Below, one piece after another: positions 1-64,000 of a DNA stretch of 64,000 bases; positions within the stretch are counted from its first letter, which is position 1; each line of letters starts with the position of its first letter. Source of the DNA: Pseudomonadota bacterium (GTDB lineage Bacteria; Pseudomonadota; Alphaproteobacteria; SHVZ01); contig JACQAG010000005.1 in the NCBI GenBank assembly GCA_016195085.1, positions 1 through 64,000 of the forward strand, given 5' to 3'. Under the pieces are notes generated by a model. The model had not been told where the DNA came from and searched no databases. It worked only from the letters and a program-made list of their open reading frames with translations. A program made the position numbers and the translations under genes.

Positions 1-1
1 C

Positions 2-55
2 CCGCTCGATCAGCCAATCCGCCCGTGCCGCAACCCGAACGTCCCCAAAGGCCAT
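2..55 (-). CDS. 5' end of a gene running off the window
   Basis: A minus-strand reading frame begins with ATG at 55-53 and stays open to the window edge (18 codons, starting MAFGDVRVAARADWLIER). A GGAGG sequence lies about nine bases upstream of the ATG, which is why I believe the start. It follows the MoxR/CoxD gene on the same strand, where cox clusters often carry coxE or another accessory gene. The visible residues are too few to identify the product. Confidence 0.4.
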   Translation of the reverse strand, partial: MAFGDVRVAARADWLIER

Positions 56-142
56 GGCAAAGCCTCCGGCAAAACCAGCCCTACTCCTTTGAATCAGATT
101 CGCATTCACCACGGAATCATTTCCGTGAACGCCATAGCCCCC

Positions 143-181
143 AGGGGAGGGTTGGGGAGGGGGTGATCCTCACCCCCTCCC
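143..181. repeat. G-rich hairpin repeat, copy 1
   Basis: Perfect 12-bp inverted arms (155-166 and 170-181, GGGAGGGGGTGA and its complement) are separated by three bases. The G-rich run extends left from about 143. Similar G-rich hairpins occur near 33147-33183 and 58888-58942, so this is a dispersed family. It lies between the coxD stop and the next gene on the minus strand and could act as a terminator, but there is no clear T run. Confidence 0.6.
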
Positions 182-254
182 AAAGTCCACCCCAGGGAGA
201 GGTCGCGAGCGTATGCGAGCGGGTGAGGGGAAGCGGTGGCATGGAGAGTCTCGA

Positions 255-1208
255 TCAGGGCGCGTCGCGCCGGCTGAGCTCGGCCTTGACCTCGCCCAGG
301 ATGCGGCTTGCCTCGCTGCCGGTGATCTTGGCGATGTCGTCCTGATATTTGAGGAGGACGCCAAGGGTGTTGTTGATCGCGTCCGGCTCGAGCACGAGCT
401 GATCCAGCTGCACCAGCGCCTGCGCCCAGTCGATGGTCTCGGCCACGCCCGGCAGCTTGAAGAGATCCATCTCTCTCAGCTTCTGCACGAAGCCGACGAT
501 CTGGCGGCTCAATTCGGCCGGTGCCTGCGGCGCCTTGACCTTGAGGATCGCCAGCTCGCGCTCGGCATTGGGATAGTCGACCCAATAGTAGAAGCAGCGC
601 CGCTTGATCGCGTCGTGGATCTCACGCGTGCGGTTGGACGTGATGATGACGATCGGCGCCTCGGCGGCCTTGATGGTGCCGAGCTCGGGAATGCTGATCT
701 GCCAATCGGAGAGCACCTCGAGGAGATAGGCCTCGAACGGCTCGTCGGTGCGATCGAGCTCGTCGATGAGCAGGACCGGTGCCGGACCCGGATGCGCGAT
801 CGCGTGCAAGAGCGGCCGCTCCACCAGGAACTGGCGGGTGAAGATCTCGGCACCGATCTCGGCCCGGTCGTGCTGGCCGGCGGCTTCCGCGAGCCGGATC
901 TCGATCATCTGCCTGGCGTAGTTCCACTCGTAGACCGCCGAGGCGACGTCCAGGCCCTCATAGCATTGGAGCCGGATGAGATCGCGCCCGAGGCAGAGGG
1001 CGAGCACCTTGGCGATCTCGGTCTTGCCCACACCCGCCTCGCCTTCAAGGAAGAGGGGCCGACGAAGGCCGAGGGCGAGATGGACGGCGGTTGCGAGCGA
1101 TCGGTCGGCGATGTAGTCGCCGCGATCCAAGAGGCGAACGGTATCGTCGACCGACTTCGGCAGGGGCGAGGCGGCTCGGAACGGTGCGGCGGGCAAGGAA
1201 GAGGGCAT
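255..1208 (-). CDS. coxD: MoxR-family AAA+ ATPase, CoxD-like
   Basis: This 317-residue protein is a MoxR-type AAA+ ATPase. The Walker A motif is GEAGVGKT (about residues 56-63) and the Walker B motif is VLLIDELD. Sensor 1 lies in IVIITSNRTRE and an arginine-rich KRRCFYYW segment follows. CoxD proteins of this family help mature the active site of molybdenum hydroxylases. The gene is on the same strand as coxSLM but about 3.2 kb away from coxM, separated by unrelated genes, so its role with that enzyme is inferred from family and proximity. The expected CoxE VWA partner is not visible, although the truncated frame at 55 could be one. MoxR ATPases serve other client systems too. Confidence 0.85.
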   Translation of the reverse strand: MPSSLPAAPFRAASPLPKSVDDTVRLLDRGDYIADRSLATAVHLALGLRRPLFLEGEAGVGKTEIAKVLALCLGRDLIRLQCYEGLDVASAVYEWNYARQMIEIRLAEAAGQHDRAEIGAEIFTRQFLVERPLLHAIAHPGPAPVLLIDELDRTDEPFEAYLLEVLSDWQISIPELGTIKAAEAPIVIITSNRTREIHDAIKRRCFYYWVDYPNAERELAILKVKAPQAPAELSRQIVGFVQKLREMDLFKLPGVAETIDWAQALVQLDQLVLEPDAINNTLGVLLKYQDDIAKITGSEASRILGEVKAELSRRDAP

Positions 1209-1362
1209 GGAGAACTTTCGCTTGGATAAGGCAACGCCATCCTGCTGAGCCAGGCCGGGACGTCAAGCCTCCCCCCACCCGCTCCCGGGTCTGGACCCGG
1301 AGACACCAGATATCTAGTCTCCTCCGACCCATCGACAATACACGGGCGAAAGGCTCCCCTCG

Positions 1363-1989
1363 ATGCCGCGAATTCTGCTGACGGGCTTCACCCCTTTCCT
1401 CGGTTACGACGTCAATCCGACCCAGCGCCTGGTGGAGGCGGTCGCCGGCGGCGCCATTCGGCTCACCGGGGCCGCCGTTGCAGCGAGGCTCTTGCGCACG
1501 GATTACCGGTTGTCGGAGGTGGATTTCGATGCCGCCCTCGCCGACGTGCGTCCGGATGCGATCGTCGCCTTCGGCCTCGCCTTTTCCGCCGACGAGGTCC
1601 GGCCGGAGCGCATCGCGGTCAATTTCGACGACGGCGAGGAGGCGGGGTTGCCGGTCGCAAGGCGCATCGCCGCGGACGGGCCGGTCGGCTATTGGTCGAC
1701 CCTGCCGGTCGACGCCATGCTGGCCGCGCTCGCCGGCGCCGGCTTGCCGGTCAAGGCCTCCAACCATGCCGGTGGCTTTATCTGCAATCACATCTTTTAC
1801 TATGCGCGCCATCGGATCGAACGGGAGCAGCTTGGGCTGCCCATGGGCTTCGTGCACGTGCCGCCGCTTCCCGAACAGTTGGGCGACGCGCCGGAACGCA
1901 AGGGGCTGGCGATCGAGCGCCTGCTGGAGGCGGCGCGGGTGATCCTCGCCGTGGTGGCCGAGCGCATAGGCGCTCCCGTCGCGGCTTAG
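1363..1989 (+). CDS. pcp: pyroglutamyl-peptidase I
   Basis: This 208-residue cytosolic cysteine peptidase of family C15 removes N-terminal pyroglutamate from peptides. The fold signatures are LLTGFTPF at the N terminus, PERIAVN with the expected Glu82, AGGFICNH with the nucleophile Cys141, and GFVHVPPLPEQ with His165, so the Glu-Cys-His triad is complete. Length matches the family (about 200-215). The stop codon TAG at 1987-1989 lies inside the terminal inverted repeat of the element that starts at 1986, so the last residues (about GAPVAA) may have been set by that insertion. Confidence 0.93.
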   Translation: MPRILLTGFTPFLGYDVNPTQRLVEAVAGGAIRLTGAAVAARLLRTDYRLSEVDFDAALADVRPDAIVAFGLAFSADEVRPERIAVNFDDGEEAGLPVARRIAADGPVGYWSTLPVDAMLAALAGAGLPVKASNHAGGFICNHIFYYARHRIEREQLGLPMGFVHVPPLPEQLGDAPERKGLAIERLLEAARVILAVVAERIGAPVAA

Positions 1990-2256
1990 CCCGTATTTCT
2001 CGTACGGATCGGGGCAGCGATGGAGCTCATGCGGTCACAGGCGAGGAAAGCTGCGAAGAGCGATGCCCAGCATCGGTCGAGCAGCTTGACGCGGCATGTG
2101 ACCGCAGGAGCCCATCCCTCCGGGTCGCGCCGCGCGGGTCGCCCGACGTCGTCGCGGGCCTCGACCGTAGCTGGGCTACGCTCTTCGGCCCGCTCCTTGC
2201 GGGGCGACCCGCGCGGCGCGACGCTGCTCCCGATCCGTACGAGAAATACGGGCTAA
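1986..2256. repeat. MITE-like element A, copy 1 (nested inverted repeats)
   Basis: This 271-bp element has perfect 28-bp terminal inverted repeats at 1986-2013 and 2229-2256, beginning TTAGCCCGTATTTCTCGTAC. A second perfect 21-bp inverted pair is nested at 2124-2144 and 2202-2222. It fills the gap between pcp and the acetyltransferase gene. The left end supplies the TAG stop of pcp and the right end finishes 5 bp before the next ATG. No transposase is inside. Related sequence recurs at 32896-33140 and 40586-40656, so it is a dispersed, non-autonomous repeat. Confidence 0.85.
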
Positions 2257-2261
2257 CCGCC

Positions 2262-2762
2262 ATGCGTCTGCGCGACGGCACCCCGGCCGACATCGAGGCG
2301 ATCGTCCGGCTGGAAAACGACCCCACCTGCAATCTCTGGGTCAGCCAATGGACGGCCGAGCGGCATTTGGCGGCGCTGGTGGACGGCCACCACCGCTATG
2401 TGGTGGCCGAGAGCGATGCCGGCGACTGGGTCGGCTTTGCCTTCCTCAGGGACATTCGCTCCGCCAATCGCTGCATCGAGATGCAGCGGATCGCCGTCAA
2501 CCGGTCGGATGCAGGCTATGGCAGGGCGCTGATGAAGCGGGTCACATGGCTCGCTTTCGAGGAATACAGCGCGCACCGGGTGTGGTTCGACGTCATCGAG
2601 ACCAATGCAAGGGCTCGCCATGTCTACCGCTCCTTGGGCTTCGTCGAAGAGGGCGTGTTCCGCGAGGCGAAGCTTTACCAGGACGGGTTCTACTACTCGC
2701 TCGTGCTCATGGCGATGCTCGAGGGGGAGTATCGCCAGCGCCGCGCTCTCTTTGCCGGCTGA
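2262..2762 (+). CDS. GNAT-family N-acetyltransferase
   Basis: This 166-residue protein begins MRLRDGTPADIEAIVRLEN, a standard GNAT N terminus. It has the core signatures IEMQRIAVNRSDAGYGRALM (acetyl-CoA binding beta4-alpha3; Gly-rich part partly degenerate) and NARARHVYRSLGFVEEGVFRE (motif B). The start at 2262 was chosen because it gives a full GNAT domain. A longer frame extends upstream through element A, but that part is repeat sequence, not protein. The substrate cannot be predicted. The end overlaps the convergent EamA gene by 56 bp. Confidence 0.85.
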   Translation: MRLRDGTPADIEAIVRLENDPTCNLWVSQWTAERHLAALVDGHHRYVVAESDAGDWVGFAFLRDIRSANRCIEMQRIAVNRSDAGYGRALMKRVTWLAFEEYSAHRVWFDVIETNARARHVYRSLGFVEEGVFREAKLYQDGFYYSLVLMAMLEGEYRQRRALFAG

Positions 2763-3624
2763 GCACATAGAAGCCGCTCGCCACGATGATGATCGCGCCC
2801 AGAACGGTGTAGGCATCGGGGATGGCGCCGAAGACCGCCCAGCCGATGGCAACCGCCCAGACCAGCTCGATGTAACCGAAAGGCTGCAGGACCGAAGCCG
2901 GCGCCAGCGCCAGAGCTTTGATCATGAGCAGATGGGAGCTGGCACCCACCGTGCCGACGGCGCCGAACAGCAGCCAATCGACCGGGGATGGCGTCTGCCA
3001 ATAGAACGGTACGATGGCCGAGAAACCAACCGTGCCGAGCAGGCCCGCATAGAAGAGCGAGGTCAGAGCCGGGTCGCTGTTGCCGACGTACCGGGTGGTG
3101 ATCTGATAGAGGGCATAGCCGAGGGCCACGCATACCGGCAGCAAGGCTGCCCAGCTCATGACGCCGGCGCCCGGGCGGATGATCACGAGCACGCCGACAA
3201 AGCCCGCCAGCACGGCGATCCAGCGCCTGGCGTCCACGGTTTCGCCCAGAAGCGGTAGCGACAGCGCCGTCACGAACAAGGGAGCGGTGAAGTTGAGGGC
3301 CTCGACCTCGGCCAGCGGCATCAGGCTCAAGGCGGTGATGAACATGAGGGTGCAGCCCAGCATCAGGCACGAGCGGACGAACTGGAGGGCCGGCCGCCGC
3401 GTGCGCAAGCGCCCGATGAAATTCGGTCCGTACATGTAGATGAGGGTCACCAGCATGGCGAAGAAGAAGCGTCCCCACAGCACCTGAATGACCGGATAGC
3501 TCTGGGTCAGGTACTTGGCGGTGCCGTTCATGAACGCGAACAGCGTCACCGTCACCAGTACGTAGACGATGGCTCTGAGGCCGGCGCGGTCTGACGCCCG
3601 TGCGGGCGGTTCATCGATCGACAT
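2707..3624 (-). CDS. EamA/DMT-superfamily transporter
   Basis: About 305 residues with two EamA halves and roughly ten hydrophobic segments, starting with VYVLVTVTLFAFMNGTAKYL and ending with VLGAIIIVASGFYVLS. Conserved pieces include NFTAPLFVTALSLPLLGE and the repeat-2 counterpart PFGYIELVWAVAIGW. Members export or import small metabolites; the substrate is unknown. I start at the ATG at 3624 (MSIDEPPARAS). A frame extending to 3678 would only add a charged tail. The 3' end overlaps the convergent acetyltransferase gene. It is a paralogue of the EamA protein at 61049-61945. Confidence 0.85.
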   Translation of the reverse strand: MSIDEPPARASDRAGLRAIVYVLVTVTLFAFMNGTAKYLTQSYPVIQVLWGRFFFAMLVTLIYMYGPNFIGRLRTRRPALQFVRSCLMLGCTLMFITALSLMPLAEVEALNFTAPLFVTALSLPLLGETVDARRWIAVLAGFVGVLVIIRPGAGVMSWAALLPVCVALGYALYQITTRYVGNSDPALTSLFYAGLLGTVGFSAIVPFYWQTPSPVDWLLFGAVGTVGASSHLLMIKALALAPASVLQPFGYIELVWAVAIGWAVFGAIPDAYTVLGAIIIVASGFYVLSRQRERGAGDTPPRASP

Positions 3625-3638
3625 TGGGGAAGGCGACC

Positions 3639-4040
3639 TTAGGTCCTGGCGTCGTGGCGCGTGAGCAGTCCAGACCATTCCAGGATGCGGCGATCGGCCG
3701 TCACCAGGGTCGCGCCGAGCTGGACCGCACTTGCAACGATAATGCGGTCTGCCGGATCGGCGTGCAGCTTTTCAAGCGTGGTCGCGGCGATTCCGATCTC
3801 TCCGTCGATCGAAATCTCCTTCAGCCCGACGCGGAGGATCTCTTGGCGCCATTTGAGCGTTCCGACCGGGAGATTGATGCGAGCGCGAGCCTGCAAGAGA
3901 GCCGCTTCCCAGAAGCTGATGGCCGAAATGCAAAGCGTACCCGTCCGCAGCGTTTGATCGCACATCCGTCGGGCACGAGCTCCAAGTCGGTCGACACCTT
4001 CTACCAGCCAAAAAAGCGCATGAGTGTCGAGGAGAACCAT
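3639..4040 (-). CDS. vapC: PIN-domain toxin, VapC-like
   Basis: This 133-residue PIN-domain ribonuclease carries the four acidic metal ligands expected of VapC: Asp5 (MVLLDTH), Glu45 (SFWEAALL), Asp98 (HADPADRIIVASA) and Asp116 (LVTADRRI). It starts one base after the stop of the antitoxin gene, so the two are translationally coupled. That spacing and the family length favour the start at 4040 over a longer frame to 4124. Free VapC toxins typically cleave tRNA or rRNA and arrest growth; the target here is unknown. The gene ends 14 bp before the EamA start. Confidence 0.9.
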   Translation of the reverse strand: MVLLDTHALFWLVEGVDRLGARARRMCDQTLRTGTLCISAISFWEAALLQARARINLPVGTLKWRQEILRVGLKEISIDGEIGIAATTLEKLHADPADRIIVASAVQLGATLVTADRRILEWSGLLTRHDART

Positions 4041-4041
4041 C

Positions 4042-4275
4042 TCATTCCTCAAGCGCTTCCCACCCAGCGTCCAAAGGCGAGATGATGTCGCCCTTAATCG
4101 TGACCATTCCCTTGAGGGCCCCAAACGCCGTTTTGGGCCGCTCCTGAAATGGCACGAGGCGGGCGACCGGCTTGCCCTTCTTGGTGATCGTCACCGGCTC
4201 GCCGCTGGCTGCCACCTCGTCCATCACTTTCAGGCACTTGGCCTTGAATTCGGAGGCTTTTAGCGTCTTGTTCAT
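4042..4275 (-). CDS. vapB: Phd/YefM-type antitoxin of the VapBC pair
   Basis: This 77-residue protein begins MNKTLKASEFKAKCLKVMDEV and continues with GEPVTITKKGKPVARLVPF, the classic Phd/YefM DNA-binding N-terminal domain. The acidic tail (GDIISPLDAGWEALEE) would wrap the toxin. It precedes vapC by one base. Antitoxins of this class repress their own promoter, and a palindrome suitable as operator lies 12 bp upstream (4287-4300). Confidence 0.88.
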   Translation of the reverse strand: MNKTLKASEFKAKCLKVMDEVAASGEPVTITKKGKPVARLVPFQERPKTAFGALKGMVTIKGDIISPLDAGWEALEE

Positions 4276-4286
4276 GCTAAAAGACT

Positions 4287-4307
4287 ATGGTCATGACCAT
4301 GGTCATG
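4287..4307 (-). promoter_or_regulatory. candidate VapB operator
   Basis: A perfect 14-bp palindrome ATGGTCATGACCAT at 4287-4300 is extended by another ATGGTCATG half-site (4299-4307), directly upstream of the antitoxin start at 4275. Position and symmetry fit autoregulation by the antitoxin/toxin complex. Binding itself is inferred. Confidence 0.55.
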
Positions 4308-4333
4308 TCAAGCTGTTGGCGCTTGAAAGGCAA

Positions 4334-4359
4334 ACGGCGCCGAGAGACCCCGGCGCCGT
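4334..4359 (-). terminator. hairpin terminator after coxM
   Basis: Nine-base arms (ACGGCGCCG at 4334-4342, CGGCGCCGT at 4351-4359) flank an 8-base loop. On the minus strand the stem is followed by a T-rich stretch (GTTTGCCTTTC). It lies 30 bp past the coxM stop and before the vapB promoter, as expected for the end of the coxSLM transcript. Confidence 0.55.
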
Positions 4360-4389
4360 CCGCTCCTGGATGCGCTGACTGCGAAGGGC

Positions 4390-5181
4390 TCAGCCGCCGG
4401 CCGCCGCCACCGCGCGCTTGGCCATCACGCCGACAAGATGCGCCCGGTAGGCCGCCGAGGCGTGGATATCGCTGTTGAGCCCGCTCGCCTCGACCTTGAT
4501 CCCCTCCAATGCCGATGGGGCGAACTTGGCCGAGAGCGCCTTCTCCATGGCCTTTTGGCGGAACACGCCGGGCCCGGCTCCGGTCACGCCGACACGCACG
4601 CCGTCCTTGGCCTTGGCCACGAACACGCCGACGATGGCGTAGCGCGAGGCCGGGTTCGGAAACTTCGAATAGGCGGCCTTCTCCGGAACCGGGAAGCTGA
4701 CGGCGGTCACGATCTCTCCAGGCTTGAGGGCGGTCTCGAACAGTCCGGTGAAGAACGCGTCGGCGGCGATCTTGCGGGTGTTGGTGTGGATGGTCGCACC
4801 CAAGGCGATGCAGCCCGCGGGATAGTCCGCGGCGGGATCGTTGTTGGCGATCGAGCCGCCGATGGTACCGCGATTGCGCACTTGCGGATCGCCGATGCCT
4901 TCGGCGAGCTGGGCCAGGGCCGGGATCGCCTTCTTGACCGCCGCCGAATGCGCCACCTCGGCATGGGTGGTCATGGCGCCGATGGTGACGGTGCCGCCGT
5001 CGACCTTGATCGATTTGAGCTCGCCCAGGCCGGAAATGTCGATGAGGGCGCTGGGCTTGGCCAGGCGCATCTTCAAGGTGGGGATGAGGGTCATCCCGCC
5101 GGCCAGGATCTTGGCTTCGCCGGTCGCGAGCTTGGCGGCTTCGGCGACCGAGCCGGCCTTCTGATAGTTGAACTCGTACAT
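4390..5181 (-). CDS. coxM: molybdenum hydroxylase FAD-binding subunit, CoxM-like
   Basis: This 263-residue medium subunit carries FAD and passes electrons from the FeS subunit to an acceptor. Family marks are [21 protein letters not shown] (about residues 24-44, pyrophosphate-binding AGG motif), the second FAD motif [21 protein letters not shown] (about 104-124), and the C-terminal CO_deh_flav_C region. The start is preceded by GGGGAGAG. It follows coxL by 12 bp and forms the end of the S-L-M operon, with a hairpin downstream. Length is slightly below the usual 280-290. Confidence 0.9.
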
Positions 5182-5193
5182 GGTCTCTCCCCT

Positions 5194-7563
<2,370 letters not shown>

Positions 7564-7568
7564 GATCG

Positions 7569-8042
7569 TTACCTCCCCATCGCCTTGGCGCCGGCTTGAA
7601 TGGCTTTGACGATGTTGTGATAGCCAGTGCACCGGCAGATGTTGCCCTCAAGCCATTCGCGAACTTCCTGCTCGGAGGGATTCTTGTTGTTCTGCACGAG
7701 ATCGACCGCGCTCATGACCATGCCGGGCGTGCAGAAGCCGCACTGGAGGCCATGATGCTCCTTGAAGGCGGCCTGCATCGGATGCAGCTCGCCGTTCTTG
7801 GCCAGACCCTCGATGGTGATGATCTTGGCGCCATCGGCCTGCGCGGCGAGAATGGTGCAGCTCTTGACCGACTTGCCGTTGACGTGGACGACGCAGGCCC
7901 CGCATTGGCTGGTGTCGCAGCCGACATGTGTGCCGGTGAGGCCGAGCTTCTCGCGCAGGAACTGCACCAGCAGCGTGCGCGCTTCGACCGTCCCGGAGGC
8001 GGCTTTTCCGTTGACGGTCATGGCGACATTGATCGAGGCCAT
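7569..8042 (-). CDS. coxS: molybdenum hydroxylase 2Fe-2S subunit, CoxS-like
   Basis: This 157-residue electron-transfer subunit has two [2Fe-2S] sites. The plant-type ferredoxin cluster ligands are Cys42, Cys47, Cys50 and Cys62 ([10 protein letters not shown]...SC). The helical-domain ligands are Cys101, Cys104, Cys136 and Cys138 (CGFC...CRC). All eight are present. The ATG follows GGGAGG. It is the first gene of the S-L-M operon, and its TAA overlaps the Shine-Dalgarno sequence of coxL. Confidence 0.95.
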
Positions 8043-8247
8043 CGTTACCTCCCTTGAGTTCTGGCTCTGGAATCTAACCCGGCTCGATGACGATTATGTC
8101 CTAGGCTTTATGGCCATCGGCAAGGGCGCTTAATGGCTTAAGTCTGACCAGCCGGCCGTCCCAGGTCAAGCCGGGCATGGGAGCGACCGGCCTGCCGATC
8201 GGCCGCTCGCAAGAACCCCCGCTTCGAGCCCTTCGGGATCGAGGGAT

Positions 8248-8453
8248 CTAGGAGCCTGTCTGAGTAATGGACGCGGTCGCGTTGCGAGCGAATTTGGCCG
8301 ATCCGCTAGGAAGGGCGGCGAAGGCGATGCTAAAGCATCGGCGAGCCGACCTGACGACGCGGGCGGGCAAATTGGCCGCAACCCTTCGGGACGCGCCGAT
8401 TTTGCCAAATCGGCAGCGTCGCGACCACGTCCATTACTCAGACAGGCTCCTAG
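8248..8453. repeat. MITE-like element B with 34-bp inverted ends
   Basis: The arms at 8248-8281 and 8420-8453 (CTAGGAGCCTGTCTGAGTAA...) match over 34 bp with one difference. The 206-bp element contains no transposase, and a GATGC/GCATC inner hairpin lies near 8326. It separates coxG from coxSLM. Its right end contains the TAG stop codon of coxG on the minus strand. The sequence differs from element A. Confidence 0.85.
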
Positions 8454-9070
8454 CCGCCGCGGCCGAAGAAAAGCACGATGAGCACCACGAACAGCACGAC
8501 ACCGCCCACCCAGACCCAGGGCGGAAGACCCTTGGTCGCCTGACCTTGCGAAGGCGGTGCGTCGGCCGGCGGCTCGCTCGGCGCGGCCATGGCGCTCGCG
8601 GCCGCGCTCGAGGTCTCGCCCGCGGGGGCGCCGGCGGTGATCAGCGTCCCCAAATGCGCGAAGAACTCCGCCGACAATTTGTTCGCCGTCGCGTCGATGA
8701 GGCGCGAGCCGATCTGGGCAAGCTTGCCGCCGACATTGGCGGTGACGGTGTATTGCAGGATCGTGCCGTCGCCGTCTTCGAGGAGACGCACTTTGGCGCC
8801 GCCCTTGGCAAAGCCGGCGACGCCGCCCTTGCCCTCGCCGGAAATGGTGTAGGCGTTGGGCGGATCGAGGTCGCTCAACGTCACCGCGCCGGTGAAGGTG
8901 GCGGAGACCGGTCCCACCTTCGCGCGTACCTTGGCGGTGAAGCTGGTGTCGGAGGTCTTCTCGATCTCCTCGCAGCCGGGGATCGCCTGGCGGAGGATCT
9001 CCGGATCGTTGAGGGCGGCCCACACGCGCTGGCGCGGTGCAGGAATACGGTATTGGCCGGTCATCTCCAT
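8450..9070 (-). CDS. coxG: CoxG-family SRPBCC protein, membrane-anchored
   Basis: About 206 residues. The N-terminal SRPBCC/CoxG domain (MEMTGQYRIPAPRQRVWAAL, IPGCEEIEK, ISGEGKGGVAGFAKGGAKV, LIDATANKLSAEFF) is followed by an Ala/Pro-rich linker and one C-terminal transmembrane helix (WVWVGGVVLFVVLIVLFF). CoxG proteins are found with CODH-like hydroxylases; a role in anchoring the enzyme at the membrane has been proposed for some members. I start at 9070 (MEMTGQY) because the CoxG fold begins there. The TAG stop lies inside element B, so the natural C terminus may have been changed. It is upstream of coxS on the same strand, separated by the repeat. Confidence 0.88.
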   Translation of the reverse strand: MEMTGQYRIPAPRQRVWAALNDPEILRQAIPGCEEIEKTSDTSFTAKVRAKVGPVSATFTGAVTLSDLDPPNAYTISGEGKGGVAGFAKGGAKVRLLEDGDGTILQYTVTANVGGKLAQIGSRLIDATANKLSAEFFAHLGTLITAGAPAGETSSAAASAMAAPSEPPADAPPSQGQATKGLPPWVWVGGVVLFVVLIVLFFGRGG

Positions 9071-9379
9071 GGGATTCGTCCTCCACGCAACTGGCTGCAA
9101 GCCGGCAGCACCCTACAGGCGAGGCCGTGGCGCCGACAAGCGCGGGCGCAACCGCGATGCATTGCTTGATTGCCGTCGGCGATTACCGGTCTCCGGCCGC
9201 ACCGCTTGCGCTGAAGAGCGCGCGGGGCGGGCTATGCGAACGATGGAGGTGCCGACGGCCCCGCCGGTGAGAAAGCGTTAATCCTCGCCCGCGTATCGTA
9301 TGCCGGCCATCGCCAGGCGGACGATTGCTCCCCTCCCGCCAAGACGGTATGGACGAGCCTCTAGCAACGAGCAGCCGCG
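9071..9379. other. intergenic region between coxG and the CheZ-like gene
   Basis: About 309 bp between divergent genes. It should hold the promoters of both, but I see no convincing -35/-10 pair, repeat or RNA structure. Confidence 0.5.
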
Positions 9380-9772
9380 ATGAACGACGAGATGATCCGC
9401 TCCGCCATACACTGCGGCGTGCAGCAGCTGGAATGCGCGGTCAGCGAGATGGAGCAGGCCGCGCTGCAAATCATGGAGCTGTCGGAGTCGCTGATCGCCG
9501 GCCTCGAGGATGAAGAGACCAAGGCGCGGCTCTTCGACATCATCCAGTCCTGCTGGTTCCAGGACGTGAGCGGCCAGCGCATGCGCAAAGTCTGCGAGCT
9601 CTTGAAGTTCCTCGACCGCAACGCTGTGGGAGTGCGACCCGCGAAGCCGCAGATGCCTCGGTCGGTCGCCGAGCCGCCCGCCGGCATGCGCGCGCTCACG
9701 CAAAAGCCGGCGGCGGCGCTGAACCAGGCGCAGATCGACGGTCATTTCCAAACGGCAAGGGCCTGGACCTAG
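9380..9772 (+). CDS. CheZ-like phosphatase domain protein
   Basis: This 130-residue, mostly helical protein has the segment SCWFQDVSGQRMRKVCELL (about residues 57-75). It matches the CheZ catalytic helix, where the Asp and Gln of the QDxTGQ motif (here Asp62 and Gln66) dephosphorylate a receiver-domain protein. The acidic helix before it (MEQAALQIMELSESLIAGLEDEETKARLF) fits the long hairpin of CheZ. The C-terminal tail is Pro/Ala-rich. It is shorter than E. coli CheZ (214 residues) and no chemotaxis gene lies nearby. The nearest receiver protein is at 24910-25356. Function is inferred from the motif. Confidence 0.65.
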   Translation: MNDEMIRSAIHCGVQQLECAVSEMEQAALQIMELSESLIAGLEDEETKARLFDIIQSCWFQDVSGQRMRKVCELLKFLDRNAVGVRPAKPQMPRSVAEPPAGMRALTQKPAAALNQAQIDGHFQTARAWT

Positions 9773-9838
9773 AAAGCACGGACCCGAGCGGACCCTCGTC
9801 TTCTTCGTATAACCGGCGCGAAGGGCCGCGGCAGGACC

Positions 9839-10939
9839 TTATGGGCGGTCCTGCGGACGTCGCTGCATGTAGGTCTTGCGCTCGTCCTCATGGGTCGTGC
9901 GGAAGCCATGGCGCTCGTAGAGGCGCTGTGCCGGATTGTGCCGAACGACGCTCAGCGTGACGGGTTTGCCGCGCTGATCCGCCTCCGCGAGCACGCATCG
10001 CAATGCCCAGGCGCCGACGCCGCGGCGTTGCCAGGGAGCGCGGACATAGAGCTGGCCCAAATTGACCGCCTGCGGCAAGTCTTGGCGCTGCAGCCAGCCG
10101 ATGTCGCGGCCGCCCAGCATGACGATGCTGGCTTCGTCGGTCTTGAAGCGGGCGGCAAAGTGCGTGGTCTTACGCGCCTCATCCCAGCCGAAGAGGTGCT
10201 CGATGACCGCACCCATGGTCTCGAAGTAGACCGTGCGCGCGAAGTCGAAATCCGCCGGCGTGGCGCCGCGCAGCGACAGCTCGGCCGCGGGAATCCTGCC
10301 GGCTGCCGGCTCCTGCGCCGGCTCGGTCGGAACCCAAAAATGCAACTTGACCTTGGCTGCGGGCGGATCGGGCTGGCGCGTTCCCGCGAACAGGCCGCCA
10401 TTGGCAAGGATGACCTTCTGCGAGCCGACATTGTCGAAGTCGCAGGTGACCGCGACCCGCCCGAGGCCGGCTTCGCGGGCAACCGGCAGCAATAGCCGCA
10501 AGGCGCGCGTGGCATAGCCCTGGCGCCACCGCCAGGGGACGACCGAATAGCCGATATGCCCTGAGATGTGCTCCGGCAGCGTGTCGGTCCCGGGCATGTA
10601 GCGCAGGTTGATTGAGCCGCAGAAATCGCCGTCCCAGAGCCAGAATACCGGACCGGGCAGGCGCGGCACGACGCGGCCGTCCGCCAGCGTGACCGTGCCG
10701 TCCCGCCTGGTGAGCTCGGTCAAGAACCCGGCTGCGTCCCGCTTGAGCGCAGCGAACTGCCGGGCGCTGACATTCTCCGTGGTGCTTGGCGACCAGCCGG
10801 TCTCGAGCGCGGCCGCATAGCGAGCGAGCCGTTCCATGCTGGGCGGCACCAGGGTCACGCGGCCCACAGAGCTCGCCCGGCGCTCCTGGGCCTGCCCACT
10901 GCCGCGCCGGTGCTCTTCTGCTTCCTCGATCGACATCAC
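9839..10939 (-). CDS. tandem GNAT acetyltransferase
   Basis: 366 residues with two GNAT domains. The first (about residues 26-200) has GHIGYSVVPWRWRQGYATRAL, a good acetyl-CoA-binding region, and NVGSQKVILANGG. The second (about 220-360) has GQLYVRAPWQRRGVGAWAL with a canonical RRGVGA pyrophosphate loop and NPAQRLYERHGFRTTHEDER. Both halves look intact, so it may have arisen by fusion. Substrate unknown. The start could be either of two adjacent Met codons. A hairpin lies upstream, between it and the small frame at 11046. Confidence 0.85.
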   Translation of the reverse strand: MMSIEEAEEHRRGSGQAQERRASSVGRVTLVPPSMERLARYAAALETGWSPSTTENVSARQFAALKRDAAGFLTELTRRDGTVTLADGRVVPRLPGPVFWLWDGDFCGSINLRYMPGTDTLPEHISGHIGYSVVPWRWRQGYATRALRLLLPVAREAGLGRVAVTCDFDNVGSQKVILANGGLFAGTRQPDPPAAKVKLHFWVPTEPAQEPAAGRIPAAELSLRGATPADFDFARTVYFETMGAVIEHLFGWDEARKTTHFAARFKTDEASIVMLGGRDIGWLQRQDLPQAVNLGQLYVRAPWQRRGVGAWALRCVLAEADQRGKPVTLSVVRHNPAQRLYERHGFRTTHEDERKTYMQRRPQDRP

Positions 10940-10985
10940 CCCTCCTGATCGCCCTCACCGTGAGAGGGTCGAGTGGCGCTTAAAG

Positions 10986-11024
10986 CGCCAAAGGCCCCGT
11001 CCGGTTCCGGCGGGGCCTTTGGCG
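10986..11024. terminator. strong stem-loop, possible bidirectional terminator
   Basis: Perfect 14-bp arms (CGCCAAAGGCCCCG at 10986-10999 and its complement at 11011-11024) enclose an 11-base loop. On the minus strand it starts about 21 bp after the stop of the 27-codon frame at 11046-11129 and is followed by CTTTAAG. On the plus strand it is followed by TTCCTG. The stem is very stable, but T runs are short on both sides. Confidence 0.6.
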
Positions 11025-11045
11025 TTCCTGGTGTGCTGCTTTGGA

Positions 11046-11129
11046 TCAGCGCAAACGGACTTCCTTCGGCCCCGACTTGGCGTGGGTCGAATTCACCGAG
11101 CGCGAACCGTGATCGTGAACCAGGCACAT
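11046..11129 (-). CDS. possible 27-residue small protein
   Basis: An ATG-to-TGA frame encodes MCLVHDHGSRSVNSTHAKSG followed by PKEVRLR. It is basic, with three His and no hydrophobic segment. The case rests on its position: a strong hairpin begins 21 bp after the stop, and nothing else accounts for the gap. I see no strong Shine-Dalgarno sequence. It could be a leader peptide, a small protein or a chance frame on a small RNA. Confidence 0.3.
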   Translation of the reverse strand: MCLVHDHGSRSVNSTHAKSGPKEVRLR

Positions 11130-11185
11130 GTCGTGAAGATTAGGAAGCCGGAGCGCGCCCGTCAATGCGCCTCTGCGAACCCTTC

Positions 11186-11671
11186 CTAGCGAATGAAGAC
11201 CTGATGGGCGAAGTCGCGGCCGTTGGTCAGGGTCAATTGCTTGAAGCCGAGCATCTTCAGGAGATCGATGAAGGTGAAGAGCTCATCCACTTCGAGAGAG
11301 CGAAAGAGATCGGTTTGCCTGACGACCGAGGTCATCATGGCGAGCAGCCCACGCATGCGATAGAGGGTGTTGGCATAGCCGTCGTTCAGGCTGACGATGA
11401 TCAGCTTCTCGGCCTGATCGCCCTTGGCGAAGAGGGCCACCGGCGGCTCTTGCGGGCGTGCATATTGCGCGGCCGTGAAGTCGTTGACGAAGCTGATGCG
11501 CCTCGAACGATCGGAATCAATGAGGGTGCGGGCGAGGGCCACGTACAACTCGCTCGACTTCGGTTTCGGATAGTAATAGCCGGCCTGCCTGTCATCGGCC
11601 GAAGCCGAGCCGGTCAACGTCAGCAGAATCGCGACCGCCAGCGCGCCCGCTCGCCACGCATGCCATCCCAT
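11186..11671 (-). CDS. secreted protein of unknown function
   Basis: 161 residues with a Sec signal peptide (about residues 1-25, GALAVAILLTLTGSASA then DD). The mature part has YYYPKPKSSELYVALARTL and FVNDFTAAQYARPQEPPVALFAKG, then an alpha/beta-looking region (EKLIIVSLNDGYANTLYRMRGLLAMM) and ends NGRDFAHQVFIR. I do not assign a function. Proteins of this general appearance are common in alphaproteobacteria and are often given unreliable names. Likely periplasmic. It is on the same strand as the thiX/thiY pair, 86 bp downstream of thiY, but probably not part of that operon. Confidence 0.75.
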   Translation of the reverse strand: MGWHAWRAGALAVAILLTLTGSASADDRQAGYYYPKPKSSELYVALARTLIDSDRSRRISFVNDFTAAQYARPQEPPVALFAKGDQAEKLIIVSLNDGYANTLYRMRGLLAMMTSVVRQTDLFRSLEVDELFTFIDLLKMLGFKQLTLTNGRDFAHQVFIR

Positions 11672-11756
11672 GGCGTATCCCCTCCGCGAGTTTCCCCGAA
11701 AAGGACCCTAGCGTGGGAGCGTTCGCTGCGCCAGACCGCCCCGCCGCGCGCCGGGC

Positions 11757-12692
11757 CTATTTGAGCTCCACGGCATAACTGGACAGCGCCGGCACAGAGG
11801 GGATGAGGCCGGCTGCGTTGAGGAACCGGGCGAAGCGCTCATAGCGTTGCGCGTCGAGGGCAGCCGGGCTGTGGGCGAAGCGGGGCAGCGTGTCGCGCCA
11901 AGCTCGGCGATTCAGCTCATCGTCGAGCTCCTTGTGGTTCTTGATGAACAAGCCCCAGCTCTCCTCTGGGTGGTTGATGAGGAACAGCGTGCCGCGCTCG
12001 ACCGCATCGAGAAACTTGCGAAAGTTCGGGTCCGACAGGCGGTCGTTGCGCGCGACGAAGATGAGCTCGTCGAATGCCGGAACCCCTTCCTCCTCGGGAT
12101 AGAACGCGCGGCCGGGGCGCTTCTCGATTTCCAGCTGGTTCAGCTCGAAATTGCGGTAGGCGCCGATGACGGCGGCGACCTGCTCGGAGAGGAGCGCTTG
12201 TACGAGCGCGAAGTTGACGTTGACCAGGGTCACGTCGGTGAGCTTGAGGCCGTTCTTCGCCAGCATGGCCTTGAGCAAGGCCTCCTCCGATCCGGCGACC
12301 GAATAGCCGATTTTGCGGCCTTTCAGGTCGGCCATGGTCTTCACCGGCCCATCGGCCAGCGCCACCACGGTGACCAAGGGTGTCGCCACCATGGTCCCGA
12401 TGCGGGCGAGCGGCAGACCCGCAGCGACCTGCAGGTGCAGCTGCGGCTGGTAGGAGACGGCGATGTCAGCCTGGCGCGCGGCGACCAGCTTCGGCGGATC
12501 GTTCGGATCGGCAGGTGCTATGAGCTCGACCTCGAGCCCGGCGTCCCGGAAGTAGCCCTTCTCCAAGGCGACGAACAGCGGCGCATGATCGGGATTGATG
12601 AACCAATCCAGAAGCACGGTCAGCTTCTCCGCCGAAGCCGGACGGATTGCAGCCAGCAGGATTGCCAGTACCAGCAGGACGCGATGAAGCAC
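11757..12692 (-). CDS. thiY: ABC transporter binding protein, NMT1/THI5-like (ThiY-type)
   Basis: A 311-residue periplasmic solute-binding protein, starting at GTG 12692 after a GGGAGGG Shine-Dalgarno sequence. A signal peptide (VLLVLAILLAAIRPASA) precedes EKLTVLLDWFINPDHAPLFVALEKGYF, the signature of NMT1/THI5-like proteins that bind the pyrimidine precursor of thiamine. DLKGRKIGYSVAGSEEALLKAML and the FELNQLEIEKRPGRAFYPEEEGVP segment are also typical of ThiY-like proteins. It lies 23 bp downstream of the permease, and both sit behind a TPP riboswitch, which strongly supports uptake of a thiamine precursor. Confidence 0.9.
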   Translation of the reverse strand: MLHRVLLVLAILLAAIRPASAEKLTVLLDWFINPDHAPLFVALEKGYFRDAGLEVELIAPADPNDPPKLVAARQADIAVSYQPQLHLQVAAGLPLARIGTMVATPLVTVVALADGPVKTMADLKGRKIGYSVAGSEEALLKAMLAKNGLKLTDVTLVNVNFALVQALLSEQVAAVIGAYRNFELNQLEIEKRPGRAFYPEEEGVPAFDELIFVARNDRLSDPNFRKFLDAVERGTLFLINHPEESWGLFIKNHKELDDELNRRAWRDTLPRFAHSPAALDAQRYERFARFLNAAGLIPSVPALSSYAVELK

Positions 12693-12715
12693 GATCTGGA
12701 CCCTCCCGTTTGTCG

Positions 12716-13546
12716 CTAATCCTCGGCCGGCGGCGCATCCGCCTGCCAAAACACCAAGCGACGAAGCAGCGCATCGGCTGCGAGATAGAGCGCCACTCCG
12801 ATCGCCATCAGGACCAGGAGGGCGGCGAACATGAGCTCGATCTGCACGCGCGCATTGGCATGCAGCATGAGAAATCCCAGGCCGGCGCTGGAGCCGACCC
12901 ACTCGCCGACGACCGCGCCGATCGGCGCCACGGCGACGGCGATCCGGAGGCCCGAGGCGAAGCCGGGCAGGGCCGCCGGCACGCGTACGCGCCAAAGGAG
13001 TGTGGCGCGCCCGGCGCCCAGCGTCAGCGCGGTGTCGAGCCAAGCAGGATCGGTCCGGCGCAGTCCGTCGAAGAACGCAGTGGTCACCGGAAAGAAGATG
13101 ATGAGGGCCGCCATCGCCACCTTGGAGGCCATGCCGTAGCCGAGCCAGAGCACGAGGAGGGGGGCTACCGCGAAAACCGGGATTGCCTGGCTCGCCACCA
13201 GGACCGGCAGCAACCAGCGGCGCGCCGGCCGAAAATAGGCAAGCGCGATGGCGGCCGCCGCCCCGCAAGCGGCGCCGAGGGCAAGCCCGAGCATGACCTC
13301 GCTCAGCGTCAATGCGGCATGAAAGAGGATGAGCTCCCGGCTTTCGACCAAGGCGCGGCCGACGCCGAGGGGACCGGGCAGGATGTAGTGCGGGGCGCCG
13401 GTGGCGAGCACGATCGCCTGCCACATGAGAACCAGGCCGGCCGCGACCGTGGCCAGACGGGCAAGCGCCGGCAACAACGCCGTGCCGCTCCGCCTCGTTC
13501 GGTCAGGGACCGGCGGCAGTGCGAGCCTGCTGGTGTGGACGATCAT
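12716..13546 (-). CDS. thiX: ABC transporter permease, ThiX-type
   Basis: 276 residues with about six transmembrane segments and the permease EAA-type loop (DGLRRTDPAWLDTALTLGAGRATLLWRVRVPAALPG). This is the SsuC/TauC/ThiX permease class. It is the first gene after the TPP riboswitch; its ATG at 13546 is about 10 bases from the end of the aptamer, so translation control is likely. The partner is ThiY at 11757. No ATPase (ThiZ) gene is found in this operon or elsewhere in the window. Confidence 0.9.
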   Translation of the reverse strand: MIVHTSRLALPPVPDRTRRSGTALLPALARLATVAAGLVLMWQAIVLATGAPHYILPGPLGVGRALVESRELILFHAALTLSEVMLGLALGAACGAAAAIALAYFRPARRWLLPVLVASQAIPVFAVAPLLVLWLGYGMASKVAMAALIIFFPVTTAFFDGLRRTDPAWLDTALTLGAGRATLLWRVRVPAALPGFASGLRIAVAVAPIGAVVGEWVGSSAGLGFLMLHANARVQIELMFAALLVLMAIGVALYLAADALLRRLVFWQADAPPAED

Positions 13547-13555
13547 AGACCACGC

Positions 13556-13652
13556 TCATCCCTACGCCGGTCCGAACCGGATCAGGTTCCAAGGGTCGTC
13601 TCGCGATCGAGACCTCTCAGCCGCCCAATGCGGCTCCCCTCGAGGTGTGAGG
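13556..13652 (-). promoter_or_regulatory. TPP riboswitch (THI element)
   Basis: On the minus strand the conserved THI-box parts appear in order: GGGGAGCC, GGCTGAGA, GACCCTTGGAACCTGATC, and CCGGCGTAGGGATGAG. These are the core TPP-aptamer sequences, with the variable P3 stem between them. It lies just upstream of thiX. The aptamer's 3' strand carries GUAGGGAUG close to the start codon, so thiamine pyrophosphate binding would probably block ribosome access and repress the importer when thiamine is plentiful. Confidence 0.95.
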
Positions 13653-13803
13653 GAATGATGAACCGGAACGCCGGCTGAAGGCAAGCGTGCCGCGCCCGAA
13701 GGCAGGTTGCAGCCCCGGCCAAGAGCCGGGAAGCATCGGCTGGGGCATCATTGCCGGCGGGCTTCGGTTGACGCTGACGCATCGCTGGATCTACCTCTGA
13801 TGC

Positions 13804-14907
13804 ATGCGGCGCCCGCTTCTCATCGGCAACGAGATGTACCGGCATTCCGTCTATGGGCCGAAGCATCCCCTGGCGATTCCCCGGGTCTCCACCACCCTCG
13901 ACCTCATCCGGGCCATGGGCTGGTTCGATTCGGAGCGCTATGTCGAGAGCCGGCCCGCCACCCCGGCGGAGCTCGGCCGCTTCCACGCGCCCGACTACAT
14001 CGCCGCCCTCGTGCGGGCCGAGATCGAGGGCGAGGTCGATGCCGAGACGCGAGAGCGCTACAACATCGGGCGGAACGGCAATCCGGTCTTCCCGGAGATC
14101 TTCCGTCGCCCCGCCACCGCCTGCGGGGCGACGCTCAAGGCGGTCGAGCTCCTGGCCGAGGGCGGCATCGTCTATAGCCCGGCCGGCGGCACGCACCATG
14201 GCCGCGCCGATCGGGCGAGCGGGTTCTGCTATTTCAATGATCCGGTTTTGGGCATCCTCAAAATGCTCGACCGCGGCATTGCCCGGATCCTGTATGTGGA
14301 TCTCGATGCGCACCATGGCGACGGCGTGGAAGATGCCTTCGCCGAAGACGACCGCGTGCTGACCATATCCGTGCACGAGGCCGGCCGCTGGCCGAATACC
14401 GGGAGGGCGGAGGAGCGCCGGGGCGGCATGGCCCGCAATCTGCCGGTGCCGCCCGGCTTCAACGACAGCGAGCTCGCTTACATCGTCGAGCGGGCGCTGT
14501 TGCCGCTCGGCCGAAGCTTTCGCCCCGATGCCCTGCTGATCCAGGCCGGCGCCGACGCGCTTGCCGACGATCCGCAAAGCCGCCTCATGCTCTCCAACCG
14601 CGCCCTCTGGGCGGCGGTCGGCGATCTCGCCGGTCTGGCCCCGCGGCTGTTGGTTCTGGGCGGCGGCGGCTACAATCCGTGGTCGGTGGCGCGATGCTGG
14701 ACCGGGATCTGGGCGACGCTCAACGGCCATGCGACGGAAAGCGCGTTGACGCCCGAGGCCGAAGCGGTGCTGGGCTCGCTCAGGTGGAACCATAGCCTCG
14801 GGCGCTCACCGCCCAGCCATTGGTTGACGACGCTTGCCGACGCGCCCAGACCCGGTCCCGTCCGCCTGGAGATCGTCGGCATCGTCGAGGAGGTCATGCG
14901 GACATGA
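13804..14907 (+). CDS. class II-like histone deacetylase-family amidohydrolase (AcuC-like)
   Basis: A 367-residue zinc-dependent deacetylase fold. The active-site His pair is in GGTHHGRADRASGFCYFND, the zinc ligands are in VDLDAHHGDGVEDAF (Asp and His) and QAGADALADDPQ (Asp), and the transition-state Tyr is in GGGGYNPWSVARCW. Bacterial homologues deacetylate acetyl-lysine on metabolic enzymes (AcuC) or acetylpolyamines; the substrate here is unknown. It overlaps the DUF192 gene by 4 bp (ATGA), so the two are co-translated. Length agrees with the family. Confidence 0.9.
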   Translation: MRRPLLIGNEMYRHSVYGPKHPLAIPRVSTTLDLIRAMGWFDSERYVESRPATPAELGRFHAPDYIAALVRAEIEGEVDAETRERYNIGRNGNPVFPEIFRRPATACGATLKAVELLAEGGIVYSPAGGTHHGRADRASGFCYFNDPVLGILKMLDRGIARILYVDLDAHHGDGVEDAFAEDDRVLTISVHEAGRWPNTGRAEERRGGMARNLPVPPGFNDSELAYIVERALLPLGRSFRPDALLIQAGADALADDPQSRLMLSNRALWAAVGDLAGLAPRLLVLGGGGYNPWSVARCWTGIWATLNGHATESALTPEAEAVLGSLRWNHSLGRSPPSHWLTTLADAPRPGPVRLEIVGIVEEVMRT

Positions 14908-15353
14908 TGCGGTGGGTGGCGCTAATCGTGATGTTCGTGGCGCTGCCAACGGCGGCGCAGCGTCCTCTCAACTATGAGAAGGACACGGCGGTGATCGAAA
15001 CCGCCACGGGGCAGCGCCACACCGTCAACGTCGAGCTTGCGGTCACGCCGGACCAGATGGCTCAAGGGCTGATGTACCGCCGGCAGCTGGCGCCCGATGC
15101 CGGCATGCTCTTCATCTACCCTGCGCCCGAGCCGGCGGCCTTTTGGATGAAGAACACGCTGATCCCCCTCGACATGCTGTTCATCGCCGCCGACGGGCGC
15201 ATCCTCAACATCGCCGAGCGCACGATCCCCCTATCGGAGACCCCGGTTCCCGCCGCCGGCCCGGTCAAGGCGGTGCTCGAGCTCAACGGCGGCACCACCG
15301 CCCGGCTCGGAATCAAGTCAGGCGACCGGGTCCGCCATAAGAGCTTGCCCTAG
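14904..15353 (+). CDS. DUF192 exported protein
   Basis: 149 residues with an N-terminal signal peptide (MMRWVALIVMFVALPTAAQ) and a DUF192 domain: VNVELAVTPDQMAQGLMYRRQL, MLFIYPAPEPAAFWMKNTLIPLDMLFI, and the C-terminal AVLELNGGTTARLGIKSGDRV. Function is not known for the family. It probably acts in the periplasm. The start at ATG 14904 overlaps the stop of the deacetylase gene. It is convergent with the patatin gene. Confidence 0.9.
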   Translation: MMRWVALIVMFVALPTAAQRPLNYEKDTAVIETATGQRHTVNVELAVTPDQMAQGLMYRRQLAPDAGMLFIYPAPEPAAFWMKNTLIPLDMLFIAADGRILNIAERTIPLSETPVPAAGPVKAVLELNGGTTARLGIKSGDRVRHKSLP

Positions 15354-15390
15354 TTACATGCGTCGCCAGCTCGGGCACCCGGTCGAACCT

Positions 15391-18231
15391 CTAGGTGCAC
15401 AAGTCGGAGGGTAAAAGCGTGCCACGCGTCTTTGCCTTCCGGGTCGCCGTATCCTCGATGATCGTGCTGGCGATGAAATATCCCAGCGAGCGATAGGATT
15501 CGAGCTGCGGCTCGTCGAACCATTGATCGGCCGTGGATTGGTTCGGGAAGTCCACATGCGCGCGCTCGTACGCAATGACGTCGGCCGCACCTTCGGTGCC
15601 CTGCACGGTCGGCTTGATGTAGAGAATGTGGCCGAGCGGGGTGTCGGGGTCGCTGAGGTACTTGATGTTGCCCCGAATGCAATATGGTACTTGCGCCGGC
15701 GGGGTCTTATCGGTTGCTGCGAGCAAATCGGACCCTTCGAAGGTGATGCGCACCCCGAGATCGATCCAGATCTTGCGCACGGCATTGCCGAGGTCTTCGA
15801 AATGCCGCGCGCCATCCTGGCCCGCGTCGCAGACGACGATCCACCGGCAGCGGCGGCGGACCAGCTCGTAGAGCCCGAGATTCTCGAAATGCCCGCCGTC
15901 GGAGAGGTAGACGTAAGAGCTGTCTTCGTTGGTCATGCCGAAGAGCTCGGCAAGGAGCGGATATAGCGTCATCCGGGGCGCTTCTTGTCGATATGGCTCT
16001 TTCTCTCTTCTCTTCTCCCTCGCCATCGTCTCCCGTGCAGTCGCTGGCTTCTCCTCGCCTTGCTCAGAGAATGGCGCTCCGCCTGCTTTACCCGGATTGC
16101 CGAGCCACCAGCCCAGGCGCACGTTCAACATGGTCAACAGAAATGCAATGGAGGGCGAGGAGTGATACCCCATGTTCGGGCTGACCGCGGCTCCCGAGAT
16201 CGCCATCGCCGTGCCGAGCGATATTCCGGCCTTCGGGTGGCCGTAGGTCTCGGTCGGGCGGTAGCCGAGATTGGCCGTGCCGCAATGGAGAGGCGTCACG
16301 GTGAAGGATTCTGCCTTGCGATGCTGCCAAGCGAGCTTAGGACTGGCGGCGAGATTGAGGGCGATGTTCACGATGTGGAAGGGCCGCCAATCCGTACCAA
16401 CGCGCTTGTCTGGGGAGTCTGCGTTCGGCCAAAGATCTTTGACCTGCAGGTTGTCCTTGTTGTCGAATCCAGTGAAGCGGTCCGCTTGGCGCGCAATGCC
16501 ATGCGGCCCACCGAGAAAGGCGCGGATGAGCCGGTTGCGGTAGAGGGCGTGTAGGGAGAAGCGGTTGACGTTCACGAACATGGACGCGCCGATCATTACT
16601 GCGATTGCCGACACAAAAGTACCTAGTGTCCAGCGCCAATTCGATTGATAGAGGACGTTGCTGCCATCGTCGTTGAAGAAGGCACTGTCCTGAAAGCGCG
16701 TGTCCAAGGCGATGAGGTCGAATCCCATCGAAAGCAGAATCAACACGATCGCCGCAAAGAGCGGCCCGGCCACCGCCAAGCCGACGTTCATGGCAGTGCC
16801 TGTCCAGCTCGAGGTCTGGCCTCGGCCGGACGTCAGGCTGCTCTTTCCCAGCAGCGCTGTTACGAACCCGGAGGCGGCACCGAGGCTCGGAAGCAATCCC
16901 GGCACCTGACCGCCGAGGTACTCGACGGCGTCGTAGAGCCAAGAGGCGCATAGAACGAGACTCGAGACCACGAGCCAGACGAGAGCGGCGATGATGTACC
17001 AGGCGCCGGCACGGCCTAGCCATTCGCGCTCGAAATCGCCATCGTGGCTGTAGCTCCGCAACATGACATAGGCCATGTGGCCCATGAGGAGGGACACGAA
17101 GAACCAGGGCATGCCGAGGATCACGAGTATGATTTGTGCCACCGGCTTGTCGGCAGCGGTGGGCGCGAGCCCCGCGCAAAGATGCACGCCCAGCCAAATC
17201 AATGTGCCCGACACGATCGCGCTGGCGCCCCAGGCGACGTAGTCCTTCGTCCGTTCCCGGTCCTTTTCTCGCTTCGCGCTGGCAATCGTTGCGGCGTAGA
17301 CGGCCAATGCGACGGCGATCATGAGCGGCAGCTGCCAGTAGCTGACATAGCGGGGATCTGTGACCATTCCCAGCCCTGCAGCAGGGGAGACCAGAGCGTC
17401 TGCAGGCGTCATTCTGTTGTTGGCCAGCCATGCGAAAATTGCCCCCGCTCCGATCGCTGGAACGACGCTCCACTTTAGGAATTGCATCTGCTCGGCCGAA
17501 GAAGACACCTTCGGGTGTTCGCCGGCGTAAAGCTTCACCAGCTTGTAGCGGAAGCTCATCCCGGTCAGGACGAGACCAAGCATGGCAATGGCTGCGCCGT
17601 ACCAGGGCCACCAAAATTTGAATTCCGCCGTGTGCGCGATGGCGGCGACGATCTTGACCGCGATGATGGGGAGGAGCAGGGCGGGGATGAGGATGAGCCA
17701 ATTGAGCAGCAGATTGCGGGTGACGATGGTGACCGCCGTCCAAAGGTCGGTCGAGAGGATCCCCATCTTGGGTGTGAGATAGGAGCTGTAGGCACGCAGA
17801 TGACGGATCGGGAGCGGCTCCTTGTCCGGCTGGCCACGTTTCGGATTGAGCCCTCGTAGCACCTCGCCGGAATCCCTGGCCCAGTTCAGCCAAGCCGACA
17901 GCCAGGCGCCGATATAGCCACCGCCGGAGACCGTCGAGAGATAGTGGAAGCGACGGAGCAGATCGCCCTCGGCGAGCGCCTGGATGACGCCAAGCGCGAA
18001 GGAAGCGCTGCGGATCCCGCCACCGGACAGCGCCAGACCCACCGGCTCCAGCGCATGCGCCGCCGTATAGGCCGCTCGTCGGCGGGCGCGTTCCAGCTCG
18101 TCCGGATCGGGTTGGGCTGGTAGCTCCCTAAACGTTTGGTCGAGTTGCCGGACCGGAGCGCTGTTAGGCCAGATTGCGCCGAATTCCGCCCGCAGCACAT
18201 CGGACAACGCATAAGGTTCGCCCCCGGCCAT
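15391..18231 (-). CDS. very large membrane-embedded patatin-like phospholipase
   Basis: 946 residues. A patatin N-terminal half has the oxyanion loop SGGGIRSASF (about 69-78) and the nucleophile elbow STVSGGG (Ser102, with Thr in place of the usual first Gly). The partner Asp lies in YLSDGGHFENLGLYELV (about residue 778). Between Ser and Asp are some 675 residues with about nine or ten hydrophobic helices (for example NWLILIPALLLPIIAVKIVAAI and AAIVLILLSMGFDLIA) and soluble loops. So the catalytic dyad is complete but split by a membrane module, unlike ordinary 300-residue patatins. It probably acts as a lipid acyl hydrolase in the inner membrane. It is a stand-alone gene; the gene before it encodes an O-methyltransferase further upstream. 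Confidence 0.85.
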   Translation of the reverse strand: MAGGEPYALSDVLRAEFGAIWPNSAPVRQLDQTFRELPAQPDPDELERARRRAAYTAAHALEPVGLALSGGGIRSASFALGVIQALAEGDLLRRFHYLSTVSGGGYIGAWLSAWLNWARDSGEVLRGLNPKRGQPDKEPLPIRHLRAYSSYLTPKMGILSTDLWTAVTIVTRNLLLNWLILIPALLLPIIAVKIVAAIAHTAEFKFWWPWYGAAIAMLGLVLTGMSFRYKLVKLYAGEHPKVSSSAEQMQFLKWSVVPAIGAGAIFAWLANNRMTPADALVSPAAGLGMVTDPRYVSYWQLPLMIAVALAVYAATIASAKREKDRERTKDYVAWGASAIVSGTLIWLGVHLCAGLAPTAADKPVAQIILVILGMPWFFVSLLMGHMAYVMLRSYSHDGDFEREWLGRAGAWYIIAALVWLVVSSLVLCASWLYDAVEYLGGQVPGLLPSLGAASGFVTALLGKSSLTSGRGQTSSWTGTAMNVGLAVAGPLFAAIVLILLSMGFDLIALDTRFQDSAFFNDDGSNVLYQSNWRWTLGTFVSAIAVMIGASMFVNVNRFSLHALYRNRLIRAFLGGPHGIARQADRFTGFDNKDNLQVKDLWPNADSPDKRVGTDWRPFHIVNIALNLAASPKLAWQHRKAESFTVTPLHCGTANLGYRPTETYGHPKAGISLGTAMAISGAAVSPNMGYHSSPSIAFLLTMLNVRLGWWLGNPGKAGGAPFSEQGEEKPATARETMAREKRREKEPYRQEAPRMTLYPLLAELFGMTNEDSSYVYLSDGGHFENLGLYELVRRRCRWIVVCDAGQDGARHFEDLGNAVRKIWIDLGVRITFEGSDLLAATDKTPPAQVPYCIRGNIKYLSDPDTPLGHILYIKPTVQGTEGAADVIAYERAHVDFPNQSTADQWFDEPQLESYRSLGYFIASTIIEDTATRKAKTRGTLLPSDLCT

Positions 18232-18408
18232 GCCCCACCCCCCTAGGCTGTATTACCGACATTGACGCAATCTTTGAGGGCAATAGCAACGGGAATCTGA
18301 CGGCTGCGGCGAGACCACGAACGGGCCACGCCGCGTCTTGCCGCGCTGGCGGCGCAGCACCACTACCGGGGTATTCAGGCGGTCGATCTCGGCGCGCCGC
18401 CGGGTTCG

Positions 18409-19074
18409 CTAGTTCCGCTTTCTGGCCAGCATGAGCCCGTCGCCGATCGGCACCATGCTGATGGTGACCCTGGGATCGTCGCGGAGCTTGGCGTTGAGGG
18501 CCCGGATCGCCGCGGTGTCGGGGTCGTTCTTGGCGGGGTCGGCGACACGGCCGTTCCACAGCACATTGTCGATGGTGATGAGCCCGCCGGGCTTCAGCAA
18601 GGTCAGCGCTGCTTCGTAGTAGGCGTCGTAGTTTTCCTTGTCGGCGTCGATGAAGGCAAAGTCGAAGCTGCCGGCATGGCCCTCGGCGATGAGCGCCTTC
18701 ACGGTGCCGACGGCCGGCCCCAGCCGCAGCTCCACCTTGTCGGCGACGCCGGCCTTGGCCCAGTATTTGCGCGCAACCTTGGTGTACTCCTTGCTGACGT
18801 CGCAGGCATAGACCTTGCCGCCCGGCGGCAGCGCCCGGGCAACGGCGAGGGAGGAATAGCCGGTGAAGGTGCCGATCTCGAGCGTCTTCCTAGCGCCGGT
18901 CAGCTCGACCAGGAGCGCCATGAACTGACCCTGCTCCGGCGAGATCTGCATGCCTGCCCCCGTCATCGAGGCGGTCTCCTCGCGGAGCTGCTGCAGGACC
19001 TCGGGTTCTCTGAGCGAGGCTCCGAGCAGGTAGTCGTAAAGCCTTTGGGTCAGCTCGATGGTGCGGCTCGACAT
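18409..19074 (-). CDS. class I SAM-dependent O-methyltransferase
   Basis: 221 residues, CCoAOMT-like. SAM-binding motif I is LEIGTFTGYSSLAVARAL, followed by ACDVSKEYTKVARKYW, the metal-binding FDFAFIDADKENYDAYYE and TIDNVLWNGRV. Such enzymes methylate catechol-like or phenylpropanoid hydroxyls using S-adenosylmethionine and a divalent metal. I start at ATG 19074 (MSSRTIEL), because the longer frame adds unstructured residues. Substrate unknown. Confidence 0.92.
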   Translation of the reverse strand: MSSRTIELTQRLYDYLLGASLREPEVLQQLREETASMTGAGMQISPEQGQFMALLVELTGARKTLEIGTFTGYSSLAVARALPPGGKVYACDVSKEYTKVARKYWAKAGVADKVELRLGPAVGTVKALIAEGHAGSFDFAFIDADKENYDAYYEAALTLLKPGGLITIDNVLWNGRVADPAKNDPDTAAIRALNAKLRDDPRVTISMVPIGDGLMLARKRN

Positions 19075-19192
19075 GGGAGTTCCTTCCGCCTTGGGGCGTC
19101 TTACTATCGCGAAGTCGGAGGGACACGCAAACCCTCCGGGTTTCCGTTGCCAGGCCCCGTGTTGTATCATTGGCGGGCGATCCGCGGACGGT

Positions 19193-19269
19193 CGGGGCGT
19201 AGCTCAGCCTGGTAGAGCGCCAGCTTTGGGAGCTGGATGCCGGAGGTTCGAATCCTCTCGCCCCGACCA
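19193..19269 (+). tRNA. tRNA-Pro(TGG)
   Basis: 77 nt including an encoded CCA. A 7-bp acceptor stem (CGGGGCG with CGCCCCG), D arm, anticodon stem CCAGC/GCTGG with loop TTTGGGA giving anticodon TGG, and TTCGAAT T-loop are all present. Confidence 0.97.
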
Positions 19270-19289
19270 GCGGACGACAATGGGGCGGG

Positions 19290-19604
19290 ATGACCGAGAT
19301 GAGCGTTCGTATCTACCAGCCGAGCAAGACGGCGATGCAGTCCGGTCGGGCCAAGACCCACAAATGGGTCATGGAATTCGAGCCGGAGAGCCGTAGAGGC
19401 CCGGAGCCGCTGATGGGCTGGACTGCGAGCGCCGACACGCGCCAGCAAGTCCACCTTGAATTCGACACGCGCGAGGAGGCGGTCGCCTACGCCGAGAAGC
19501 ACGGCTATCCCTATACCTTGGTCGCCGGCCATGATCGCCGCCTGCGTCCCAAGGCCTATGCCGACAATTTCCGCTTCGACCGCAGCAAGGCTTGGACGCA
19601 CTGA
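19290..19604 (+). CDS. NADH dehydrogenase accessory subunit, NDUFS4-like
   Basis: A 104-residue ETC complex I protein (NDUFS4/18-kDa family). It has the characteristic opening RIYQPSKTAMQSGRAKTHKWVMEFEP, the ...GWTASADTRQQVHLEFDTREEAVAYAEKHGY core, and the ending PKAYADNFRFDRSKAWTH. This accessory subunit of NADH:ubiquinone oxidoreductase occurs in alphaproteobacteria and mitochondria and stabilises the N-module. It may start at 19290 or at the second Met at 19299. No other nuo gene is near, which is usual. Confidence 0.93.
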   Translation: MTEMSVRIYQPSKTAMQSGRAKTHKWVMEFEPESRRGPEPLMGWTASADTRQQVHLEFDTREEAVAYAEKHGYPYTLVAGHDRRLRPKAYADNFRFDRSKAWTH

Positions 19605-19681
19605 GCCTCCGGCCCGGACGGGTCGATCTCGAGGGCCCTGTGCTAGACTGGGCCTGCCAGCAAACAAGGGGATTCCGGCTC

Positions 19682-19757
19682 GGCCCCGTAGCTCAATGGA
19701 CAGAGCATCCGCCTTCTAAGCGGATGGTTGCAGGTTCGATTCCTGCCGGGGCCGCCA
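19682..19757 (+). tRNA. tRNA-Arg(TCT), integration target
   Basis: 76 nt including CCA. Acceptor stem GGCCCCG/CGGGGCC, anticodon stem TCCGC/GCGGA, loop CTTCTAA with anticodon TCT, and TTCGATT T-loop. The last 45 bases, from within the anticodon loop to CCA, are repeated with one mismatch at 24839-24883, marking this gene as the attachment site of the following island. Confidence 0.97.
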
Positions 19758-19790
19758 ATACTTAGCAGGTTTTTCGGAAGTCCTTCCAAC

Positions 19791-19829
19791 CCGAAAACAA
19801 TCACCGAACAATCACGCGGATGGAAACGA
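19791..19829. repeat. arm-type motif near the left island end
   Basis: CCGAAAACAATCACCGAACAATCAC holds two CAATCAC-type units. It resembles 24697-24734 at the right end (CCGAAAACAATCACGATACA...). It lies 34 bp inside the tRNA end. It may be an integrase arm-binding site or a relic of an earlier integrase promoter. Confidence 0.55.
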
Positions 19830-19884
19830 CTTCCAAGACCCCTCAGCCGATACCTTATCTATTGCCCGCCCCGGAATAGGCTCG

Positions 19885-20110
19885 ATGTGCGGACGACACC
19901 CAGCAGTTCGCGTGGCGCGCGTTGGTCGAGCCGTACCGGCTGACCGATCAGCCAGCCGGCTATAGACCTCGAGGGCCGCTACAACATCGCGCGGACACAG
20001 CGAGCGCCAGTCGTCTGCCTCGGGTCCGATGGCAAGCGCCACATCGCGATGCTGCGATGGGCCCTGATCCCGCCATCGTCCAAGGATATGAACGCCGCGG
20101 CGGTGGCGCC
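19885..20110 (+). pseudogene. SRAP/YedK (HMCES-like) remnant
   Basis: It opens with ATG TGC GGA CGA (MCGR, the SRAP start with the catalytic Cys2), then loses frame. Later, in another frame, it reads GRYNIARTQRAPVVCLGS and then MLRWALIPPSSKDMNA, matching the RYNIAPTQ and MRWGLIPxWxKD motifs of SOS-response-associated peptidases. Frame changes and internal stops (for example a TAG in the MCGR frame) show it is dead, and only the N-terminal 70 or so residues remain. SRAP proteins shield abasic sites in single-stranded DNA. Confidence 0.75.
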
Positions 20111-20239
20111 CGCCCGTGATTGCACTTATGTTGCTGGCCGCATTCCTCGGGGCTGGGGTTTCAAGACGGAGGGGGTGAGACGCCATGGACAGGCGTTTGG
20201 GATTGGGCGTCTACGCGGACGTCCTGCCGTGATCGCTCC

Positions 20240-23167
20240 ATGACGGGCGGCTGCCGGCGCTTGGGCGCGGTCCTTCTCGCCATGGCGCTCGCATGTGTGG
20301 CTCCGGCCCAAGCGCAAATCACGCTCGACGGCTCGCTCGGCCGGTCTGGTGGGCTCAGCGGGCCCGATTATCTCATTGGCGCCGATCTCGGCCGCCAGGT
20401 CGGCGGCAATCTCTTTCACAGCTTCGGCCGGTTCAATCTACTGACCGGCGAGAGCGCCACCTTCTCCGGGCCGGGCAGTGTCAGCAACATCATCGGACGG
20501 GTGACCGGCGGCAGCGCGTCCTCGATCGATGGCACTATCCGCTCGACGATCCCTGGCGCCAATCTGTTTCTGGTGAACCCGGCCGGCATGATGTTCGGGC
20601 CGAATGCGAGCCTGGACGTGCAGGGATCGTTCCATGCAACGACCGCCGATTATCTCCGCTTGGCCGATGGCGCGCGCTTTCAGGCAACCAACCCCACAGC
20701 CAGCAGTTTCACCGCGGCACCGCCGGTGGCCTTCGGCTTTCTCGGCCCCAACCCGGCCGCGCTCACCGTCCAGGGCAGTTTTCTCGCGGTGCCGTCGGGC
20801 GCGAGTCTCAGCCTGGTCGGCGGGCCCGTCACCATTGCCAACGGCCTTATCCAGGCGCCGGGAGGCACGGTCAACATTGCGAGCGCCCGCAACCCAGGCG
20901 AGAGCGCCGTCGATCAGGCCCAAGTCGTCAATCCGGTCCTGCCCGATGGCGTCGTTTCGATCACGACCGGCTCCACGATCGATGTCGGGGATGTGACCGG
21001 CATACTCCCTGCCGGCACCATCCGTATCCGCGGCGGCGCCATCACGATGGATGCCAGCACCGCGCAAGCAAAGAACACCGGCTCGAGCCCCGCGGGCGGT
21101 ATCGTCATCGAGTCCGACGGGTCGGTCATGCTGAGCGGAGGAACGCAGATCCTCTCGAGCTCCACCGGCGGCAATGGTGGGGCGATCACCATCCGCGCCG
21201 GCAGCCTCATTCTCGAGAGCGCCGTGATCACCGCCGATACCCAGGCGAATGGGACCGGCGGGGCGATTTCAGTGGATGCCGGCACGGTGATGCTGCGCGA
21301 CGGCGGCCAGATCCGCGCCAATACCAGCGGGACCGGAAATGGCGGGACCGTCCTCGTCCGGGCAAAGCAGCTCACCATCGATGGTCAAGACGCGCTCATC
21401 CTGACCAATGCGTTTGACCAAGGTAACGCGGGCGACGTCACGATCGAAGCCAGCACTGTGACCGTGCGCGGGGGAGGCGCCATCGGCAGCGTGACGCTCG
21501 ACCTTGGAGCCAACTTCCAAGGAAATGCGGGGAATGTCACGCTCAAGGCCGATCAGCTGACGATCCTGGACGGTGGAAGCATCGTAAGCAATACGACGGG
21601 CGGCAGCGGCAATGCCGGCGCCGTGAATGTCCATGCAAGCCAAGTGACGATCGATGGCACGAACGCCAACGGAGGATTCACCGGGATCAGCTCCAATTCC
21701 CAGCCGGGCGGCGGAAGCGGCAACGCCGGCGCAATCACCCTCGAAGCCGATGCCGTGAGCATTCGCGCAAGCGGAGAGATCACCAGCTCGACATTCACAT
21801 TTGGAAATTCCGGCTCGGTGATGGTCCGGGCGGGGCAACTGACGATCGACGGCGCCAATCAAACCCCGCATCTCTTCACCGGGATAGCCACCGATGCGCG
21901 CAGCTCGTCCAGCGGCAACGCCGGACGAATTACCGTCGATGCCGGTAAGTTGACGCTGCTGAACAATGGCATCATCACCAGCGGAACCTTCAGCTCGGGC
22001 AATGCCGGTTCCGTGGCGGTTCGAGCCGACCGGTTGACGATCGATGGCGCGCACGGGATTGTGAATTTGACGACCGGCATCATCTCCGAGGCGGCCGCCT
22101 CGGCCAGCGGCAATGCCGGCCAGGTCACCATCGATGCCGGCGAGTTGAATCTGCTCGGCAACGGTGCGATCTCCGGCGGTACGTTCGGCTCGGGCAACGG
22201 CGGCGCGGTGACGGTCCGCGCAAGGCAGCTGACGATTGATGGCACCAACGGAGACCCGAGGTTCTTGACTGGAATAGCCTCGCAGACGGAACCCGCTTCG
22301 AGTGGCAATGCCGGCCAAGTCACCGTCGAGGCGAACGCTGTGCGGCTGATCGGCGGCGGCCGGATCAGCAGCAGCGCACTCGGACGCGGCCGAGGCGGCG
22401 ACGTGGTGATCCGTGTACAGGGCGAGATGGATGCCAGCGGCTCCGATGCGGGCGGGCGCGGCTCGGGAGTCTCCGTTCGCTCGACCGGTCAAGGCGATGC
22501 CGGAACCATCTCGGTCCAGGCCGATAAGGTGGTGCTGCAGAATGGCGGCGGGATTTTCGCCACCGCCGCCCAGGCCGGCGGCGGCAACGTCGATTTGCGT
22601 CTCGGTCATCTGCTTTTCATCGACCACGGAACCATATCGACGAGCGTCAGCGGCATCTCCGGCAATGGCGGCAACGTTACCATCGATCCGCAGGCGATCG
22701 TGCTCCGCGCCAGCACGATTCGGGCGAACGCCGTCGGCGGCAATGGCGGCAATCTCAGGCTTGCTTCGGACGTGTTTCTGGCCGATCCGTCAAGCCTGCT
22801 TTCGGCGTCGTCGACGCTCGGCATCTCGGGCACGATCGTCGTCTCGGCGCCGCATGTGGACGTGACGAGCGCGATCGCGATCAAGGCACCGGATTTTTTC
22901 GATGCCGCGTCACTCATCAGCGAAGGCTGCAGCGGCCGGTCCGGTAGCCCGCGCTCGAGCCTCATTGTCTCCGGCCGCGGCGGCCTTCCCGCCGACGCCG
23001 AGACGAGCCTCAGCGCCTTCTATCGCGGCCATGAGGCGACCTCGGCAGCGGGTCAGGCCACCGGACGAAACGGCATGATCGCCGAGGTTTCGACATCGCC
23101 TCCGAACGGGTCGGCGGTTAGAAGCTTGGTGGCGTGTGGCTCGGCTGCCGTGAATACGCTGCGGTGA
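20240..23167 (+). CDS. two-partner secretion (TpsA/filamentous hemagglutinin-like) adhesin
   Basis: 975 residues, starting at ATG 20240 with a signal peptide (ending APAQA-QITLD). The TPS secretion domain follows: ITLDGSLGRSGGLSGPDYLIGADLG, LFHSFGRFNLLTGESATFSGP, IRSTIPGANLFLVNPAGMMFGPNASLDVQGSF. The rest is Gly/Asn-rich beta-helix repeats (GNAGQVTIDAGELNLLGNG and variants), then a C-terminal CSGRSGSPRSSLIVSGRGGLPADAET segment resembling cyanobacterial TPS proteins. It is probably exported through the outer membrane to act as an adhesin. No TpsB transporter gene is nearby. It lies inside the tRNA-Arg island, which suggests transfer. A longer frame upstream to 20120 lacks a signal peptide. Confidence 0.88.
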   Translation: MTGGCRRLGAVLLAMALACVAPAQAQITLDGSLGRSGGLSGPDYLIGADLGRQVGGNLFHSFGRFNLLTGESATFSGPGSVSNIIGRVTGGSASSIDGTIRSTIPGANLFLVNPAGMMFGPNASLDVQGSFHATTADYLRLADGARFQATNPTASSFTAAPPVAFGFLGPNPAALTVQGSFLAVPSGASLSLVGGPVTIANGLIQAPGGTVNIASARNPGESAVDQAQVVNPVLPDGVVSITTGSTIDVGDVTGILPAGTIRIRGGAITMDASTAQAKNTGSSPAGGIVIESDGSVMLSGGTQILSSSTGGNGGAITIRAGSLILESAVITADTQANGTGGAISVDAGTVMLRDGGQIRANTSGTGNGGTVLVRAKQLTIDGQDALILTNAFDQGNAGDVTIEASTVTVRGGGAIGSVTLDLGANFQGNAGNVTLKADQLTILDGGSIVSNTTGGSGNAGAVNVHASQVTIDGTNANGGFTGISSNSQPGGGSGNAGAITLEADAVSIRASGEITSSTFTFGNSGSVMVRAGQLTIDGANQTPHLFTGIATDARSSSSGNAGRITVDAGKLTLLNNGIITSGTFSSGNAGSVAVRADRLTIDGAHGIVNLTTGIISEAAASASGNAGQVTIDAGELNLLGNGAISGGTFGSGNGGAVTVRARQLTIDGTNGDPRFLTGIASQTEPASSGNAGQVTVEANAVRLIGGGRISSSALGRGRGGDVVIRVQGEMDASGSDAGGRGSGVSVRSTGQGDAGTISVQADKVVLQNGGGIFATAAQAGGGNVDLRLGHLLFIDHGTISTSVSGISGNGGNVTIDPQAIVLRASTIRANAVGGNGGNLRLASDVFLADPSSLLSASSTLGISGTIVVSAPHVDVTSAIAIKAPDFFDAASLISEGCSGRSGSPRSSLIVSGRGGLPADAETSLSAFYRGHEATSAAGQATGRNGMIAEVSTSPPNGSAVRSLVACGSAAVNTLR
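21716..22400 (+). repeat. tandem beta-helix repeats in the adhesin gene
   Basis: GGCAACGCCGG-type cores recur near 21720, 21915, 22110 and 22306, a spacing of about 195 bp (65 residues). Each unit holds two half-motifs, SGNAGxxTxxAxxLxLLxNGxI and SGNAGSVxVRAxxLTIDGxxG. The region is the shaft of the adhesin and prone to recombination. Confidence 0.8.
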
Positions 23168-23279
23168 GGTGCTGCGGCACACCAAGACGTCTGGAATAGA
23201 GGACGAAAGGCCCATCCACGCTGGCCTTCTATCTCGCCCTTGCCACCGAAGTCACCAGCCCGTATCGCCGCTCAATCAA

Positions 23280-23537
23280 CTAGCCTGTTGCCACGATCCA
23301 CGGCGCCAGATCTGAGAACGCCGCGGCAAATTCGAGCGCCTCGACCTCGAGCTCGAAATAGACCCGCATTGTGTCGCGATCGGCCGAGCCGGTTTCGGTA
23401 CGCCCGCGACAGCTTTTGAGATGCGCCTCAATGTCATTTAAGCGACTGCGCAGCCCATCACCGGGGATTGGTACGTCCACCTTGTGCTGGTACTCGCGCG
23501 CACGGTGCCATGTTGTCCGCTCGCCCTTCCGGTACAT
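23280..23537 (-). CDS. hypothetical 85-residue protein
   Basis: No family recognised. The sequence begins MYRKGERTTWHRAREYQHKVD and ends DTMRVYFELEVEALEFAAAFSDLAPWIVATG, soluble, with a predicted beta/alpha C-terminal part. It lies between the adhesin and the next small gene inside the island, on the opposite strand to the adhesin. Coding is plausible from length and composition, but weakly supported. Confidence 0.45.
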   Translation of the reverse strand: MYRKGERTTWHRAREYQHKVDVPIPGDGLRSRLNDIEAHLKSCRGRTETGSADRDTMRVYFELEVEALEFAAAFSDLAPWIVATG

Positions 23538-23683
23538 GGCGGATCCTCCGTCAGAGAGATCCGCAACCCCGTAGGCAGCATAGGCCTAGGGGCGGCTGCA
23601 GCGCCAGTCGGGCGGCCCGCAGTCGGAGATCGAACAGCAGGAGACGTTGGTATAGAGGTGCCGCAGGCGCCGCGGGAGGTTCG

Positions 23684-23899
23684 CTAGACTTGCTTCCTTT
23701 GCCTAGGCATCATCCCGTTCCTGATGGCTTGCTCGCGCTCCATGTCAGCGGCGATGTACTCGCACTGGTTGGCGAGCTCCATGAACTTGTCGCGGGTTTT
23801 GGGATCGGATGAAGATTTGGCGAGGCGGCGATATTCAATCGCGCGCTCGATCGCTGCTTCCAGTTCCGTGACCGGCCGATTTCGCGTGGCGCTGTCCAT
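23684..23899 (-). CDS. small helical hypothetical protein
   Basis: 71 residues: MDSATRNRPVTELEAAIERA and EYRRLAKSSSDPKTRDKFMELANQCEYIAADME, highly charged and helical. Similar short proteins (an RAxEYRxLA..T.D..TxxxxxxLAxxCEYIA pattern) are frequent in Bradyrhizobium-like alphaproteobacteria, so I think it is real. Function unknown. Inside the island. Confidence 0.6.
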   Translation of the reverse strand: MDSATRNRPVTELEAAIERAIEYRRLAKSSSDPKTRDKFMELANQCEYIAADMEREQAIRNGMMPRQRKQV

Positions 23900-24423
23900 A
23901 GCGCTGGCACGTTACCAAGCGCGCTCCGGTTCCTCAAATGTTGGAAATTGAGGCAAACCTGCCCCATTTTGTCCGCATCGGACGCCGCCACGGAACGCAC
24001 CCTTGATCGGGGTGTGGCCTCGAGCTTTGAATGCTGGAAGGGTAGACTTTCGAAGGCCACCCGCGACTGCATGCATTGAGCACGCCGTGGGTGAAGTGCG
24101 GTTGACCGTTCCGGCAGATGTCATCGAATGGGGTGTCACGTATATCGCATTGCTCCCAAACATGCCCGATGCCGCGCGCCCGCAGCTATAGGTTCCCACG
24201 AGCGACAGCTTGGCACCGTTCTGGGATACAACGCCGGAGTAGTAACGCGACTTGAGATGGCCTCAAGCTAGATCCCGAGCGGGACATGACGGCGTCCGCC
24301 GCCCATGATGACTGAATGTTTCTTGTGCAAAGGCCAGTTCCAATTCGGCCCGCACCGGTATGATGGACGGCGCATAGACGCCTGAGACCGCCCGGGAGGA
24401 GGCGAAGGCCCTCGTCGGGCAGG
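23900..24423. other. island interior without a recognisable gene
   Basis: Roughly 520 bp. I see no domain, RNA or intact gene here. It is probably remnant island sequence. Confidence 0.4.
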
Positions 24424-24467
24424 TAGCCGACGCCAGGCGTTCTCATAGCCGACGCCAGGCGTTCTCA
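24424..24467. repeat. 22-bp tandem duplication at the integrase break
   Basis: Two perfect adjacent copies of TAGCCGACGCCAGGCGTTCT plus CA, at 24424-24445 and 24446-24467. It lies at the point where the integrase frame stops, and the duplication itself creates the reading-frame end at 24443. Confidence 0.8.
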
Positions 24468-24688
24468 GGCGTCCAGGGCGAGCCGTGGCGGCCGATGGTG
24501 ACCCGCTTGGTGGGCGTGCCCCGCCCGCCGATGCGGTACTGCGGGATGTAGCTCCTGGTCCCCGCCGGCGTCACCAGCAGCCCGAAGCCCTTCACCTCCT
24601 TGTCCCAGAGGAGGAGCGGCTGCTTGCCGCGGCGAGGCTCCTCAACGACCGCGTCGACGACCTTTTTGGTGAGCTTGACGATCGGCAT
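24443..24688 (-). pseudogene. P4-type integrase N-terminal remnant
   Basis: It starts at ATG 24688 after GGAG and runs 81 residues: MPIVKLTKKVVDAVVEEPRR, LLWDKEVKGFGLLVTPAGTRSYI, RVTIGRHGSPWTPENAWRRL. This is the arm-DNA-binding domain (DUF4102 type) of P4-like tyrosine integrases. The catalytic domain is missing and the frame ends inside a 22-bp tandem duplication. Position next to the attachment-site copy at 24839 marks it as the island's own integrase. Confidence 0.85.
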
Positions 24689-24696
24689 CGGAGGCT

Positions 24697-24734
24697 CCGA
24701 AAACAATCACGATACAATCACCCCAACGGAAACT
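24697..24734. repeat. arm-type motif near the right island end
   Basis: CCGAAAACAATCACGATACA followed by ATCACCCC matches the motif at 19791-19829. It is directly upstream of the integrase start (24688), so it may be both its promoter or operator region and an arm-type integrase site. Confidence 0.55.
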
Positions 24735-24838
24735 AGCGGAAAGCCACGGAACTGTCCGGCCGCTAAGCCGCTGATCGGACGGATAAATAGGAAAGGACCG
24801 GAATTACTCGGAACGCTAAGGAAAGACCAAACACAAGA

Positions 24839-24883
24839 CTTCTAAGCGGATGGTTGCAGGTTCGATTCCTGCCGGGTCCGCCA
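24839..24883. other. attachment site copy (tRNA-Arg 3' end)
   Basis: 45 bp identical to tRNA-Arg 19713-19757 except one base (T at 24877 for G at 19751). It covers part of the anticodon loop, the T arm and the acceptor 3' strand with CCA. It is too short to be a tRNA and is the expected footprint of site-specific integration. Confidence 0.92.
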
Positions 24884-24909
24884 CCCGCCCAACGCCGCCG
24901 GGTTTCGCT

Positions 24910-25356
24910 TCAGGAGCCCACCCCCGCGGGTGAAATCGACAACAGCCGGGAAAGTTCTGGGCTCCGGGCGATGATCGCATCGAGCCGATTCTTGAGCTGC
25001 ACCTGAGAGAACGGCTTCACCAGATAGCCGTTGGCCGAATACTTGCGGGCCGCGCCGCCGGCGCCGAGCGTGGCGTCGGCGGTGACGAACACGATGGGCG
25101 TGGCCGCCAGCATCGGGTCCGACATCTGCCGTACGGACCCAAGAAACGCCATTCCGTCGATGGGCTGCATATGGATGTCGCAAAAGACCACGTCCGGCAG
25201 CATGAGGTCGAACTCGGCCAGGCCCTGGGAGCCTTCTCTTGCCTGGTTCACCCTGCCAAGGCCGATCTGCTCCAGCATCTGGGTGAGGAGCCGCAGGAAG
25301 AAGGGGTCATCGTCGATGACCAGGGCTTGGAGCTTGGCATAGTCATATTCGCGCAT
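24910..25356 (-). CDS. CheY-like response regulator
   Basis: 148 residues, a single receiver domain. Acidic pair Asp15/Asp16 (ALVIDDDPFF), phosphoacceptor Asp60 (VVFCDIHM), Thr92 (FVTADA) and Lys114 (YLVKPFS) are all present, so it should be phosphorylatable. No output domain. It starts at ATG 25356; the long upstream frame is not domain-like. No histidine kinase is adjacent; candidate partners are the kinases at 26239 and 41412. It is the first gene outside the island. Confidence 0.9.
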   Translation of the reverse strand: MREYDYAKLQALVIDDDPFFLRLLTQMLEQIGLGRVNQAREGSQGLAEFDLMLPDVVFCDIHMQPIDGMAFLGSVRQMSDPMLAATPIVFVTADATLGAGGAARKYSANGYLVKPFSQVQLKNRLDAIIARSPELSRLLSISPAGVGS

Positions 25357-25504
25357 ATCGGTATGAACCCGCCGCCCCATGCGATTATTCCCAAGCCGGC
25401 GCCGATTATCCAGGGCCGGCCATTCGCCACGCGTGGGCCGTGGTTGCCGCGAACGCATCCGCGCTGCTATGCATCGATGGCCGTCGAGGCGGGACGAGGT
25501 CGCG

Positions 25505-26203
25505 ATGCTCGGACGTTGGCCGGTTGCCGTGCTCATCGCAGCGCTCTTCGGCGCGGGCCCGTCTCACGCCCAGTTGGGGCCGGTCGACCTCGCCGTGGTG
25601 CTGGCGATGGACGTCTCCGGGTCCATCGACCGGGAGCGGTGGGAGCTGCAGCGCCGGGCGACCGCCGAGATCATCAGCTCGAAGGAGTTCGCCGATGCGG
25701 CCCGACGCGGCGTCCATGGACGCATCGCCGTGGCGGTCGTGCAATGGAGCACCCGGCCCAAGACCATGATCGGCTGGACGGTACTGGCGACCGAGGCGGA
25801 GTTTGCCGCGCTCGCGCTTCGCATCCAAGGCATGCAACGGGCCTCGAGCGGCGCTACCTGCTTGGCCGACGTCCTCAACCATGCGGGCTCGCTCCTGGCG
25901 AGCTGGAGCGGAAATGCGGTGCGTCGGGTAATCGATGTTTCCGGCGACGGCCAGGAGAACTGCCAGACGGAAGCGCTGCAGAACGACTCCTACACGAAGA
26001 CGGCGCGCGATCGGGCGATCGCCGCCGGCATTACCATCAACGGCCTGCCGATCACCACGGCGTTCGAGCCCGCGGTCGCCGGCTGGTATGCGAATAATGT
26101 GATTGGCGGGCCGCGGTCGTTTCTAATCGAAGCGAAGGGGCTCGATGACTTCGCCCGGGCCATGCGCGCGAAGCTCATTGTCGAGGTCGCGGCCACGGAC
26201 TGA
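25505..26203 (+). CDS. DUF1194 exported VWA-like protein
   Basis: 232 residues. A signal peptide (MLGRWPVAVLIAALFGAGPSHA) is followed by a von Willebrand factor A-like domain: LAVVLAMDVSGSIDRERWELQR carries the metal-binding DxSxS motif, and VIDVSGDGQENC follows. The DUF1194 family is periplasmic and of unknown function. ATG 25505 gives a proper signal peptide. Divergent from the response regulator and convergent with the hybrid kinase. Confidence 0.88.
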   Translation: MLGRWPVAVLIAALFGAGPSHAQLGPVDLAVVLAMDVSGSIDRERWELQRRATAEIISSKEFADAARRGVHGRIAVAVVQWSTRPKTMIGWTVLATEAEFAALALRIQGMQRASSGATCLADVLNHAGSLLASWSGNAVRRVIDVSGDGQENCQTEALQNDSYTKTARDRAIAAGITINGLPITTAFEPAVAGWYANNVIGGPRSFLIEAKGLDDFARAMRAKLIVEVAATD

Positions 26204-26238
26204 CGACCGGACGCGGGCGTGACGCCGGCGCGCAGCGA

Positions 26239-28947
26239 TCAGACGGTTCCGGCCAGAACCGACCGGATGGCCATGTCGATCTCGTCCGGCAGCACCGGCT
26301 TGGTGACGATGGCGCGCACGCCGAGCGCCCTGAGGAAGGCGTCGTCCTTGTCCGAGATGAAGCCGGACAGCATGATGATCGGCAGGTCCGGGCGAACCTT
26401 GAGCATCTCGGCGGAAAGCACCTCGCCCGGCATTCTCGGCATCGCCAGATCGGAGATGACGAGGTCCCAGGCCGTGGGGCGCTCGCGGAAGAGCTCGAGC
26501 GCGCGCGCCGGCTCGGCCGATGACTCGACCGTGTAGCCGAGCCTCGTCAGCACCTCCTGGGTCACCGAGAGCAGCTTCCTGTCGTCATCGATCAAGAGGA
26601 TGCGTTCATGCCCGCCCGAAGCCTGCCCGAGCGGCTCGCGCTCGATCGCGGGCGGGGGACCGTCGACCAAGGGCAGAAAGATCGCAAAGCAGGTGCCGAT
26701 TCCAGGCACGCTCTCGACGGTGATGGCGCCTTCGTGGTTGCGCACGATGCCGTGCACAGCCGCCAGGCCGAGCCCGGTGCCCTTGCCGACCTCCTTGGTG
26801 GTGAAGAACGGCTCGAAGATGCGCGGCATGGTCGCGGCGTCGATGCCCGAGCCGGTGTCGCTGACGAGAATGCGGACATAGCGCCCGGGTCCGATCGTGC
26901 CCGCCCGGGCCTGCACCGGCGGCATCGAGCGCGGCCGGGCCAGATCGAGCGGGGCCGCGACGTCGGTCTCCGAGTTCTTGATGTCGACCGGCTCGACCGA
27001 GACGGTGATCCGGCCGCGCGCATCGCCGATCGCCTGGGCGGCGTTGAGGCAGAGGTTGAGCACGATCTGGTGTAGCTGCGTGGCGTCGCCGGAAACGGCG
27101 CAGCTCGCCCAGCGCCCGGTTTGCAAGGACACGTTGCGCGGCAGCAGCGGTCGGATGACCTCGAGGCTGGCGCTGATCGCGCGGCTGATGTCGACGGGCT
27201 TGCGGTCGAGCTCGGCATAGCGGCTATAGGTCAGGATCTGCCGCACGAGCGCGCGCGCGCGGGTCCCGGCCTCGACGATCTGCTGCAGGCGCCGATAGGC
27301 CGGATCGTCCTTCGGCGTGTCGATCATCATCAGCGAGACGTTGCCGAGCACGCTGCCGATGATGTTGTTGAAGTCGTGCGCAATGCCGCCGGCGAGCGTG
27401 CCCAAGGCCTGCATCTTCTGGGCCGCATGGAACTGCTCGGTGAGCCGCGTGCGGTCGGCCTCCGAACGGACCCGCTCGGTAATGTCCATATAGGTCTTGA
27501 CGAAGCCGCCGGTCGGCAGCGCGGCATGGATCGTCTCCACGACCCTGCCATCGGGCAGACGGCGCTCCTGGCGCAGGCTGCCGGACTTTTCCTGCAGGAG
27601 CCGGCGGACGGTATCGAGCTGCGAGAACACCCGCGCCTCGACGTCGCCGGCGCCGGGATTTTCGCGCTCGACGTTGAAGCGCACCAGCTCCGCATAGGAG
27701 CGGGCCGGATGGACGAAGCCTTCGGGGTAGTTGTTGATCTCGATGAAGCGGTCGTTGAAGATCAGCAAGCGCTGATCGCGGTCGAACACCGCGATCCCCT
27801 GCTTCATGTTTTCGAGCGTCGTCTGCAGCAGCGTCGACTTCTGATTGATCAGGGTCTCGCGTTCTTTCAGCTCGGTGATGTCGGTGTGCACGCCGACGAC
27901 GCGGCCGTCGCTGGTGCGCCGCTCGCTGATCTTCAGCCAGGTGCCTCTGTCGAGCCGGCTTTCGAAAGTGTCGCCGGGGGCGAGATGCTGGGCGACGGTG
28001 GAGCGGACCCAGTCCTCGACATTCTCCGGCTCGACGGCGATGCCGCCTCTGGCGATCGCATGCCTGAGGAGTGCTTCGAAGGAAACGCCGACCGCGATGA
28101 TGTCGGCTTGACCCGGATGCAGCTCGACGTATTTCTGATTGAACAGCGCCACCCTGTCGCGCTGGTCGTAGATGATGAAGCCTTCCGAGATGCTGTTGAT
28201 GGCGAGCTCAAGCTCGGTGCGCGCCGCCCGCGCCGCTTCCGCCGCGGTATCGGCCGCGACCACGGCGCGATGCGTCTTCAGGATCTGGTTGAACAGCAGC
28301 ATGAAGATGGTGACGCCGCCGACCAAGGTCGCGGCGAACAGCGCCACCAGCTTCGTGTAGAGCGAGTTGTGCCGGGCGCGTGTTTGGCCCACTTCGTCGG
28401 TCTCATAGAGCAGCGCCCGCCGCACCATGTCATGCACCGGTTTGCGCAAGATATCGAGCTTGCGGTCGATCTCGGCGAGCCGAGCCGGCGTTATGCTCGC
28501 CAGCTGGCCCATGTCCGGCTCGACTTCCTCCAGGGTCCGAATCATGGCGGAGACCGCCTCCACGAACCCCTCGACCTCGCGCAAGCCGGCCGTTTGCGGC
28601 CCTTTGAGCATGACCGGCAACCGGCTCCAGAAGATCTCGAAGCGTTCCTCCGTGGCTTGCGGGTCCTTGACCGGCGCCAGCGCGAATTCCTTCAACGATT
28701 CCATCATCTGCAGGTACTCGATATCGACCTGGGCGAGGAACCAGATGTTGATGCGGCTCTCTTTCTCGATGAGCTCGCGCTGCTCGAAGAGGCCTTGGAA
28801 GCTGAAGAACACCCCGATCAGGAACGCCGAGAGCGCGACCACGAGGCCGGCATAGCGCAAGAGGCGCGGTCGGATGCTGACGCCGCCGCCGGTGCGCGCC
28901 CGCGGGAGCATGAGGGTTCCGTCCATGAGCGGGCCTTCGGCCGCCAT
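26239..28947 (-). CDS. hybrid sensor histidine kinase
   Basis: About 902 residues. TM1 (YAGLVVALSAFLIGVFFSF), a roughly 150-residue periplasmic region, TM2 (LVALFAATLVGGVTIFMLLF), two PAS domains (INSISEGFIIYDQRDRVALFN and LENMKQGIAVFDRDQRLLIFN), a DHp domain with phospho-His in GGIAHDFNN, an HATPase_c domain (LNLCLNAAQAIGD, DTGSGID, GTGLGL), and a C-terminal receiver (LLIDDDRKLL, VISDLAMP, TKPVLP). Starts at 28947 or the Met at 28926 are both possible. The periplasmic domain presumably senses the ligand. The gene before it encodes an exported molybdopterin-binding-like protein ending 8 bp upstream, a likely sensor partner. Confidence 0.9.
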   Translation of the reverse strand: MAAEGPLMDGTLMLPRARTGGGVSIRPRLLRYAGLVVALSAFLIGVFFSFQGLFEQRELIEKESRINIWFLAQVDIEYLQMMESLKEFALAPVKDPQATEERFEIFWSRLPVMLKGPQTAGLREVEGFVEAVSAMIRTLEEVEPDMGQLASITPARLAEIDRKLDILRKPVHDMVRRALLYETDEVGQTRARHNSLYTKLVALFAATLVGGVTIFMLLFNQILKTHRAVVAADTAAEAARAARTELELAINSISEGFIIYDQRDRVALFNQKYVELHPGQADIIAVGVSFEALLRHAIARGGIAVEPENVEDWVRSTVAQHLAPGDTFESRLDRGTWLKISERRTSDGRVVGVHTDITELKERETLINQKSTLLQTTLENMKQGIAVFDRDQRLLIFNDRFIEINNYPEGFVHPARSYAELVRFNVERENPGAGDVEARVFSQLDTVRRLLQEKSGSLRQERRLPDGRVVETIHAALPTGGFVKTYMDITERVRSEADRTRLTEQFHAAQKMQALGTLAGGIAHDFNNIIGSVLGNVSLMMIDTPKDDPAYRRLQQIVEAGTRARALVRQILTYSRYAELDRKPVDISRAISASLEVIRPLLPRNVSLQTGRWASCAVSGDATQLHQIVLNLCLNAAQAIGDARGRITVSVEPVDIKNSETDVAAPLDLARPRSMPPVQARAGTIGPGRYVRILVSDTGSGIDAATMPRIFEPFFTTKEVGKGTGLGLAAVHGIVRNHEGAITVESVPGIGTCFAIFLPLVDGPPPAIEREPLGQASGGHERILLIDDDRKLLSVTQEVLTRLGYTVESSAEPARALELFRERPTAWDLVISDLAMPRMPGEVLSAEMLKVRPDLPIIMLSGFISDKDDAFLRALGVRAIVTKPVLPDEIDMAIRSVLAGTV

Positions 28948-28955
28948 CGCGGCCG

Positions 28956-29477
28956 CTATTTGATCCGGAGTTCCTTGATCTGCCAGACCCACTTCGCCTG
29001 GGTCTGCTTATTCTTGAGGTCGGGGAAGTCGTCCTGCGGATAGATGATCCACAGCGGCCCCTTGTCGCGCACCTTCAGCTCCTGTCCGTCCATCTTGTAG
29101 GCAAGGATGACCGGATACTGCGAGAAATCCGCGATGGGCACGTCGACCTTGTAGTCGTTGAGGGCGACCGCCGTCAGCGTGCTGCCTTTGGCGCCGACCT
29201 GCTCGAGGAGCACGCGCATCAGCACGCCTTCGAAGGTCGGCCGTCCGTCGGTCCAGGGCGTGGAGGTCTGCACCTTGGTGACGCCAAACCCCTCCAGCAT
29301 AGCGAGGTCGAACACCGCCTTGTCGCCGGCGTTGGTGTTCCCGATCATGCCGGAGATTTCGAGGAAGGCCTTGCCTTGCGGCTGCGGCAGCGAAGCCGCA
29401 AGCGCCGCCCCCAGCATCACCAGAAGGCCCGCTGCTATGCGGAGTGTCCTGCCGAGATGCGAGCTAAGTGATGTCAT
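28956..29477 (-). CDS. exported oxidoreductase molybdopterin-binding-domain-like protein
   Basis: About 173 residues with an N-terminal signal or anchor (IAAGLLVMLGAALAASLPQPQ). The mature part resembles the sulfite-oxidase-type molybdopterin-binding fold: FLEISGMIGNT, FDLAMLEGFGVTKVQTSTPWTDGRPTFEGVLMRVLLEQVGAK, VALNDYKVDVPIADFSQYPVILAYKMDGQEL, GPLWIIYPQD. The catalytic Cys is absent, so it is more likely a ligand-binding homologue than an enzyme. It is followed 8 bp later by the hybrid kinase, which suggests the two act together. Confidence 0.75.
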   Translation of the reverse strand: MTSLSSHLGRTLRIAAGLLVMLGAALAASLPQPQGKAFLEISGMIGNTNAGDKAVFDLAMLEGFGVTKVQTSTPWTDGRPTFEGVLMRVLLEQVGAKGSTLTAVALNDYKVDVPIADFSQYPVILAYKMDGQELKVRDKGPLWIIYPQDDFPDLKNKQTQAKWVWQIKELRIK

Positions 29478-29579
29478 GACGACCCCCATTGTGCTTTGAC
29501 GCGGTTCCGCGCCTCCGAACGTTCTCATGCCTAGGCTCCATCCACGTTTCGGGCGCGTCATGCGCCCCTCTCTTCGGTC

Positions 29580-30833
29580 CTACGCCCGCGGTGCGGCTTC
29601 CGGAGCATGACGATAGACCGCGACCGCGGCCAGGGTCAGCAGCCCCAGGAAGGCGAATAGCGCAGAATACCCCGAGCTCTCCGCACCGAGCCAGATGGTC
29701 GCATGGGCGATGATGCCGCCGGTCACCGCCTGCAGGATGGCGGCACCGCCCATCAGCGAGGCATTCAGCGTCGTCGTCCCGCGCCCGGAAAGCGCCGGCG
29801 GCACCAGAGCCAGCCCATGGGCCATCACCACCAGGCTGTAGGCGCCGACGAAGCAGAGCAGCACGAGGAGCACGAGCGAGGTGCCGAGCGGGGCTCCGGT
29901 GAGCGGGGCCAGCACCAGGAAGATGAGGCCCGTCGCCACGCCGCCGCCGATGACCACGCTGCGGAACGTGCCGAACTTCTGATAGAGCGGCCCATAGGCA
30001 AGCGTGCCGCCAATCATCGCCATGGCCATGATGGAAAGGGCGTTGCCGCGGTCGACGCCGTCCAGCCCGTAGATGTCGTGCAGGTAAGGTCCGCCCCAGA
30101 GGCCGAGAATGGTGATGGTGGAGGAGTACCCGACTGCAACCAAGGGCAGCACATAGGCAAATCCGGGCAGACGAACCACCTCGAGCAGTCCGCGCATGGA
30201 TTCCATGAGCGACTCCGGACCTTGCCGCGGACGCACATCCCCCGGCGGCTCGTCACGCACGACAAGAAAGAGGATGAGCGTAAGCAGCGCCGTCAGGATG
30301 CCCAGGCAAAAAAAGGTCGCTCGCCACCCGATCCACTCGTTGGCCGCCGCAAGGGGCAGGGTGGCGAGCAGGCTTCCGGCATTCGCCGAGGCAAACAGCA
30401 GCGTCATCGCCCCGGTGAACCGCGCCGGGCTGTGCCATCGGGCCAGCACCACCAGGGAACCGACCATGAGGCCGGCGAAGCCGAAGCCGATCAGAAACCG
30501 GCCGACGATGAGAAATATCAATGACGGAGCTAGGGAGAATATCAAGGATCCCAGGACCGCCACCAGGAGCATGGCCGGGAGCACCAGACGCACGCCGTAG
30601 CGGTCGAAAAACACCCCGATCGGGATCTGCAGCAGCGCAAAGATGATGAAGAAGGTGCTGGACGTGAGGCCCAGCTCCTCGGCGTTGATACTGAGATCGT
30701 GCATGATCTCAGGGGCGATGACGCCGCTCGACGAGCGGTAGAATTGGCTGAGGATCGCCAATACGATCATGACGCTCAGCATCATCAGGGCGCGCGCTCG
30801 ATGGACGTCCGTGCGCAGATCGTCACGTTCCAT
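29580..30833 (-). CDS. MFS transporter
   Basis: About 417 residues with 12 hydrophobic segments. It has the MFS motif A-like FFDRYGVRLVLP (loop 2-3), the RFLIGFGFAGLMVGSLVVLARW helix and the duplicated second half (YGPLYQKFGTFRSVVI). The likely role is export or uptake of a small molecule; substrate unknown. I start at ATG 30833 (MERDDLRTDV); a longer frame to 30884 adds a polar stretch. It is on the same strand as the sensor pair but not clearly in their operon. Confidence 0.85.
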   Translation of the reverse strand: MERDDLRTDVHRARALMMLSVMIVLAILSQFYRSSSGVIAPEIMHDLSINAEELGLTSSTFFIIFALLQIPIGVFFDRYGVRLVLPAMLLVAVLGSLIFSLAPSLIFLIVGRFLIGFGFAGLMVGSLVVLARWHSPARFTGAMTLLFASANAGSLLATLPLAAANEWIGWRATFFCLGILTALLTLILFLVVRDEPPGDVRPRQGPESLMESMRGLLEVVRLPGFAYVLPLVAVGYSSTITILGLWGGPYLHDIYGLDGVDRGNALSIMAMAMIGGTLAYGPLYQKFGTFRSVVIGGGVATGLIFLVLAPLTGAPLGTSLVLLVLLCFVGAYSLVVMAHGLALVPPALSGRGTTTLNASLMGGAAILQAVTGGIIAHATIWLGAESSGYSALFAFLGLLTLAAVAVYRHAPEAAPRA

Positions 30834-31257
30834 CGTTACAACCGCGTCCTTGGCATCCGCCTGGCTGAAACGCCCATCGACCACGGAGAAGCAACCTCAT
30901 GCGGCTGTCGCGCTGACACATCGCCGGCGCCGGCCCGCCAGCGGAGGGGCCGGCCGACGATAGCCTGCATTTAGCATATCTTATGGCTAGAAGCGGGAAG
31001 ATTGCATATACGAAAGTAGCGCCGAAATACGAAATTCTTTTCTGTGGCTGCGTCGCATCTCAGTCCCTTTACCCAATTAACCAACCATCGCTACGGTAGC
31101 GTTCCGATGCGAAAGACTAACTTAGACCACATTTCTCAAAGATTGATTGCGGAACGGCGGAAGCGCCAAGTCGAATAGGAGAGATTTTCTTCGCCCCCGG
31201 ACACTTCTCCTAACCGTTCCCTTCGTCTCGGCCGGCCTGTTGGCGTCGCCATTGGCC
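30834..31257. other. AT-richer intergenic region
   Basis: 424 bp, noticeably AT-richer than its surroundings around 30970-31140 (TTAGCATATCTTATGGCTAG, AAATACGAAATTCTTTTC). It probably holds the promoter of the MFS gene. I see no repeat, RNA or coding sequence. Confidence 0.4.
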
Positions 31258-31941
31258 TCAGCCCCCACGCCGCCCACGGGTTTCGAGGAGCTCGCGGATC
31301 AGTCCGACGACGTCCTGGGCAGCGACCGGCTGGTTGCGAACGGCATCGGCGCCGACCAATTGCTGGGACTCGCGGTCGAGCGGTTGCCTGGGGTCGAGCA
31401 GCAAAACGCAGGGCAGCGAGGGGCTGAGGGCCTTCAGCGCGTCGATCAGCTCGGGACCGGCGATCTCCGCGACGGTTTGGTCGGTAATGACCGCATCGAT
31501 GGCGTTCGGCTTGGCCCGGAAGCTGCGGAGTGCCGCGCCGCCGCCTGCTTGCACCTCGGTCGTCCAACCGATGCCCGCCAGGGCTCGAGCCAGCTCGGCG
31601 GCTGCCTCCTGGTCCTCCTTGACGAGGAGGATATGGGCGGGCGCGGCCGGTCTGCCGGGCGCTGCCGGCAACTTTGCCGCGCGGGCAACATCGGTCGTTG
31701 GCCCGGAGCGAATGACGGCGGTCATCTGCTTGACGATGGCTTCGCCCTGGACGGCGGCAGCGAGGATTTCCTGAGCCTTGTCGAGACAGCCTCCGAGTGC
31801 CGGATTGGCGGCGCGCGCCGCCTCGAGATCGCGCACCAGGAGCCCGGCGAAGCCTAGGATGAGCCCAAGCACGTTGTTGAAGTCATGCAGAGATTGGCGA
31901 AGCAGAACACCCATCTGATCGCTCTGGTCTGCGGACATCAT
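31258..31941 (-). CDS. DHp-like domain fused to a degenerate receiver, no ATPase
   Basis: 227 residues. The N-terminal half (about 1-80) resembles the dimerisation/phosphotransfer helices of hybrid kinases, with LRQSLHDFNNVLGLILGFAGLL holding a candidate phospho-His19. An Ala/Pro linker leads to a receiver-like domain (ILLVKEDQEAAAELARAL, IDAVITDQTVAEI, ELIDALKALSPSLPCVLLLD). There is no HATPase_c domain. The receiver keeps the central Asp (VITDQT) but has LVKED in place of the acidic pair and lacks the conserved Lys. It may be a phosphotransfer or docking protein. Neither signal peptide nor membrane segment is seen. Confidence 0.7.
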   Translation of the reverse strand: MMSADQSDQMGVLLRQSLHDFNNVLGLILGFAGLLVRDLEAARAANPALGGCLDKAQEILAAAVQGEAIVKQMTAVIRSGPTTDVARAAKLPAAPGRPAAPAHILLVKEDQEAAAELARALAGIGWTTEVQAGGGAALRSFRAKPNAIDAVITDQTVAEIAGPELIDALKALSPSLPCVLLLDPRQPLDRESQQLVGADAVRNQPVAAQDVVGLIRELLETRGRRGG

Positions 31942-31989
31942 CGTCCCCCGAGAGGCGGGCCCGGCCGGCGGCCCTGCTGAGCAATCCTA

Positions 31990-32038
31990 GCGTGCCGGTT
32001 CCGAAGTGCGCATGCGCACTTCGGAACGGTCGGCACGC
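31990..32038. repeat. large perfect palindrome
   Basis: A 28-bp perfect palindrome (31999-32026, TTCCGAAGTGCG and its reverse, CATG at the centre), with additional outer arms CGTGCCG (31991-31997) and CGGCACG (32031-32037). It may form a cruciform or act as a terminator in both directions. Confidence 0.75.
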
Positions 32039-32052
32039 GCCAAAACAATAGG

Positions 32053-32109
32053 CTAGTGTCGACCTGAACCTGAAATTCGTGGCCACGAATTTCAGGTTCA
32101 CGACACTAG
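32053..32109. repeat. palindromic repeat with TGAAATTCG core, copy 1
   Basis: A 34-bp perfect palindrome at 32066-32099 (GAACCTGAAATTCGTGGCCA...), flanked by outer CTAGTGTCG and CGACACTAG arms. The pattern (outer AGTGTC and CACT, inner CCTGAAATTC and GAATTTCAGG) recurs at 45688-45739, so it looks like a dispersed family. Confidence 0.75.
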
Positions 32110-32268
32110 CGATGGGGCCACATTCCTGCGAACTCCAAGCCGCAAGGCCATATTCGCCCACGCGGCGTGCATGAAATCAATGACTTACCTTGGCCCCGGA
32201 CCGGAATATGACGGGAATTTGCTGTAAATGCAATTTAATGTCCGCGGGATCGCGAATTGCGCGTCAGC
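32110..32268. other. short gap between the palindromes and the CGNR gene
   Basis: About 160 bp downstream of the CGNR gene, with no feature that I can identify. Confidence 0.3.
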
Positions 32269-32886
32269 TCACGAGGCGTGGCGGCGGTAGAACCGCCGCG
32301 CCTTGGCGCGGTTGCCGCAGGCCCACATGGCGCACCAGCGCCTCCGCTTGTTTCGGCTGACATCGAGGAAGAGCCATCCGCAGGTAGGCGAGCCGCATTT
32401 TCTGACCTTGTCGATCTCCGCCGAACTCAGGAGTTCGGCGGCCGCCTTCACGACCGGCCCCAGCACCGGCTCCAACATGTCCGGATCGGGCCGCCAGTCG
32501 AGCCGATAGGGTGGAAGCCCGCCGATCAGGGCGAGATGGCCGAGGCTCCGGCGCAGGCAGCGGCTCAGCTCCTTGACGTCGCGCTCTGCCGGCGGGCCGG
32601 CGTCCGCGATCGCCGCAAAGACGCGGTAGAGGAGATCGCGCAGGCGGATCGCGCGTCGATAGGCCCGCCGCGCCATCGCCGGATCGGCGGCGGCCGAGGC
32701 CGACAGCGTCCGCGCCGTCGCTTCGTCGATGAGGCCGCTCTGGCACGCCCAGCTCACCACCGCGGCGAATTCCGGAAACCGCTCGATCGGCACCGGGCTG
32801 CCGCGCCCGCTCACCGTGTCGGCGAACTCGAGCGCCGGGTTGTTTGCGACGAAATGAAAAGTCCAGCCCGGCCCGCCCGCGCTCAT
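32269..32886 (-). CDS. CGNR zinc-finger / ABATE-domain protein
   Basis: 205 residues. The N-terminal stretch ANNPALEFADTVSGRGSPV fits the ABATE domain, followed by helical sequence. The C terminus has the CGNR zinc-finger: CGSPTCGWLFLDVSRNKRRRWCAMWACGNRAKARRFYRRH, with four Cys and the CGNRAK motif. These are thought to be stress-response transcriptional regulators. Element A copy 2 begins 9 bp upstream of the start codon on this strand, so the promoter may lie in the repeat. Confidence 0.9.
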   Translation of the reverse strand: MSAGGPGWTFHFVANNPALEFADTVSGRGSPVPIERFPEFAAVVSWACQSGLIDEATARTLSASAAADPAMARRAYRRAIRLRDLLYRVFAAIADAGPPAERDVKELSRCLRRSLGHLALIGGLPPYRLDWRPDPDMLEPVLGPVVKAAAELLSSAEIDKVRKCGSPTCGWLFLDVSRNKRRRWCAMWACGNRAKARRFYRRHAS

Positions 32887-32895
32887 GCCGGCAGC

Positions 32896-33140
32896 TTAAC
32901 CCGGATTTCTCCCACGGATCGGGGCAGCGTCGCGTCGCGCCGGGCGCCCCGCACGGAGCGGGCCGAAAAGCGTAGCCTCGCTACGGTGGAGGCCCGCGAC
33001 GGTCCGACGCGGGTAGGACCCTCGTGGACGGGCGACCCGCGCAACGCGACCCTCCACCAGCAACTCGGAAGGGGGGGACGGACCCACGCGATCACAGGCA
33101 AGGAAAGCCGCGAAGAGCGATGCCCAGCATCGGGGGTGGG
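32896..33140. repeat. element A, copy 2 (degenerate)
   Basis: It begins TTAACCCGGATTTCTCCCAC followed by GGATCGGGGCAGCG, resembling the left end of element A at 1986. It also carries the internal module AGCGATGCCCAGCATCGG (around 33115-33135), matching 2058-2075. The right inverted end is missing, so this is a decayed copy. Confidence 0.7.
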
Positions 33141-33146
33141 ATTTAG

Positions 33147-33183
33147 GAGGGGGTGAGGATCACTTCCTCCTTGATCCTCCCCC
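33147..33183. repeat. G-rich hairpin repeat, copy 2
   Basis: GGGGGTGAGGATC pairs with GATCCTCCCCC, with a 2-base bulge. It is similar in composition to the hairpins near 143-181 and 58888-58942. Confidence 0.5.
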
Positions 33184-33249
33184 GGCGAGCGGCGTGAAGC
33201 GGCATGACTTGATCTTCCCGCGTGGCCGGAAGGGGGAGCCACTGTCTAG

Positions 33250-33482
33250 CACGCGATGCTGTCACTCTTGAAGTGCATGGGACGGTTGGATTTAACGGTC
33301 CATGGATTCCGATCGACTTTCAGAGATTGGGCGTCCGAACAGCGAACTTTGCGAACGAGGTGGCGGAGGCCGCATTGGCGCACGTGGTCGAGAATAAGGC
33401 CGAGGCGGCGCATAGGCGCGGCGATCTGCTGGATAAGCGCCGCAAGCTGATGGAAGCATGGGCAACCATTTGCCGCACATGA
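33250..33482 (+). pseudogene. P4-type integrase C-terminal remnant
   Basis: It reads ..MLSLLKCMGRLDLTVHGFRSTFRDWASEQ, then frameshifts near 33340 into ANEVAEAALAHVVENKAEAAHRRGDLLDKRRKLMEAWATICRT. This is the 3' end of a P4-type tyrosine integrase, with the R-box motif HGFRSTFRDW intact. The position of the catalytic Tyr (usually AYRRGDL) is His (AHRRGDL). An in-frame TAG at 33247 cuts it from any 5' part. Inactive. No tRNA or att repeat is recognisable here. Confidence 0.85.
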
Positions 33483-33752
33483 GCTGCACCGGCGAAGGTC
33501 ACCCGTGGCGACCAGGCTCTCGACGATGACCGCACGGACGCTCGGCATGAACCGGCTCCGGGCGCGAACGGCGCCAGTCTGCCTTCCGTTCGCGCTCGGA
33601 GCAAATGCCCGGCTTGCCCTGGGTCGTCTTGGGCGGGCTCGAGCCGCAGATCCAGCCTCGCCTTTGGCGCAGGAGTCGCTAGACATTGCCGAACCCTGCG
33701 CGGAATATCACCGAACGCCGCACCGGCGCGGACCGGCCATAGGGAGGCCACG

Positions 33753-35429
33753 ATGCCGAAGAAACTCATCCATGGCCACCTGCCCGAGCTGAAGCGGCAG
33801 CTCGCCGATCGTGAGATTGGCCGCCGCGAATTCCTTCGAACGGCGACGTTGCTCGGCCTATCGGCGAGCATGGCCTATGGGTTCGCCGACCGCGTGCTCG
33901 GCTCCTCGACCTCGGCATTCGCTCAAGCGGCCAAGCCGAAGGGCGGGACTCTCCGCCTCAGCACGACGGTCTACGACGTGAAGTCACCGGCGACCGCGGC
34001 GACGACGGCGCATCCTCTGATCTATTCACAGGTCGTCGAGTATTTGAGCAAGACCGGCGCCGACAACATCACGCGGCCGCATCTACTCGAATCCTGGCAA
34101 CCCTCGCAGGATCTCAGAACCTGGACTCTCAAGGTCCGATCGGGCGTCAAGTGGCACACCGGCAGAACCTTCCTCGCCGACGACGTGATCTGGAATCTGA
34201 AGCGCCTGCTCAGCGACGAGGCGGGATCCTCGGTCCTGGGGCTGATGGAAGGCTACATGCTGAACGCCATCGACACCGGCCAAGTCGACGCCAAGGGCCG
34301 CAAGGTCATGCGCCATGAGCTGTGGGACACCAACGCCATCGAGAAGGTCGACGATCGAACCGTTCGCCTCAATCTCAAATCGCCGCAGCTGGCGGTTCCC
34401 GAGCACCTGTTCCATTACCCCGCGGTCATGCTGTACCCGGAAGACAACGGCGTGTTCAATCCAGGCTCGCCCGGCACCGGCGCATTCAAGCTCGAGGAGA
34501 TCGAGGTCTCGCGGCGCGCGCTGCTGACCGCGGTCCCGGGCTATTGGGGCGAAGGGCCCTATTTGGACCGAGTGGAGTTCATCGATGTCGGCGGCAACGA
34601 GCAGGCCATCGTCAATGCGCTGATCGCCAAGCAGGTCGATGGCGCCTTCCAAGTGCTGCCGGACTTCTTCCCGTTGCTGAAAGATCAGGCGCATCTGCAA
34701 TTCTACGATGTGACAACCGCGGATACCGCGGTCACGCGCATGAACCTGCGCCACAAGCCGTTCGACGACAAGCGCGTGCGCTTGGCCTTCCGCCTGGCCA
34801 TCGACCCGGTCAAGGCCAACAGCGTCACCTTCGGACCCTTCGGCACTCCGGCCGAGCACCATCACGTGGCGCCGATCAGCCCCGACTACGCGCCATTGCC
34901 GGCCTGGCAGCGGGATGTCGCGAAGGCGAAGTCGCTGCTGGCCGAGGCCGGATACCCCAACGGCGTCGATGTCGAGCTGACCATCCAGGCAAACCCGCCG
35001 CACCACCTGCGCAGCGCGCAGGCCATGGTCGAGATGTGGAAGGAGGCCAACATCCGCGTCGGCATCAAAGTCGTGCCGAACCCGCAATATTGGGATGTTT
35101 GGCTGTCGGCGCCGCTTGGCACCACGGTGTGGGCGCATCGTCCCTTGGGCGTGATGAACCTGGCGCTCGCCTATCGCACCGGTGCGGCCTGGAACGAGAG
35201 CGCGTTCGCCAACCCCACCTTCGATCGGATGCTCGATGAGGCGGAATCCGTTGCGGACATCGAGGTGCGGCGTAAGAAGATGGCGGAGATCCAGCGCTTG
35301 CTGCAGGACGAGGGGCCGATCGTGCAGACCTATTGGCGCAAGTTGTTCACCTTCTACGATAAGCGCGTCAAGGGCTTCGCGATGCATCCGACCTATATGG
35401 TGTTCTGCAATGAGCTGGCGCTGGCTTAG
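33753..35429 (+). CDS. peptide/nickel-type ABC transporter substrate-binding protein
   Basis: 558 residues, SBP_bac_5 family. The start region has a Tat-like twin-arginine motif (IGRREFLRTATLLGLSASMAYGF) and a signal peptide, then KGGTLRLSTTVYDVKSPATAATT, WTLKVRSGVKWHTGRTFLADDVIWNLKRL, and TGAFKLEEIEVSRRALLTAVPGYWG. It probably binds a peptide or another organic ligand in the periplasm. It is the first gene of a five-gene operon (binding protein, two permeases, fused ATPase, DUF427 protein). Confidence 0.92.
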   Translation: MPKKLIHGHLPELKRQLADREIGRREFLRTATLLGLSASMAYGFADRVLGSSTSAFAQAAKPKGGTLRLSTTVYDVKSPATAATTAHPLIYSQVVEYLSKTGADNITRPHLLESWQPSQDLRTWTLKVRSGVKWHTGRTFLADDVIWNLKRLLSDEAGSSVLGLMEGYMLNAIDTGQVDAKGRKVMRHELWDTNAIEKVDDRTVRLNLKSPQLAVPEHLFHYPAVMLYPEDNGVFNPGSPGTGAFKLEEIEVSRRALLTAVPGYWGEGPYLDRVEFIDVGGNEQAIVNALIAKQVDGAFQVLPDFFPLLKDQAHLQFYDVTTADTAVTRMNLRHKPFDDKRVRLAFRLAIDPVKANSVTFGPFGTPAEHHHVAPISPDYAPLPAWQRDVAKAKSLLAEAGYPNGVDVELTIQANPPHHLRSAQAMVEMWKEANIRVGIKVVPNPQYWDVWLSAPLGTTVWAHRPLGVMNLALAYRTGAAWNESAFANPTFDRMLDEAESVADIEVRRKKMAEIQRLLQDEGPIVQTYWRKLFTFYDKRVKGFAMHPTYMVFCNELALA

Positions 35430-35479
35430 GGCCCGAGCCGGAAGGCCATGATCGCCCGGTCCTTGAGGCCGGCACTGGA

Positions 35480-36493
35480 ATGCTGAGCTTCCTGGCGCGG
35501 CGGCTTGGCCATCTGGTGCTGACGCTTCTGGCGGCCTCGCTGCTGCTCTTCGTCGTCACCGAGTTCTCGCCGGGGAATGTCGCCGCCAAGATCCTTGGAC
35601 CGTATGCGGTCCAGAGCCAAGTCGATCTGCTGTACGGAAAGCTGAGGCTCGGCGATCCCTTGCCCTTGCGCTATCTCGGCTGGCTCGGCTCGCTTCTTGG
35701 GGTGGCCGACAACCCGCTCGCCGATCCATCCATCGGGTTGGGCCTCCACGATCCCCGTGGCAGCCGATATTTTGGCAATTTCGGCATGTCGCTTATGGCC
35801 AAGGAGCCGGTCATCGACGTGCTGGCCAAGCGCGCCGGCTATACCGTGCTGCTGACCTTCTGGGCGATCGTCGTCATCGTTCCGCTGTCGTTGCTCCTCG
35901 GCATCGCCACCGGCGTCAACCATGGGCGGTGGATCGACCGGCTGCTCTCTGCGGCGATGACGCTGCTGACCTCGATGCCGGAGTTCGTCACCGCGGTCGG
36001 ATTGCTTCTGGGATTTGCGGTTTGGCTCGGCGTGGCACCCGGCACCAGCACGATGCTCGCCAACGAGCGCTGGAGCCAGGCCTCGCAGCTGGTGCTGCCG
36101 GTCGCCGTCCTGGCCATCGCTTCGGCGACCTATGTCGCCCGCATCGTACGGGCCTCGGTCGTGGACACGATGCGGCAATCCTTCGTGCGCACGGCGCGTC
36201 TCAAGGGCTTGACCCGCCGGCAGGTGATCTATGGACATGTCTTGCGCAACGCCATGATTCCGCCCGTGACTGTCATCTTGCTGCAGGTCAATTGGCTGCT
36301 GACCGGCGTGGTCGTGGTCGAAGCGATCTTCGCCTATCCGGGCCTCGGCTCGCTGCTGCTTCAGGCCGCCCTCTTCGGCGATCTCTACACGGTGCAGGCG
36401 CTCACTCTGATCGCGCTCACGGTCGCGGTTGTCACGCAGGTCGTCGGCGACCTTTGCTACATGGCGCTCGACCCGAAGATCAGGCTGACGTGA
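35480..36493 (+). CDS. ABC transporter permease, DppB-type
   Basis: 337 residues with about six transmembrane segments. MLSFLARRLGHLVLTLLAASLLLFVVTEF is a typical DppB N terminus, and VRTARLKGLTRRQVIYGHVLRNAMIPPVTV is the coupling (EAA) loop. It may transport peptides with the binding protein upstream. It overlaps the next permease gene by 4 bp (GTGA), indicating translational coupling. Confidence 0.93.
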   Translation: MLSFLARRLGHLVLTLLAASLLLFVVTEFSPGNVAAKILGPYAVQSQVDLLYGKLRLGDPLPLRYLGWLGSLLGVADNPLADPSIGLGLHDPRGSRYFGNFGMSLMAKEPVIDVLAKRAGYTVLLTFWAIVVIVPLSLLLGIATGVNHGRWIDRLLSAAMTLLTSMPEFVTAVGLLLGFAVWLGVAPGTSTMLANERWSQASQLVLPVAVLAIASATYVARIVRASVVDTMRQSFVRTARLKGLTRRQVIYGHVLRNAMIPPVTVILLQVNWLLTGVVVVEAIFAYPGLGSLLLQAALFGDLYTVQALTLIALTVAVVTQVVGDLCYMALDPKIRLT

Positions 36494-37377
36494 GCCTGCC
36501 GGCGACCGCGATTGAGCCGATACGGGATCGATCGGCCCGACCGGGCTGGCGGCGCTTATGGGCGATGCTGCGCCCGATCCTGTCATCCGGCGCCGCCGCC
36601 GGCGGTCTGGCGCTGATCGTGTTTTGGGGTGCGGTCGCCGCATTGGCGCCCTGGATCGCTCCCTTCGATCCATTGGCCATCGATTTCGCCGCTGCCCTCG
36701 ACCCGCAGCCCTCGGCGGCGCATTGGCTTGGCACTGACAGCATCGGGCGCGATCTCATGTCGCGCGTGATCTGGGGCGCCAGGACCACCTACACGGTGGT
36801 GCCCATCGCGGTTCTCATCGCCTTTAGCGTGGGGATCGCCATGGGGCTGTGCGCCGGATACCACGGCGGCTGGGTCGACCGGCTCGTCGTTCGTCTCTCC
36901 GATGTCATGCTGGCGTTTCCGGCGCTCATCCTCTACGTCATTCTGATCACCGCGGTTGGGCCGTCACTCTTCAACATCGTCGCCGCCGTCACGCTCGCCT
37001 ATGCTCCGGGGATCGGCCGGCTGGCGCGCAGCCTAGCGCTCGCCTTGCGCCAGCAGGACTATGTGAAGGCGGCGGAAACGCGCGGCGAGACCTCCTTCTA
37101 CATCATCGCCGTCGAATTGCTGCCGAATGCGCAAGGGCCGCTGCTCGTAGACCTCTGTCTTCGCGCCGGCTACACCGTGCTGCTGACCGGCACTCTGGGA
37201 TTTCTCGGTCTGGGCCTGCCGCCGCCGACGCCCGATTGGGGCGGCATGGTGGTGGAGAACGCGCATCTGTTGGCCGTTCATTGGCATATGGCGGTCATTC
37301 CCTGCATCGCCATCTCCAGCCTCGTCGTCGGCTGCAATCTGCTGGCCGACGGATTGCACGAGCGGATCGCGCGGTGA
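36490..37377 (+). CDS. ABC transporter permease, DppC-type
   Basis: 295 residues, starting at GTG 36490, which overlaps the stop of the previous gene. It has the DppC pattern: an N-terminal TM (LIVFWGAVAALAPWIAPFDP), LGTDSIGRDLMSRVIWGARTTY and the coupling loop YVKAAETRGETSFYIIAVELLPN. Second permease of the importer. It overlaps the ATPase gene by 4 bp (GTGA). Confidence 0.92.
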   Translation: MSLPATAIEPIRDRSARPGWRRLWAMLRPILSSGAAAGGLALIVFWGAVAALAPWIAPFDPLAIDFAAALDPQPSAAHWLGTDSIGRDLMSRVIWGARTTYTVVPIAVLIAFSVGIAMGLCAGYHGGWVDRLVVRLSDVMLAFPALILYVILITAVGPSLFNIVAAVTLAYAPGIGRLARSLALALRQQDYVKAAETRGETSFYIIAVELLPNAQGPLLVDLCLRAGYTVLLTGTLGFLGLGLPPPTPDWGGMVVENAHLLAVHWHMAVIPCIAISSLVVGCNLLADGLHERIAR

Positions 37378-39434
37378 CGACGCCGGTCTTGCGGCTCCAG
37401 AACCTGACCGTCGTCTACGGCGACAGCGACGGCGAAGCGATGGCGGTCCGCGACCTCTCGCTGAGCTTGGCCTCGGGCGAGAGCTATGGACTGGTCGGCG
37501 AGTCCGGCTGCGGCAAGACCACGGTCGCCTATGCCATCGTGCGGCATCTGGCCGACAATGGCCGTGTCTCGGCGGGACGCATCTTCCTCGGCGAAGAGGA
37601 CGTGCTGGCATTGGACGCAGACGCCTTGAGGCGCCTGCGCGGTGCCGGCGTCGCCATGGTCTACCAGGATCCCGCGAGCGCCTTGAACCCAGTCTTGACC
37701 ATCGGCCGGCAACTAGTCGAGGCCGTCCGCGCCCACCGCTCCCTATCGAAAGCGAGCGCCGAAGCCGAGGTGGTGGCAATGCTGAGCCGGGTCAGGTTGC
37801 CGCGTCCGCAGGCGCTCTTGCAGCGCAACAAGCACGAGCTCTCCGGCGGGCAGCTGCAACGCGTCGTCATCGCCATGGCGCTGCTGGCGCGGCCGAGGCT
37901 GCTCATTCTGGACGAGCCGACCACCGGCTTGGATGCGACCATCGAAGCCGAAGTCGCGGATTTGATCGCCGAGCTGGCCAAGGGCTTCGGCATGTCGATG
38001 ATCTACATCTCCCACAATCTCCGCTTGATCGCTCGGGTCTGCGACCGGGTCGGCGTCATGTATGCGGGGGCGCTGGTCGAGGAGGGCACGGCGCGGCAGA
38101 TCCTGGCCGAGCCGAAGCATCCCTACACCGCCGGGCTCGTCCAGTGCTTGCCCTCGCTGCTCGGGCCCATCGGATCGAAGCGGCTTCCCTCGATCCCGGG
38201 CCAGCCGCCGGTCCCGCATGCGATGCCGCCGGGCTGCGCCTTCGCGCCGCGTTGCCGCTTCGCCGTCGCCCGGCGCTGCGATACCGTTCCGGGGCCGAGC
38301 CTGGAGAGCGTCGGCCCAGGACGACGCGTGTCCTGTCTTCGCCATAGTGAGATCGCTTCCCTGGCGGCGCCGGCGGAAGCGGAGGCCGCGCCCGCGCGCG
38401 TGGAAGGCGGCGTTCGCCTGGCGATCGACGGCCTCACAAAGGATTATGGCGGTGGCCGCGGCCTAGCCGGATTCGGCCGGGCTCGCCCGTCACTGCGCGC
38501 CAATGATGGGATCTCGCTCTCCGTGCGGGTGGGCGAGATCCTGGGCTTGGTCGGCGAGTCGGGTTCGGGCAAGACCACGCTTGGCCGCATCGTCATCGGC
38601 TTGGAGCAAGCGACGGCGGGCAGGGTCGACCTGAACGGGGTCGATATCGCGCGGCTGATGGTGCGGCGACGGCCCGCGGAGCTCATTCGCGCCATACAGA
38701 TGGTGTTCCAGAATCCCGACAGCACGCTCAATCCGGCCCATCGCGTCGGCTGGATCATCAGCCGCGCCATTCGTCGGCTGGGCGGGGCCGCCGATCGACG
38801 GTCGATGGCGGCGCGGGTCGACCGGCTTCTCGAGCTCGTTCGTCTGCCGAACGAAATCGTCGGAAGGTTTCCCCATGAGCTGTCCGGAGGTCAGCGCCAG
38901 CGGGTGGCGATTGCCCGAGCCTTCGCCGCCGATCCCGAATTGGTCATCGCCGATGAGCCGGTATCGGCTCTCGATGTCTCGGTGCAAGCCGCCATCGTCA
39001 ATCTGCTCGTCGACGTGCAGGAGGGCCAAGGCGCCACGGTCGTGTTCATCAGCCACGATCTGGCCCTGGTTCGCCACGTCGCCGACCGCGTCGCGGTCTT
39101 GTTCAAGGGGCGCGTGGTCGAGACCGGTCTGGCGAGCCAGGTCTTCCGACCGCCATGGCACCCCTATACCGAGATGCTGCTCAGCGTCGACGATCCCGCG
39201 CGCCGCCGCTCGCCGCCGCCGGCATGGGAAGAAGGCAAAGCCGATGGTCAAGGTTGCCCGTTCGCGGCGCGATGCCCCCGCCGCGTCGGGCCGATCTGCG
39301 ACACGGACGCGCCGGCTTTGCGCGCGGTTGAGTCGGGTCATATGATTTCTTGCCATGTGCCACCATCGGAGCTGCTGCGTGAGCAGAGCGGGTCCGGTCC
39401 GATGCATCCGAGCGAAGGAGCCGATCATGCGTAA
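37374..39434 (+). CDS. fused double ABC ATPase (DppD-DppF type)
   Basis: 686 residues beginning at GTG 37374. Two complete ATPase domains: the first has GLVGESGCGKTT, LSGGQLQR and LLILDEPTTGLD; the second GLVGESGSGKTT, LSGGQRQR and LVIADEPVSALD. Each ends with the oligopeptide/dipeptide C-terminal Cys cluster (GCAFAPRCRFAVARRCDT and GCPFAARCPRRVGPICDT), which in this family can hold a 4Fe-4S cluster. Normally these are two proteins. It is the only ATPase gene of this importer and overlaps the DUF427 gene by 8 bp. Confidence 0.92.
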   Translation: MTTPVLRLQNLTVVYGDSDGEAMAVRDLSLSLASGESYGLVGESGCGKTTVAYAIVRHLADNGRVSAGRIFLGEEDVLALDADALRRLRGAGVAMVYQDPASALNPVLTIGRQLVEAVRAHRSLSKASAEAEVVAMLSRVRLPRPQALLQRNKHELSGGQLQRVVIAMALLARPRLLILDEPTTGLDATIEAEVADLIAELAKGFGMSMIYISHNLRLIARVCDRVGVMYAGALVEEGTARQILAEPKHPYTAGLVQCLPSLLGPIGSKRLPSIPGQPPVPHAMPPGCAFAPRCRFAVARRCDTVPGPSLESVGPGRRVSCLRHSEIASLAAPAEAEAAPARVEGGVRLAIDGLTKDYGGGRGLAGFGRARPSLRANDGISLSVRVGEILGLVGESGSGKTTLGRIVIGLEQATAGRVDLNGVDIARLMVRRRPAELIRAIQMVFQNPDSTLNPAHRVGWIISRAIRRLGGAADRRSMAARVDRLLELVRLPNEIVGRFPHELSGGQRQRVAIARAFAADPELVIADEPVSALDVSVQAAIVNLLVDVQEGQGATVVFISHDLALVRHVADRVAVLFKGRVVETGLASQVFRPPWHPYTEMLLSVDDPARRRSPPPAWEEGKADGQGCPFAARCPRRVGPICDTDAPALRAVESGHMISCHVPPSELLREQSGSGPMHPSEGADHA

Positions 39435-40266
39435 GCGTCACCTCCGCGGTCGCGGGCCGCATATGTCGCCGCTCGATCGGATCGTGCAGTTCGATTTCGA
39501 ACCCGGCTACGTGGTCTTCACCGAGCCCGTCGCCAAGCGGGTGCGGGTCAAGGTCGGCGACATCACCATCGCCGATAGCATCGACATGATTCTGCTGTTC
39601 GAGACCGAGCATCAGCAAAGATACTGTTTCCCGATCAAGGACATCCGCATGGATCTGATGCGGGAGAACGAGCACGTGACGAGCTGCCGCTTCAAGGGCA
39701 CAGCGCACCACTACACCGTCAATGCCGGGGGCAAGGTGGTGGAAAACATCATGTGGCGCTACGCCGAGCCATTGCCGCAATGTCCGCCCATCGCCGACTA
39801 CGCGGGCTTCTATTGGGACAAGGTCGATCATTGGTACGAGGAGGACGAGGAGATCTTCGTCCATGCCCGCGATCCGTTTCGGCGGGTCGATTGCCTGCCG
39901 AGCAGCCGGCTGGTCCAGGTGTATGTGAACGGCGCCTTGGTCGCCGAGTCGCGCGGTTGCGTCTTCCTGTTCGAGACCGGATTGCCGACGCGCTACTACA
40001 TGCCGCGAGACGACATTCGGGGTGACATCCTGCGACCGAGCAACTTTGCGACGGGCTGCCCCTACAAGGGACAGGCCGGCTACTATCATGTCGAGGTCAG
40101 CGGCAAGCTCTACGAAAACCTGGTCTGGTACTATGCCGAGCCCAAGCGCGAGGTGTGGCCTATCGCGGGAAGGCTCTGCTTCGCCAACGAGTTCGTCGAC
40201 CGGATCCTGGTGGACGGGATCGAGCAGAAGCGGCCTCAGACAGGCCACTCCCACGGCTACGAGTAG
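39427..40266 (+). CDS. tandem DUF427 protein
   Basis: 279 residues with two DUF427 copies: the first around VRVKVGDITIADSIDMILLFE ... YCFPIKDIRMDLM ... CRFKGTAHHYTV, the second around VQVYVNGALVAESRGCVFLFE ... RYYMPRDDIRGDI ... CPYKGQAGYYHV. The families are beta-rich with a Tyr-x-P motif and of unknown chemistry. The start at ATG 39427 overlaps the ATPase gene; the operon context suggests that it acts on the imported compound. No signal peptide, so cytoplasmic. Confidence 0.88.
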   Translation: MRKRHLRGRGPHMSPLDRIVQFDFEPGYVVFTEPVAKRVRVKVGDITIADSIDMILLFETEHQQRYCFPIKDIRMDLMRENEHVTSCRFKGTAHHYTVNAGGKVVENIMWRYAEPLPQCPPIADYAGFYWDKVDHWYEEDEEIFVHARDPFRRVDCLPSSRLVQVYVNGALVAESRGCVFLFETGLPTRYYMPRDDIRGDILRPSNFATGCPYKGQAGYYHVEVSGKLYENLVWYYAEPKREVWPIAGRLCFANEFVDRILVDGIEQKRPQTGHSHGYE

Positions 40267-40316
40267 CGGGCGGCGCCTCATCGGCGGGTTCGGCACTCAT
40301 TGTCGTCAGGCGCCGC

Positions 40317-40517
40317 ATGCGTGACGAACACTGTGACGCGTTGCGATGGTCGGTAAAGCTGCTCCCCGAACTTGCGGCGCTGTACGGCAATACCTATAGC
40401 GGGGACGGTAGGGAGACCTTCGCCATGCCGACTGTCCATGACGACTATGAAGCGCTCGCTGGCAATCCGACCAGCACGACTTTGATTTACCGCTGTATCG
40501 CGATCAAAAAACTGTAG
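40317..40517 (+). CDS. tail-collar-like domain fragment
   Basis: 66 residues. LPELAALYGNTYSGDGRETFAMP matches the phage tail-collar/microcystin-dependent protein motif (LFxxLGTTYGGDGxTTFxLP), and the end LIYRCIAIKKL resembles the usual final strand. The intervening residues are shorter than in a full domain, and the N-terminal part seems lost. It may be a decayed remnant or a very small functional domain. No other phage gene is nearby. Confidence 0.45.
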   Translation: MRDEHCDALRWSVKLLPELAALYGNTYSGDGRETFAMPTVHDDYEALAGNPTSTTLIYRCIAIKKL

Positions 40518-40585
40518 ACGGCTCACCGCCTAGCACAGTTGCATGGTGCACCAGACGGGCGCTCATGCCGGCTGGCAGGCCGAGC

Positions 40586-40656
40586 CGGCCCGCTCCTTGC
40601 GGGGCGACCCGCGCGACGCGACGCTGCCCCGATCCGTGGGAGAAATACCGGTTAAC
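40586..40656. repeat. element A, copy 3 (right half)
   Basis: CGGCCCGCTCCTTGCGGGGC followed by GACCCGCGCGACGCGACGCTG matches 2187-2226 with few changes, and ends GATCCGTGGGAGAAATACCG, like the right inverted end of copy 1. The left part is missing. Confidence 0.75.
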
Positions 40657-41411
40657 CCGCCCGAGGCGCGCTTCCGAGCCTGAAGGCCTGGCCCTCGGGA
40701 CGGGCGGCAGACTAGTTCCGCACGGGAAGACGGGAGCGCGGCCGGTCTTGCTCGCCGCCTTCATTTCGGGGTGGCTCGTTCATCTCCTCGCAGTCCGCCG
40801 CGACCGCCTCGGCGCTGTCGCTCAGCTCACGCCCTGGGGTGGAGCTTGGGCAACCCTCGCCATCCTCCAGCGCGCTCGCCTCGAGGCCGCTCACATTGGC
40901 TGGCTCTTCGAGCCGTCGATCGTCCGGCGAAAAGGAAACGAGCAGCGCCGCGCCATCGACCGGCGCGGGCGCCAACAAGAGGGCGGCCAGAAGCCACATC
41001 AGCGCCGGCACCGGCACCTCGGGAGAGGCGGCGCTTTGGCGCCATCGGCTCGATTTCGAGGCCATCGATCCGGAAGCCGTCACGTCGGCAGAGGCGACAT
41101 CTCAACCCCCAAGGCTCTGGAAGCTCTCCCTATTCTAAGACCGACAGCGACGGCATTCGACCTCGCTCGAAGGGCTCTATCGCTGCCACCCGGGGGGTGA
41201 TTCGCGCATTTAAGGCCTCTTTACACAAATTTTACGAAGAGCGTCTAGCGTCGAGCTGTGGGAGGCCGAGGATTCGCCCCCGGCGCGGTTCCCCAAACGG
41301 CGACGAACAGGGAAAAATCATGTCAGAACAGCATGATCGCCCATTCCGTAAAATGCACGGCCGATTCCGCGGTCCGCGTCTCTCCAGCTATCGGCGGCCG
41401 CTGAGATCGGG
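40657..41411. other. intergenic region upstream of the giant kinase
   Basis: About 755 bp. It holds the weak minus-strand frame 40712-41059 and, at about 41180-41270, a somewhat AT-richer stretch (CATTTAAGGCCTCTTTACAC) that could carry the kinase promoter. No other feature recognised. Confidence 0.4.
40712..41059 (-). CDS. possible small secreted protein
   Basis: About 115 residues, starting at the Met of MASKSSRWRQ. It has a hydrophobic stretch VPALMWLLAALLLAPAPVDGA like a signal peptide, then an acidic, Ser/Glu-rich region. No family recognised. It is the only frame in this gap with a plausible signal peptide, but composition and context are not conclusive. Confidence 0.25.
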   Translation of the reverse strand, partial: SKSSRWRQSAASPEVPVPALMWLLAALLLAPAPVDGAALLVSFSPDDRRLEEPANVSGLEASALEDGEGCPSSTPGRELSDSAEAVAADCEEMNEPPRNEGGEQDRPRSRLPVRN

Positions 41412-44400
41412 GTGCGAATGATCGGTCCGGCCGCTCCAGGCAACATGGTTGGCGGGTGGACGTCTCGGCTGCGCAATCGCGTCTTCGTGGTCGGGCTTGC
41501 GGTCATCGTCGCGCTCTGGATCGGCGCATTCTATTTCCTGCAGCTCTTGCGCCAAGCCGAACTGACGCAAGCGCGTCGCGACACGGCCAACCTGGCCCTC
41601 GCCTTCGACGAGCAGCTGGTCCGCACCCTCAAGGGCATCGACCGAGGCATGCTCAGCCTCAAGCGGCAGCTCGAGCGCGATCCGCGGAGCTTCGATCTCA
41701 CGGCTGCGGTGGCCGAGGAGAGTCTCTTTGAAGACGTCGTGCTGCAGGTGGCGATCGCGGACGCCGCCGGTTGGCTCACGGCGGTGAGCGCCGCTGCGCC
41801 GCCAACGCCCGTGACTGTCGCCGACCGCGTGCACTTCCTCGTGCATGTGGAACGCGATACCGGTGAGCCCTTCATCAGCGTGCCGGTGCTGAGCCGGACC
41901 ACCGGCAAATGGGGCTTGCAGATGACACGGCGGCTCAACCATCCGGACGGCAGCTTTGCCGGTGTCATCTCCGTTACCATCGATCCGAGCTACTTGGCGC
42001 GGTTCTATGGCACCGTGGATCTCGGCAAGCAGGGTACCGTCACGGTCGTAGGGTCCGATGGGATCGTGCGGGCGAGAGCCGGACCCGGCAATGAGGCGTC
42101 CCTCGTCGGTCCCGGCCAGTCCGTCCTCGATGCCCCGATGTTCACCCAGCCGGCGCCGGCCGGGAATTTCGCGGCGAAGTGCCGGTTCGACGGGACCGAT
42201 CGAGTCTACAGCTATCGTCGCTTGCGCGGCTTTCCGCTGATTGTCGTCGTCGGCTTCGGCATGGACGACATCATGGCGGATTTGCCGAGCGACGTGACGG
42301 TGGCGTCGGCGATGCTGATCGTCTCCCTGGCACTGGCGGCGCTGCTGCTCTGGTTGGGCCGCGAGCTGGAGCGGAAGCGGCGCGATCAATCCGAGCTGGT
42401 CGCTGAACGGCGGCGCTTGCGCGAGGTGGTCGATGCCGTCGACGGTCCGCTGGCGCTCTTCGATACCGAGGGGCGGATCCAGTTCTGGAACGAGGGTTTC
42501 ATCAGGTTCTATCCGAAGATCGCCCCGTTGCTGCGCGTCGGCCTGAAACGCGCCCAGATTCGACAGGCACTGATCGAGTTGGGCTACCTCGCCTCCGACC
42601 CCGTTCTTGTGGCCAATACGCAGTCGCCGGCCGAATTTCCCTATCGGACATTGGACGGCCGCCAGCTCTTTGTCCGGCGCACCGTCATGGCCGATGGCGC
42701 CCTCTTGATCTCGACCACGGACATTACTGCTCTCCGAAAGGCCGAGCTCCGGCTGGAGGCGGCGATCCGCGCCATCGATGGCGGCTTCGCCTTGTTCGAT
42801 GCCGAGGATCGGCTGGTCCTGTGCAACGACGCCTTCCGGGCCGAGATGAGCCCGATTGCCGACTGCATCGAGACCGGCATGACGATCGCCGACATCTATC
42901 GAATGAGCTGGGACGCCGGGATGGCGTCGACCGCACTGCCTGGAGAGATGAAGGAGGCGTGGGTCGAACGCTGGCTCAACGTGCACCGTGCCGCGGACGG
43001 TACGCCGATCGAGCTCCATCGCGGGCGCATTCGGCGCGCGGCCTGGTTCCGCACAGCGGCCGACGAGGTTGTCCGGGTAACCGCGGACGTGACCGACCTC
43101 CGGCGGGCGGAGCTCAGGCTGCAATCGGCGATCAGGGCGATGGATGGTGGCTTCGCCCTGTTCGATGACGAAGACCGATTGATCCTGTGCAACGACGCCT
43201 ACCGGGAGGAGCTGCAGCCGATCGCCGATAGGATCAGGCCGGGGCTGACCTTCCACGAGCTCTACGGGATGGGATGGGACGCCGGCTTGGCGTTGCCGAG
43301 CGCTCTGCTTGGAGAAACTCGAGAGGAATGGATCGAACGCCGGTACCGGCATCATCGCTTGGCCGATGGGGTCCGCACCGAGCTCCATCGTGATGGCCGC
43401 TCCTGGTCTTCGGCGCGGTTCCGCTCGGCGGAAGGCGAAATCGTGCGCGTGACCATGGAGATCACCGACCTGCGCCAAGCCGAGCGACGGCTCGCCGCCG
43501 CGATCGCCGCCGTCAATGACGGTTTTGCCTTGTTCGATGCGGAAGACCGGCTGGTGCTGTGCAACGACGGCTACCGGCGAGAAGTGGAGCACGCCGCGGA
43601 CAAGATCGTTCCTGGCATGACTTTCCAGGAAGTTTGCGCGCTTGCCTGGGATGCCGGCCTGGTGGGCGAGACCCGGCCGGAGGAGACCAGAGAGAGCTAC
43701 CTGGAGCACCGCCTGGCGTTGCACCATGCCGCCGACGGAAGACCGCTCGAGATACGCCGCAACGAGCGCAAGCTTCGGATCGCAGAATATCGCACCGCCG
43801 AAGGCGAGGTCGTCCGGGTCTCGGCTGACGTAACGGATCTCGACGAGAAGGAGGCGGAGCTGCGGCGTCTGCTGGTGCAAAATGAGCTCTTGAGCGAGGC
43901 GACGCTGGCGCGGCGGACCTTCATGCTGCAAGCGGTCATGGACGGCATGCCCGATGGGCTGGTGATCCTGGATGAGAGCCGGCACGCGGTGTTCTGGAAC
44001 CATGGATTCCTTCGGCTCTGCGGTCTCGCCGATGCCGTCGACGGCAACGACGCTGCCTTCCTCAAGCAAGCCGGCCTCGAGCAGCTGTTTGGCGCCTTCC
44101 GCCTGCCGCCGGACGTCGTCCAAGAGCTGACGACCGGCGAGGACAGCGTGGCCGAGCGGATGCTCGCCGACGGTCGTTCGCTGCGCTTTCAGCTCCTCGA
44201 TGCCGGCGGCCGCAACGAGCTCCTGTGGGTCTCCGACATGAGCGGGCGTCTTCGCCAGGAGGCGGAGCGGCTGGCGCTGAGCGAACGGCTGCTGCTGGCC
44301 CAGAAGAATGATGCCGTCGGCACCATCGTCAGCACGGTCGCGCACGACTTCAACAACCTCTTGACCGTCGTTTTGGGTTTCGCATCCTTGAGCCAAGCTC

Positions 44401-45608
44401 AGATCGACGTGCTGAGGGTGCTGCCCGACAAGCTGCCGACCGACGACCCGGCCGCGCGCCGGGCGATCGGTCATGTGATGGATGCACTTGGCTCGGTCGG
44501 CAAGAGCCTCGCCAATATTGCGGCCAGCGCCACAAGAGGGCGAAGGATCGTCAGCAATCTGACGGAGTTCGTCAGAGCCGAGCCCTCGGAGCAGAAGCCA
44601 AGCGACCTCGTGGAGACCGTTCGGGTCGCGGGCCGCCTCATGCGGATCTCGCTGCCGGCATCGGCGCGGCTCGAGGTCGAAGCCGAGAGCGGTTCGGTGC
44701 TGGCGCGACACGATCCGATCAAGATCGAGCAGGTTCTGCTCAACCTTTGCCTCAACGCAGCTCACGCGCTCGAGGGCCGTCCCGGGCACATTCGCATCAA
44801 GCTCGAGCCGCTGCGCACCGATGGCGGCCGAACCGAGGCCTTGCGCGCCGCCGGCATGGATGGAGCCGCCAGACACCACGTCATCAAACGGGATTCCGAG
44901 GGCTGGGTGCACCACTGGCGGGGATTGATGACGGCGGACCGCTACGTGCGGATCGATGTCGCCGACAGCGGCTCGGGCATGAGCGAGGCGACGATGTCGC
45001 GCATGTTTGAAACGTTCTTCACCACCAAGCCGAAAGGCGTTGGGACCGGCCTCGGTCTCGCCTCGGTCGCGAGCATCGTCGATGCCCATGGTGGCGCCAT
45101 CCATGTGCGCTCGCGTTCAGGCGAGGGAACGGTGTTCTCGTTATACCTGCCGGCGATGCAGACGATCGAAGCGGAGCCGCGCGAGGCCGTACCGTCGATT
45201 TCCGAGCCCGAAAAGGAATCCGCGCCCGGTTCCGCACCTCGAGGGCTTCGCGTGCTCGTCGTCGACGACGAGGAACACCTGGCGGAACTGATGGAGCTGT
45301 CGCTCGAAAGGGCCGGCTATGCGGTCGAACGGTTTACCGATGCTACCGGCGCTGCGGCACGGTTGGAGCGGGATCCCGATACCGTGGACCTCGTCGTGAC
45401 CGACCAGACCATGCCGGGCCTGACCGGCGCCATGCTGGCCGAAAGGGCAGTGGCCTTGCGGCCCGGCCTACCGGTCCTGTTGTGCACGGGCTATTCCGCC
45501 CGGCTCATCGACGAAGAGCAGCTTCCCAAGGGCGTGGCCGCGATGATGCGCAAGCCCTTCACGCCCAAGGATCTGACCGACCGCGTCGCCCGCCTGCTCG
45601 CCGCCTGA
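41412..45608 (+). CDS. giant hybrid histidine kinase with five PAS domains
   Basis: 1398 residues. TM1 (about 23-46), a periplasmic PDC/Cache-type sensor domain (about 47-290), TM2 (VASAMLIVSLALAALLLWLG), then PAS A (about 337). Three nearly alike PAS-7-type repeats start near residues 445, 566 and 689, and a fifth PAS near 837. DHp follows with phospho-His about 978 (TVAHDFNNLLTVVLG), then HATPase_c (LNLCLNAAHALEG, DSGSGMS, GTGLGLASV) and a C-terminal receiver with Asp1331 (VVTDQTMPG) and Lys in MRKPFTP. A membrane kinase that signals by phosphorelay. Ligand unknown. Start at 41412 or the Met at 41418. Confidence 0.93.
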   Translation: MRMIGPAAPGNMVGGWTSRLRNRVFVVGLAVIVALWIGAFYFLQLLRQAELTQARRDTANLALAFDEQLVRTLKGIDRGMLSLKRQLERDPRSFDLTAAVAEESLFEDVVLQVAIADAAGWLTAVSAAAPPTPVTVADRVHFLVHVERDTGEPFISVPVLSRTTGKWGLQMTRRLNHPDGSFAGVISVTIDPSYLARFYGTVDLGKQGTVTVVGSDGIVRARAGPGNEASLVGPGQSVLDAPMFTQPAPAGNFAAKCRFDGTDRVYSYRRLRGFPLIVVVGFGMDDIMADLPSDVTVASAMLIVSLALAALLLWLGRELERKRRDQSELVAERRRLREVVDAVDGPLALFDTEGRIQFWNEGFIRFYPKIAPLLRVGLKRAQIRQALIELGYLASDPVLVANTQSPAEFPYRTLDGRQLFVRRTVMADGALLISTTDITALRKAELRLEAAIRAIDGGFALFDAEDRLVLCNDAFRAEMSPIADCIETGMTIADIYRMSWDAGMASTALPGEMKEAWVERWLNVHRAADGTPIELHRGRIRRAAWFRTAADEVVRVTADVTDLRRAELRLQSAIRAMDGGFALFDDEDRLILCNDAYREELQPIADRIRPGLTFHELYGMGWDAGLALPSALLGETREEWIERRYRHHRLADGVRTELHRDGRSWSSARFRSAEGEIVRVTMEITDLRQAERRLAAAIAAVNDGFALFDAEDRLVLCNDGYRREVEHAADKIVPGMTFQEVCALAWDAGLVGETRPEETRESYLEHRLALHHAADGRPLEIRRNERKLRIAEYRTAEGEVVRVSADVTDLDEKEAELRRLLVQNELLSEATLARRTFMLQAVMDGMPDGLVILDESRHAVFWNHGFLRLCGLADAVDGNDAAFLKQAGLEQLFGAFRLPPDVVQELTTGEDSVAERMLADGRSLRFQLLDAGGRNELLWVSDMSGRLRQEAERLALSERLLLAQKNDAVGTIVSTVAHDFNNLLTVVLGFASLSQAQIDVLRVLPDKLPTDDPAARRAIGHVMDALGSVGKSLANIAASATRGRRIVSNLTEFVRAEPSEQKPSDLVETVRVAGRLMRISLPASARLEVEAESGSVLARHDPIKIEQVLLNLCLNAAHALEGRPGHIRIKLEPLRTDGGRTEALRAAGMDGAARHHVIKRDSEGWVHHWRGLMTADRYVRIDVADSGSGMSEATMSRMFETFFTTKPKGVGTGLGLASVASIVDAHGGAIHVRSRSGEGTVFSLYLPAMQTIEAEPREAVPSISEPEKESAPGSAPRGLRVLVVDDEEHLAELMELSLERAGYAVERFTDATGAAARLERDPDTVDLVVTDQTMPGLTGAMLAERAVALRPGLPVLLCTGYSARLIDEEQLPKGVAAMMRKPFTPKDLTDRVARLLAA
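42745..43850 (+). repeat. three tandem PAS repeats inside the kinase gene
   Basis: The phrase GGFALFDAEDRLVLCND and its variants begins each unit, near 42780, 43146 and 43515. Spacing is about 366 and 372 bp. Each unit ends with VVRVTADVTDLRRAE or a similar string. This suggests recent internal duplication of one PAS module. Confidence 0.85.
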
Positions 45609-45687
45609 GGCGCATCGGGCCGGGACGCTGCTTTACAACGTGTCGGTGTGCGGACGCCCTTGCCGGCGCCCCGGAAACATGCCCCAC

Positions 45688-45739
45688 AGTGTCCCGCCCC
45701 TGAAATTCCTCTGCGAATTTCAGGGATAAGCGGGCCACT
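45688..45739. repeat. palindromic repeat with TGAAATTC core, copy 2
   Basis: Inner arms CCCTGAAATTC (45698-45708) and GAATTTCAGGG (45715-45725), outer arms AGTGTCCCGC (45688-45697) and GCGGGCCACT (45730-45739, one mismatch). It shares the outer/inner pattern of the palindrome at 32053-32109. It lies downstream of the giant kinase gene and may act as terminator. Confidence 0.7.
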
Positions 45740-45867
45740 AATCTTTGGAATCTGAATCACACCAGGGCAAACCAGCCGGCCTGCCATGGACAGCGGCGTG
45801 AGCTTCCGGCTAGGCTCGTTTCCGAGAAGAAAATCCGATCTCGACGCACCACCATACGGAGGGCACC

Positions 45868-47460
45868 ATGGCGAAGCGTATTGGCTCGTTCGGCGCCGTC
45901 GCGGTAAGCGCAATCTTGACAGCGGCGATGCTGAGCGCACCGGCGGCGGCGCAGCAGAAGGTGCTGCGCTACATTCCCCAGGCCAATCTCGGCACCATGG
46001 ATCCGGTGATCAACACCTCGTCCATCGTCCATCAGCACTCCTACATGATCTATGACAACCTCTTTGCCTTCGACTCGGAGTTCCGGCCACAGCCGCAGAT
46101 GGTGGAGAGCTGGACGCTGAGCCAGGACGGGCTCACCTACACCTTCAAGCTCAGAGACGCGCTCAAGTTCCACGACGGCACTCCGGTGCGCGCGGCCGAT
46201 GCGGTGCAATCGATCAAGCGCTGGTCGGCGCGCGACGTCGCCGGGCGCCGGATGGTCGAGCTCGGCATGGATTTGAAAGTCGTCGACGACAAGACCTTCA
46301 CGCTCACCATGAAGGAGAAATGGGGCCAGGTTCTGGACTCGCTCTCCAAGCTGTCCTCGAGCGCGCTCTATGTCATGCGCGAGAAGGAAGCCTCCGTGGA
46401 TCCGACCGCGCAGATCACCGAGACCATCGGCTCCGGTCCGTTCCGCTTCAACAAGGAGCTGTTCGTTCCCGGCAGCAAGATCGTCTATGACCGCAATCCC
46501 GACTACAAGCCGCGCTCGGAGCCGGTAAGCATGTATGCCGGCGGCCGGGTGGCCAAGGTCGACCGCGTGGAATGGAGCATCATCACCGACACCAACACCG
46601 CGACCGCGGCGCTCAACGCCGGTGAGGTCGATATCTACGAGACCCCGCCTTTGGATTTTCTGCCCACGCTCCGCAAGAACAAGGACATCGTGGTGCGCGT
46701 CAACAACCCGACGGGTGCCATGGGCATCGTCCGGCCGAACCATCTGCACCCGCCCTTCAACAACGTGAAGGCGCGCGAAGCCCTCCTGCACATGGTCGAC
46801 CAAGAAGACTATATGCGCGCCGCCGTCGGCTCCGATCCGTCGAATTGGCGCGTGTGCTGGGCCTACTTGGTCTGCGGCACCACGACCGCGACCGAGGCCG
46901 GAGCGGAGAGCTTGCGCAAGCCGGACATTGCCTTGGCGAAGCGCCTTGTGCAGGAGTCGGGCTACAAGGGCGAGCCGGTCGTGGTGGTGCAGCCGACCGA
47001 TCAGCAGATCATCCGCGACTTCACCGAGGTCACCATCCAGAAGCTGAAGGAGATCGGCTTCAACGTCGACGTCAAGGCGGTCGATTGGGGTACGATGCTG
47101 GCGATCCGCGCCAAACAGGATCCGCCGGGGCAGGGTGGCTGGAACATCACCCACACCTGGTCCTTCGGCCTCGAGCTCGGCAATGCAGTCACCAACTTCT
47201 CGCTCACGTCGAGCTGCGATCGCAAGGGCTGGCCGGGTTGGGTCTGCGATGAGGAGACCGAGAAGCTGCGCGACGATTGGGCGCGGGCGCCGGATCTGGC
47301 CGCCCGCAAGGTGGTCGGCGAGAAGCTGCAGCGCCGGGCCTTGCAAGTGGTGCATTTCGTGCCGCTCGGCCAGTTCTTCCAGCCCGTCGCCTTCCGCTCG
47401 AACATCAAGGGCATGATCGAGGCGGCGATCCCGGTGCTCTGGAACGTCGAGAAGCAGTAG
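45868..47460 (+). CDS. peptide/nickel-type ABC binding protein
   Basis: 530 residues, SBP_bac_5 family, with a signal peptide (MAKRIGSFGAVAVSAILTAA...SAPAAAQQ) and ACGGAGGGCACC before the ATG. Conserved parts: LRYIPQANLGTMDPVINTSSIVHQHSY, YTFKLRDALKFHDGTPVRAADAVQSIKRW, and GSGPFRFNKELFVPGSKIVYDRNPDY. It has no permease or ATPase gene next to it, so it depends on a transporter elsewhere. It binds a peptide-like ligand in the periplasm. Confidence 0.92.
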   Translation: MAKRIGSFGAVAVSAILTAAMLSAPAAAQQKVLRYIPQANLGTMDPVINTSSIVHQHSYMIYDNLFAFDSEFRPQPQMVESWTLSQDGLTYTFKLRDALKFHDGTPVRAADAVQSIKRWSARDVAGRRMVELGMDLKVVDDKTFTLTMKEKWGQVLDSLSKLSSSALYVMREKEASVDPTAQITETIGSGPFRFNKELFVPGSKIVYDRNPDYKPRSEPVSMYAGGRVAKVDRVEWSIITDTNTATAALNAGEVDIYETPPLDFLPTLRKNKDIVVRVNNPTGAMGIVRPNHLHPPFNNVKAREALLHMVDQEDYMRAAVGSDPSNWRVCWAYLVCGTTTATEAGAESLRKPDIALAKRLVQESGYKGEPVVVVQPTDQQIIRDFTEVTIQKLKEIGFNVDVKAVDWGTMLAIRAKQDPPGQGGWNITHTWSFGLELGNAVTNFSLTSSCDRKGWPGWVCDEETEKLRDDWARAPDLAARKVVGEKLQRRALQVVHFVPLGQFFQPVAFRSNIKGMIEAAIPVLWNVEKQ

Positions 47461-47544
47461 GCGCGACCGCGTGGTGCGCCCTTGCCCGGCCATTCCCCCG
47501 TCATCGGTGGGGAGGGCCGATGCCGGGGAGCGTATGGAGTTCGG

Positions 47545-48090
47545 TTAGCCGTTCGCCGCTCTGGCCGTCATCCGCGGCGATCTGAGCCGCGGAAGCGGTT
47601 GGGGAGCCGGCGTTGCTTCGTTGATGAGGTAAAGCGCGCCAAAGAGCATGTCGACCGTCGCGCTGGTGCTCGACAGCGGCGCGATGATGATCTCGTAGCG
47701 ATAGAACTCGCGCGCGGTCCAGGGGGGGAGATTGCGCACCTAGTGCGGCATGCGGGTGTGGACGGCGCTCAGGTAGGCGTTGAAAACGCTCTGCCAGCCC
47801 GGGCCGTATTCCTTCTCATTGACGGCGGTGCCGGTGAATTCCCTATTGGCCCATCGGCGAATCTCCGTGCCGACGAGCCGGTATCGGAAGCTGACCGGCT
47901 CCCTCGCGACGTCTACCAGAAATAGGCATGAGAGAAGATGCGGTATCTCTTGCGGCTCGATGTCCGAGCGGCTCGGCAGGCGGTTATCGACGTGCTTGCT
48001 TAGCCAATAGTCATGCGCCTCTTTGACGACCTGCGTCTCGAATGGCCACCGGACACTCGGCAGCGCCACGTCGGCTATCGCAATTCCCAT
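47545..48090 (-). pseudogene. PAS-domain (DUF/PAS_5-type) gene broken by a stop codon
   Basis: It starts at ATG 48090 (MGIAIADVALPSVRWPFE) after GGAGAGGG and encodes a PAS_5-like protein: NRLPSRSDIEPQEIPHLLSCLFLVDVAREPVSFRYRLVGTEIRRW. An in-frame TAG at 47742-47740 (after HTRMPH) interrupts it, and the same frame continues as VRNLPPWTAREFYRYEIIIAPLSSTSATVDMLFGALYL, which is the expected C-terminal strand. So one nonsense codon splits an otherwise complete domain. Pseudogene, readthrough or sequencing error are all possible. Confidence 0.75.
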
Positions 48091-48314
48091 TTGGTTACCC
48101 TCTCCAACGTATCGGCCAGGGCTCAGCTCGGGGGCTTGTCGGATCTCTGCATCGGTTCGAGAGCCTCGACCGTACGCTTCGGCCGGCACCAAGTCTTTGC
48201 CGCGGACTGAATAGTTCTGAAGCGGGACGCGGCGCTGCAGTCGGCGGCTAGGATTCTCACCCTTGAACACGATTAAATCTGAGTTTTTCTGAAAATCGCC
48301 TACAATTGTTGGCC

Positions 48315-51194
48315 ATGGTTCGGGTAGCGGAGACGCGCGCGACGATCGCGTTCGGACGCTTGGCGGTCCTGCCCCATCGACGCGAGCTTCGCATCGACGA
48401 TTGTCCGATCGAGCTCGGCAGCCGCGCGTTCGATGTGCTGATGGCGCTCATCGATGCTCGGGGCTCGGTGGTCAGCAAAGATGCGTTGATGGATCGAGTT
48501 TGGCCGGGCAGAATCGTCGAAGAGAATAGTCTTCAGTCGCAGATCTCCATGCTGCGCAAGGCATTCGGCACGGAGCGCGGCCTCATCCGCACGGTGGCGG
48601 GACGCGGCTACCAATTCATCGGCGAGCCGAGCGCGCGCGAAGCGGCTGTGGACGCGCCGAAGGTTCCAGCAGCGGCAACCGGCACCACCGCGCCGATACG
48701 CCCGCCGACCAATCTTTCCGAGCCCCTGTCCGAACTGATCGGACGCGAAAGCGAGCTTGCGGAGGTTGCCGCACTGCTCGGGGACAACCGGCTGGTTACG
48801 CTGACCGGGGCGGGCGGCATCGGCAAGACGCGCATCGCACTTGCCGCAGCCAGAGTTTTGCTGCCGACGTTTCCCGACGGAGTTTGGGTGGCGGAGCTCG
48901 GGCCGCTGTCGGATCCGGATTTTGTCGCGACGACCGTGGCAAACGCGCTCAATCTGAAGCTTGATGCCGAAGCGACGACCGCCGAGCACATCGCTGAGGC
49001 AGTGAGCTCGAAGCGCGTCATGCTGGTGCTCGACAATTGCGAGCACGTCATCGTGCCGGCGGCAAGGATGGCCGAGGCGCTCATGCGCGCAAATTCAGCC
49101 ATCCGCGTGGTCGCCACGAGCCGCGAGCCGCTGCGAGCCGAGGGCGAGCGCATCTATAATTTACCACCGCTCAGCGTGCCGGCTGTCGGAGCCGAAGATC
49201 CGGAAGAGGTGCTCAGAACCGGGGCGGTCAGGCTGTTTCTGGCGCGAATGCTGGCGCAGGAGCGGTACTTTGTCCGAGACGAGCGTCTGACCCGGGGCAT
49301 GGCGACGATTTGCCGGCGGTTGGACGGCATTCCGCTTGCGATCGAGCTGGCCGCGGCGCGTGCATCGACGCTCGGCATAGAAGGTCTAGCGGCAAGGCTC
49401 GACGACCGGTTCAGCCTCCTGACCGGCGGCCGTCGCACGGCATTGCCGCGCCATCAGATGCTGAGGGCGACGCTGGACTGGAGCTACGAGTTGCTTTCCG
49501 AGCCGGAGCGCGCGGTTTTGCGGCGCCTCGCGGCGTTCGCCGGCGGATTTTCGCTGGAGGGTGCGGTTGCGCTGGCGGTCGGAGGGCCTATCTCTGCGTC
49601 CGATGTCGTGGACACGCTCGCAGACTTGGTTGCGAAATCGCTCGTCGGCGCAGAGGTCGATCGCTCGGCTCTCCCTTACCGCCTACTGGAGACCACGCGG
49701 GCCTATGCCTTGGAAAAACTCTCCGAGAGCGGCGAATTCGCAAAGGTCGCCCGCCGCCGCGCCGAGTTCCTCCGCGATCTCTTGCTTCGTGCCGAGATTG
49801 AATTGGAGACCCGCTCCGCGGCCGACTGGGTGAATGCTTATGGCCGAAGCATCGACGACGTCCGGCTGGCTCTGGACTGGGCATTCTCCCCGGCCGGGGA
49901 CGCCAATCTAGGCGTCGATCTCACCGTCGCCTCGGTGCCGCTCTGGGTGCAACGGGAGTCGATGGACGAGTGCCGCCGCTGCGTCGAACGGGCGCTGGGC
50001 AGCCTCGAAGCGGGATCGACGGACGCGAGCCTGAGGGCGATGAAGCTCAATTCGGCTTTGGGATTGTCGCTGACCTTTGCCAAGGGGCATGTACACAGGG
50101 CCGGCGATGCCTGGACCGCCGCGCTTGAAATTGCCGAAAGGCTCGGAGACGCAGAGTATCAATTGCGGGCGCTCTGGGGGCTCTGGGCTTATCGGCTCAG
50201 CGTCGGTGAATGCCGGGCCGCGCTCGGGCTGGCGCGGCGGTTCGGTCGGATTGCGATGTGCAACGCCGATGGCGTCAACCAGGCCATCGGCGATCGCATG
50301 ATGGGTTTCTCGCTCTACTACCTCGGGGACCATGCTGCCGCCCAATGGCATATGGAGCGGATGCTGGCGGGATATCCAGCCCGCTCCGGCCCCTCTCACA
50401 TCAACCGCTTTCACTATGATCAGAGGTCGACGGCAAAGGCTATTCTGGCGCGGATTCTCTGGCTTCAGGGATTCGCGGACCAATCCATGGTCGCGGCTCG
50501 ATCGGCCGTAGAAGACGCGGGATCGATCGATCATGCGATATCGCACTGCTACGTGCTGGCGGCGGCGATGTGTCCGCTTGCGATCTTGGTGGGCGATCTG
50601 GCGTCGGCGGAACGTGCCGTGGCGATGCTGCACGATGTCGCAGCCGACCGCATGCTCGGTGTCTGGCCGACCTGGGGCCGCTGTTGGAACGCGGTCATGC
50701 TCATGCAACGCGGCGACACGGCCTCCGGGTTGCGCGCCCTCGAGGCCTCGCTCCCGCAGCTCCGCGAGACGCGATTTGCGCTCTCATGCACGGCGTTTCT
50801 CGGTGCGATGGCAGAAGGTTTGGGGAACACCGGCAAAGCGGCGCAGGGTCTAGCGCTCGTCGACGAGGCGTTGGAACGCTCCCAACGCAATGAAGAGCTC
50901 TGGTATGTCGCCGAATTGCTACGCCTCAAAGGCGAGCTGGTGCTGGCTGAAGACGACGGGAAGCACAGTGCCGCGGCTGAGGAGCATTTCCTCCAAGCCC
51001 TCGACTGGGCAAGCCGGCAAGGCGCGCTCTCCTGGGAGCTTCGCGCCGCCATGAGCCTCGCCAAATTGCGGTGCAAGCAAGCCAAGCCCAAGGAGGCGCT
51101 GGCGCTTCTTGCGGGAGTCTATGGTCGCTTCAAGGAAGGCTTCCAAACGGCGGATCTCCGGGCCGCGAAGGCGCTGGTCGAGGCGCTGAGCTAG
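48315..51194 (+). CDS. winged-helix / STAND ATPase / TPR transcription regulator
   Basis: 959 residues from ATG 48315 (a TTG at 48306 is also possible). The N-terminal OmpR/PhoB-type winged helix (about 10-103: LGSRAFDVLMALIDARGSVVSKDALMDRVWP, LRKAFGTERGLIRTVAGRGYQF) binds DNA. A STAND/NB-ARC-like ATPase has the P-loop GAGGIGKT (about 165-172), LVLDNCEH as Walker B, and RVVATSREPL. The C-terminal half is helical TPR-like repeats. This is a signal-gated activator of the AfsR/MalT type. Its target is unknown. Divergent from the PAS pseudogene at 47545-48090. Confidence 0.88.
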   Translation: MVRVAETRATIAFGRLAVLPHRRELRIDDCPIELGSRAFDVLMALIDARGSVVSKDALMDRVWPGRIVEENSLQSQISMLRKAFGTERGLIRTVAGRGYQFIGEPSAREAAVDAPKVPAAATGTTAPIRPPTNLSEPLSELIGRESELAEVAALLGDNRLVTLTGAGGIGKTRIALAAARVLLPTFPDGVWVAELGPLSDPDFVATTVANALNLKLDAEATTAEHIAEAVSSKRVMLVLDNCEHVIVPAARMAEALMRANSAIRVVATSREPLRAEGERIYNLPPLSVPAVGAEDPEEVLRTGAVRLFLARMLAQERYFVRDERLTRGMATICRRLDGIPLAIELAAARASTLGIEGLAARLDDRFSLLTGGRRTALPRHQMLRATLDWSYELLSEPERAVLRRLAAFAGGFSLEGAVALAVGGPISASDVVDTLADLVAKSLVGAEVDRSALPYRLLETTRAYALEKLSESGEFAKVARRRAEFLRDLLLRAEIELETRSAADWVNAYGRSIDDVRLALDWAFSPAGDANLGVDLTVASVPLWVQRESMDECRRCVERALGSLEAGSTDASLRAMKLNSALGLSLTFAKGHVHRAGDAWTAALEIAERLGDAEYQLRALWGLWAYRLSVGECRAALGLARRFGRIAMCNADGVNQAIGDRMMGFSLYYLGDHAAAQWHMERMLAGYPARSGPSHINRFHYDQRSTAKAILARILWLQGFADQSMVAARSAVEDAGSIDHAISHCYVLAAAMCPLAILVGDLASAERAVAMLHDVAADRMLGVWPTWGRCWNAVMLMQRGDTASGLRALEASLPQLRETRFALSCTAFLGAMAEGLGNTGKAAQGLALVDEALERSQRNEELWYVAELLRLKGELVLAEDDGKHSAAAEEHFLQALDWASRQGALSWELRAAMSLAKLRCKQAKPKEALALLAGVYGRFKEGFQTADLRAAKALVEALS

Positions 51195-51231
51195 CGGTCG
51201 GCGAGGGCGTTCTGCCGAAGGCGAGGATTCG

Positions 51232-52782
51232 TCAGTCGTCCGCCGCGGCGCGTTGCGTCTCCGCCGGCCGCCCCGGCCGCGGCGGTCGACGCAGCAGCAA
51301 CAGGCAGGGGATGGCGAAGATCGCCACCGTCATGATCATGCGGAAGTCCTCGAGATAGGCGATCGTCTGCGCCTGACGATCGATTTCCTCGTTGAGCCTG
51401 GCCAGACCTTCGGCGGTCTCCAGGCTCCAGGCGTCGGGCAGCAACGGGACCCGAAAGGCGGGGCTGTAGGGTGTCGCCCGCTCGGCCAGCGCTGCATGGT
51501 TGACTTGCTGGTTGTGCGCCAAGAAGGCGGTCACCACCGAGATGCCGATGCTGCCCCCGGTGTTGCGCACCAAGGCGTAGAGGCCGGCGGCCTCGGTGCG
51601 ATGCTGCTGCGGCAAGGTGGCGAAGGTCATGGTCGAGAGCGGCACGAACAGGAACCCCATGCCGAAGCCCTGCAGAAACCCGGTCCATGAGATGGTCGAG
51701 ACCGAGACCTCCGGCGTGAAGCCGGTGTAGCGCCACAGCGCATAGGCCGCCATGCTGAATCCGAACAACATGATCAGCCGCGGATCGAACCGCCCGATGA
51801 GGCGGCTGACGCTGATCATGGCGCACAACGTGCCGATCCCGCGCGGCGCCATGATGATGCCGGCGGTCATCACCGGGTAGCCCATCAAGGTCTGCAGGAA
51901 CGGCGGCAGGAGCGCCATCGTCGACATCATCACCGAGGCGACGATGAACACCAGGACGAGGCCGGTTACGAAGGTGCGGTCGCCGAAGATCCTGGGGTCG
52001 AAGAACGGCCGATTGGTGGTGAGCGCGTGCACGATGAAGAGATAGAGGCAGAGGGCGGCGATCACCGCCTCGATCACGATTTCGGTCGAGCCGAACCAAT
52101 CCTTGAGTTCGCCGCGGTCGAGCAGCATCTGAAAGGCGCCGATGGCGAGGCTGAGCAAGGCGAAGCCCAGCGCATCGAGGGACCTGGCGCGGTCGATCGG
52201 CGTATCCGGCACGAAGGCGAGGATGCCGATGAGCGCCAGCAGGCCGAAGGGCAGGTTGATGTAGAAGATCCAGCGCCAATCGTAATACTCGGTCAGATAG
52301 CCGCCGAGCGTGGGGCCCAGTATCGGCGCCACCATCGTCCCCATGCCCCAGACCGCCATCGCCCAGCCATGACGCTCCTTGGGATAGGTGTCGAACATGA
52401 GGGCCTGGGACAGCGGCACCAAGGCGGCGCCGAACACGCCTTGCAGCAGCCGAAAGACCACGAGCTCGGTGAGCGAGGTGGCGATGCCGCACAGCATGGA
52501 GGCGACGACGAAGCCGCTGACGGAGATCACGAACAGCCGTTTGCGGCCGAGCCGCGCGGCGACGAACCCGGTGCTGGGCGTGGCGATGGCGGCGGCCACG
52601 ATATAGGAGGTCAAGACCCAGGAGATCTGGTCCTGGGTCGCCGACAGGCTGCCTTGCATATGCGGCAGGGCCACATTGGCGATGGTGGTGTCCAGCGCCT
52701 GCATGACGGTGGCCAGCATCACGCAGATAGTGATGAGGGTGCGCCTGGACGTGCGCTGGGCGAGGCCGATAGCGCGGATCAC
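51232..52782 (-). CDS. DHA2-family (EmrB/QacA-type) drug efflux MFS transporter
   Basis: About 516 residues with 14 hydrophobic segments. It starts at GTG 52782 after GGGAGC. The early LDTTIANVALPHMQGSL is the DHA2 motif D1, and ARLGRKRLFVIS is motif A; EYYDWRWIFYINLPFGLLALI is also diagnostic. It exports drugs or toxic compounds by proton antiport, usually with an EmrA-type adaptor, but none is adjacent here. No regulator next to it except the STAND protein, convergent at its end. Confidence 0.92.
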   Translation of the reverse strand: MIRAIGLAQRTSRRTLITICVMLATVMQALDTTIANVALPHMQGSLSATQDQISWVLTSYIVAAAIATPSTGFVAARLGRKRLFVISVSGFVVASMLCGIATSLTELVVFRLLQGVFGAALVPLSQALMFDTYPKERHGWAMAVWGMGTMVAPILGPTLGGYLTEYYDWRWIFYINLPFGLLALIGILAFVPDTPIDRARSLDALGFALLSLAIGAFQMLLDRGELKDWFGSTEIVIEAVIAALCLYLFIVHALTTNRPFFDPRIFGDRTFVTGLVLVFIVASVMMSTMALLPPFLQTLMGYPVMTAGIIMAPRGIGTLCAMISVSRLIGRFDPRLIMLFGFSMAAYALWRYTGFTPEVSVSTISWTGFLQGFGMGFLFVPLSTMTFATLPQQHRTEAAGLYALVRNTGGSIGISVVTAFLAHNQQVNHAALAERATPYSPAFRVPLLPDAWSLETAEGLARLNEEIDRQAQTIAYLEDFRMIMTVAIFAIPCLLLLRRPPRPGRPAETQRAAADD

Positions 52783-52998
52783 CGCTCCCACTCGATCACG
52801 TCGAACTCCGGATTCTCGTCCAAATCGGCCTCTCGGACTGTATCGCAGGCCCGGTTGCAATGAAACGGTCACGCCGTTCCAGCGCCTTGCTTCTCGCTTG
52901 ACGCGGGAAGCGGCTATGATCGGGCAATTCGAGAGCCGTCTCGCCCGCCCGCAACATCCGCGGGGTCGCCGGCCGCATCCGGCGCCGGGACGGAGCCA

Positions 52999-53979
52999 AT
53001 GCCAGGGAATGAGCCCATGCTGACGCACGCGATCTCCGGGAAGCAGGCCTGGATTGCCGCCACGCTGGCGCCGGCGGACTGGATCGTTCCCATTCCCCAT
53101 GACTGCCAGGCGGAGCTGGTGCGTGCCTTGGCCGAGATCCGGGCGCATCCCCTACCCATGCTGCTGCTGACGCCCGATGAGTTCCGGCTGGACGCATGCC
53201 GCTTGCTCATGCGGCGCGTGCGGGCGCTGCTCGATGACGGCGCCATGTTCGCCGTCGTCGACCGGCTGCCGGTAGAGGAGATGAGCCTCGAGGAGTCGAC
53301 TTCGCTCTACTGGCTTCTCTCATCCCTGCTGGCGCGCCCGGTCGCGCAGAAGCTGGACGGCACCATGACCTATCTCGTCAGCGACACCGGCGCCACACTC
53401 AAGCCCGGCTCCGGCATCCGGCCGACCGTGACCAACGTCGAGCTCAACTTCCACAACGACAATTCCTACAACGAAACTCCGCCGGAGATCGTCGCCTTGC
53501 TCTGCCACAGCCAGGCCAAGGAAGGCGGACAGAGCCGCGTGGTCAGCGTCTACTCGGTCCACAACCGGCTGCTGGAGACGGCGCCCGGGCTGCTGCCGCG
53601 GCTGTACCGTCCGTTCTGGTACGACCGGCATCGGGAATTCTTCGAGGGCGAGGCGAATACCTTCGCCGCTCCGATCTTCGCCCATGACGCCCGCCTGACG
53701 GCGCGTCTCGCCTTGCTCGAGATCCGCGGCGGCTATCAGCTGCGCGGGGAGGCGATGGACGGCGAGACCAAGGCGGCCCTGGACGCGGTCGAATCCGTGC
53801 TCGCCCAACCCGATCTGCCGGTGACCCTCCGCTTCGTGCCCGGACAGATCCAATACGTGAACAACCGCTCGACCGGGCATAGCCGCACCGCCTTCCTCGA
53901 TGGTGAGCTGCCGGGCGAGAAGCGGCTCCTGGTGAGGCTGTGGCTCAGGAATGCGGGCAGGCGGAGCTACCGCGGATAG
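52999..53979 (+). CDS. TauD/TfdA-like Fe(II)/2-oxoglutarate dioxygenase
   Basis: 326 residues. The metal triad is His152-x-Asp154 (LNFHNDNSYNE) with distal His about 294 (STGHSRTAF), and the 2-oxoglutarate-binding Arg in LLVRLWLRN. It has the fold's QKLDGTMTYLVSDTG and AKEGGQSRVVSVY. Substrate cannot be predicted; related members hydroxylate small acids or clavaminate-like compounds. The start is at 52999 or the Met at 53017. It is divergent from the DHA2 gene. Confidence 0.88.
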   Translation: MPGNEPMLTHAISGKQAWIAATLAPADWIVPIPHDCQAELVRALAEIRAHPLPMLLLTPDEFRLDACRLLMRRVRALLDDGAMFAVVDRLPVEEMSLEESTSLYWLLSSLLARPVAQKLDGTMTYLVSDTGATLKPGSGIRPTVTNVELNFHNDNSYNETPPEIVALLCHSQAKEGGQSRVVSVYSVHNRLLETAPGLLPRLYRPFWYDRHREFFEGEANTFAAPIFAHDARLTARLALLEIRGGYQLRGEAMDGETKAALDAVESVLAQPDLPVTLRFVPGQIQYVNNRSTGHSRTAFLDGELPGEKRLLVRLWLRNAGRRSYRG

Positions 53980-54073
53980 AGGGAGCGCGGGGGCGAGAGG
54001 AGTTCCGGCCCAATCGCCCGCGCCCAAGCTTGCCGGAGGGACCGTAAGCGGCCGTGGCGATACCGTAGATCGC

Positions 54074-54102
54074 TCTTGTGCCGCCCGCGACATAGATATA
54101 AT
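54074..54102 (+). promoter_or_regulatory. candidate sigma-70 promoter
   Basis: A perfect TATAAT (-10) at 54097-54102 follows a TTGTGC-like -35 at about 54076-54081 (spacing 15, slightly short). It lies in an unusually AT-rich stretch about 44 bp before the GTG start at 54146. A small hairpin (TCAAATCGCTTTGA, about 54108-54121) lies in the leader. Confidence 0.55.
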
Positions 54103-54145
54103 ATTAATCAAATCGCTTTGATCGGATCCTAGAAGGGGGTCGATT

Positions 54146-55165
54146 GTGAGCACCATAAGCGTCGGCGGCTGGGGCAGCCCTCCTGGGCTTGGCCCCTTTT
54201 TGTCGTCTTTTCTGCCGACAGTGTTCCACGACCAATCCTCTTCAGCCGCGCCTTCAAATTCCGGCGACCGGGTGAGCCTGTCGGCGGCCGGTCAACAGGC
54301 GCTTGCTGGCGGCGATGCCGGCGGCGGCTGGTTCGGTGCCGGCGTTGGCGCGTTGGGACGCCTCGGCGACGGCCTGCTGTCTTTCCTCGGTAAAGGTCTC
54401 GGATTCGGCGGCGGCGACGTCATCGACAGCCTGCAAAAGAGCCTGCTGCAGCCCGTCCATGACGCCGTCGCTCAGTTGGCCGAGCAAGCCGGCCGTGGCA
54501 GCACCGGCGCGGTCGTCGGGCACGCGACCCTGTCGGTCGAGGGGATCAGCCTCACCATCAGCCAATCGAAGAACGGCATCGACGTGTCCTTCGACGAGGT
54601 CTCGATCCACGGCGAGGCGGACGTCGCCGCTGCCGCCAAGGATGGTTCCTTCGCTGCCTATGCGGGCTTCGCCGCCGAAGTTTCGAGCCTGCACGTAAGC
54701 CTGCATATCGGCGCTGCCGGCGCATCGACGGGGGCCGCTTCCGGTCCGGCCGATGCCGCCCAGGCTGTTCAAGGCGGTGGTGCCGCCGACGGCGTCGATC
54801 CCGCATCCGTCGTGGTGGTGAATGCGCTGCCGCCGGGCGATCCGCGTCGTCTCGGGCCGGACGGCACGCCCCGGACGGACGCCATCTATATTCCCGATCT
54901 CTCCGGCATCACCGCGGGGCTGCGCCAGCTCCAAAGCTTTTTGCGTGCCGTGGCAGCGGACGCTACCGGCGCGGCGGGGGTACCATTCAATCGGAATGGG
55001 CCCGCCGCGCCGACGCTGCTCGTGCTGCGCGATCACCACCGGGACGATGCCGGCAATACGCATCTGCTGCTGGATGCGCATCAGCCCTTCGCGGTGCCGG
55101 GGGCCGTCGCGGACCAGCCTGCGGCAGCCGTCGACGGCGGTGCGGGAGTGAATATTCAAGCTTGA
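54146..55165 (+). CDS. glycine/alanine-rich protein of unknown function
   Basis: 339 residues, from GTG 54146 after AGGGGG. No family recognised. The N-terminal region is Gly/Ser-rich (VGGWGSPPGLGPFLSSFLP) with DRVSLSAAGQQALAGG; the middle has VGHATLSVEGISLTISQSKNG and DVSFDEVSIHGEADVAAAAKDG, beta-like; the C-terminal part has APTLLVLRDHHRDDAGNTHLLL. No signal peptide is clear. It could be a cell-surface or secreted protein exported by a non-Sec route, but nothing decisive is seen. Convergent with the enolase-family gene 7 bp away. Confidence 0.65.
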   Translation: MSTISVGGWGSPPGLGPFLSSFLPTVFHDQSSSAAPSNSGDRVSLSAAGQQALAGGDAGGGWFGAGVGALGRLGDGLLSFLGKGLGFGGGDVIDSLQKSLLQPVHDAVAQLAEQAGRGSTGAVVGHATLSVEGISLTISQSKNGIDVSFDEVSIHGEADVAAAAKDGSFAAYAGFAAEVSSLHVSLHIGAAGASTGAASGPADAAQAVQGGGAADGVDPASVVVVNALPPGDPRRLGPDGTPRTDAIYIPDLSGITAGLRQLQSFLRAVAADATGAAGVPFNRNGPAAPTLLVLRDHHRDDAGNTHLLLDAHQPFAVPGAVADQPAAAVDGGAGVNIQA

Positions 55166-55172
55166 GGCGGCT

Positions 55173-56360
55173 CTACAGCTGCCCTGATCCGTTGACGCGA
55201 TGCGCCTGGATGAAGGCGCGGTCGACCTCGACGCCCAAGCCGGGACCGTCGGGAATCGAGATCGTGCCGTCCTCGTTGAGCGTGAACGAGCCGCGGCTGA
55301 CGCCGCTGGTGAGCGCGCTCTGGCTCACATTGAACTCGACGAAGCGGGCGCGGGAGAGCGTGGCGATGAGGTGCAGGCTGTAGGCGGTCAGGAGATCGGT
55401 CAGCCAGGAGTGCGGCACCAGGTCGATATTGGCCCGCTCGGCCATGTGCGCCACCTTGATCGCGGTGGTGAGCCCGCCGCAGCGCGAGAGGTCCGGCTGG
55501 ATCACATCGACGCAGCCCTCGCCGATGAAGCGCTCGAAATCCCAAACCGTGCAGACCTGCTCGCCGGCGGCGACCGGCACCGGGCTCAACGCCCTGACAT
55601 GGGCATATTCCTCGAAGCGCTCGGGATGGATGAAATCCTCGACCCAGCCCACCTCATAGTCGCCGAGCCACTCGCATAGCTGCAAATTCTCCCGGCGACT
55701 GCGCATCGGCCCGGGCCGTTTCCAGCCGACGGGATACCAGCCCGGATCGACGAGCAGGTGCCGGTCCGGGCCCAGCGTCTCGCGTGCCGCGGCGACGAGC
55801 TCCCGATCCCGCACCTTGTCTTCTCCGAACACCCCCCAGCCGAATTTGACCGCGCGGAAGCCTTTGTCGACATAGCCCTGGGCGGCTTTCGCCATCGCTT
55901 CCGGCGTCTCGCGGAAGAGGGTCGAGGCATAGGCGGTGATGCGATCGCGGCGCTTGCCGCCGAGGAGCGCATAGAGCGGCAGGCCCGCCGCCTGGGCGCG
56001 GATCGACCAGAGGCAATTGTCGATCGCCGACAGGCAATGGATGGCGATGCCGCGCCGGCCGTAATAGGCGCTGCCGACATAGGCCTTGTCCCAGAGGCGC
56101 TCGGCATCGAGCGGATCTTCGCCCACGAGGATGTCGCGAAGCGTGCGAAAGCCGGTGATGCTCATCCCCTGGCCGGCAATGATCGCCACCGCCGCGGGCG
56201 CCAAGGTCTCGACATCGGCCCAGCCTTCCAGCCCGGCATCGGTCGCTACCCGCACCAAGAGCTGCCAGTCGCCATTGTCGGTCGCCTCCTCCCAGCCGGC
56301 CGTATGCCGATAGGCTTCGGTGCCGCGCAGCAGGATCGGTTCCACGTCGGTGATGCGCAT
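55173..56360 (-). CDS. mandelate racemase / enolase superfamily dehydratase
   Basis: 395 residues starting at ATG 56360 (MRITDVEPILLRG). A capping domain is followed by the barrel: AVKFGWGVFGED holds the second-strand Lys region, DPGWYPVGW and GWVEDFIHPERFEEY and PVAAGEQVCTVWDFERF hold the Mg ligands (Asp, Glu, Glu), and VPHSWLTDLLTAYS carries the catalytic His. It is a sugar-acid dehydratase-like enzyme; the exact substrate is unknown. It follows the FAD/GcvT enzyme gene by about 23 bp on the same strand, probably one operon. Confidence 0.9.
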   Translation of the reverse strand: MRITDVEPILLRGTEAYRHTAGWEEATDNGDWQLLVRVATDAGLEGWADVETLAPAAVAIIAGQGMSITGFRTLRDILVGEDPLDAERLWDKAYVGSAYYGRRGIAIHCLSAIDNCLWSIRAQAAGLPLYALLGGKRRDRITAYASTLFRETPEAMAKAAQGYVDKGFRAVKFGWGVFGEDKVRDRELVAAARETLGPDRHLLVDPGWYPVGWKRPGPMRSRRENLQLCEWLGDYEVGWVEDFIHPERFEEYAHVRALSPVPVAAGEQVCTVWDFERFIGEGCVDVIQPDLSRCGGLTTAIKVAHMAERANIDLVPHSWLTDLLTAYSLHLIATLSRARFVEFNVSQSALTSGVSRGSFTLNEDGTISIPDGPGLGVEVDRAFIQAHRVNGSGQL

Positions 56361-56383
56361 CAATGCCTCGTTCGATCCATCGT

Positions 56384-58828
56384 TCAGCCGCGCACCCGCG
56401 ACGATGTCGGGTCGTAGAAGGGCTTGAGGCTCGGTGTCGTCCCGACCTGCCGCGCGGCGATGTCGATGGTGAAGTGCCCGGACGCAAGGAAGGTCTCGTC
56501 CACGCCGCCGGGATGGTGGACATAGCCCAGTGCGATCGAGGCGCCCACCGTGTGGCCGAAGGCGGCGGATGTGACGCGGCCGATCCTGACACCGTCCAGA
56601 TAGATCGGCTCGTCGTGGTAGGCGAAGGCATCGGGGTCGGCGAGCTTGAAGCCGACGAGGCGCTTTACGATCGGCTTGCCGCGCGCCGCTTCCAGCGCCT
56701 TGCGGCCGATGAAGTCCGAGCGCTTTCGCCAGCCGACGGCAAAGCCCATTCCGGCCTCGATGGGCGTGTCTTCGGGGCCGATGTCGTGGCCCCAATGGCG
56801 GTATGCCTTCTCGATCCTGAGGCTGTCCATCGCATGGTAGCCGGCGAGCTTGAGGGAGAACGCGGTACCCGCTTCGGTGATCGTTTCGAAGGCGCTTTGA
56901 GCGAATTCGCTCGGGATCGACAGCTCCCAGCCGAGCTCGCCCACATAGGTGATGCGCGTCGCCAGCGCCGGCGCGTAGCCGATTTCGAGCTCGCGCGCCG
57001 TGGCGAAGGGAAATTCGGCATCGGCGAGATCGGCATTGGCGATGCGGGCGAGCAGTGCCCGGGAGCTGGGGCCCATGAGCCCGAGAACCACGGAACCCGA
57101 GGTCACGTCGGTCGCCACCGCGTTGGCATCGCCGATATGCCGCTTGAGCCAGGCGAAGTCCCGGCGCGTCGAGGCGGCCGATGTGGTGACGGCGAAGCGG
57201 TCGGACGCCAGCCGCGTCACCGTCAGATCCGCCTCGATGCCGCCGTCTTCGTTCAGCCATTGGGTGTAGACGACCTTGCCGATGGCGACGTCCATCTCCG
57301 CCGCCGAGATCCGTTGCAGGACCGCGAGCGCGTCCTTTCCTTCCAGCAGGAGCTTGCCGAAAGAGGTCTGATCGAAGAGACCCACACCCTCGCGCACGGC
57401 GCGGTGCTCGGCGGCCGTATGGGCGAACCAGTTCGGCCGGCCCCAGGAGTACTCGTAGCGGGGCTCGACGCCGGCGGGCGCGAACCAGGTGGCGCGCTCC
57501 CAGCCATCGTTGACGCCGAAGCAGGCGCCGGCGGCGGCGAGCTTGTCGTGGAGGGCCGAGCGGCGGACGCCGCGGGCGGTCGTGAGCTGCTTGTGGGGCC
57601 AAGCCATCGCATAGAGCTGCCCCACCGATTCCACCGTGCGGTCGCGGAGATAACGCCGGCCGGAATGGAACGGATGGAAGCGGCGGATGTCGATGTCGGA
57701 GAGATCCATGGTCGGCTTGCCCGCCACGATCCATTCCGCCAAGGCCCAGCCGACCCCGCCGGAGGTCTGGATGCCGGTCGAGTTGAAGCCGGCGGCGACG
57801 AAGAAGTTCTCCACCTCCGGCGCGGCGCCGACGATGTGGCGGGTATCGGGGGTAAAGCTCTCGGGGCCGACCAGGAGCTGACGCACCTCGGCCTTGGCCA
57901 GCGCCGGGATGCGCTGGAGCCCGCTTTCCATGAATACGTGGAACTGATCCCAGTCTTCATCGAACAAGCCGAACTCGAAATCGGGCGGGATCCCGTCCAT
58001 GCCCCAGGGCTTGGCCACGGGCTCGAAGCCGCCGAGCACCAGGCCGCCGACCTCTTCCTTCATATAGATGTAGCCATCGGGATCGCGCGCGGTCGGAGCT
58101 CCCCGGATGACGCCTTCCAGCGGCCTCGTCACGATGTACATGTGCTCGGCCGCATGCAGCGGCACCGACACCCCGGCCATGCGGCCGACGGCGCGGGCCC
58201 ACATGCCGGCGCAATTGACCACAAACTCGGCGGCAACCTCGCCCAAATTGGTGGCGACACCCCTAACACGGCCATTGGCGAGGTGGATGCCGGTCACCTC
58301 GACCCCCTCGCGGATGCGGGCGCCGCCCATCCGGGCACCCTTGGCCAAGGCTTGGGTGGTGTCCGTCGGGTTGGTCTGCCCGTCGCCCGGGATGAAGAAA
58401 GCGCCGGCGAGGTCTTGGGTCTCCATCAGCGGCCAATAGCGCTTCACCTCGGCAGGGGCGATTTCGTGCATCTCCACCCCGAAGCTCGCCGCCGCCGCCA
58501 TGGCGCGCCGGTAGTATTCGAGGCGCGCCTTAGTGCGGGCGAGGGACAGGCTGCCGGTGCGCCGGAAGCCGGTCGCCTGCCCGGTCTCGGCCTCGAGCCT
58601 GGGCAGGAGGTCGGCGGTGTGCTTGGCCAGCCGCGTCTGGTTCATGGTCGAGCGGAGCTGGCCCACCAGGCCGGCCGCATGCCAGGTCGTGCCCGAGGTG
58701 AGCCGGCGGCGCTCCAGGACCAGCACGTCCGACCAGCCGAGCTTGGTCAGATGGTAGGCGAGGCTGCAGCCGACGATCCCGCCGCCGATGATGACCACGC
58801 GCGCTTGGCTCGGAAGCTTGTCGACCAC
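56384..58828 (-). CDS. FAD-dependent oxidoreductase fused to GcvT (dimethylglycine dehydrogenase-like)
   Basis: 814 residues. The N-terminal DAO domain has the Rossmann loop VVIIGGGIVGCSLAYHLTKLG (about 11-31), then SGTTWHAAGLVGQLR with His for covalent FAD. A middle FAO_M-like linker (WFAPAGVEPRYEYSWGRPNWF) follows, then the folate-binding GcvT domain (GLFDQTSFGKLLLEGKDA, AGYHAMDSLRIEKAYRHWGHDIGPEDTPIEAG). This architecture demethylates dimethylglycine or sarcosine, or oxidises related N-methyl amines, feeding one-carbon units to tetrahydrofolate. It is upstream of the enolase-family gene. The start at 58828 gives a complete FAD loop. Confidence 0.92.
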   Translation of the reverse strand: MVDKLPSQARVVIIGGGIVGCSLAYHLTKLGWSDVLVLERRRLTSGTTWHAAGLVGQLRSTMNQTRLAKHTADLLPRLEAETGQATGFRRTGSLSLARTKARLEYYRRAMAAAASFGVEMHEIAPAEVKRYWPLMETQDLAGAFFIPGDGQTNPTDTTQALAKGARMGGARIREGVEVTGIHLANGRVRGVATNLGEVAAEFVVNCAGMWARAVGRMAGVSVPLHAAEHMYIVTRPLEGVIRGAPTARDPDGYIYMKEEVGGLVLGGFEPVAKPWGMDGIPPDFEFGLFDEDWDQFHVFMESGLQRIPALAKAEVRQLLVGPESFTPDTRHIVGAAPEVENFFVAAGFNSTGIQTSGGVGWALAEWIVAGKPTMDLSDIDIRRFHPFHSGRRYLRDRTVESVGQLYAMAWPHKQLTTARGVRRSALHDKLAAAGACFGVNDGWERATWFAPAGVEPRYEYSWGRPNWFAHTAAEHRAVREGVGLFDQTSFGKLLLEGKDALAVLQRISAAEMDVAIGKVVYTQWLNEDGGIEADLTVTRLASDRFAVTTSAASTRRDFAWLKRHIGDANAVATDVTSGSVVLGLMGPSSRALLARIANADLADAEFPFATARELEIGYAPALATRITYVGELGWELSIPSEFAQSAFETITEAGTAFSLKLAGYHAMDSLRIEKAYRHWGHDIGPEDTPIEAGMGFAVGWRKRSDFIGRKALEAARGKPIVKRLVGFKLADPDAFAYHDEPIYLDGVRIGRVTSAAFGHTVGASIALGYVHHPGGVDETFLASGHFTIDIAARQVGTTPSLKPFYDPTSSRVRG

Positions 58829-58887
58829 GATCCCGCTCTCCCCGCAATCGTTCTAGCCGGTTTGCCCAAAATTTGCTTCCATGATTG

Positions 58888-58942
58888 CCCGGGGAGGGTC
58901 GGGGAGGGGGTGCGGAGCACCCCCTCCCCGACCCTCCCCGGG
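58888..58942. repeat. G-rich hairpin repeat, copy 3 (26-bp arms)
   Basis: Perfect 26-bp arms at 58888-58913 and 58917-58942 (CCCGGGGAGGGTCGGGGAGG...) with a 3-base GGA loop. It lies between the divergent FAD/GcvT and binding-protein genes, so it may be an element end or a shared regulatory structure. It is the longest of the family in the window. Confidence 0.8.
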
Positions 58943-58976
58943 GGGACCAAATTCAAGCGTTTCATGGGAGGCCCTG

Positions 58977-60485
58977 ATGCGTCACCTGCTCAGCTCAGTC
59001 GCGACGGTCATCACGCTCTTTGCCGCCGTGCCGGCCATGGCGGGCACGGTGCGGGTGGCGCTCGGCAGCGACCCTGACATCCTCGATCCCGCCATCGGCG
59101 GCAGCTATGACGGAAGGGTGGTGTTCGCGGCCCTCTGCGACAAGCTGGTCGACATCGACGCGAAGCTGCAATTCGTCCCCCAGCTCGCCACCGAATGGAG
59201 CTGGGCCGAGGATGCCCGCTCGCTCACCCTCAAGCTGCGCCAGGATGTCACGTTCCATGACGGCGAAAGACTCGATGCGGCGGCGGTCAAGGCCAATATC
59301 GAGCGCTACAAGACCATGCCCGAATCCAGGCGTAAGGCCGAGCTGGCGCTGGTCGCCGGCGTCGAGGTGGTCGACCCGTCGACAGTGCGCCTGCAGCTTT
59401 CGCAACCCTATGCGCCCTTGGTCGCGGTCTTGTCCGATCGCGCCGGCATGATGGTCTCCCCTAAACACGCCGCGGCTACTGGGCCGCAGGCGGGCGAGCG
59501 GCTGGTGTGCAGCGGTCCCTATCGCTTCGTCGAGCGCGTGGCCCAGGACCGGATCGTTCTCGACCGCAACGAGCGCTATTGGAACCCGAAGCCCTACACC
59601 ATCGATCGGATGGTCTATCTCGCCATTCCCGACTCCAATGTGCGGCTCGCCAATCTGCGCGCCGGCCAGCTGGAGATCGCCGAGCAGATCGCGCCCACCG
59701 ACCTCGCCGAAGCCAAGCGGGACGCCCGCGTCAAGATCGTGGAGAGCCCGTCGATCGCCTACAACACCTTCTCCTTCAATCTCAACCATGGCGAGCAGGC
59801 GAACACGCCCTTCGGTCGCGATCCGCGCGTGCGCGAGGCCTTCGAGCTGGCGATCGATCGCAACGTCATCAACGAGGTGGTGTTCAACGGCGCCTATATC
59901 CCCAACAACCAGCCGCAGGCGCCGGGAACCGACTACTACGTCAAGGAGCTGCCGATGCCGACGCGCGACGTGGCGCGGGCGAAGCAGCTGCTCGCCGCTT
60001 CCGGCACCCCGCGCGTTGCGCTCACGCTCGGCATGCCCAACGCGCCGGTCGCCTTGGCTGTGGCCCAGGTGATCCAATCCATGGCGGGCGAGGCTGGATT
60101 CGACATCAAGATCGAGGCGCTGGAGGCGAGCACGCTCACCAATCGCAGCATTCAGGGCGACTACCAGGCCACCTTCGGCATTTGGAGCGGCCGTGCCGAT
60201 CCCGATGGCAACATCTCGATTTGGCTTGCCTGCGACGGCTTCCTCAATTGGGGCAAGTATTGCGATCCAAAGCTGGACGAGCTCCTGGGCAAGGCGCAAG
60301 CCACACCGGTGCCGGCGGAACGCTACGGCTTCTATCGCGACGCGGCGAAGATCTATCTCGCCGCTAGGCCGCACATGATCCTCTATCACCTGAAATGGTT
60401 TTGGGGCCTCAGCGCCAAGGTGGAGGGTTTCAACCCGCATCCCGACGGGCTCATCCGCCTGGGCGGCACGACGCTGCGCCCCTAG
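58977..60485 (+). CDS. peptide/nickel-type ABC binding protein
   Basis: 502 residues, SBP_bac_5 family, starting at ATG 58977 with GGGAGG upstream and a signal peptide (LLSSVATVITLFAAVPAMA). Conserved pieces: TVRVALGSDPDILDPAIGGSYDGRVVF, LTLKLRQDVTFHDGERLDAAAVKANI, and CSGPYRFVERVAQDRIVLDRNERYWNPK. No permease or ATPase genes adjoin it. It is divergent from the FAD/GcvT gene, and it may bring in a substrate for that enzyme, which is inference. Confidence 0.92.
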   Translation: MRHLLSSVATVITLFAAVPAMAGTVRVALGSDPDILDPAIGGSYDGRVVFAALCDKLVDIDAKLQFVPQLATEWSWAEDARSLTLKLRQDVTFHDGERLDAAAVKANIERYKTMPESRRKAELALVAGVEVVDPSTVRLQLSQPYAPLVAVLSDRAGMMVSPKHAAATGPQAGERLVCSGPYRFVERVAQDRIVLDRNERYWNPKPYTIDRMVYLAIPDSNVRLANLRAGQLEIAEQIAPTDLAEAKRDARVKIVESPSIAYNTFSFNLNHGEQANTPFGRDPRVREAFELAIDRNVINEVVFNGAYIPNNQPQAPGTDYYVKELPMPTRDVARAKQLLAASGTPRVALTLGMPNAPVALAVAQVIQSMAGEAGFDIKIEALEASTLTNRSIQGDYQATFGIWSGRADPDGNISIWLACDGFLNWGKYCDPKLDELLGKAQATPVPAERYGFYRDAAKIYLAARPHMILYHLKWFWGLSAKVEGFNPHPDGLIRLGGTTLRP

Positions 60486-60509
60486 CCGACCGCCACCCGC
60501 GCATCCGCG

Positions 60510-61052
60510 ATGTTCGCGGCCATCTTGAAGCTGCTGGAGGACCTGCCGACGTTGAACCCCTCGGCGCGCGCGGATCGGCGGCTGGGCCCCTTGTTCGAGT
60601 CCTTGAAACGGGCGCCGACCCCAGAGGTGGCGGAGACGGTGCAGGGGCAGATCATGCGGATCTGGTGCGAAGCCTCGGACACCACCACGCGCACCCTCAT
60701 GCAGTGGGGCATGACCGCCCTCGATGAGAACCGCCTCGAGGTCGCCGAGCAGGCTTTCAGCCGGGTCGTCACCTATGACGCCGAGTTCGCCGAGGGCTGG
60801 AACAAGCGGGCGACCGTGCGCTTCGTCATGGGCGATTTCGAGGGCTCGGCCGCCGATATCGAGCGGACCCTCAAGCTCGAGCCGAGGCATTTCGGCGCGC
60901 TCGCGGGTCTCGGTCAGATCCTGATGCGCGTCAACGAGCTGCGGGGCGCCGTGCGTGCCTTCGAGGCCGCACTCGCGATCAATCCGCATCTGGCCAGCAT
61001 CGCCGGGGCCATCGAGACGCTGCGGCAGCGGTTGAGAAGGTCATTGCACTAG
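60510..61052 (+). CDS. TPR-repeat protein
   Basis: 180 residues, helical. The C-terminal half has three TPR-like motifs: LMQWGMTALDENRLEVAEQAFSRVVTYD, AEGWNKRATVRFVMGDFEGSAADIERTLKLEPRHFGALAGLG, and MRVNELRGAVRAFEAALAINP. A protein-interaction scaffold of unknown partner. It begins 24 bp after the binding-protein gene and overlaps the convergent EamA gene by 4 bp. Confidence 0.85.
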   Translation: MFAAILKLLEDLPTLNPSARADRRLGPLFESLKRAPTPEVAETVQGQIMRIWCEASDTTTRTLMQWGMTALDENRLEVAEQAFSRVVTYDAEFAEGWNKRATVRFVMGDFEGSAADIERTLKLEPRHFGALAGLGQILMRVNELRGAVRAFEAALAINPHLASIAGAIETLRQRLRRSLH

Positions 61053-61945
61053 CCGCGTCGGTCGGTGGCGCGCATAGCGGCGGCTCGTTCGCGGTGCCAG
61101 ACATAGATGCCGCTGGCGATGATGATCGCCGCGCCGAAATAGGTGGTGACATCGGGTACCGCCTGGAACAACAGCCAGCCGATGAGCGTCGACCAGAGGA
61201 GCTGGCTGTAGGAGAAGGGCGCCAGCATGGAGGCCGGCGCCACTGCGAAGGCACGCACCATCAGATACTGGCCCAGCACATTCCCGCCGCCGCCGATGGC
61301 GAAGACGAGCCAATCCTCCGCGCCGGGCATGCTCCAGACGAACGGCGTCAACGCCGAGGTCACCACGAGGCCGACCAGCGTGTTGTAGCTCACGGTCGTG
61401 AGCGGCGAGTCGATCTGGCCCGAGACGCGCGTGCCGATGACGCCGAGCGCCCAGAGCGCGGAGGATAGGAGCGGCAGCAGCGCCCAGGGATCGAAGGCCG
61501 CGGTGCCGGGACGCACGATCACCACGATGCCGAGAAAGCCGATGAGCACGGCGAGCCAGCGCCTTACGCCGACCTTCTCGCCCAAGAGCGGGACCGAGAG
61601 TGCGGTTATGAAGAGCGGCGAGACGAAGCCGACGGTGATCGCCTCGGCGAGGCCGAGATGGGCGAGCGCGAACATGAAAACGAGGCTGGACGAGATGAGA
61701 ACCAGCGCCCGGGCCCATTGCACGCGCGGCCGCGCCGAGGCGAGCGTTGCCGCCATGCCGCGCCGCAGCACGAAGGGCGCAAGGAAGACCGCATGAAAGA
61801 GATAGCGGCCCCAGACGACCTGGATGGGCTGATAGGCGCCGGCGAGATACTTGGATAGCCCATCGGCCAGGTTGAACAGGGCCATGGCCGCCAGGATCAG
61901 CAGAATGCCGCGAAGGGGATGATCCGTCGTCGGGGCAGGTGGCAT
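61049..61945 (-). CDS. EamA/DMT-superfamily transporter
   Basis: About 298 residues with ten hydrophobic segments and two EamA repeats: GILLILAAMALFNLADGLSKYL, VSPLFITALSVPLLGEKVGVRRW and PFSYSQLLWSTLIGWLLFQAVPD, ending AAIIIASGIYVWHRER. It resembles the exporter at 2707-3624 throughout, so the two are paralogues. Start at ATG 61945 (MPPAPTTD); a frame to 61978 is possible. Substrate unknown. Confidence 0.88.
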   Translation of the reverse strand: MPPAPTTDHPLRGILLILAAMALFNLADGLSKYLAGAYQPIQVVWGRYLFHAVFLAPFVLRRGMAATLASARPRVQWARALVLISSSLVFMFALAHLGLAEAITVGFVSPLFITALSVPLLGEKVGVRRWLAVLIGFLGIVVIVRPGTAAFDPWALLPLLSSALWALGVIGTRVSGQIDSPLTTVSYNTLVGLVVTSALTPFVWSMPGAEDWLVFAIGGGGNVLGQYLMVRAFAVAPASMLAPFSYSQLLWSTLIGWLLFQAVPDVTTYFGAAIIIASGIYVWHRERAAAMRATDRRG

Positions 61946-62094
61946 ACCGTGAGCGTGCGGTCGGAGGCGTGATGACAAGCAAGGACTATATCCGGTGCGT
62001 GGGCCTGGGTACCGATCGATTGCGTCGAGGTGGGGGCATCGCAGCCGATCAGCCTGATAGACTGAGTCCGCATTGAACTCACCGGAGAGTCCTC

Positions 62095-63141
62095 ATGCCT
62101 CGTCCCATTACCGCTCGATCGCTTGGAATGGACATCGGCACATTGCCGCCGGGCCCGCTGAACGCCATCAGCGATATCGATGGCGTCACGGTCGGACATG
62201 TCACCCGCGAAACCGGCGATGCGCGGACGGGAGTGACGGTGATCCTGCCGCATCCGGGCAATGTGTTTCGCGACAAGGTGCTGGCGGCGAGCCATGTCAT
62301 CAACGGCTTCGGCAAGAGCGTGGGCCTGATGCAGATCGACGAGCTGGGCCAAATCGAGACGCCGATCGCGCTCACCAACACGCTCTCGGTCGGAACCTGC
62401 GCCACCGCGCTCATCAAGCACGCGATCCGCGCCAATCCCGATATCGGCCGACGCACCAGCACGGTCAATCCCGTCGTCTGCGAGTGCAATGATGGCTATC
62501 TCAATGACATACAGGGTTTCCATGTCGCCGAGAGCGACGTCGAGGAGGCCATCCGGACAGCCCAGGCCGATTTCACGGAGGGCGATGTCGGCGCCGGCAA
62601 GGGCATGTCGGCCTTCGAGCTGAAGGGCGGCATCGGCGCGGCCTCGCGGCGCATCGCGCTCGACGGCGAGACCTACCATCTAGGCGCGCTCGTCCTGTCG
62701 AATTTCGGCAGGCGCCAGCAGCTGCGCATCGCCGGACGGCCCGTCGGCGATGGCAGGGCGGGTTCGGCCGCCTCGGAATCGGGCTCGGTCATCATCGTGC
62801 TCGCGACCGACGTGCCCCTGGAGCACCGGCAATTGCGGCGCGTCGCCCGGCGCGGGGGCGTCGGGCTCTGCCGCGTCGGTTCCTATCTCGGCCATGGCAG
62901 CGGCGACGTCGTCGTCGCCTTCACCACCGCCAACCGCATCAACCATGACGAGAGCAGGGATCTATTGTCCCTGGGCTGCCTCAACGAGATGCGCATCGAT
63001 CGCTTGTTCCAGGCAACCGCCGAGTCGGTGGAGGAGGCGGTGATCAACTCCATGCTGGCTGCCGAAACGGTCAGCGGCTTTGAGGGCCACCGGAGAGAGA
63101 GCCTTGCGCGGCTCATGGATCGGGCGAATTCCCTTTTGTGA
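62095..63141 (+). CDS. P1-family aminopeptidase (DmpA-like)
   Basis: 348 residues. The self-cleaving Ntn-type peptidase marker GSVIIVLATDVPLEHRQLRRVARR holds the Gly230-Ser231 processing site, where Ser becomes the nucleophile of the beta chain. Earlier conserved parts are GPLNAISDIDGVTVGHVTRETGDARTGVTVILPH and LTNTLSVGTCATALI. These enzymes release N-terminal amino acids or beta-peptides. Cytoplasmic. The binding protein and EamA exporters nearby suggest peptide or amino-acid turnover in this region, which is inference. Confidence 0.92.
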   Translation: MPRPITARSLGMDIGTLPPGPLNAISDIDGVTVGHVTRETGDARTGVTVILPHPGNVFRDKVLAASHVINGFGKSVGLMQIDELGQIETPIALTNTLSVGTCATALIKHAIRANPDIGRRTSTVNPVVCECNDGYLNDIQGFHVAESDVEEAIRTAQADFTEGDVGAGKGMSAFELKGGIGAASRRIALDGETYHLGALVLSNFGRRQQLRIAGRPVGDGRAGSAASESGSVIIVLATDVPLEHRQLRRVARRGGVGLCRVGSYLGHGSGDVVVAFTTANRINHDESRDLLSLGCLNEMRIDRLFQATAESVEEAVINSMLAAETVSGFEGHRRESLARLMDRANSLL

Positions 63142-63176
63142 GCGCGAAGGAGGGAAGGTCAGATGAGGACTGGCGG

Positions 63177-64000
63177 ATGAAGCGCATCTCCGGACGGACA
63201 TCGTGGCGCGCGCTGCGGTATTCGATGCTCGTTTGCCTCATGCCGGCATTGACGAGTGGGGTGTCCTTCGCGCAACCGACCGCGGCTTCGCCGCTCGACG
63301 GTTGCGGCGAATTGGTGACGATCGAAACCCATGATCGCACCACGACGCGCTATGGATTCGCACCTGAGCCGGATGCGCCTGATCGAGGTGCGCGGACTCT
63401 CCTGGTGCTGCTCGTCGGAGGCGGAGGGCAGCTCGATCTCGACGATGCGGGCTGCCCGCATTCGCTCACGCGCAATTCTCTCATCCGCATGCGACCGCAT
63501 TTTCATGACGCGGGATTCATGACCGCGCTGGTCGATGCGCCGTCGGATTTTCACGGCGAGGATGGCCTGGCGGGATTCCGGACGGCGACACAGCACGCGG
63601 AGGATCTGGGCAAGGTGATCGCCCAGCTGCGTCGGCGCACCAATGGACCGATCTGGCTCGTCGGGCACAGCCGCGGAACGATTTCCGCGGCGAATGCCGC
63701 CGCGCGGCTCTCGGGTCCGTCCACGCCCGACGGGCTCGTGCTGCTGTCCGCCATGATGGTGGGCGACGCCGCCAAGCGGAAACCCTTCGTGGCGCAAACC
63801 GTGTTCGATCCGCCCTTGGAATCGATCGCGGTACCGCTGCTGATCCTCGGGCATGCCGCCGACAGCTGCGTCCGCTCGCCGGTCGGACTGATGGCGAAGG
63901 TCGCAGCTCGGACCCATGGCCCCCGCCAGCAGGCGGTCGTCGTCGCCGGCGGCCCCGTCAATCCCGGCCGCGCGCCCAGCATCGCGGTCTGCGGCGTCGG
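63177..64000 (+). CDS. alpha/beta hydrolase-fold protein, 3' end beyond the window
   Basis: The frame is open from ATG 63177 to the end (274 residues so far). A signal peptide (MKRISGRTSWRALRYSMLVCLMPALTSGVSFAQ) precedes an alpha/beta hydrolase domain with the nucleophile elbow WLVGHSRGTISAAN (GHSRG), LLVLLVGGGGQLDLDD and ILGHAADSCVRSP. It is an exported hydrolase or esterase-like protein of unknown substrate. It follows the peptidase gene by 35 bp and may be in its operon. Confidence 0.85.
   Translation, partial: MKRISGRTSWRALRYSMLVCLMPALTSGVSFAQPTAASPLDGCGELVTIETHDRTTTRYGFAPEPDAPDRGARTLLVLLVGGGGQLDLDDAGCPHSLTRNSLIRMRPHFHDAGFMTALVDAPSDFHGEDGLAGFRTATQHAEDLGKVIAQLRRRTNGPIWLVGHSRGTISAANAAARLSGPSTPDGLVLLSAMMVGDAAKRKPFVAQTVFDPPLESIAVPLLILGHAADSCVRSPVGLMAKVAARTHGPRQQAVVVAGGPVNPGRAPSIAVCGV

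Follow-up and report, generated by a model that had tools for sequence, protein, structure and literature searches.

A Patatin/cPLA2-Like Protein with a Predicted Membrane Module between Its Catalytic Serine and Aspartate

The question raised by the locus described here is how a patatin-type serine-aspartate dyad can be formed when a series of hydrophobic helices separates its two residues. The gene lies in a stretch of 64,000 nucleotides (the window) of contig JACQAG010000005.1, from an alphaproteobacterial assembly. Its product is quite likely a polytopic inner-membrane lipid acyl hydrolase in which, as sequence comparison and a structural model suggest, a patatin/cPLA2 Ser-Asp domain is interrupted by a ten-helix module and its two halves are paired in the cytosol.

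The gene, its motifs, and its relatives

The initial annotation placed the oxyanion loop SGGGIRS at residues 69-75, Ser102 near the N terminus, and the Asp of a DGG motif at residue 778, and all these positions were confirmed in the 946-residue open reading frame (Table 1). Ser102 and Asp778, the latter within LSDGGHFENLGLYE (also given as SDGGHFENLGLYE), are 676 residues apart. The Pfam match to PF01734 scores 33.3 bits against a cut-off of 27.7 and covers only profile positions 1-47 of 191, and an NCBIfam search of the protein gave no match. By inspection, the N terminus has no apparent signal peptide. The patatin motif set is present as SGGGIR, TVSGG, and DGG, with T in place of G at position −2 of the elbow. 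This elbow had been regarded as unusual, which does not hold, as compact soluble relatives carry SVSGG, TVSGG, or CVSGG. On our reading of the compact homologues, the ISGAAVSPNMGYHSSP block is probably the equivalent of the patatin [S/A]SSA.P block that precedes the catalytic Asp.

Table 1: Features of the gene and of the encoded protein in the window.
Feature	Coordinates	Strand	Basis
Gene for the 946-aa membrane-inserted patatin/cPLA2-like protein (P0001)	15391..18231	-	Intact ORF; PF01734 at residues 66-114
N-terminal catalytic half, residues 1-165, with oxyanion loop and nucleophile elbow	17737..18231	-	hhalign to compact patatin profile
Oxyanion loop SGGGIRS, residues 69-75	18007..18027	-	S69, G70-72, R74 invariant in 29/29
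Nucleophile elbow STVSGGG, residues 99-105, with Ser102	17917..17937	-	Ser102 in 29/29
Membrane module, residues ~166-553, ~ten predicted TM helices	16573..17736	-	Averaged hydropathy, loop charges, per-protein helix counts
C-terminal catalytic half, residues 554-946	15394..16572	-	hhalign to the same compact patatin profile; identity to homologues
ISGAAVSPNMGYHSSP block, residues 678-693	16153..16200	-	S679, G680, A681 in 29/29
DGGHFENLGLYE region, residues 777-789, with catalytic Asp778	15865..15903	-	D778, G779, G780 in 29/29

A search for homologues with the same split was successful, and the Ser/Asp pair is kept in all 29 full-length proteins aligned. Relatives were found in Alphaproteobacteria, Candidatus Accumulibacter, Blastocatellia, Terriglobia, and other Acidobacteria. 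They occur in 36 of the 299 sampled genomes of the window's phylum and in 22 of the 119 sampled from the phylum of a Blastocatellia locus (L001), counts that include compact relatives matching at the N block only; the full architecture, with matches to both the N and the C block, is found in about 26 and about 11 of these genomes, respectively. Plasmid-borne relatives are present in Rhizobium, Sinorhizobium, Methylobacterium, Azospirillum, Paracoccus, Cupriavidus, Streptomyces, and Hymenobacter; one homologue, WP_012329697.1, belongs to plasmid pMRAD01 of Methylobacterium radiotolerans JCM 2831. In the plasmid records examined, the annotation of the homologues is limited to “patatin-like phospholipase,” “patatin/phospholipase-related protein,” or “hypothetical protein.”

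Identity in the 29 aligned proteins extends to S69, G70-72, R74, S99, T100, S102, G103, and G104 in the N-terminal half and to S679, G680, A681, D778, G779, G780, and D802 in the C-terminal half. Because the GGGxR loop and the Ser/Asp pair never vary among them, the motif set of the window protein is not due to chance. The mean identity to the query is 48% in the N and 42% in the C catalytic core versus 18% in the membrane module. The Ser-Asp spacing of the full-length homologues ranges from 459 to 728 residues and defines two size classes, a long form (598-728) and a short form (mostly 459-555, with one member at 639).

Phage genomes gave no match in the homologue search, and the scans of viral contigs returned one truncated relative only, a short form on a 62 kb IMG/VR contig classed as viral (3300038300_000076; L047, 5013-7004) whose match stops soon past the DGG region. 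One long-form member lies within an open frame of 1555 residues (L050, 927-5591, reverse strand), with about 270 residues before and about 400 after the family domain; this frame has no Pfam match. A natural two-polypeptide version in Hymenobacter was considered and rejected, as a frameshift separates the two frames. In two homologues (L090, 4107-7738; L003, 5920-8735), the reading frame changes within or beyond the membrane module, and these look like frameshifts rather than natural two-chain versions.

Colinearity with a compact patatin domain

The relation between the two catalytic pieces was examined with a compact patatin profile built from eight relatives in which Ser and Asp are only 174-218 residues apart. 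In hhalign, residues 40-165 of the family (the N block) matched columns 12-82 of this profile with a probability of 99.1 (E 6.8e-19), and residues 545-946 (the C block) matched columns 113-291 with a probability of 97.5 (E 7.5e-12). The block between them (residues 165-548) gives no alignment to this profile (hhalign probability 0.1). Since the N and C blocks align in order to the profile of about 400 residues and the middle block does not, the pieces carrying Ser and Asp are consecutive parts of one patatin-type domain. Following the elbow helix, a gap of about 30 profile columns takes up the insert of about 390 residues. The sequences themselves thus establish the motifs and their invariance, the insert, and the colinear match to a compact domain, and by this evidence the membrane module is inserted in, or was acquired by, a single patatin/cPLA2 domain.

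About 675 residues with nine or ten helices had been described between Ser and Asp. Nine to ten hydrophobic helices are indeed present at residues 174-553, but the insert proper is restricted to the ~390 residues of the module, and the ~225 residues between it and Asp778 are soluble conserved core.

The compact bacterial patatin-like proteins of about 400 residues (such as L078, L080, L075, and L077) carry the oxyanion loop, the [ST]VSGG elbow, [SA]SSA.P, and DGG..N.G in the same order, and on sequence criteria they are the relatives of both halves. They differ from the window family in having the shorter spacing given above and no internal polytopic module. One compact relative (L074, 1640-4420) is fused to a TPR-S sensor domain and has three C-terminal hydrophobic helices.

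Predicted fold and topology

The fold and the topology of the window protein were obtained by prediction. An AlphaFold2 model built from nine sequences is of moderate confidence (mean pLDDT 63.7, pTM 0.57), and residues 736-782, Asp778 included, have a pLDDT below 50; a single-sequence model was discarded (pLDDT 39.8). Around Ser102, the model shows a strand at 97-100 followed by a helix at 103-118. Its best VIA-align matches are cPLA2-delta (Z 24.1, rmsd 4.0 Å) and cPLA2-alpha (Z 23.7, rmsd 3.3 Å), with 345 residues superposed over the model ranges 3..944 and 2..939, respectively. Lower scores were obtained for CapV (15.9), PlpD (15.5), VipD (15.0), patatin (14.5), and ExoU (11.2), and unrelated chains score from 6.8. 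Foldseek also places cPLA2 first (E 2.3e-4), but with TM-scores of 0.2-0.3 and a large rmsd; such low TM-scores are expected if only the core matches, and the top structural matches are dominated by the catalytic core. As the N half has 165 residues and 345 are aligned, much of the C half must lie in the same superposition, so that both halves contribute to the core of the predicted model. The catalytic halves are therefore predicted, at the moderate confidence of the model, to fold into one cPLA2-like core. When solved structures were searched by sequence, the N block gave the only matches, weak ones to VipD and ExoU.

Hydropathy averaged over 11 long-form proteins shows ten segments between residues 174 and 553, with predicted transmembrane centres near 183, 219, 261, 299-310, 340, 370-380, 420, 456, 495, and 544; the average over 17 short-form proteins shows six clear segments. 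Helices in single proteins were counted with a home-made biological-hydrophobicity sum at four thresholds, and the parity of the count shifts with the threshold. The most permissive threshold (3.5) gives 10 or 12 helices in 9 of the 11 long forms, 6 in 17 of the 18 others, and an even number in 26 of the 29 proteins, while stricter thresholds give 8-9 helices in the window protein. The mean number of Lys plus Arg is 4.3, 3.6, 2.9, and 2.5 in the predicted cytosolic loops and 1.5, 1.4, 0.9, 1.3, and 2.2 in the outside loops. These charges obey the positive-inside rule provided that the N terminus lies in the cytosol, which would bring both catalytic halves to the cytosolic side; judging from the loop sequences, this is the most likely location of both. 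The suggestion of the initial annotation that the core is assembled from both sides of the membrane module is supported by the colinear hhalign alignments, by the moderate-confidence model that joins the halves, and by the common cytosolic side that we infer for them.

Mechanism, alternatives, and comparison with known enzymes

Hydrolase activity, substrate, and membrane leaflet of the window protein are inferred, and the protein is probably a cytosol-facing phospholipase or lysophospholipase of the inner membrane. The predicted module interrupts the Ser-Asp domain about 60 residues past the nucleophile. With an even number of helices and a cytosolic N terminus, the chain would enter the membrane and return, so that the halves meet in the cytosol and the paired cPLA2-like core would hold its active site on the inner leaflet. 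In the proposed reaction, Asp778 would activate Ser102 for attack on the acyl ester of a phospholipid or lysophospholipid, and GGGIR (70-74) would hold the oxyanion. The main role of the module would be to keep the active site on the membrane permanently, in place of the reversible binding by which soluble patatins and cPLA2 are recruited.

The nearest genes in the window encode an O-methyltransferase, a DUF192 protein, an HDAC-family protein, and NDUS4. The window protein has no conserved neighbour genes, and the recurrent candidates among the homologues are mostly antisense reading frames. One clade of homologues shows synteny with RNase HII. This synteny and the window neighbours suggest, for those members, a general cellular role rather than that of a mobile weapon. 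The HDAC-family gene and then the DUF192 gene (13804-15353, forward strand) are convergent with the lipase gene. At 20120-23167 (forward strand), a 1015-residue frame with repeats and a filamentous-haemagglutinin-like N terminus resembles, from reading of the frame, a two-partner-secretion exoprotein.

Among the short forms, one on a Mesorhizobium plasmid (NZ_AP023248.1; L088, 1-8775) lies among four annotated TIR-domain genes, with uracil-DNA glycosylase and pyrophosphohydrolase genes near, a possible conflict or defence cluster. Another, on a Rhizobium leguminosarum plasmid (CP050515.1; L092, 1457-12076), stands between a lysozyme gene and that of a 1201-residue protein, with DUF2235 and alpha/beta-hydrolase genes near. 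The Mesorhizobium and Rhizobium settings are compatible with specialized uses and leave room for them. The Hymenobacter homologue adjoins an N-acetylmuramidase gene.

The module may be a gate or sensor and not an anchor alone, its helices being moved by a ligand, the lipid state, or membrane stress so as to open or close the active site of a lipase regulated in signalling, damage, or defence responses; this is a tentative alternative. It is favoured by the position of the module, which is spliced into the catalytic domain instead of being attached at one end, and by the few module residues kept despite its fast divergence (R172 and R402 in both long and short forms, and REW..R at 402-407 in the long form, within predicted cytosolic loop 6-7). 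The Mesorhizobium short form among TIR-domain genes and the TPR-S domain of a compact relative point the same way. Gating is plausible because both ends of the module are joined to the core and the REW..R residues are conserved in a predicted cytosolic loop; however, such residues could be mere structural contacts. Moreover, a Pfam search of the module gave no match above cut-off and recognized no ligand-binding domain, the PADLOC search of the window protein found no defence family at E up to 1, and the neighbourhoods of other members, including the window and the RNase HII clade, are housekeeping-like. A broader form of this idea is slightly more doubtful, namely, a multiphylum family of membrane-coupled lipases in which the polytopic domain inserted in the core responds to a ligand or to the state of the membrane, or supplies lipid to the active site, and gates the Ser-Asp dyad mechanically; if it were true, the family would amount to a bacterial cPLA2 that carries its own membrane regulator.

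Two other readings concern the architecture itself. As the module makes up about 40% of the protein, the latter might be a transporter or a scramblase-like membrane protein whose flanking patatin-like pieces are noncatalytic structural relics. This is very improbable, since Ser, Asp, and the oxyanion residues are invariant in all 29 proteins and conservation is lowest in the module, where 6 to 12 helices are predicted; a transporter would be expected to show the opposite. It is hardly credible, too, that the halves lie on opposite membrane faces, or are unrelated, with the dyad a coincidence of an odd helix number or of two fused genes. Strict hydropathy thresholds do give 5 or 9 helices in some members, but both halves are colinear with one compact patatin, superpose together on cPLA2 in the model, and are joined by 10 or 6 helices in the averaged profiles.

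The preferred reading, an interrupted cytosolic Ser-Asp domain, may be compared with known systems. The dyad split had been set against the compact fold of ordinary patatins, but a wide gap is already known from cPLA2, where Ser228 and Asp549 are 321 residues apart and the oxyanion loop GGGFR occupies residues 196-200 (PMC3521694). The catalytic domain of group IV cPLA2 (PDB 1CJY, 5IZR) is the best structural match of the moderate-confidence model (Z ~24), and it shares with the window protein the SGGGxR oxyanion loop (GGGIR here) and a dyad far apart in sequence. The elbow TVSGG and the Asp motif SDGGHFENL distinguish the window protein, and the PLA2_B profile (PF01735) gives 8.4 bits, in the N half only, which does not reach the cut-off of 23. 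The insert of cPLA2 is a soluble cap or lid, and cPLA2-alpha is recruited by a C2 domain; in the window protein, the insert is a multipass membrane module, with 9-10 predicted helices between Ser and Asp.

Patatin, PlpD, and CapV (PF01734) have in common with the window protein the Ser-Asp dyad and the core fold (Z 14-16), but their core is compact and the structural match weaker than that of cPLA2. An outer-membrane barrel is part of PlpD, and CapV responds to a cyclic nucleotide; neither feature is seen in the window protein. Neuropathy target esterase and PNPLA6-7 are membrane-bound patatin-type lysophospholipases facing the cytosol, whose membrane anchor is N-terminal to the patatin domain, whereas the membrane part of the window protein is inside it. 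A literature search, confined to open-licence papers and therefore weak as evidence of absence, found no account of a polytopic module inside a patatin or cPLA2 domain.

The novel point is best read as the nature of the insert between the dyad residues, a multipass membrane domain, which gives a known enzyme class a new architecture. A soluble lipase has to reach the membrane; in the window family, a membrane domain is built into the catalytic fold. The family provides a bacterial relative of cPLA2 in which membrane helices separate the halves of the dyad, and with it a natural system in which the control of an interfacial lipase by membrane embedding can be studied.
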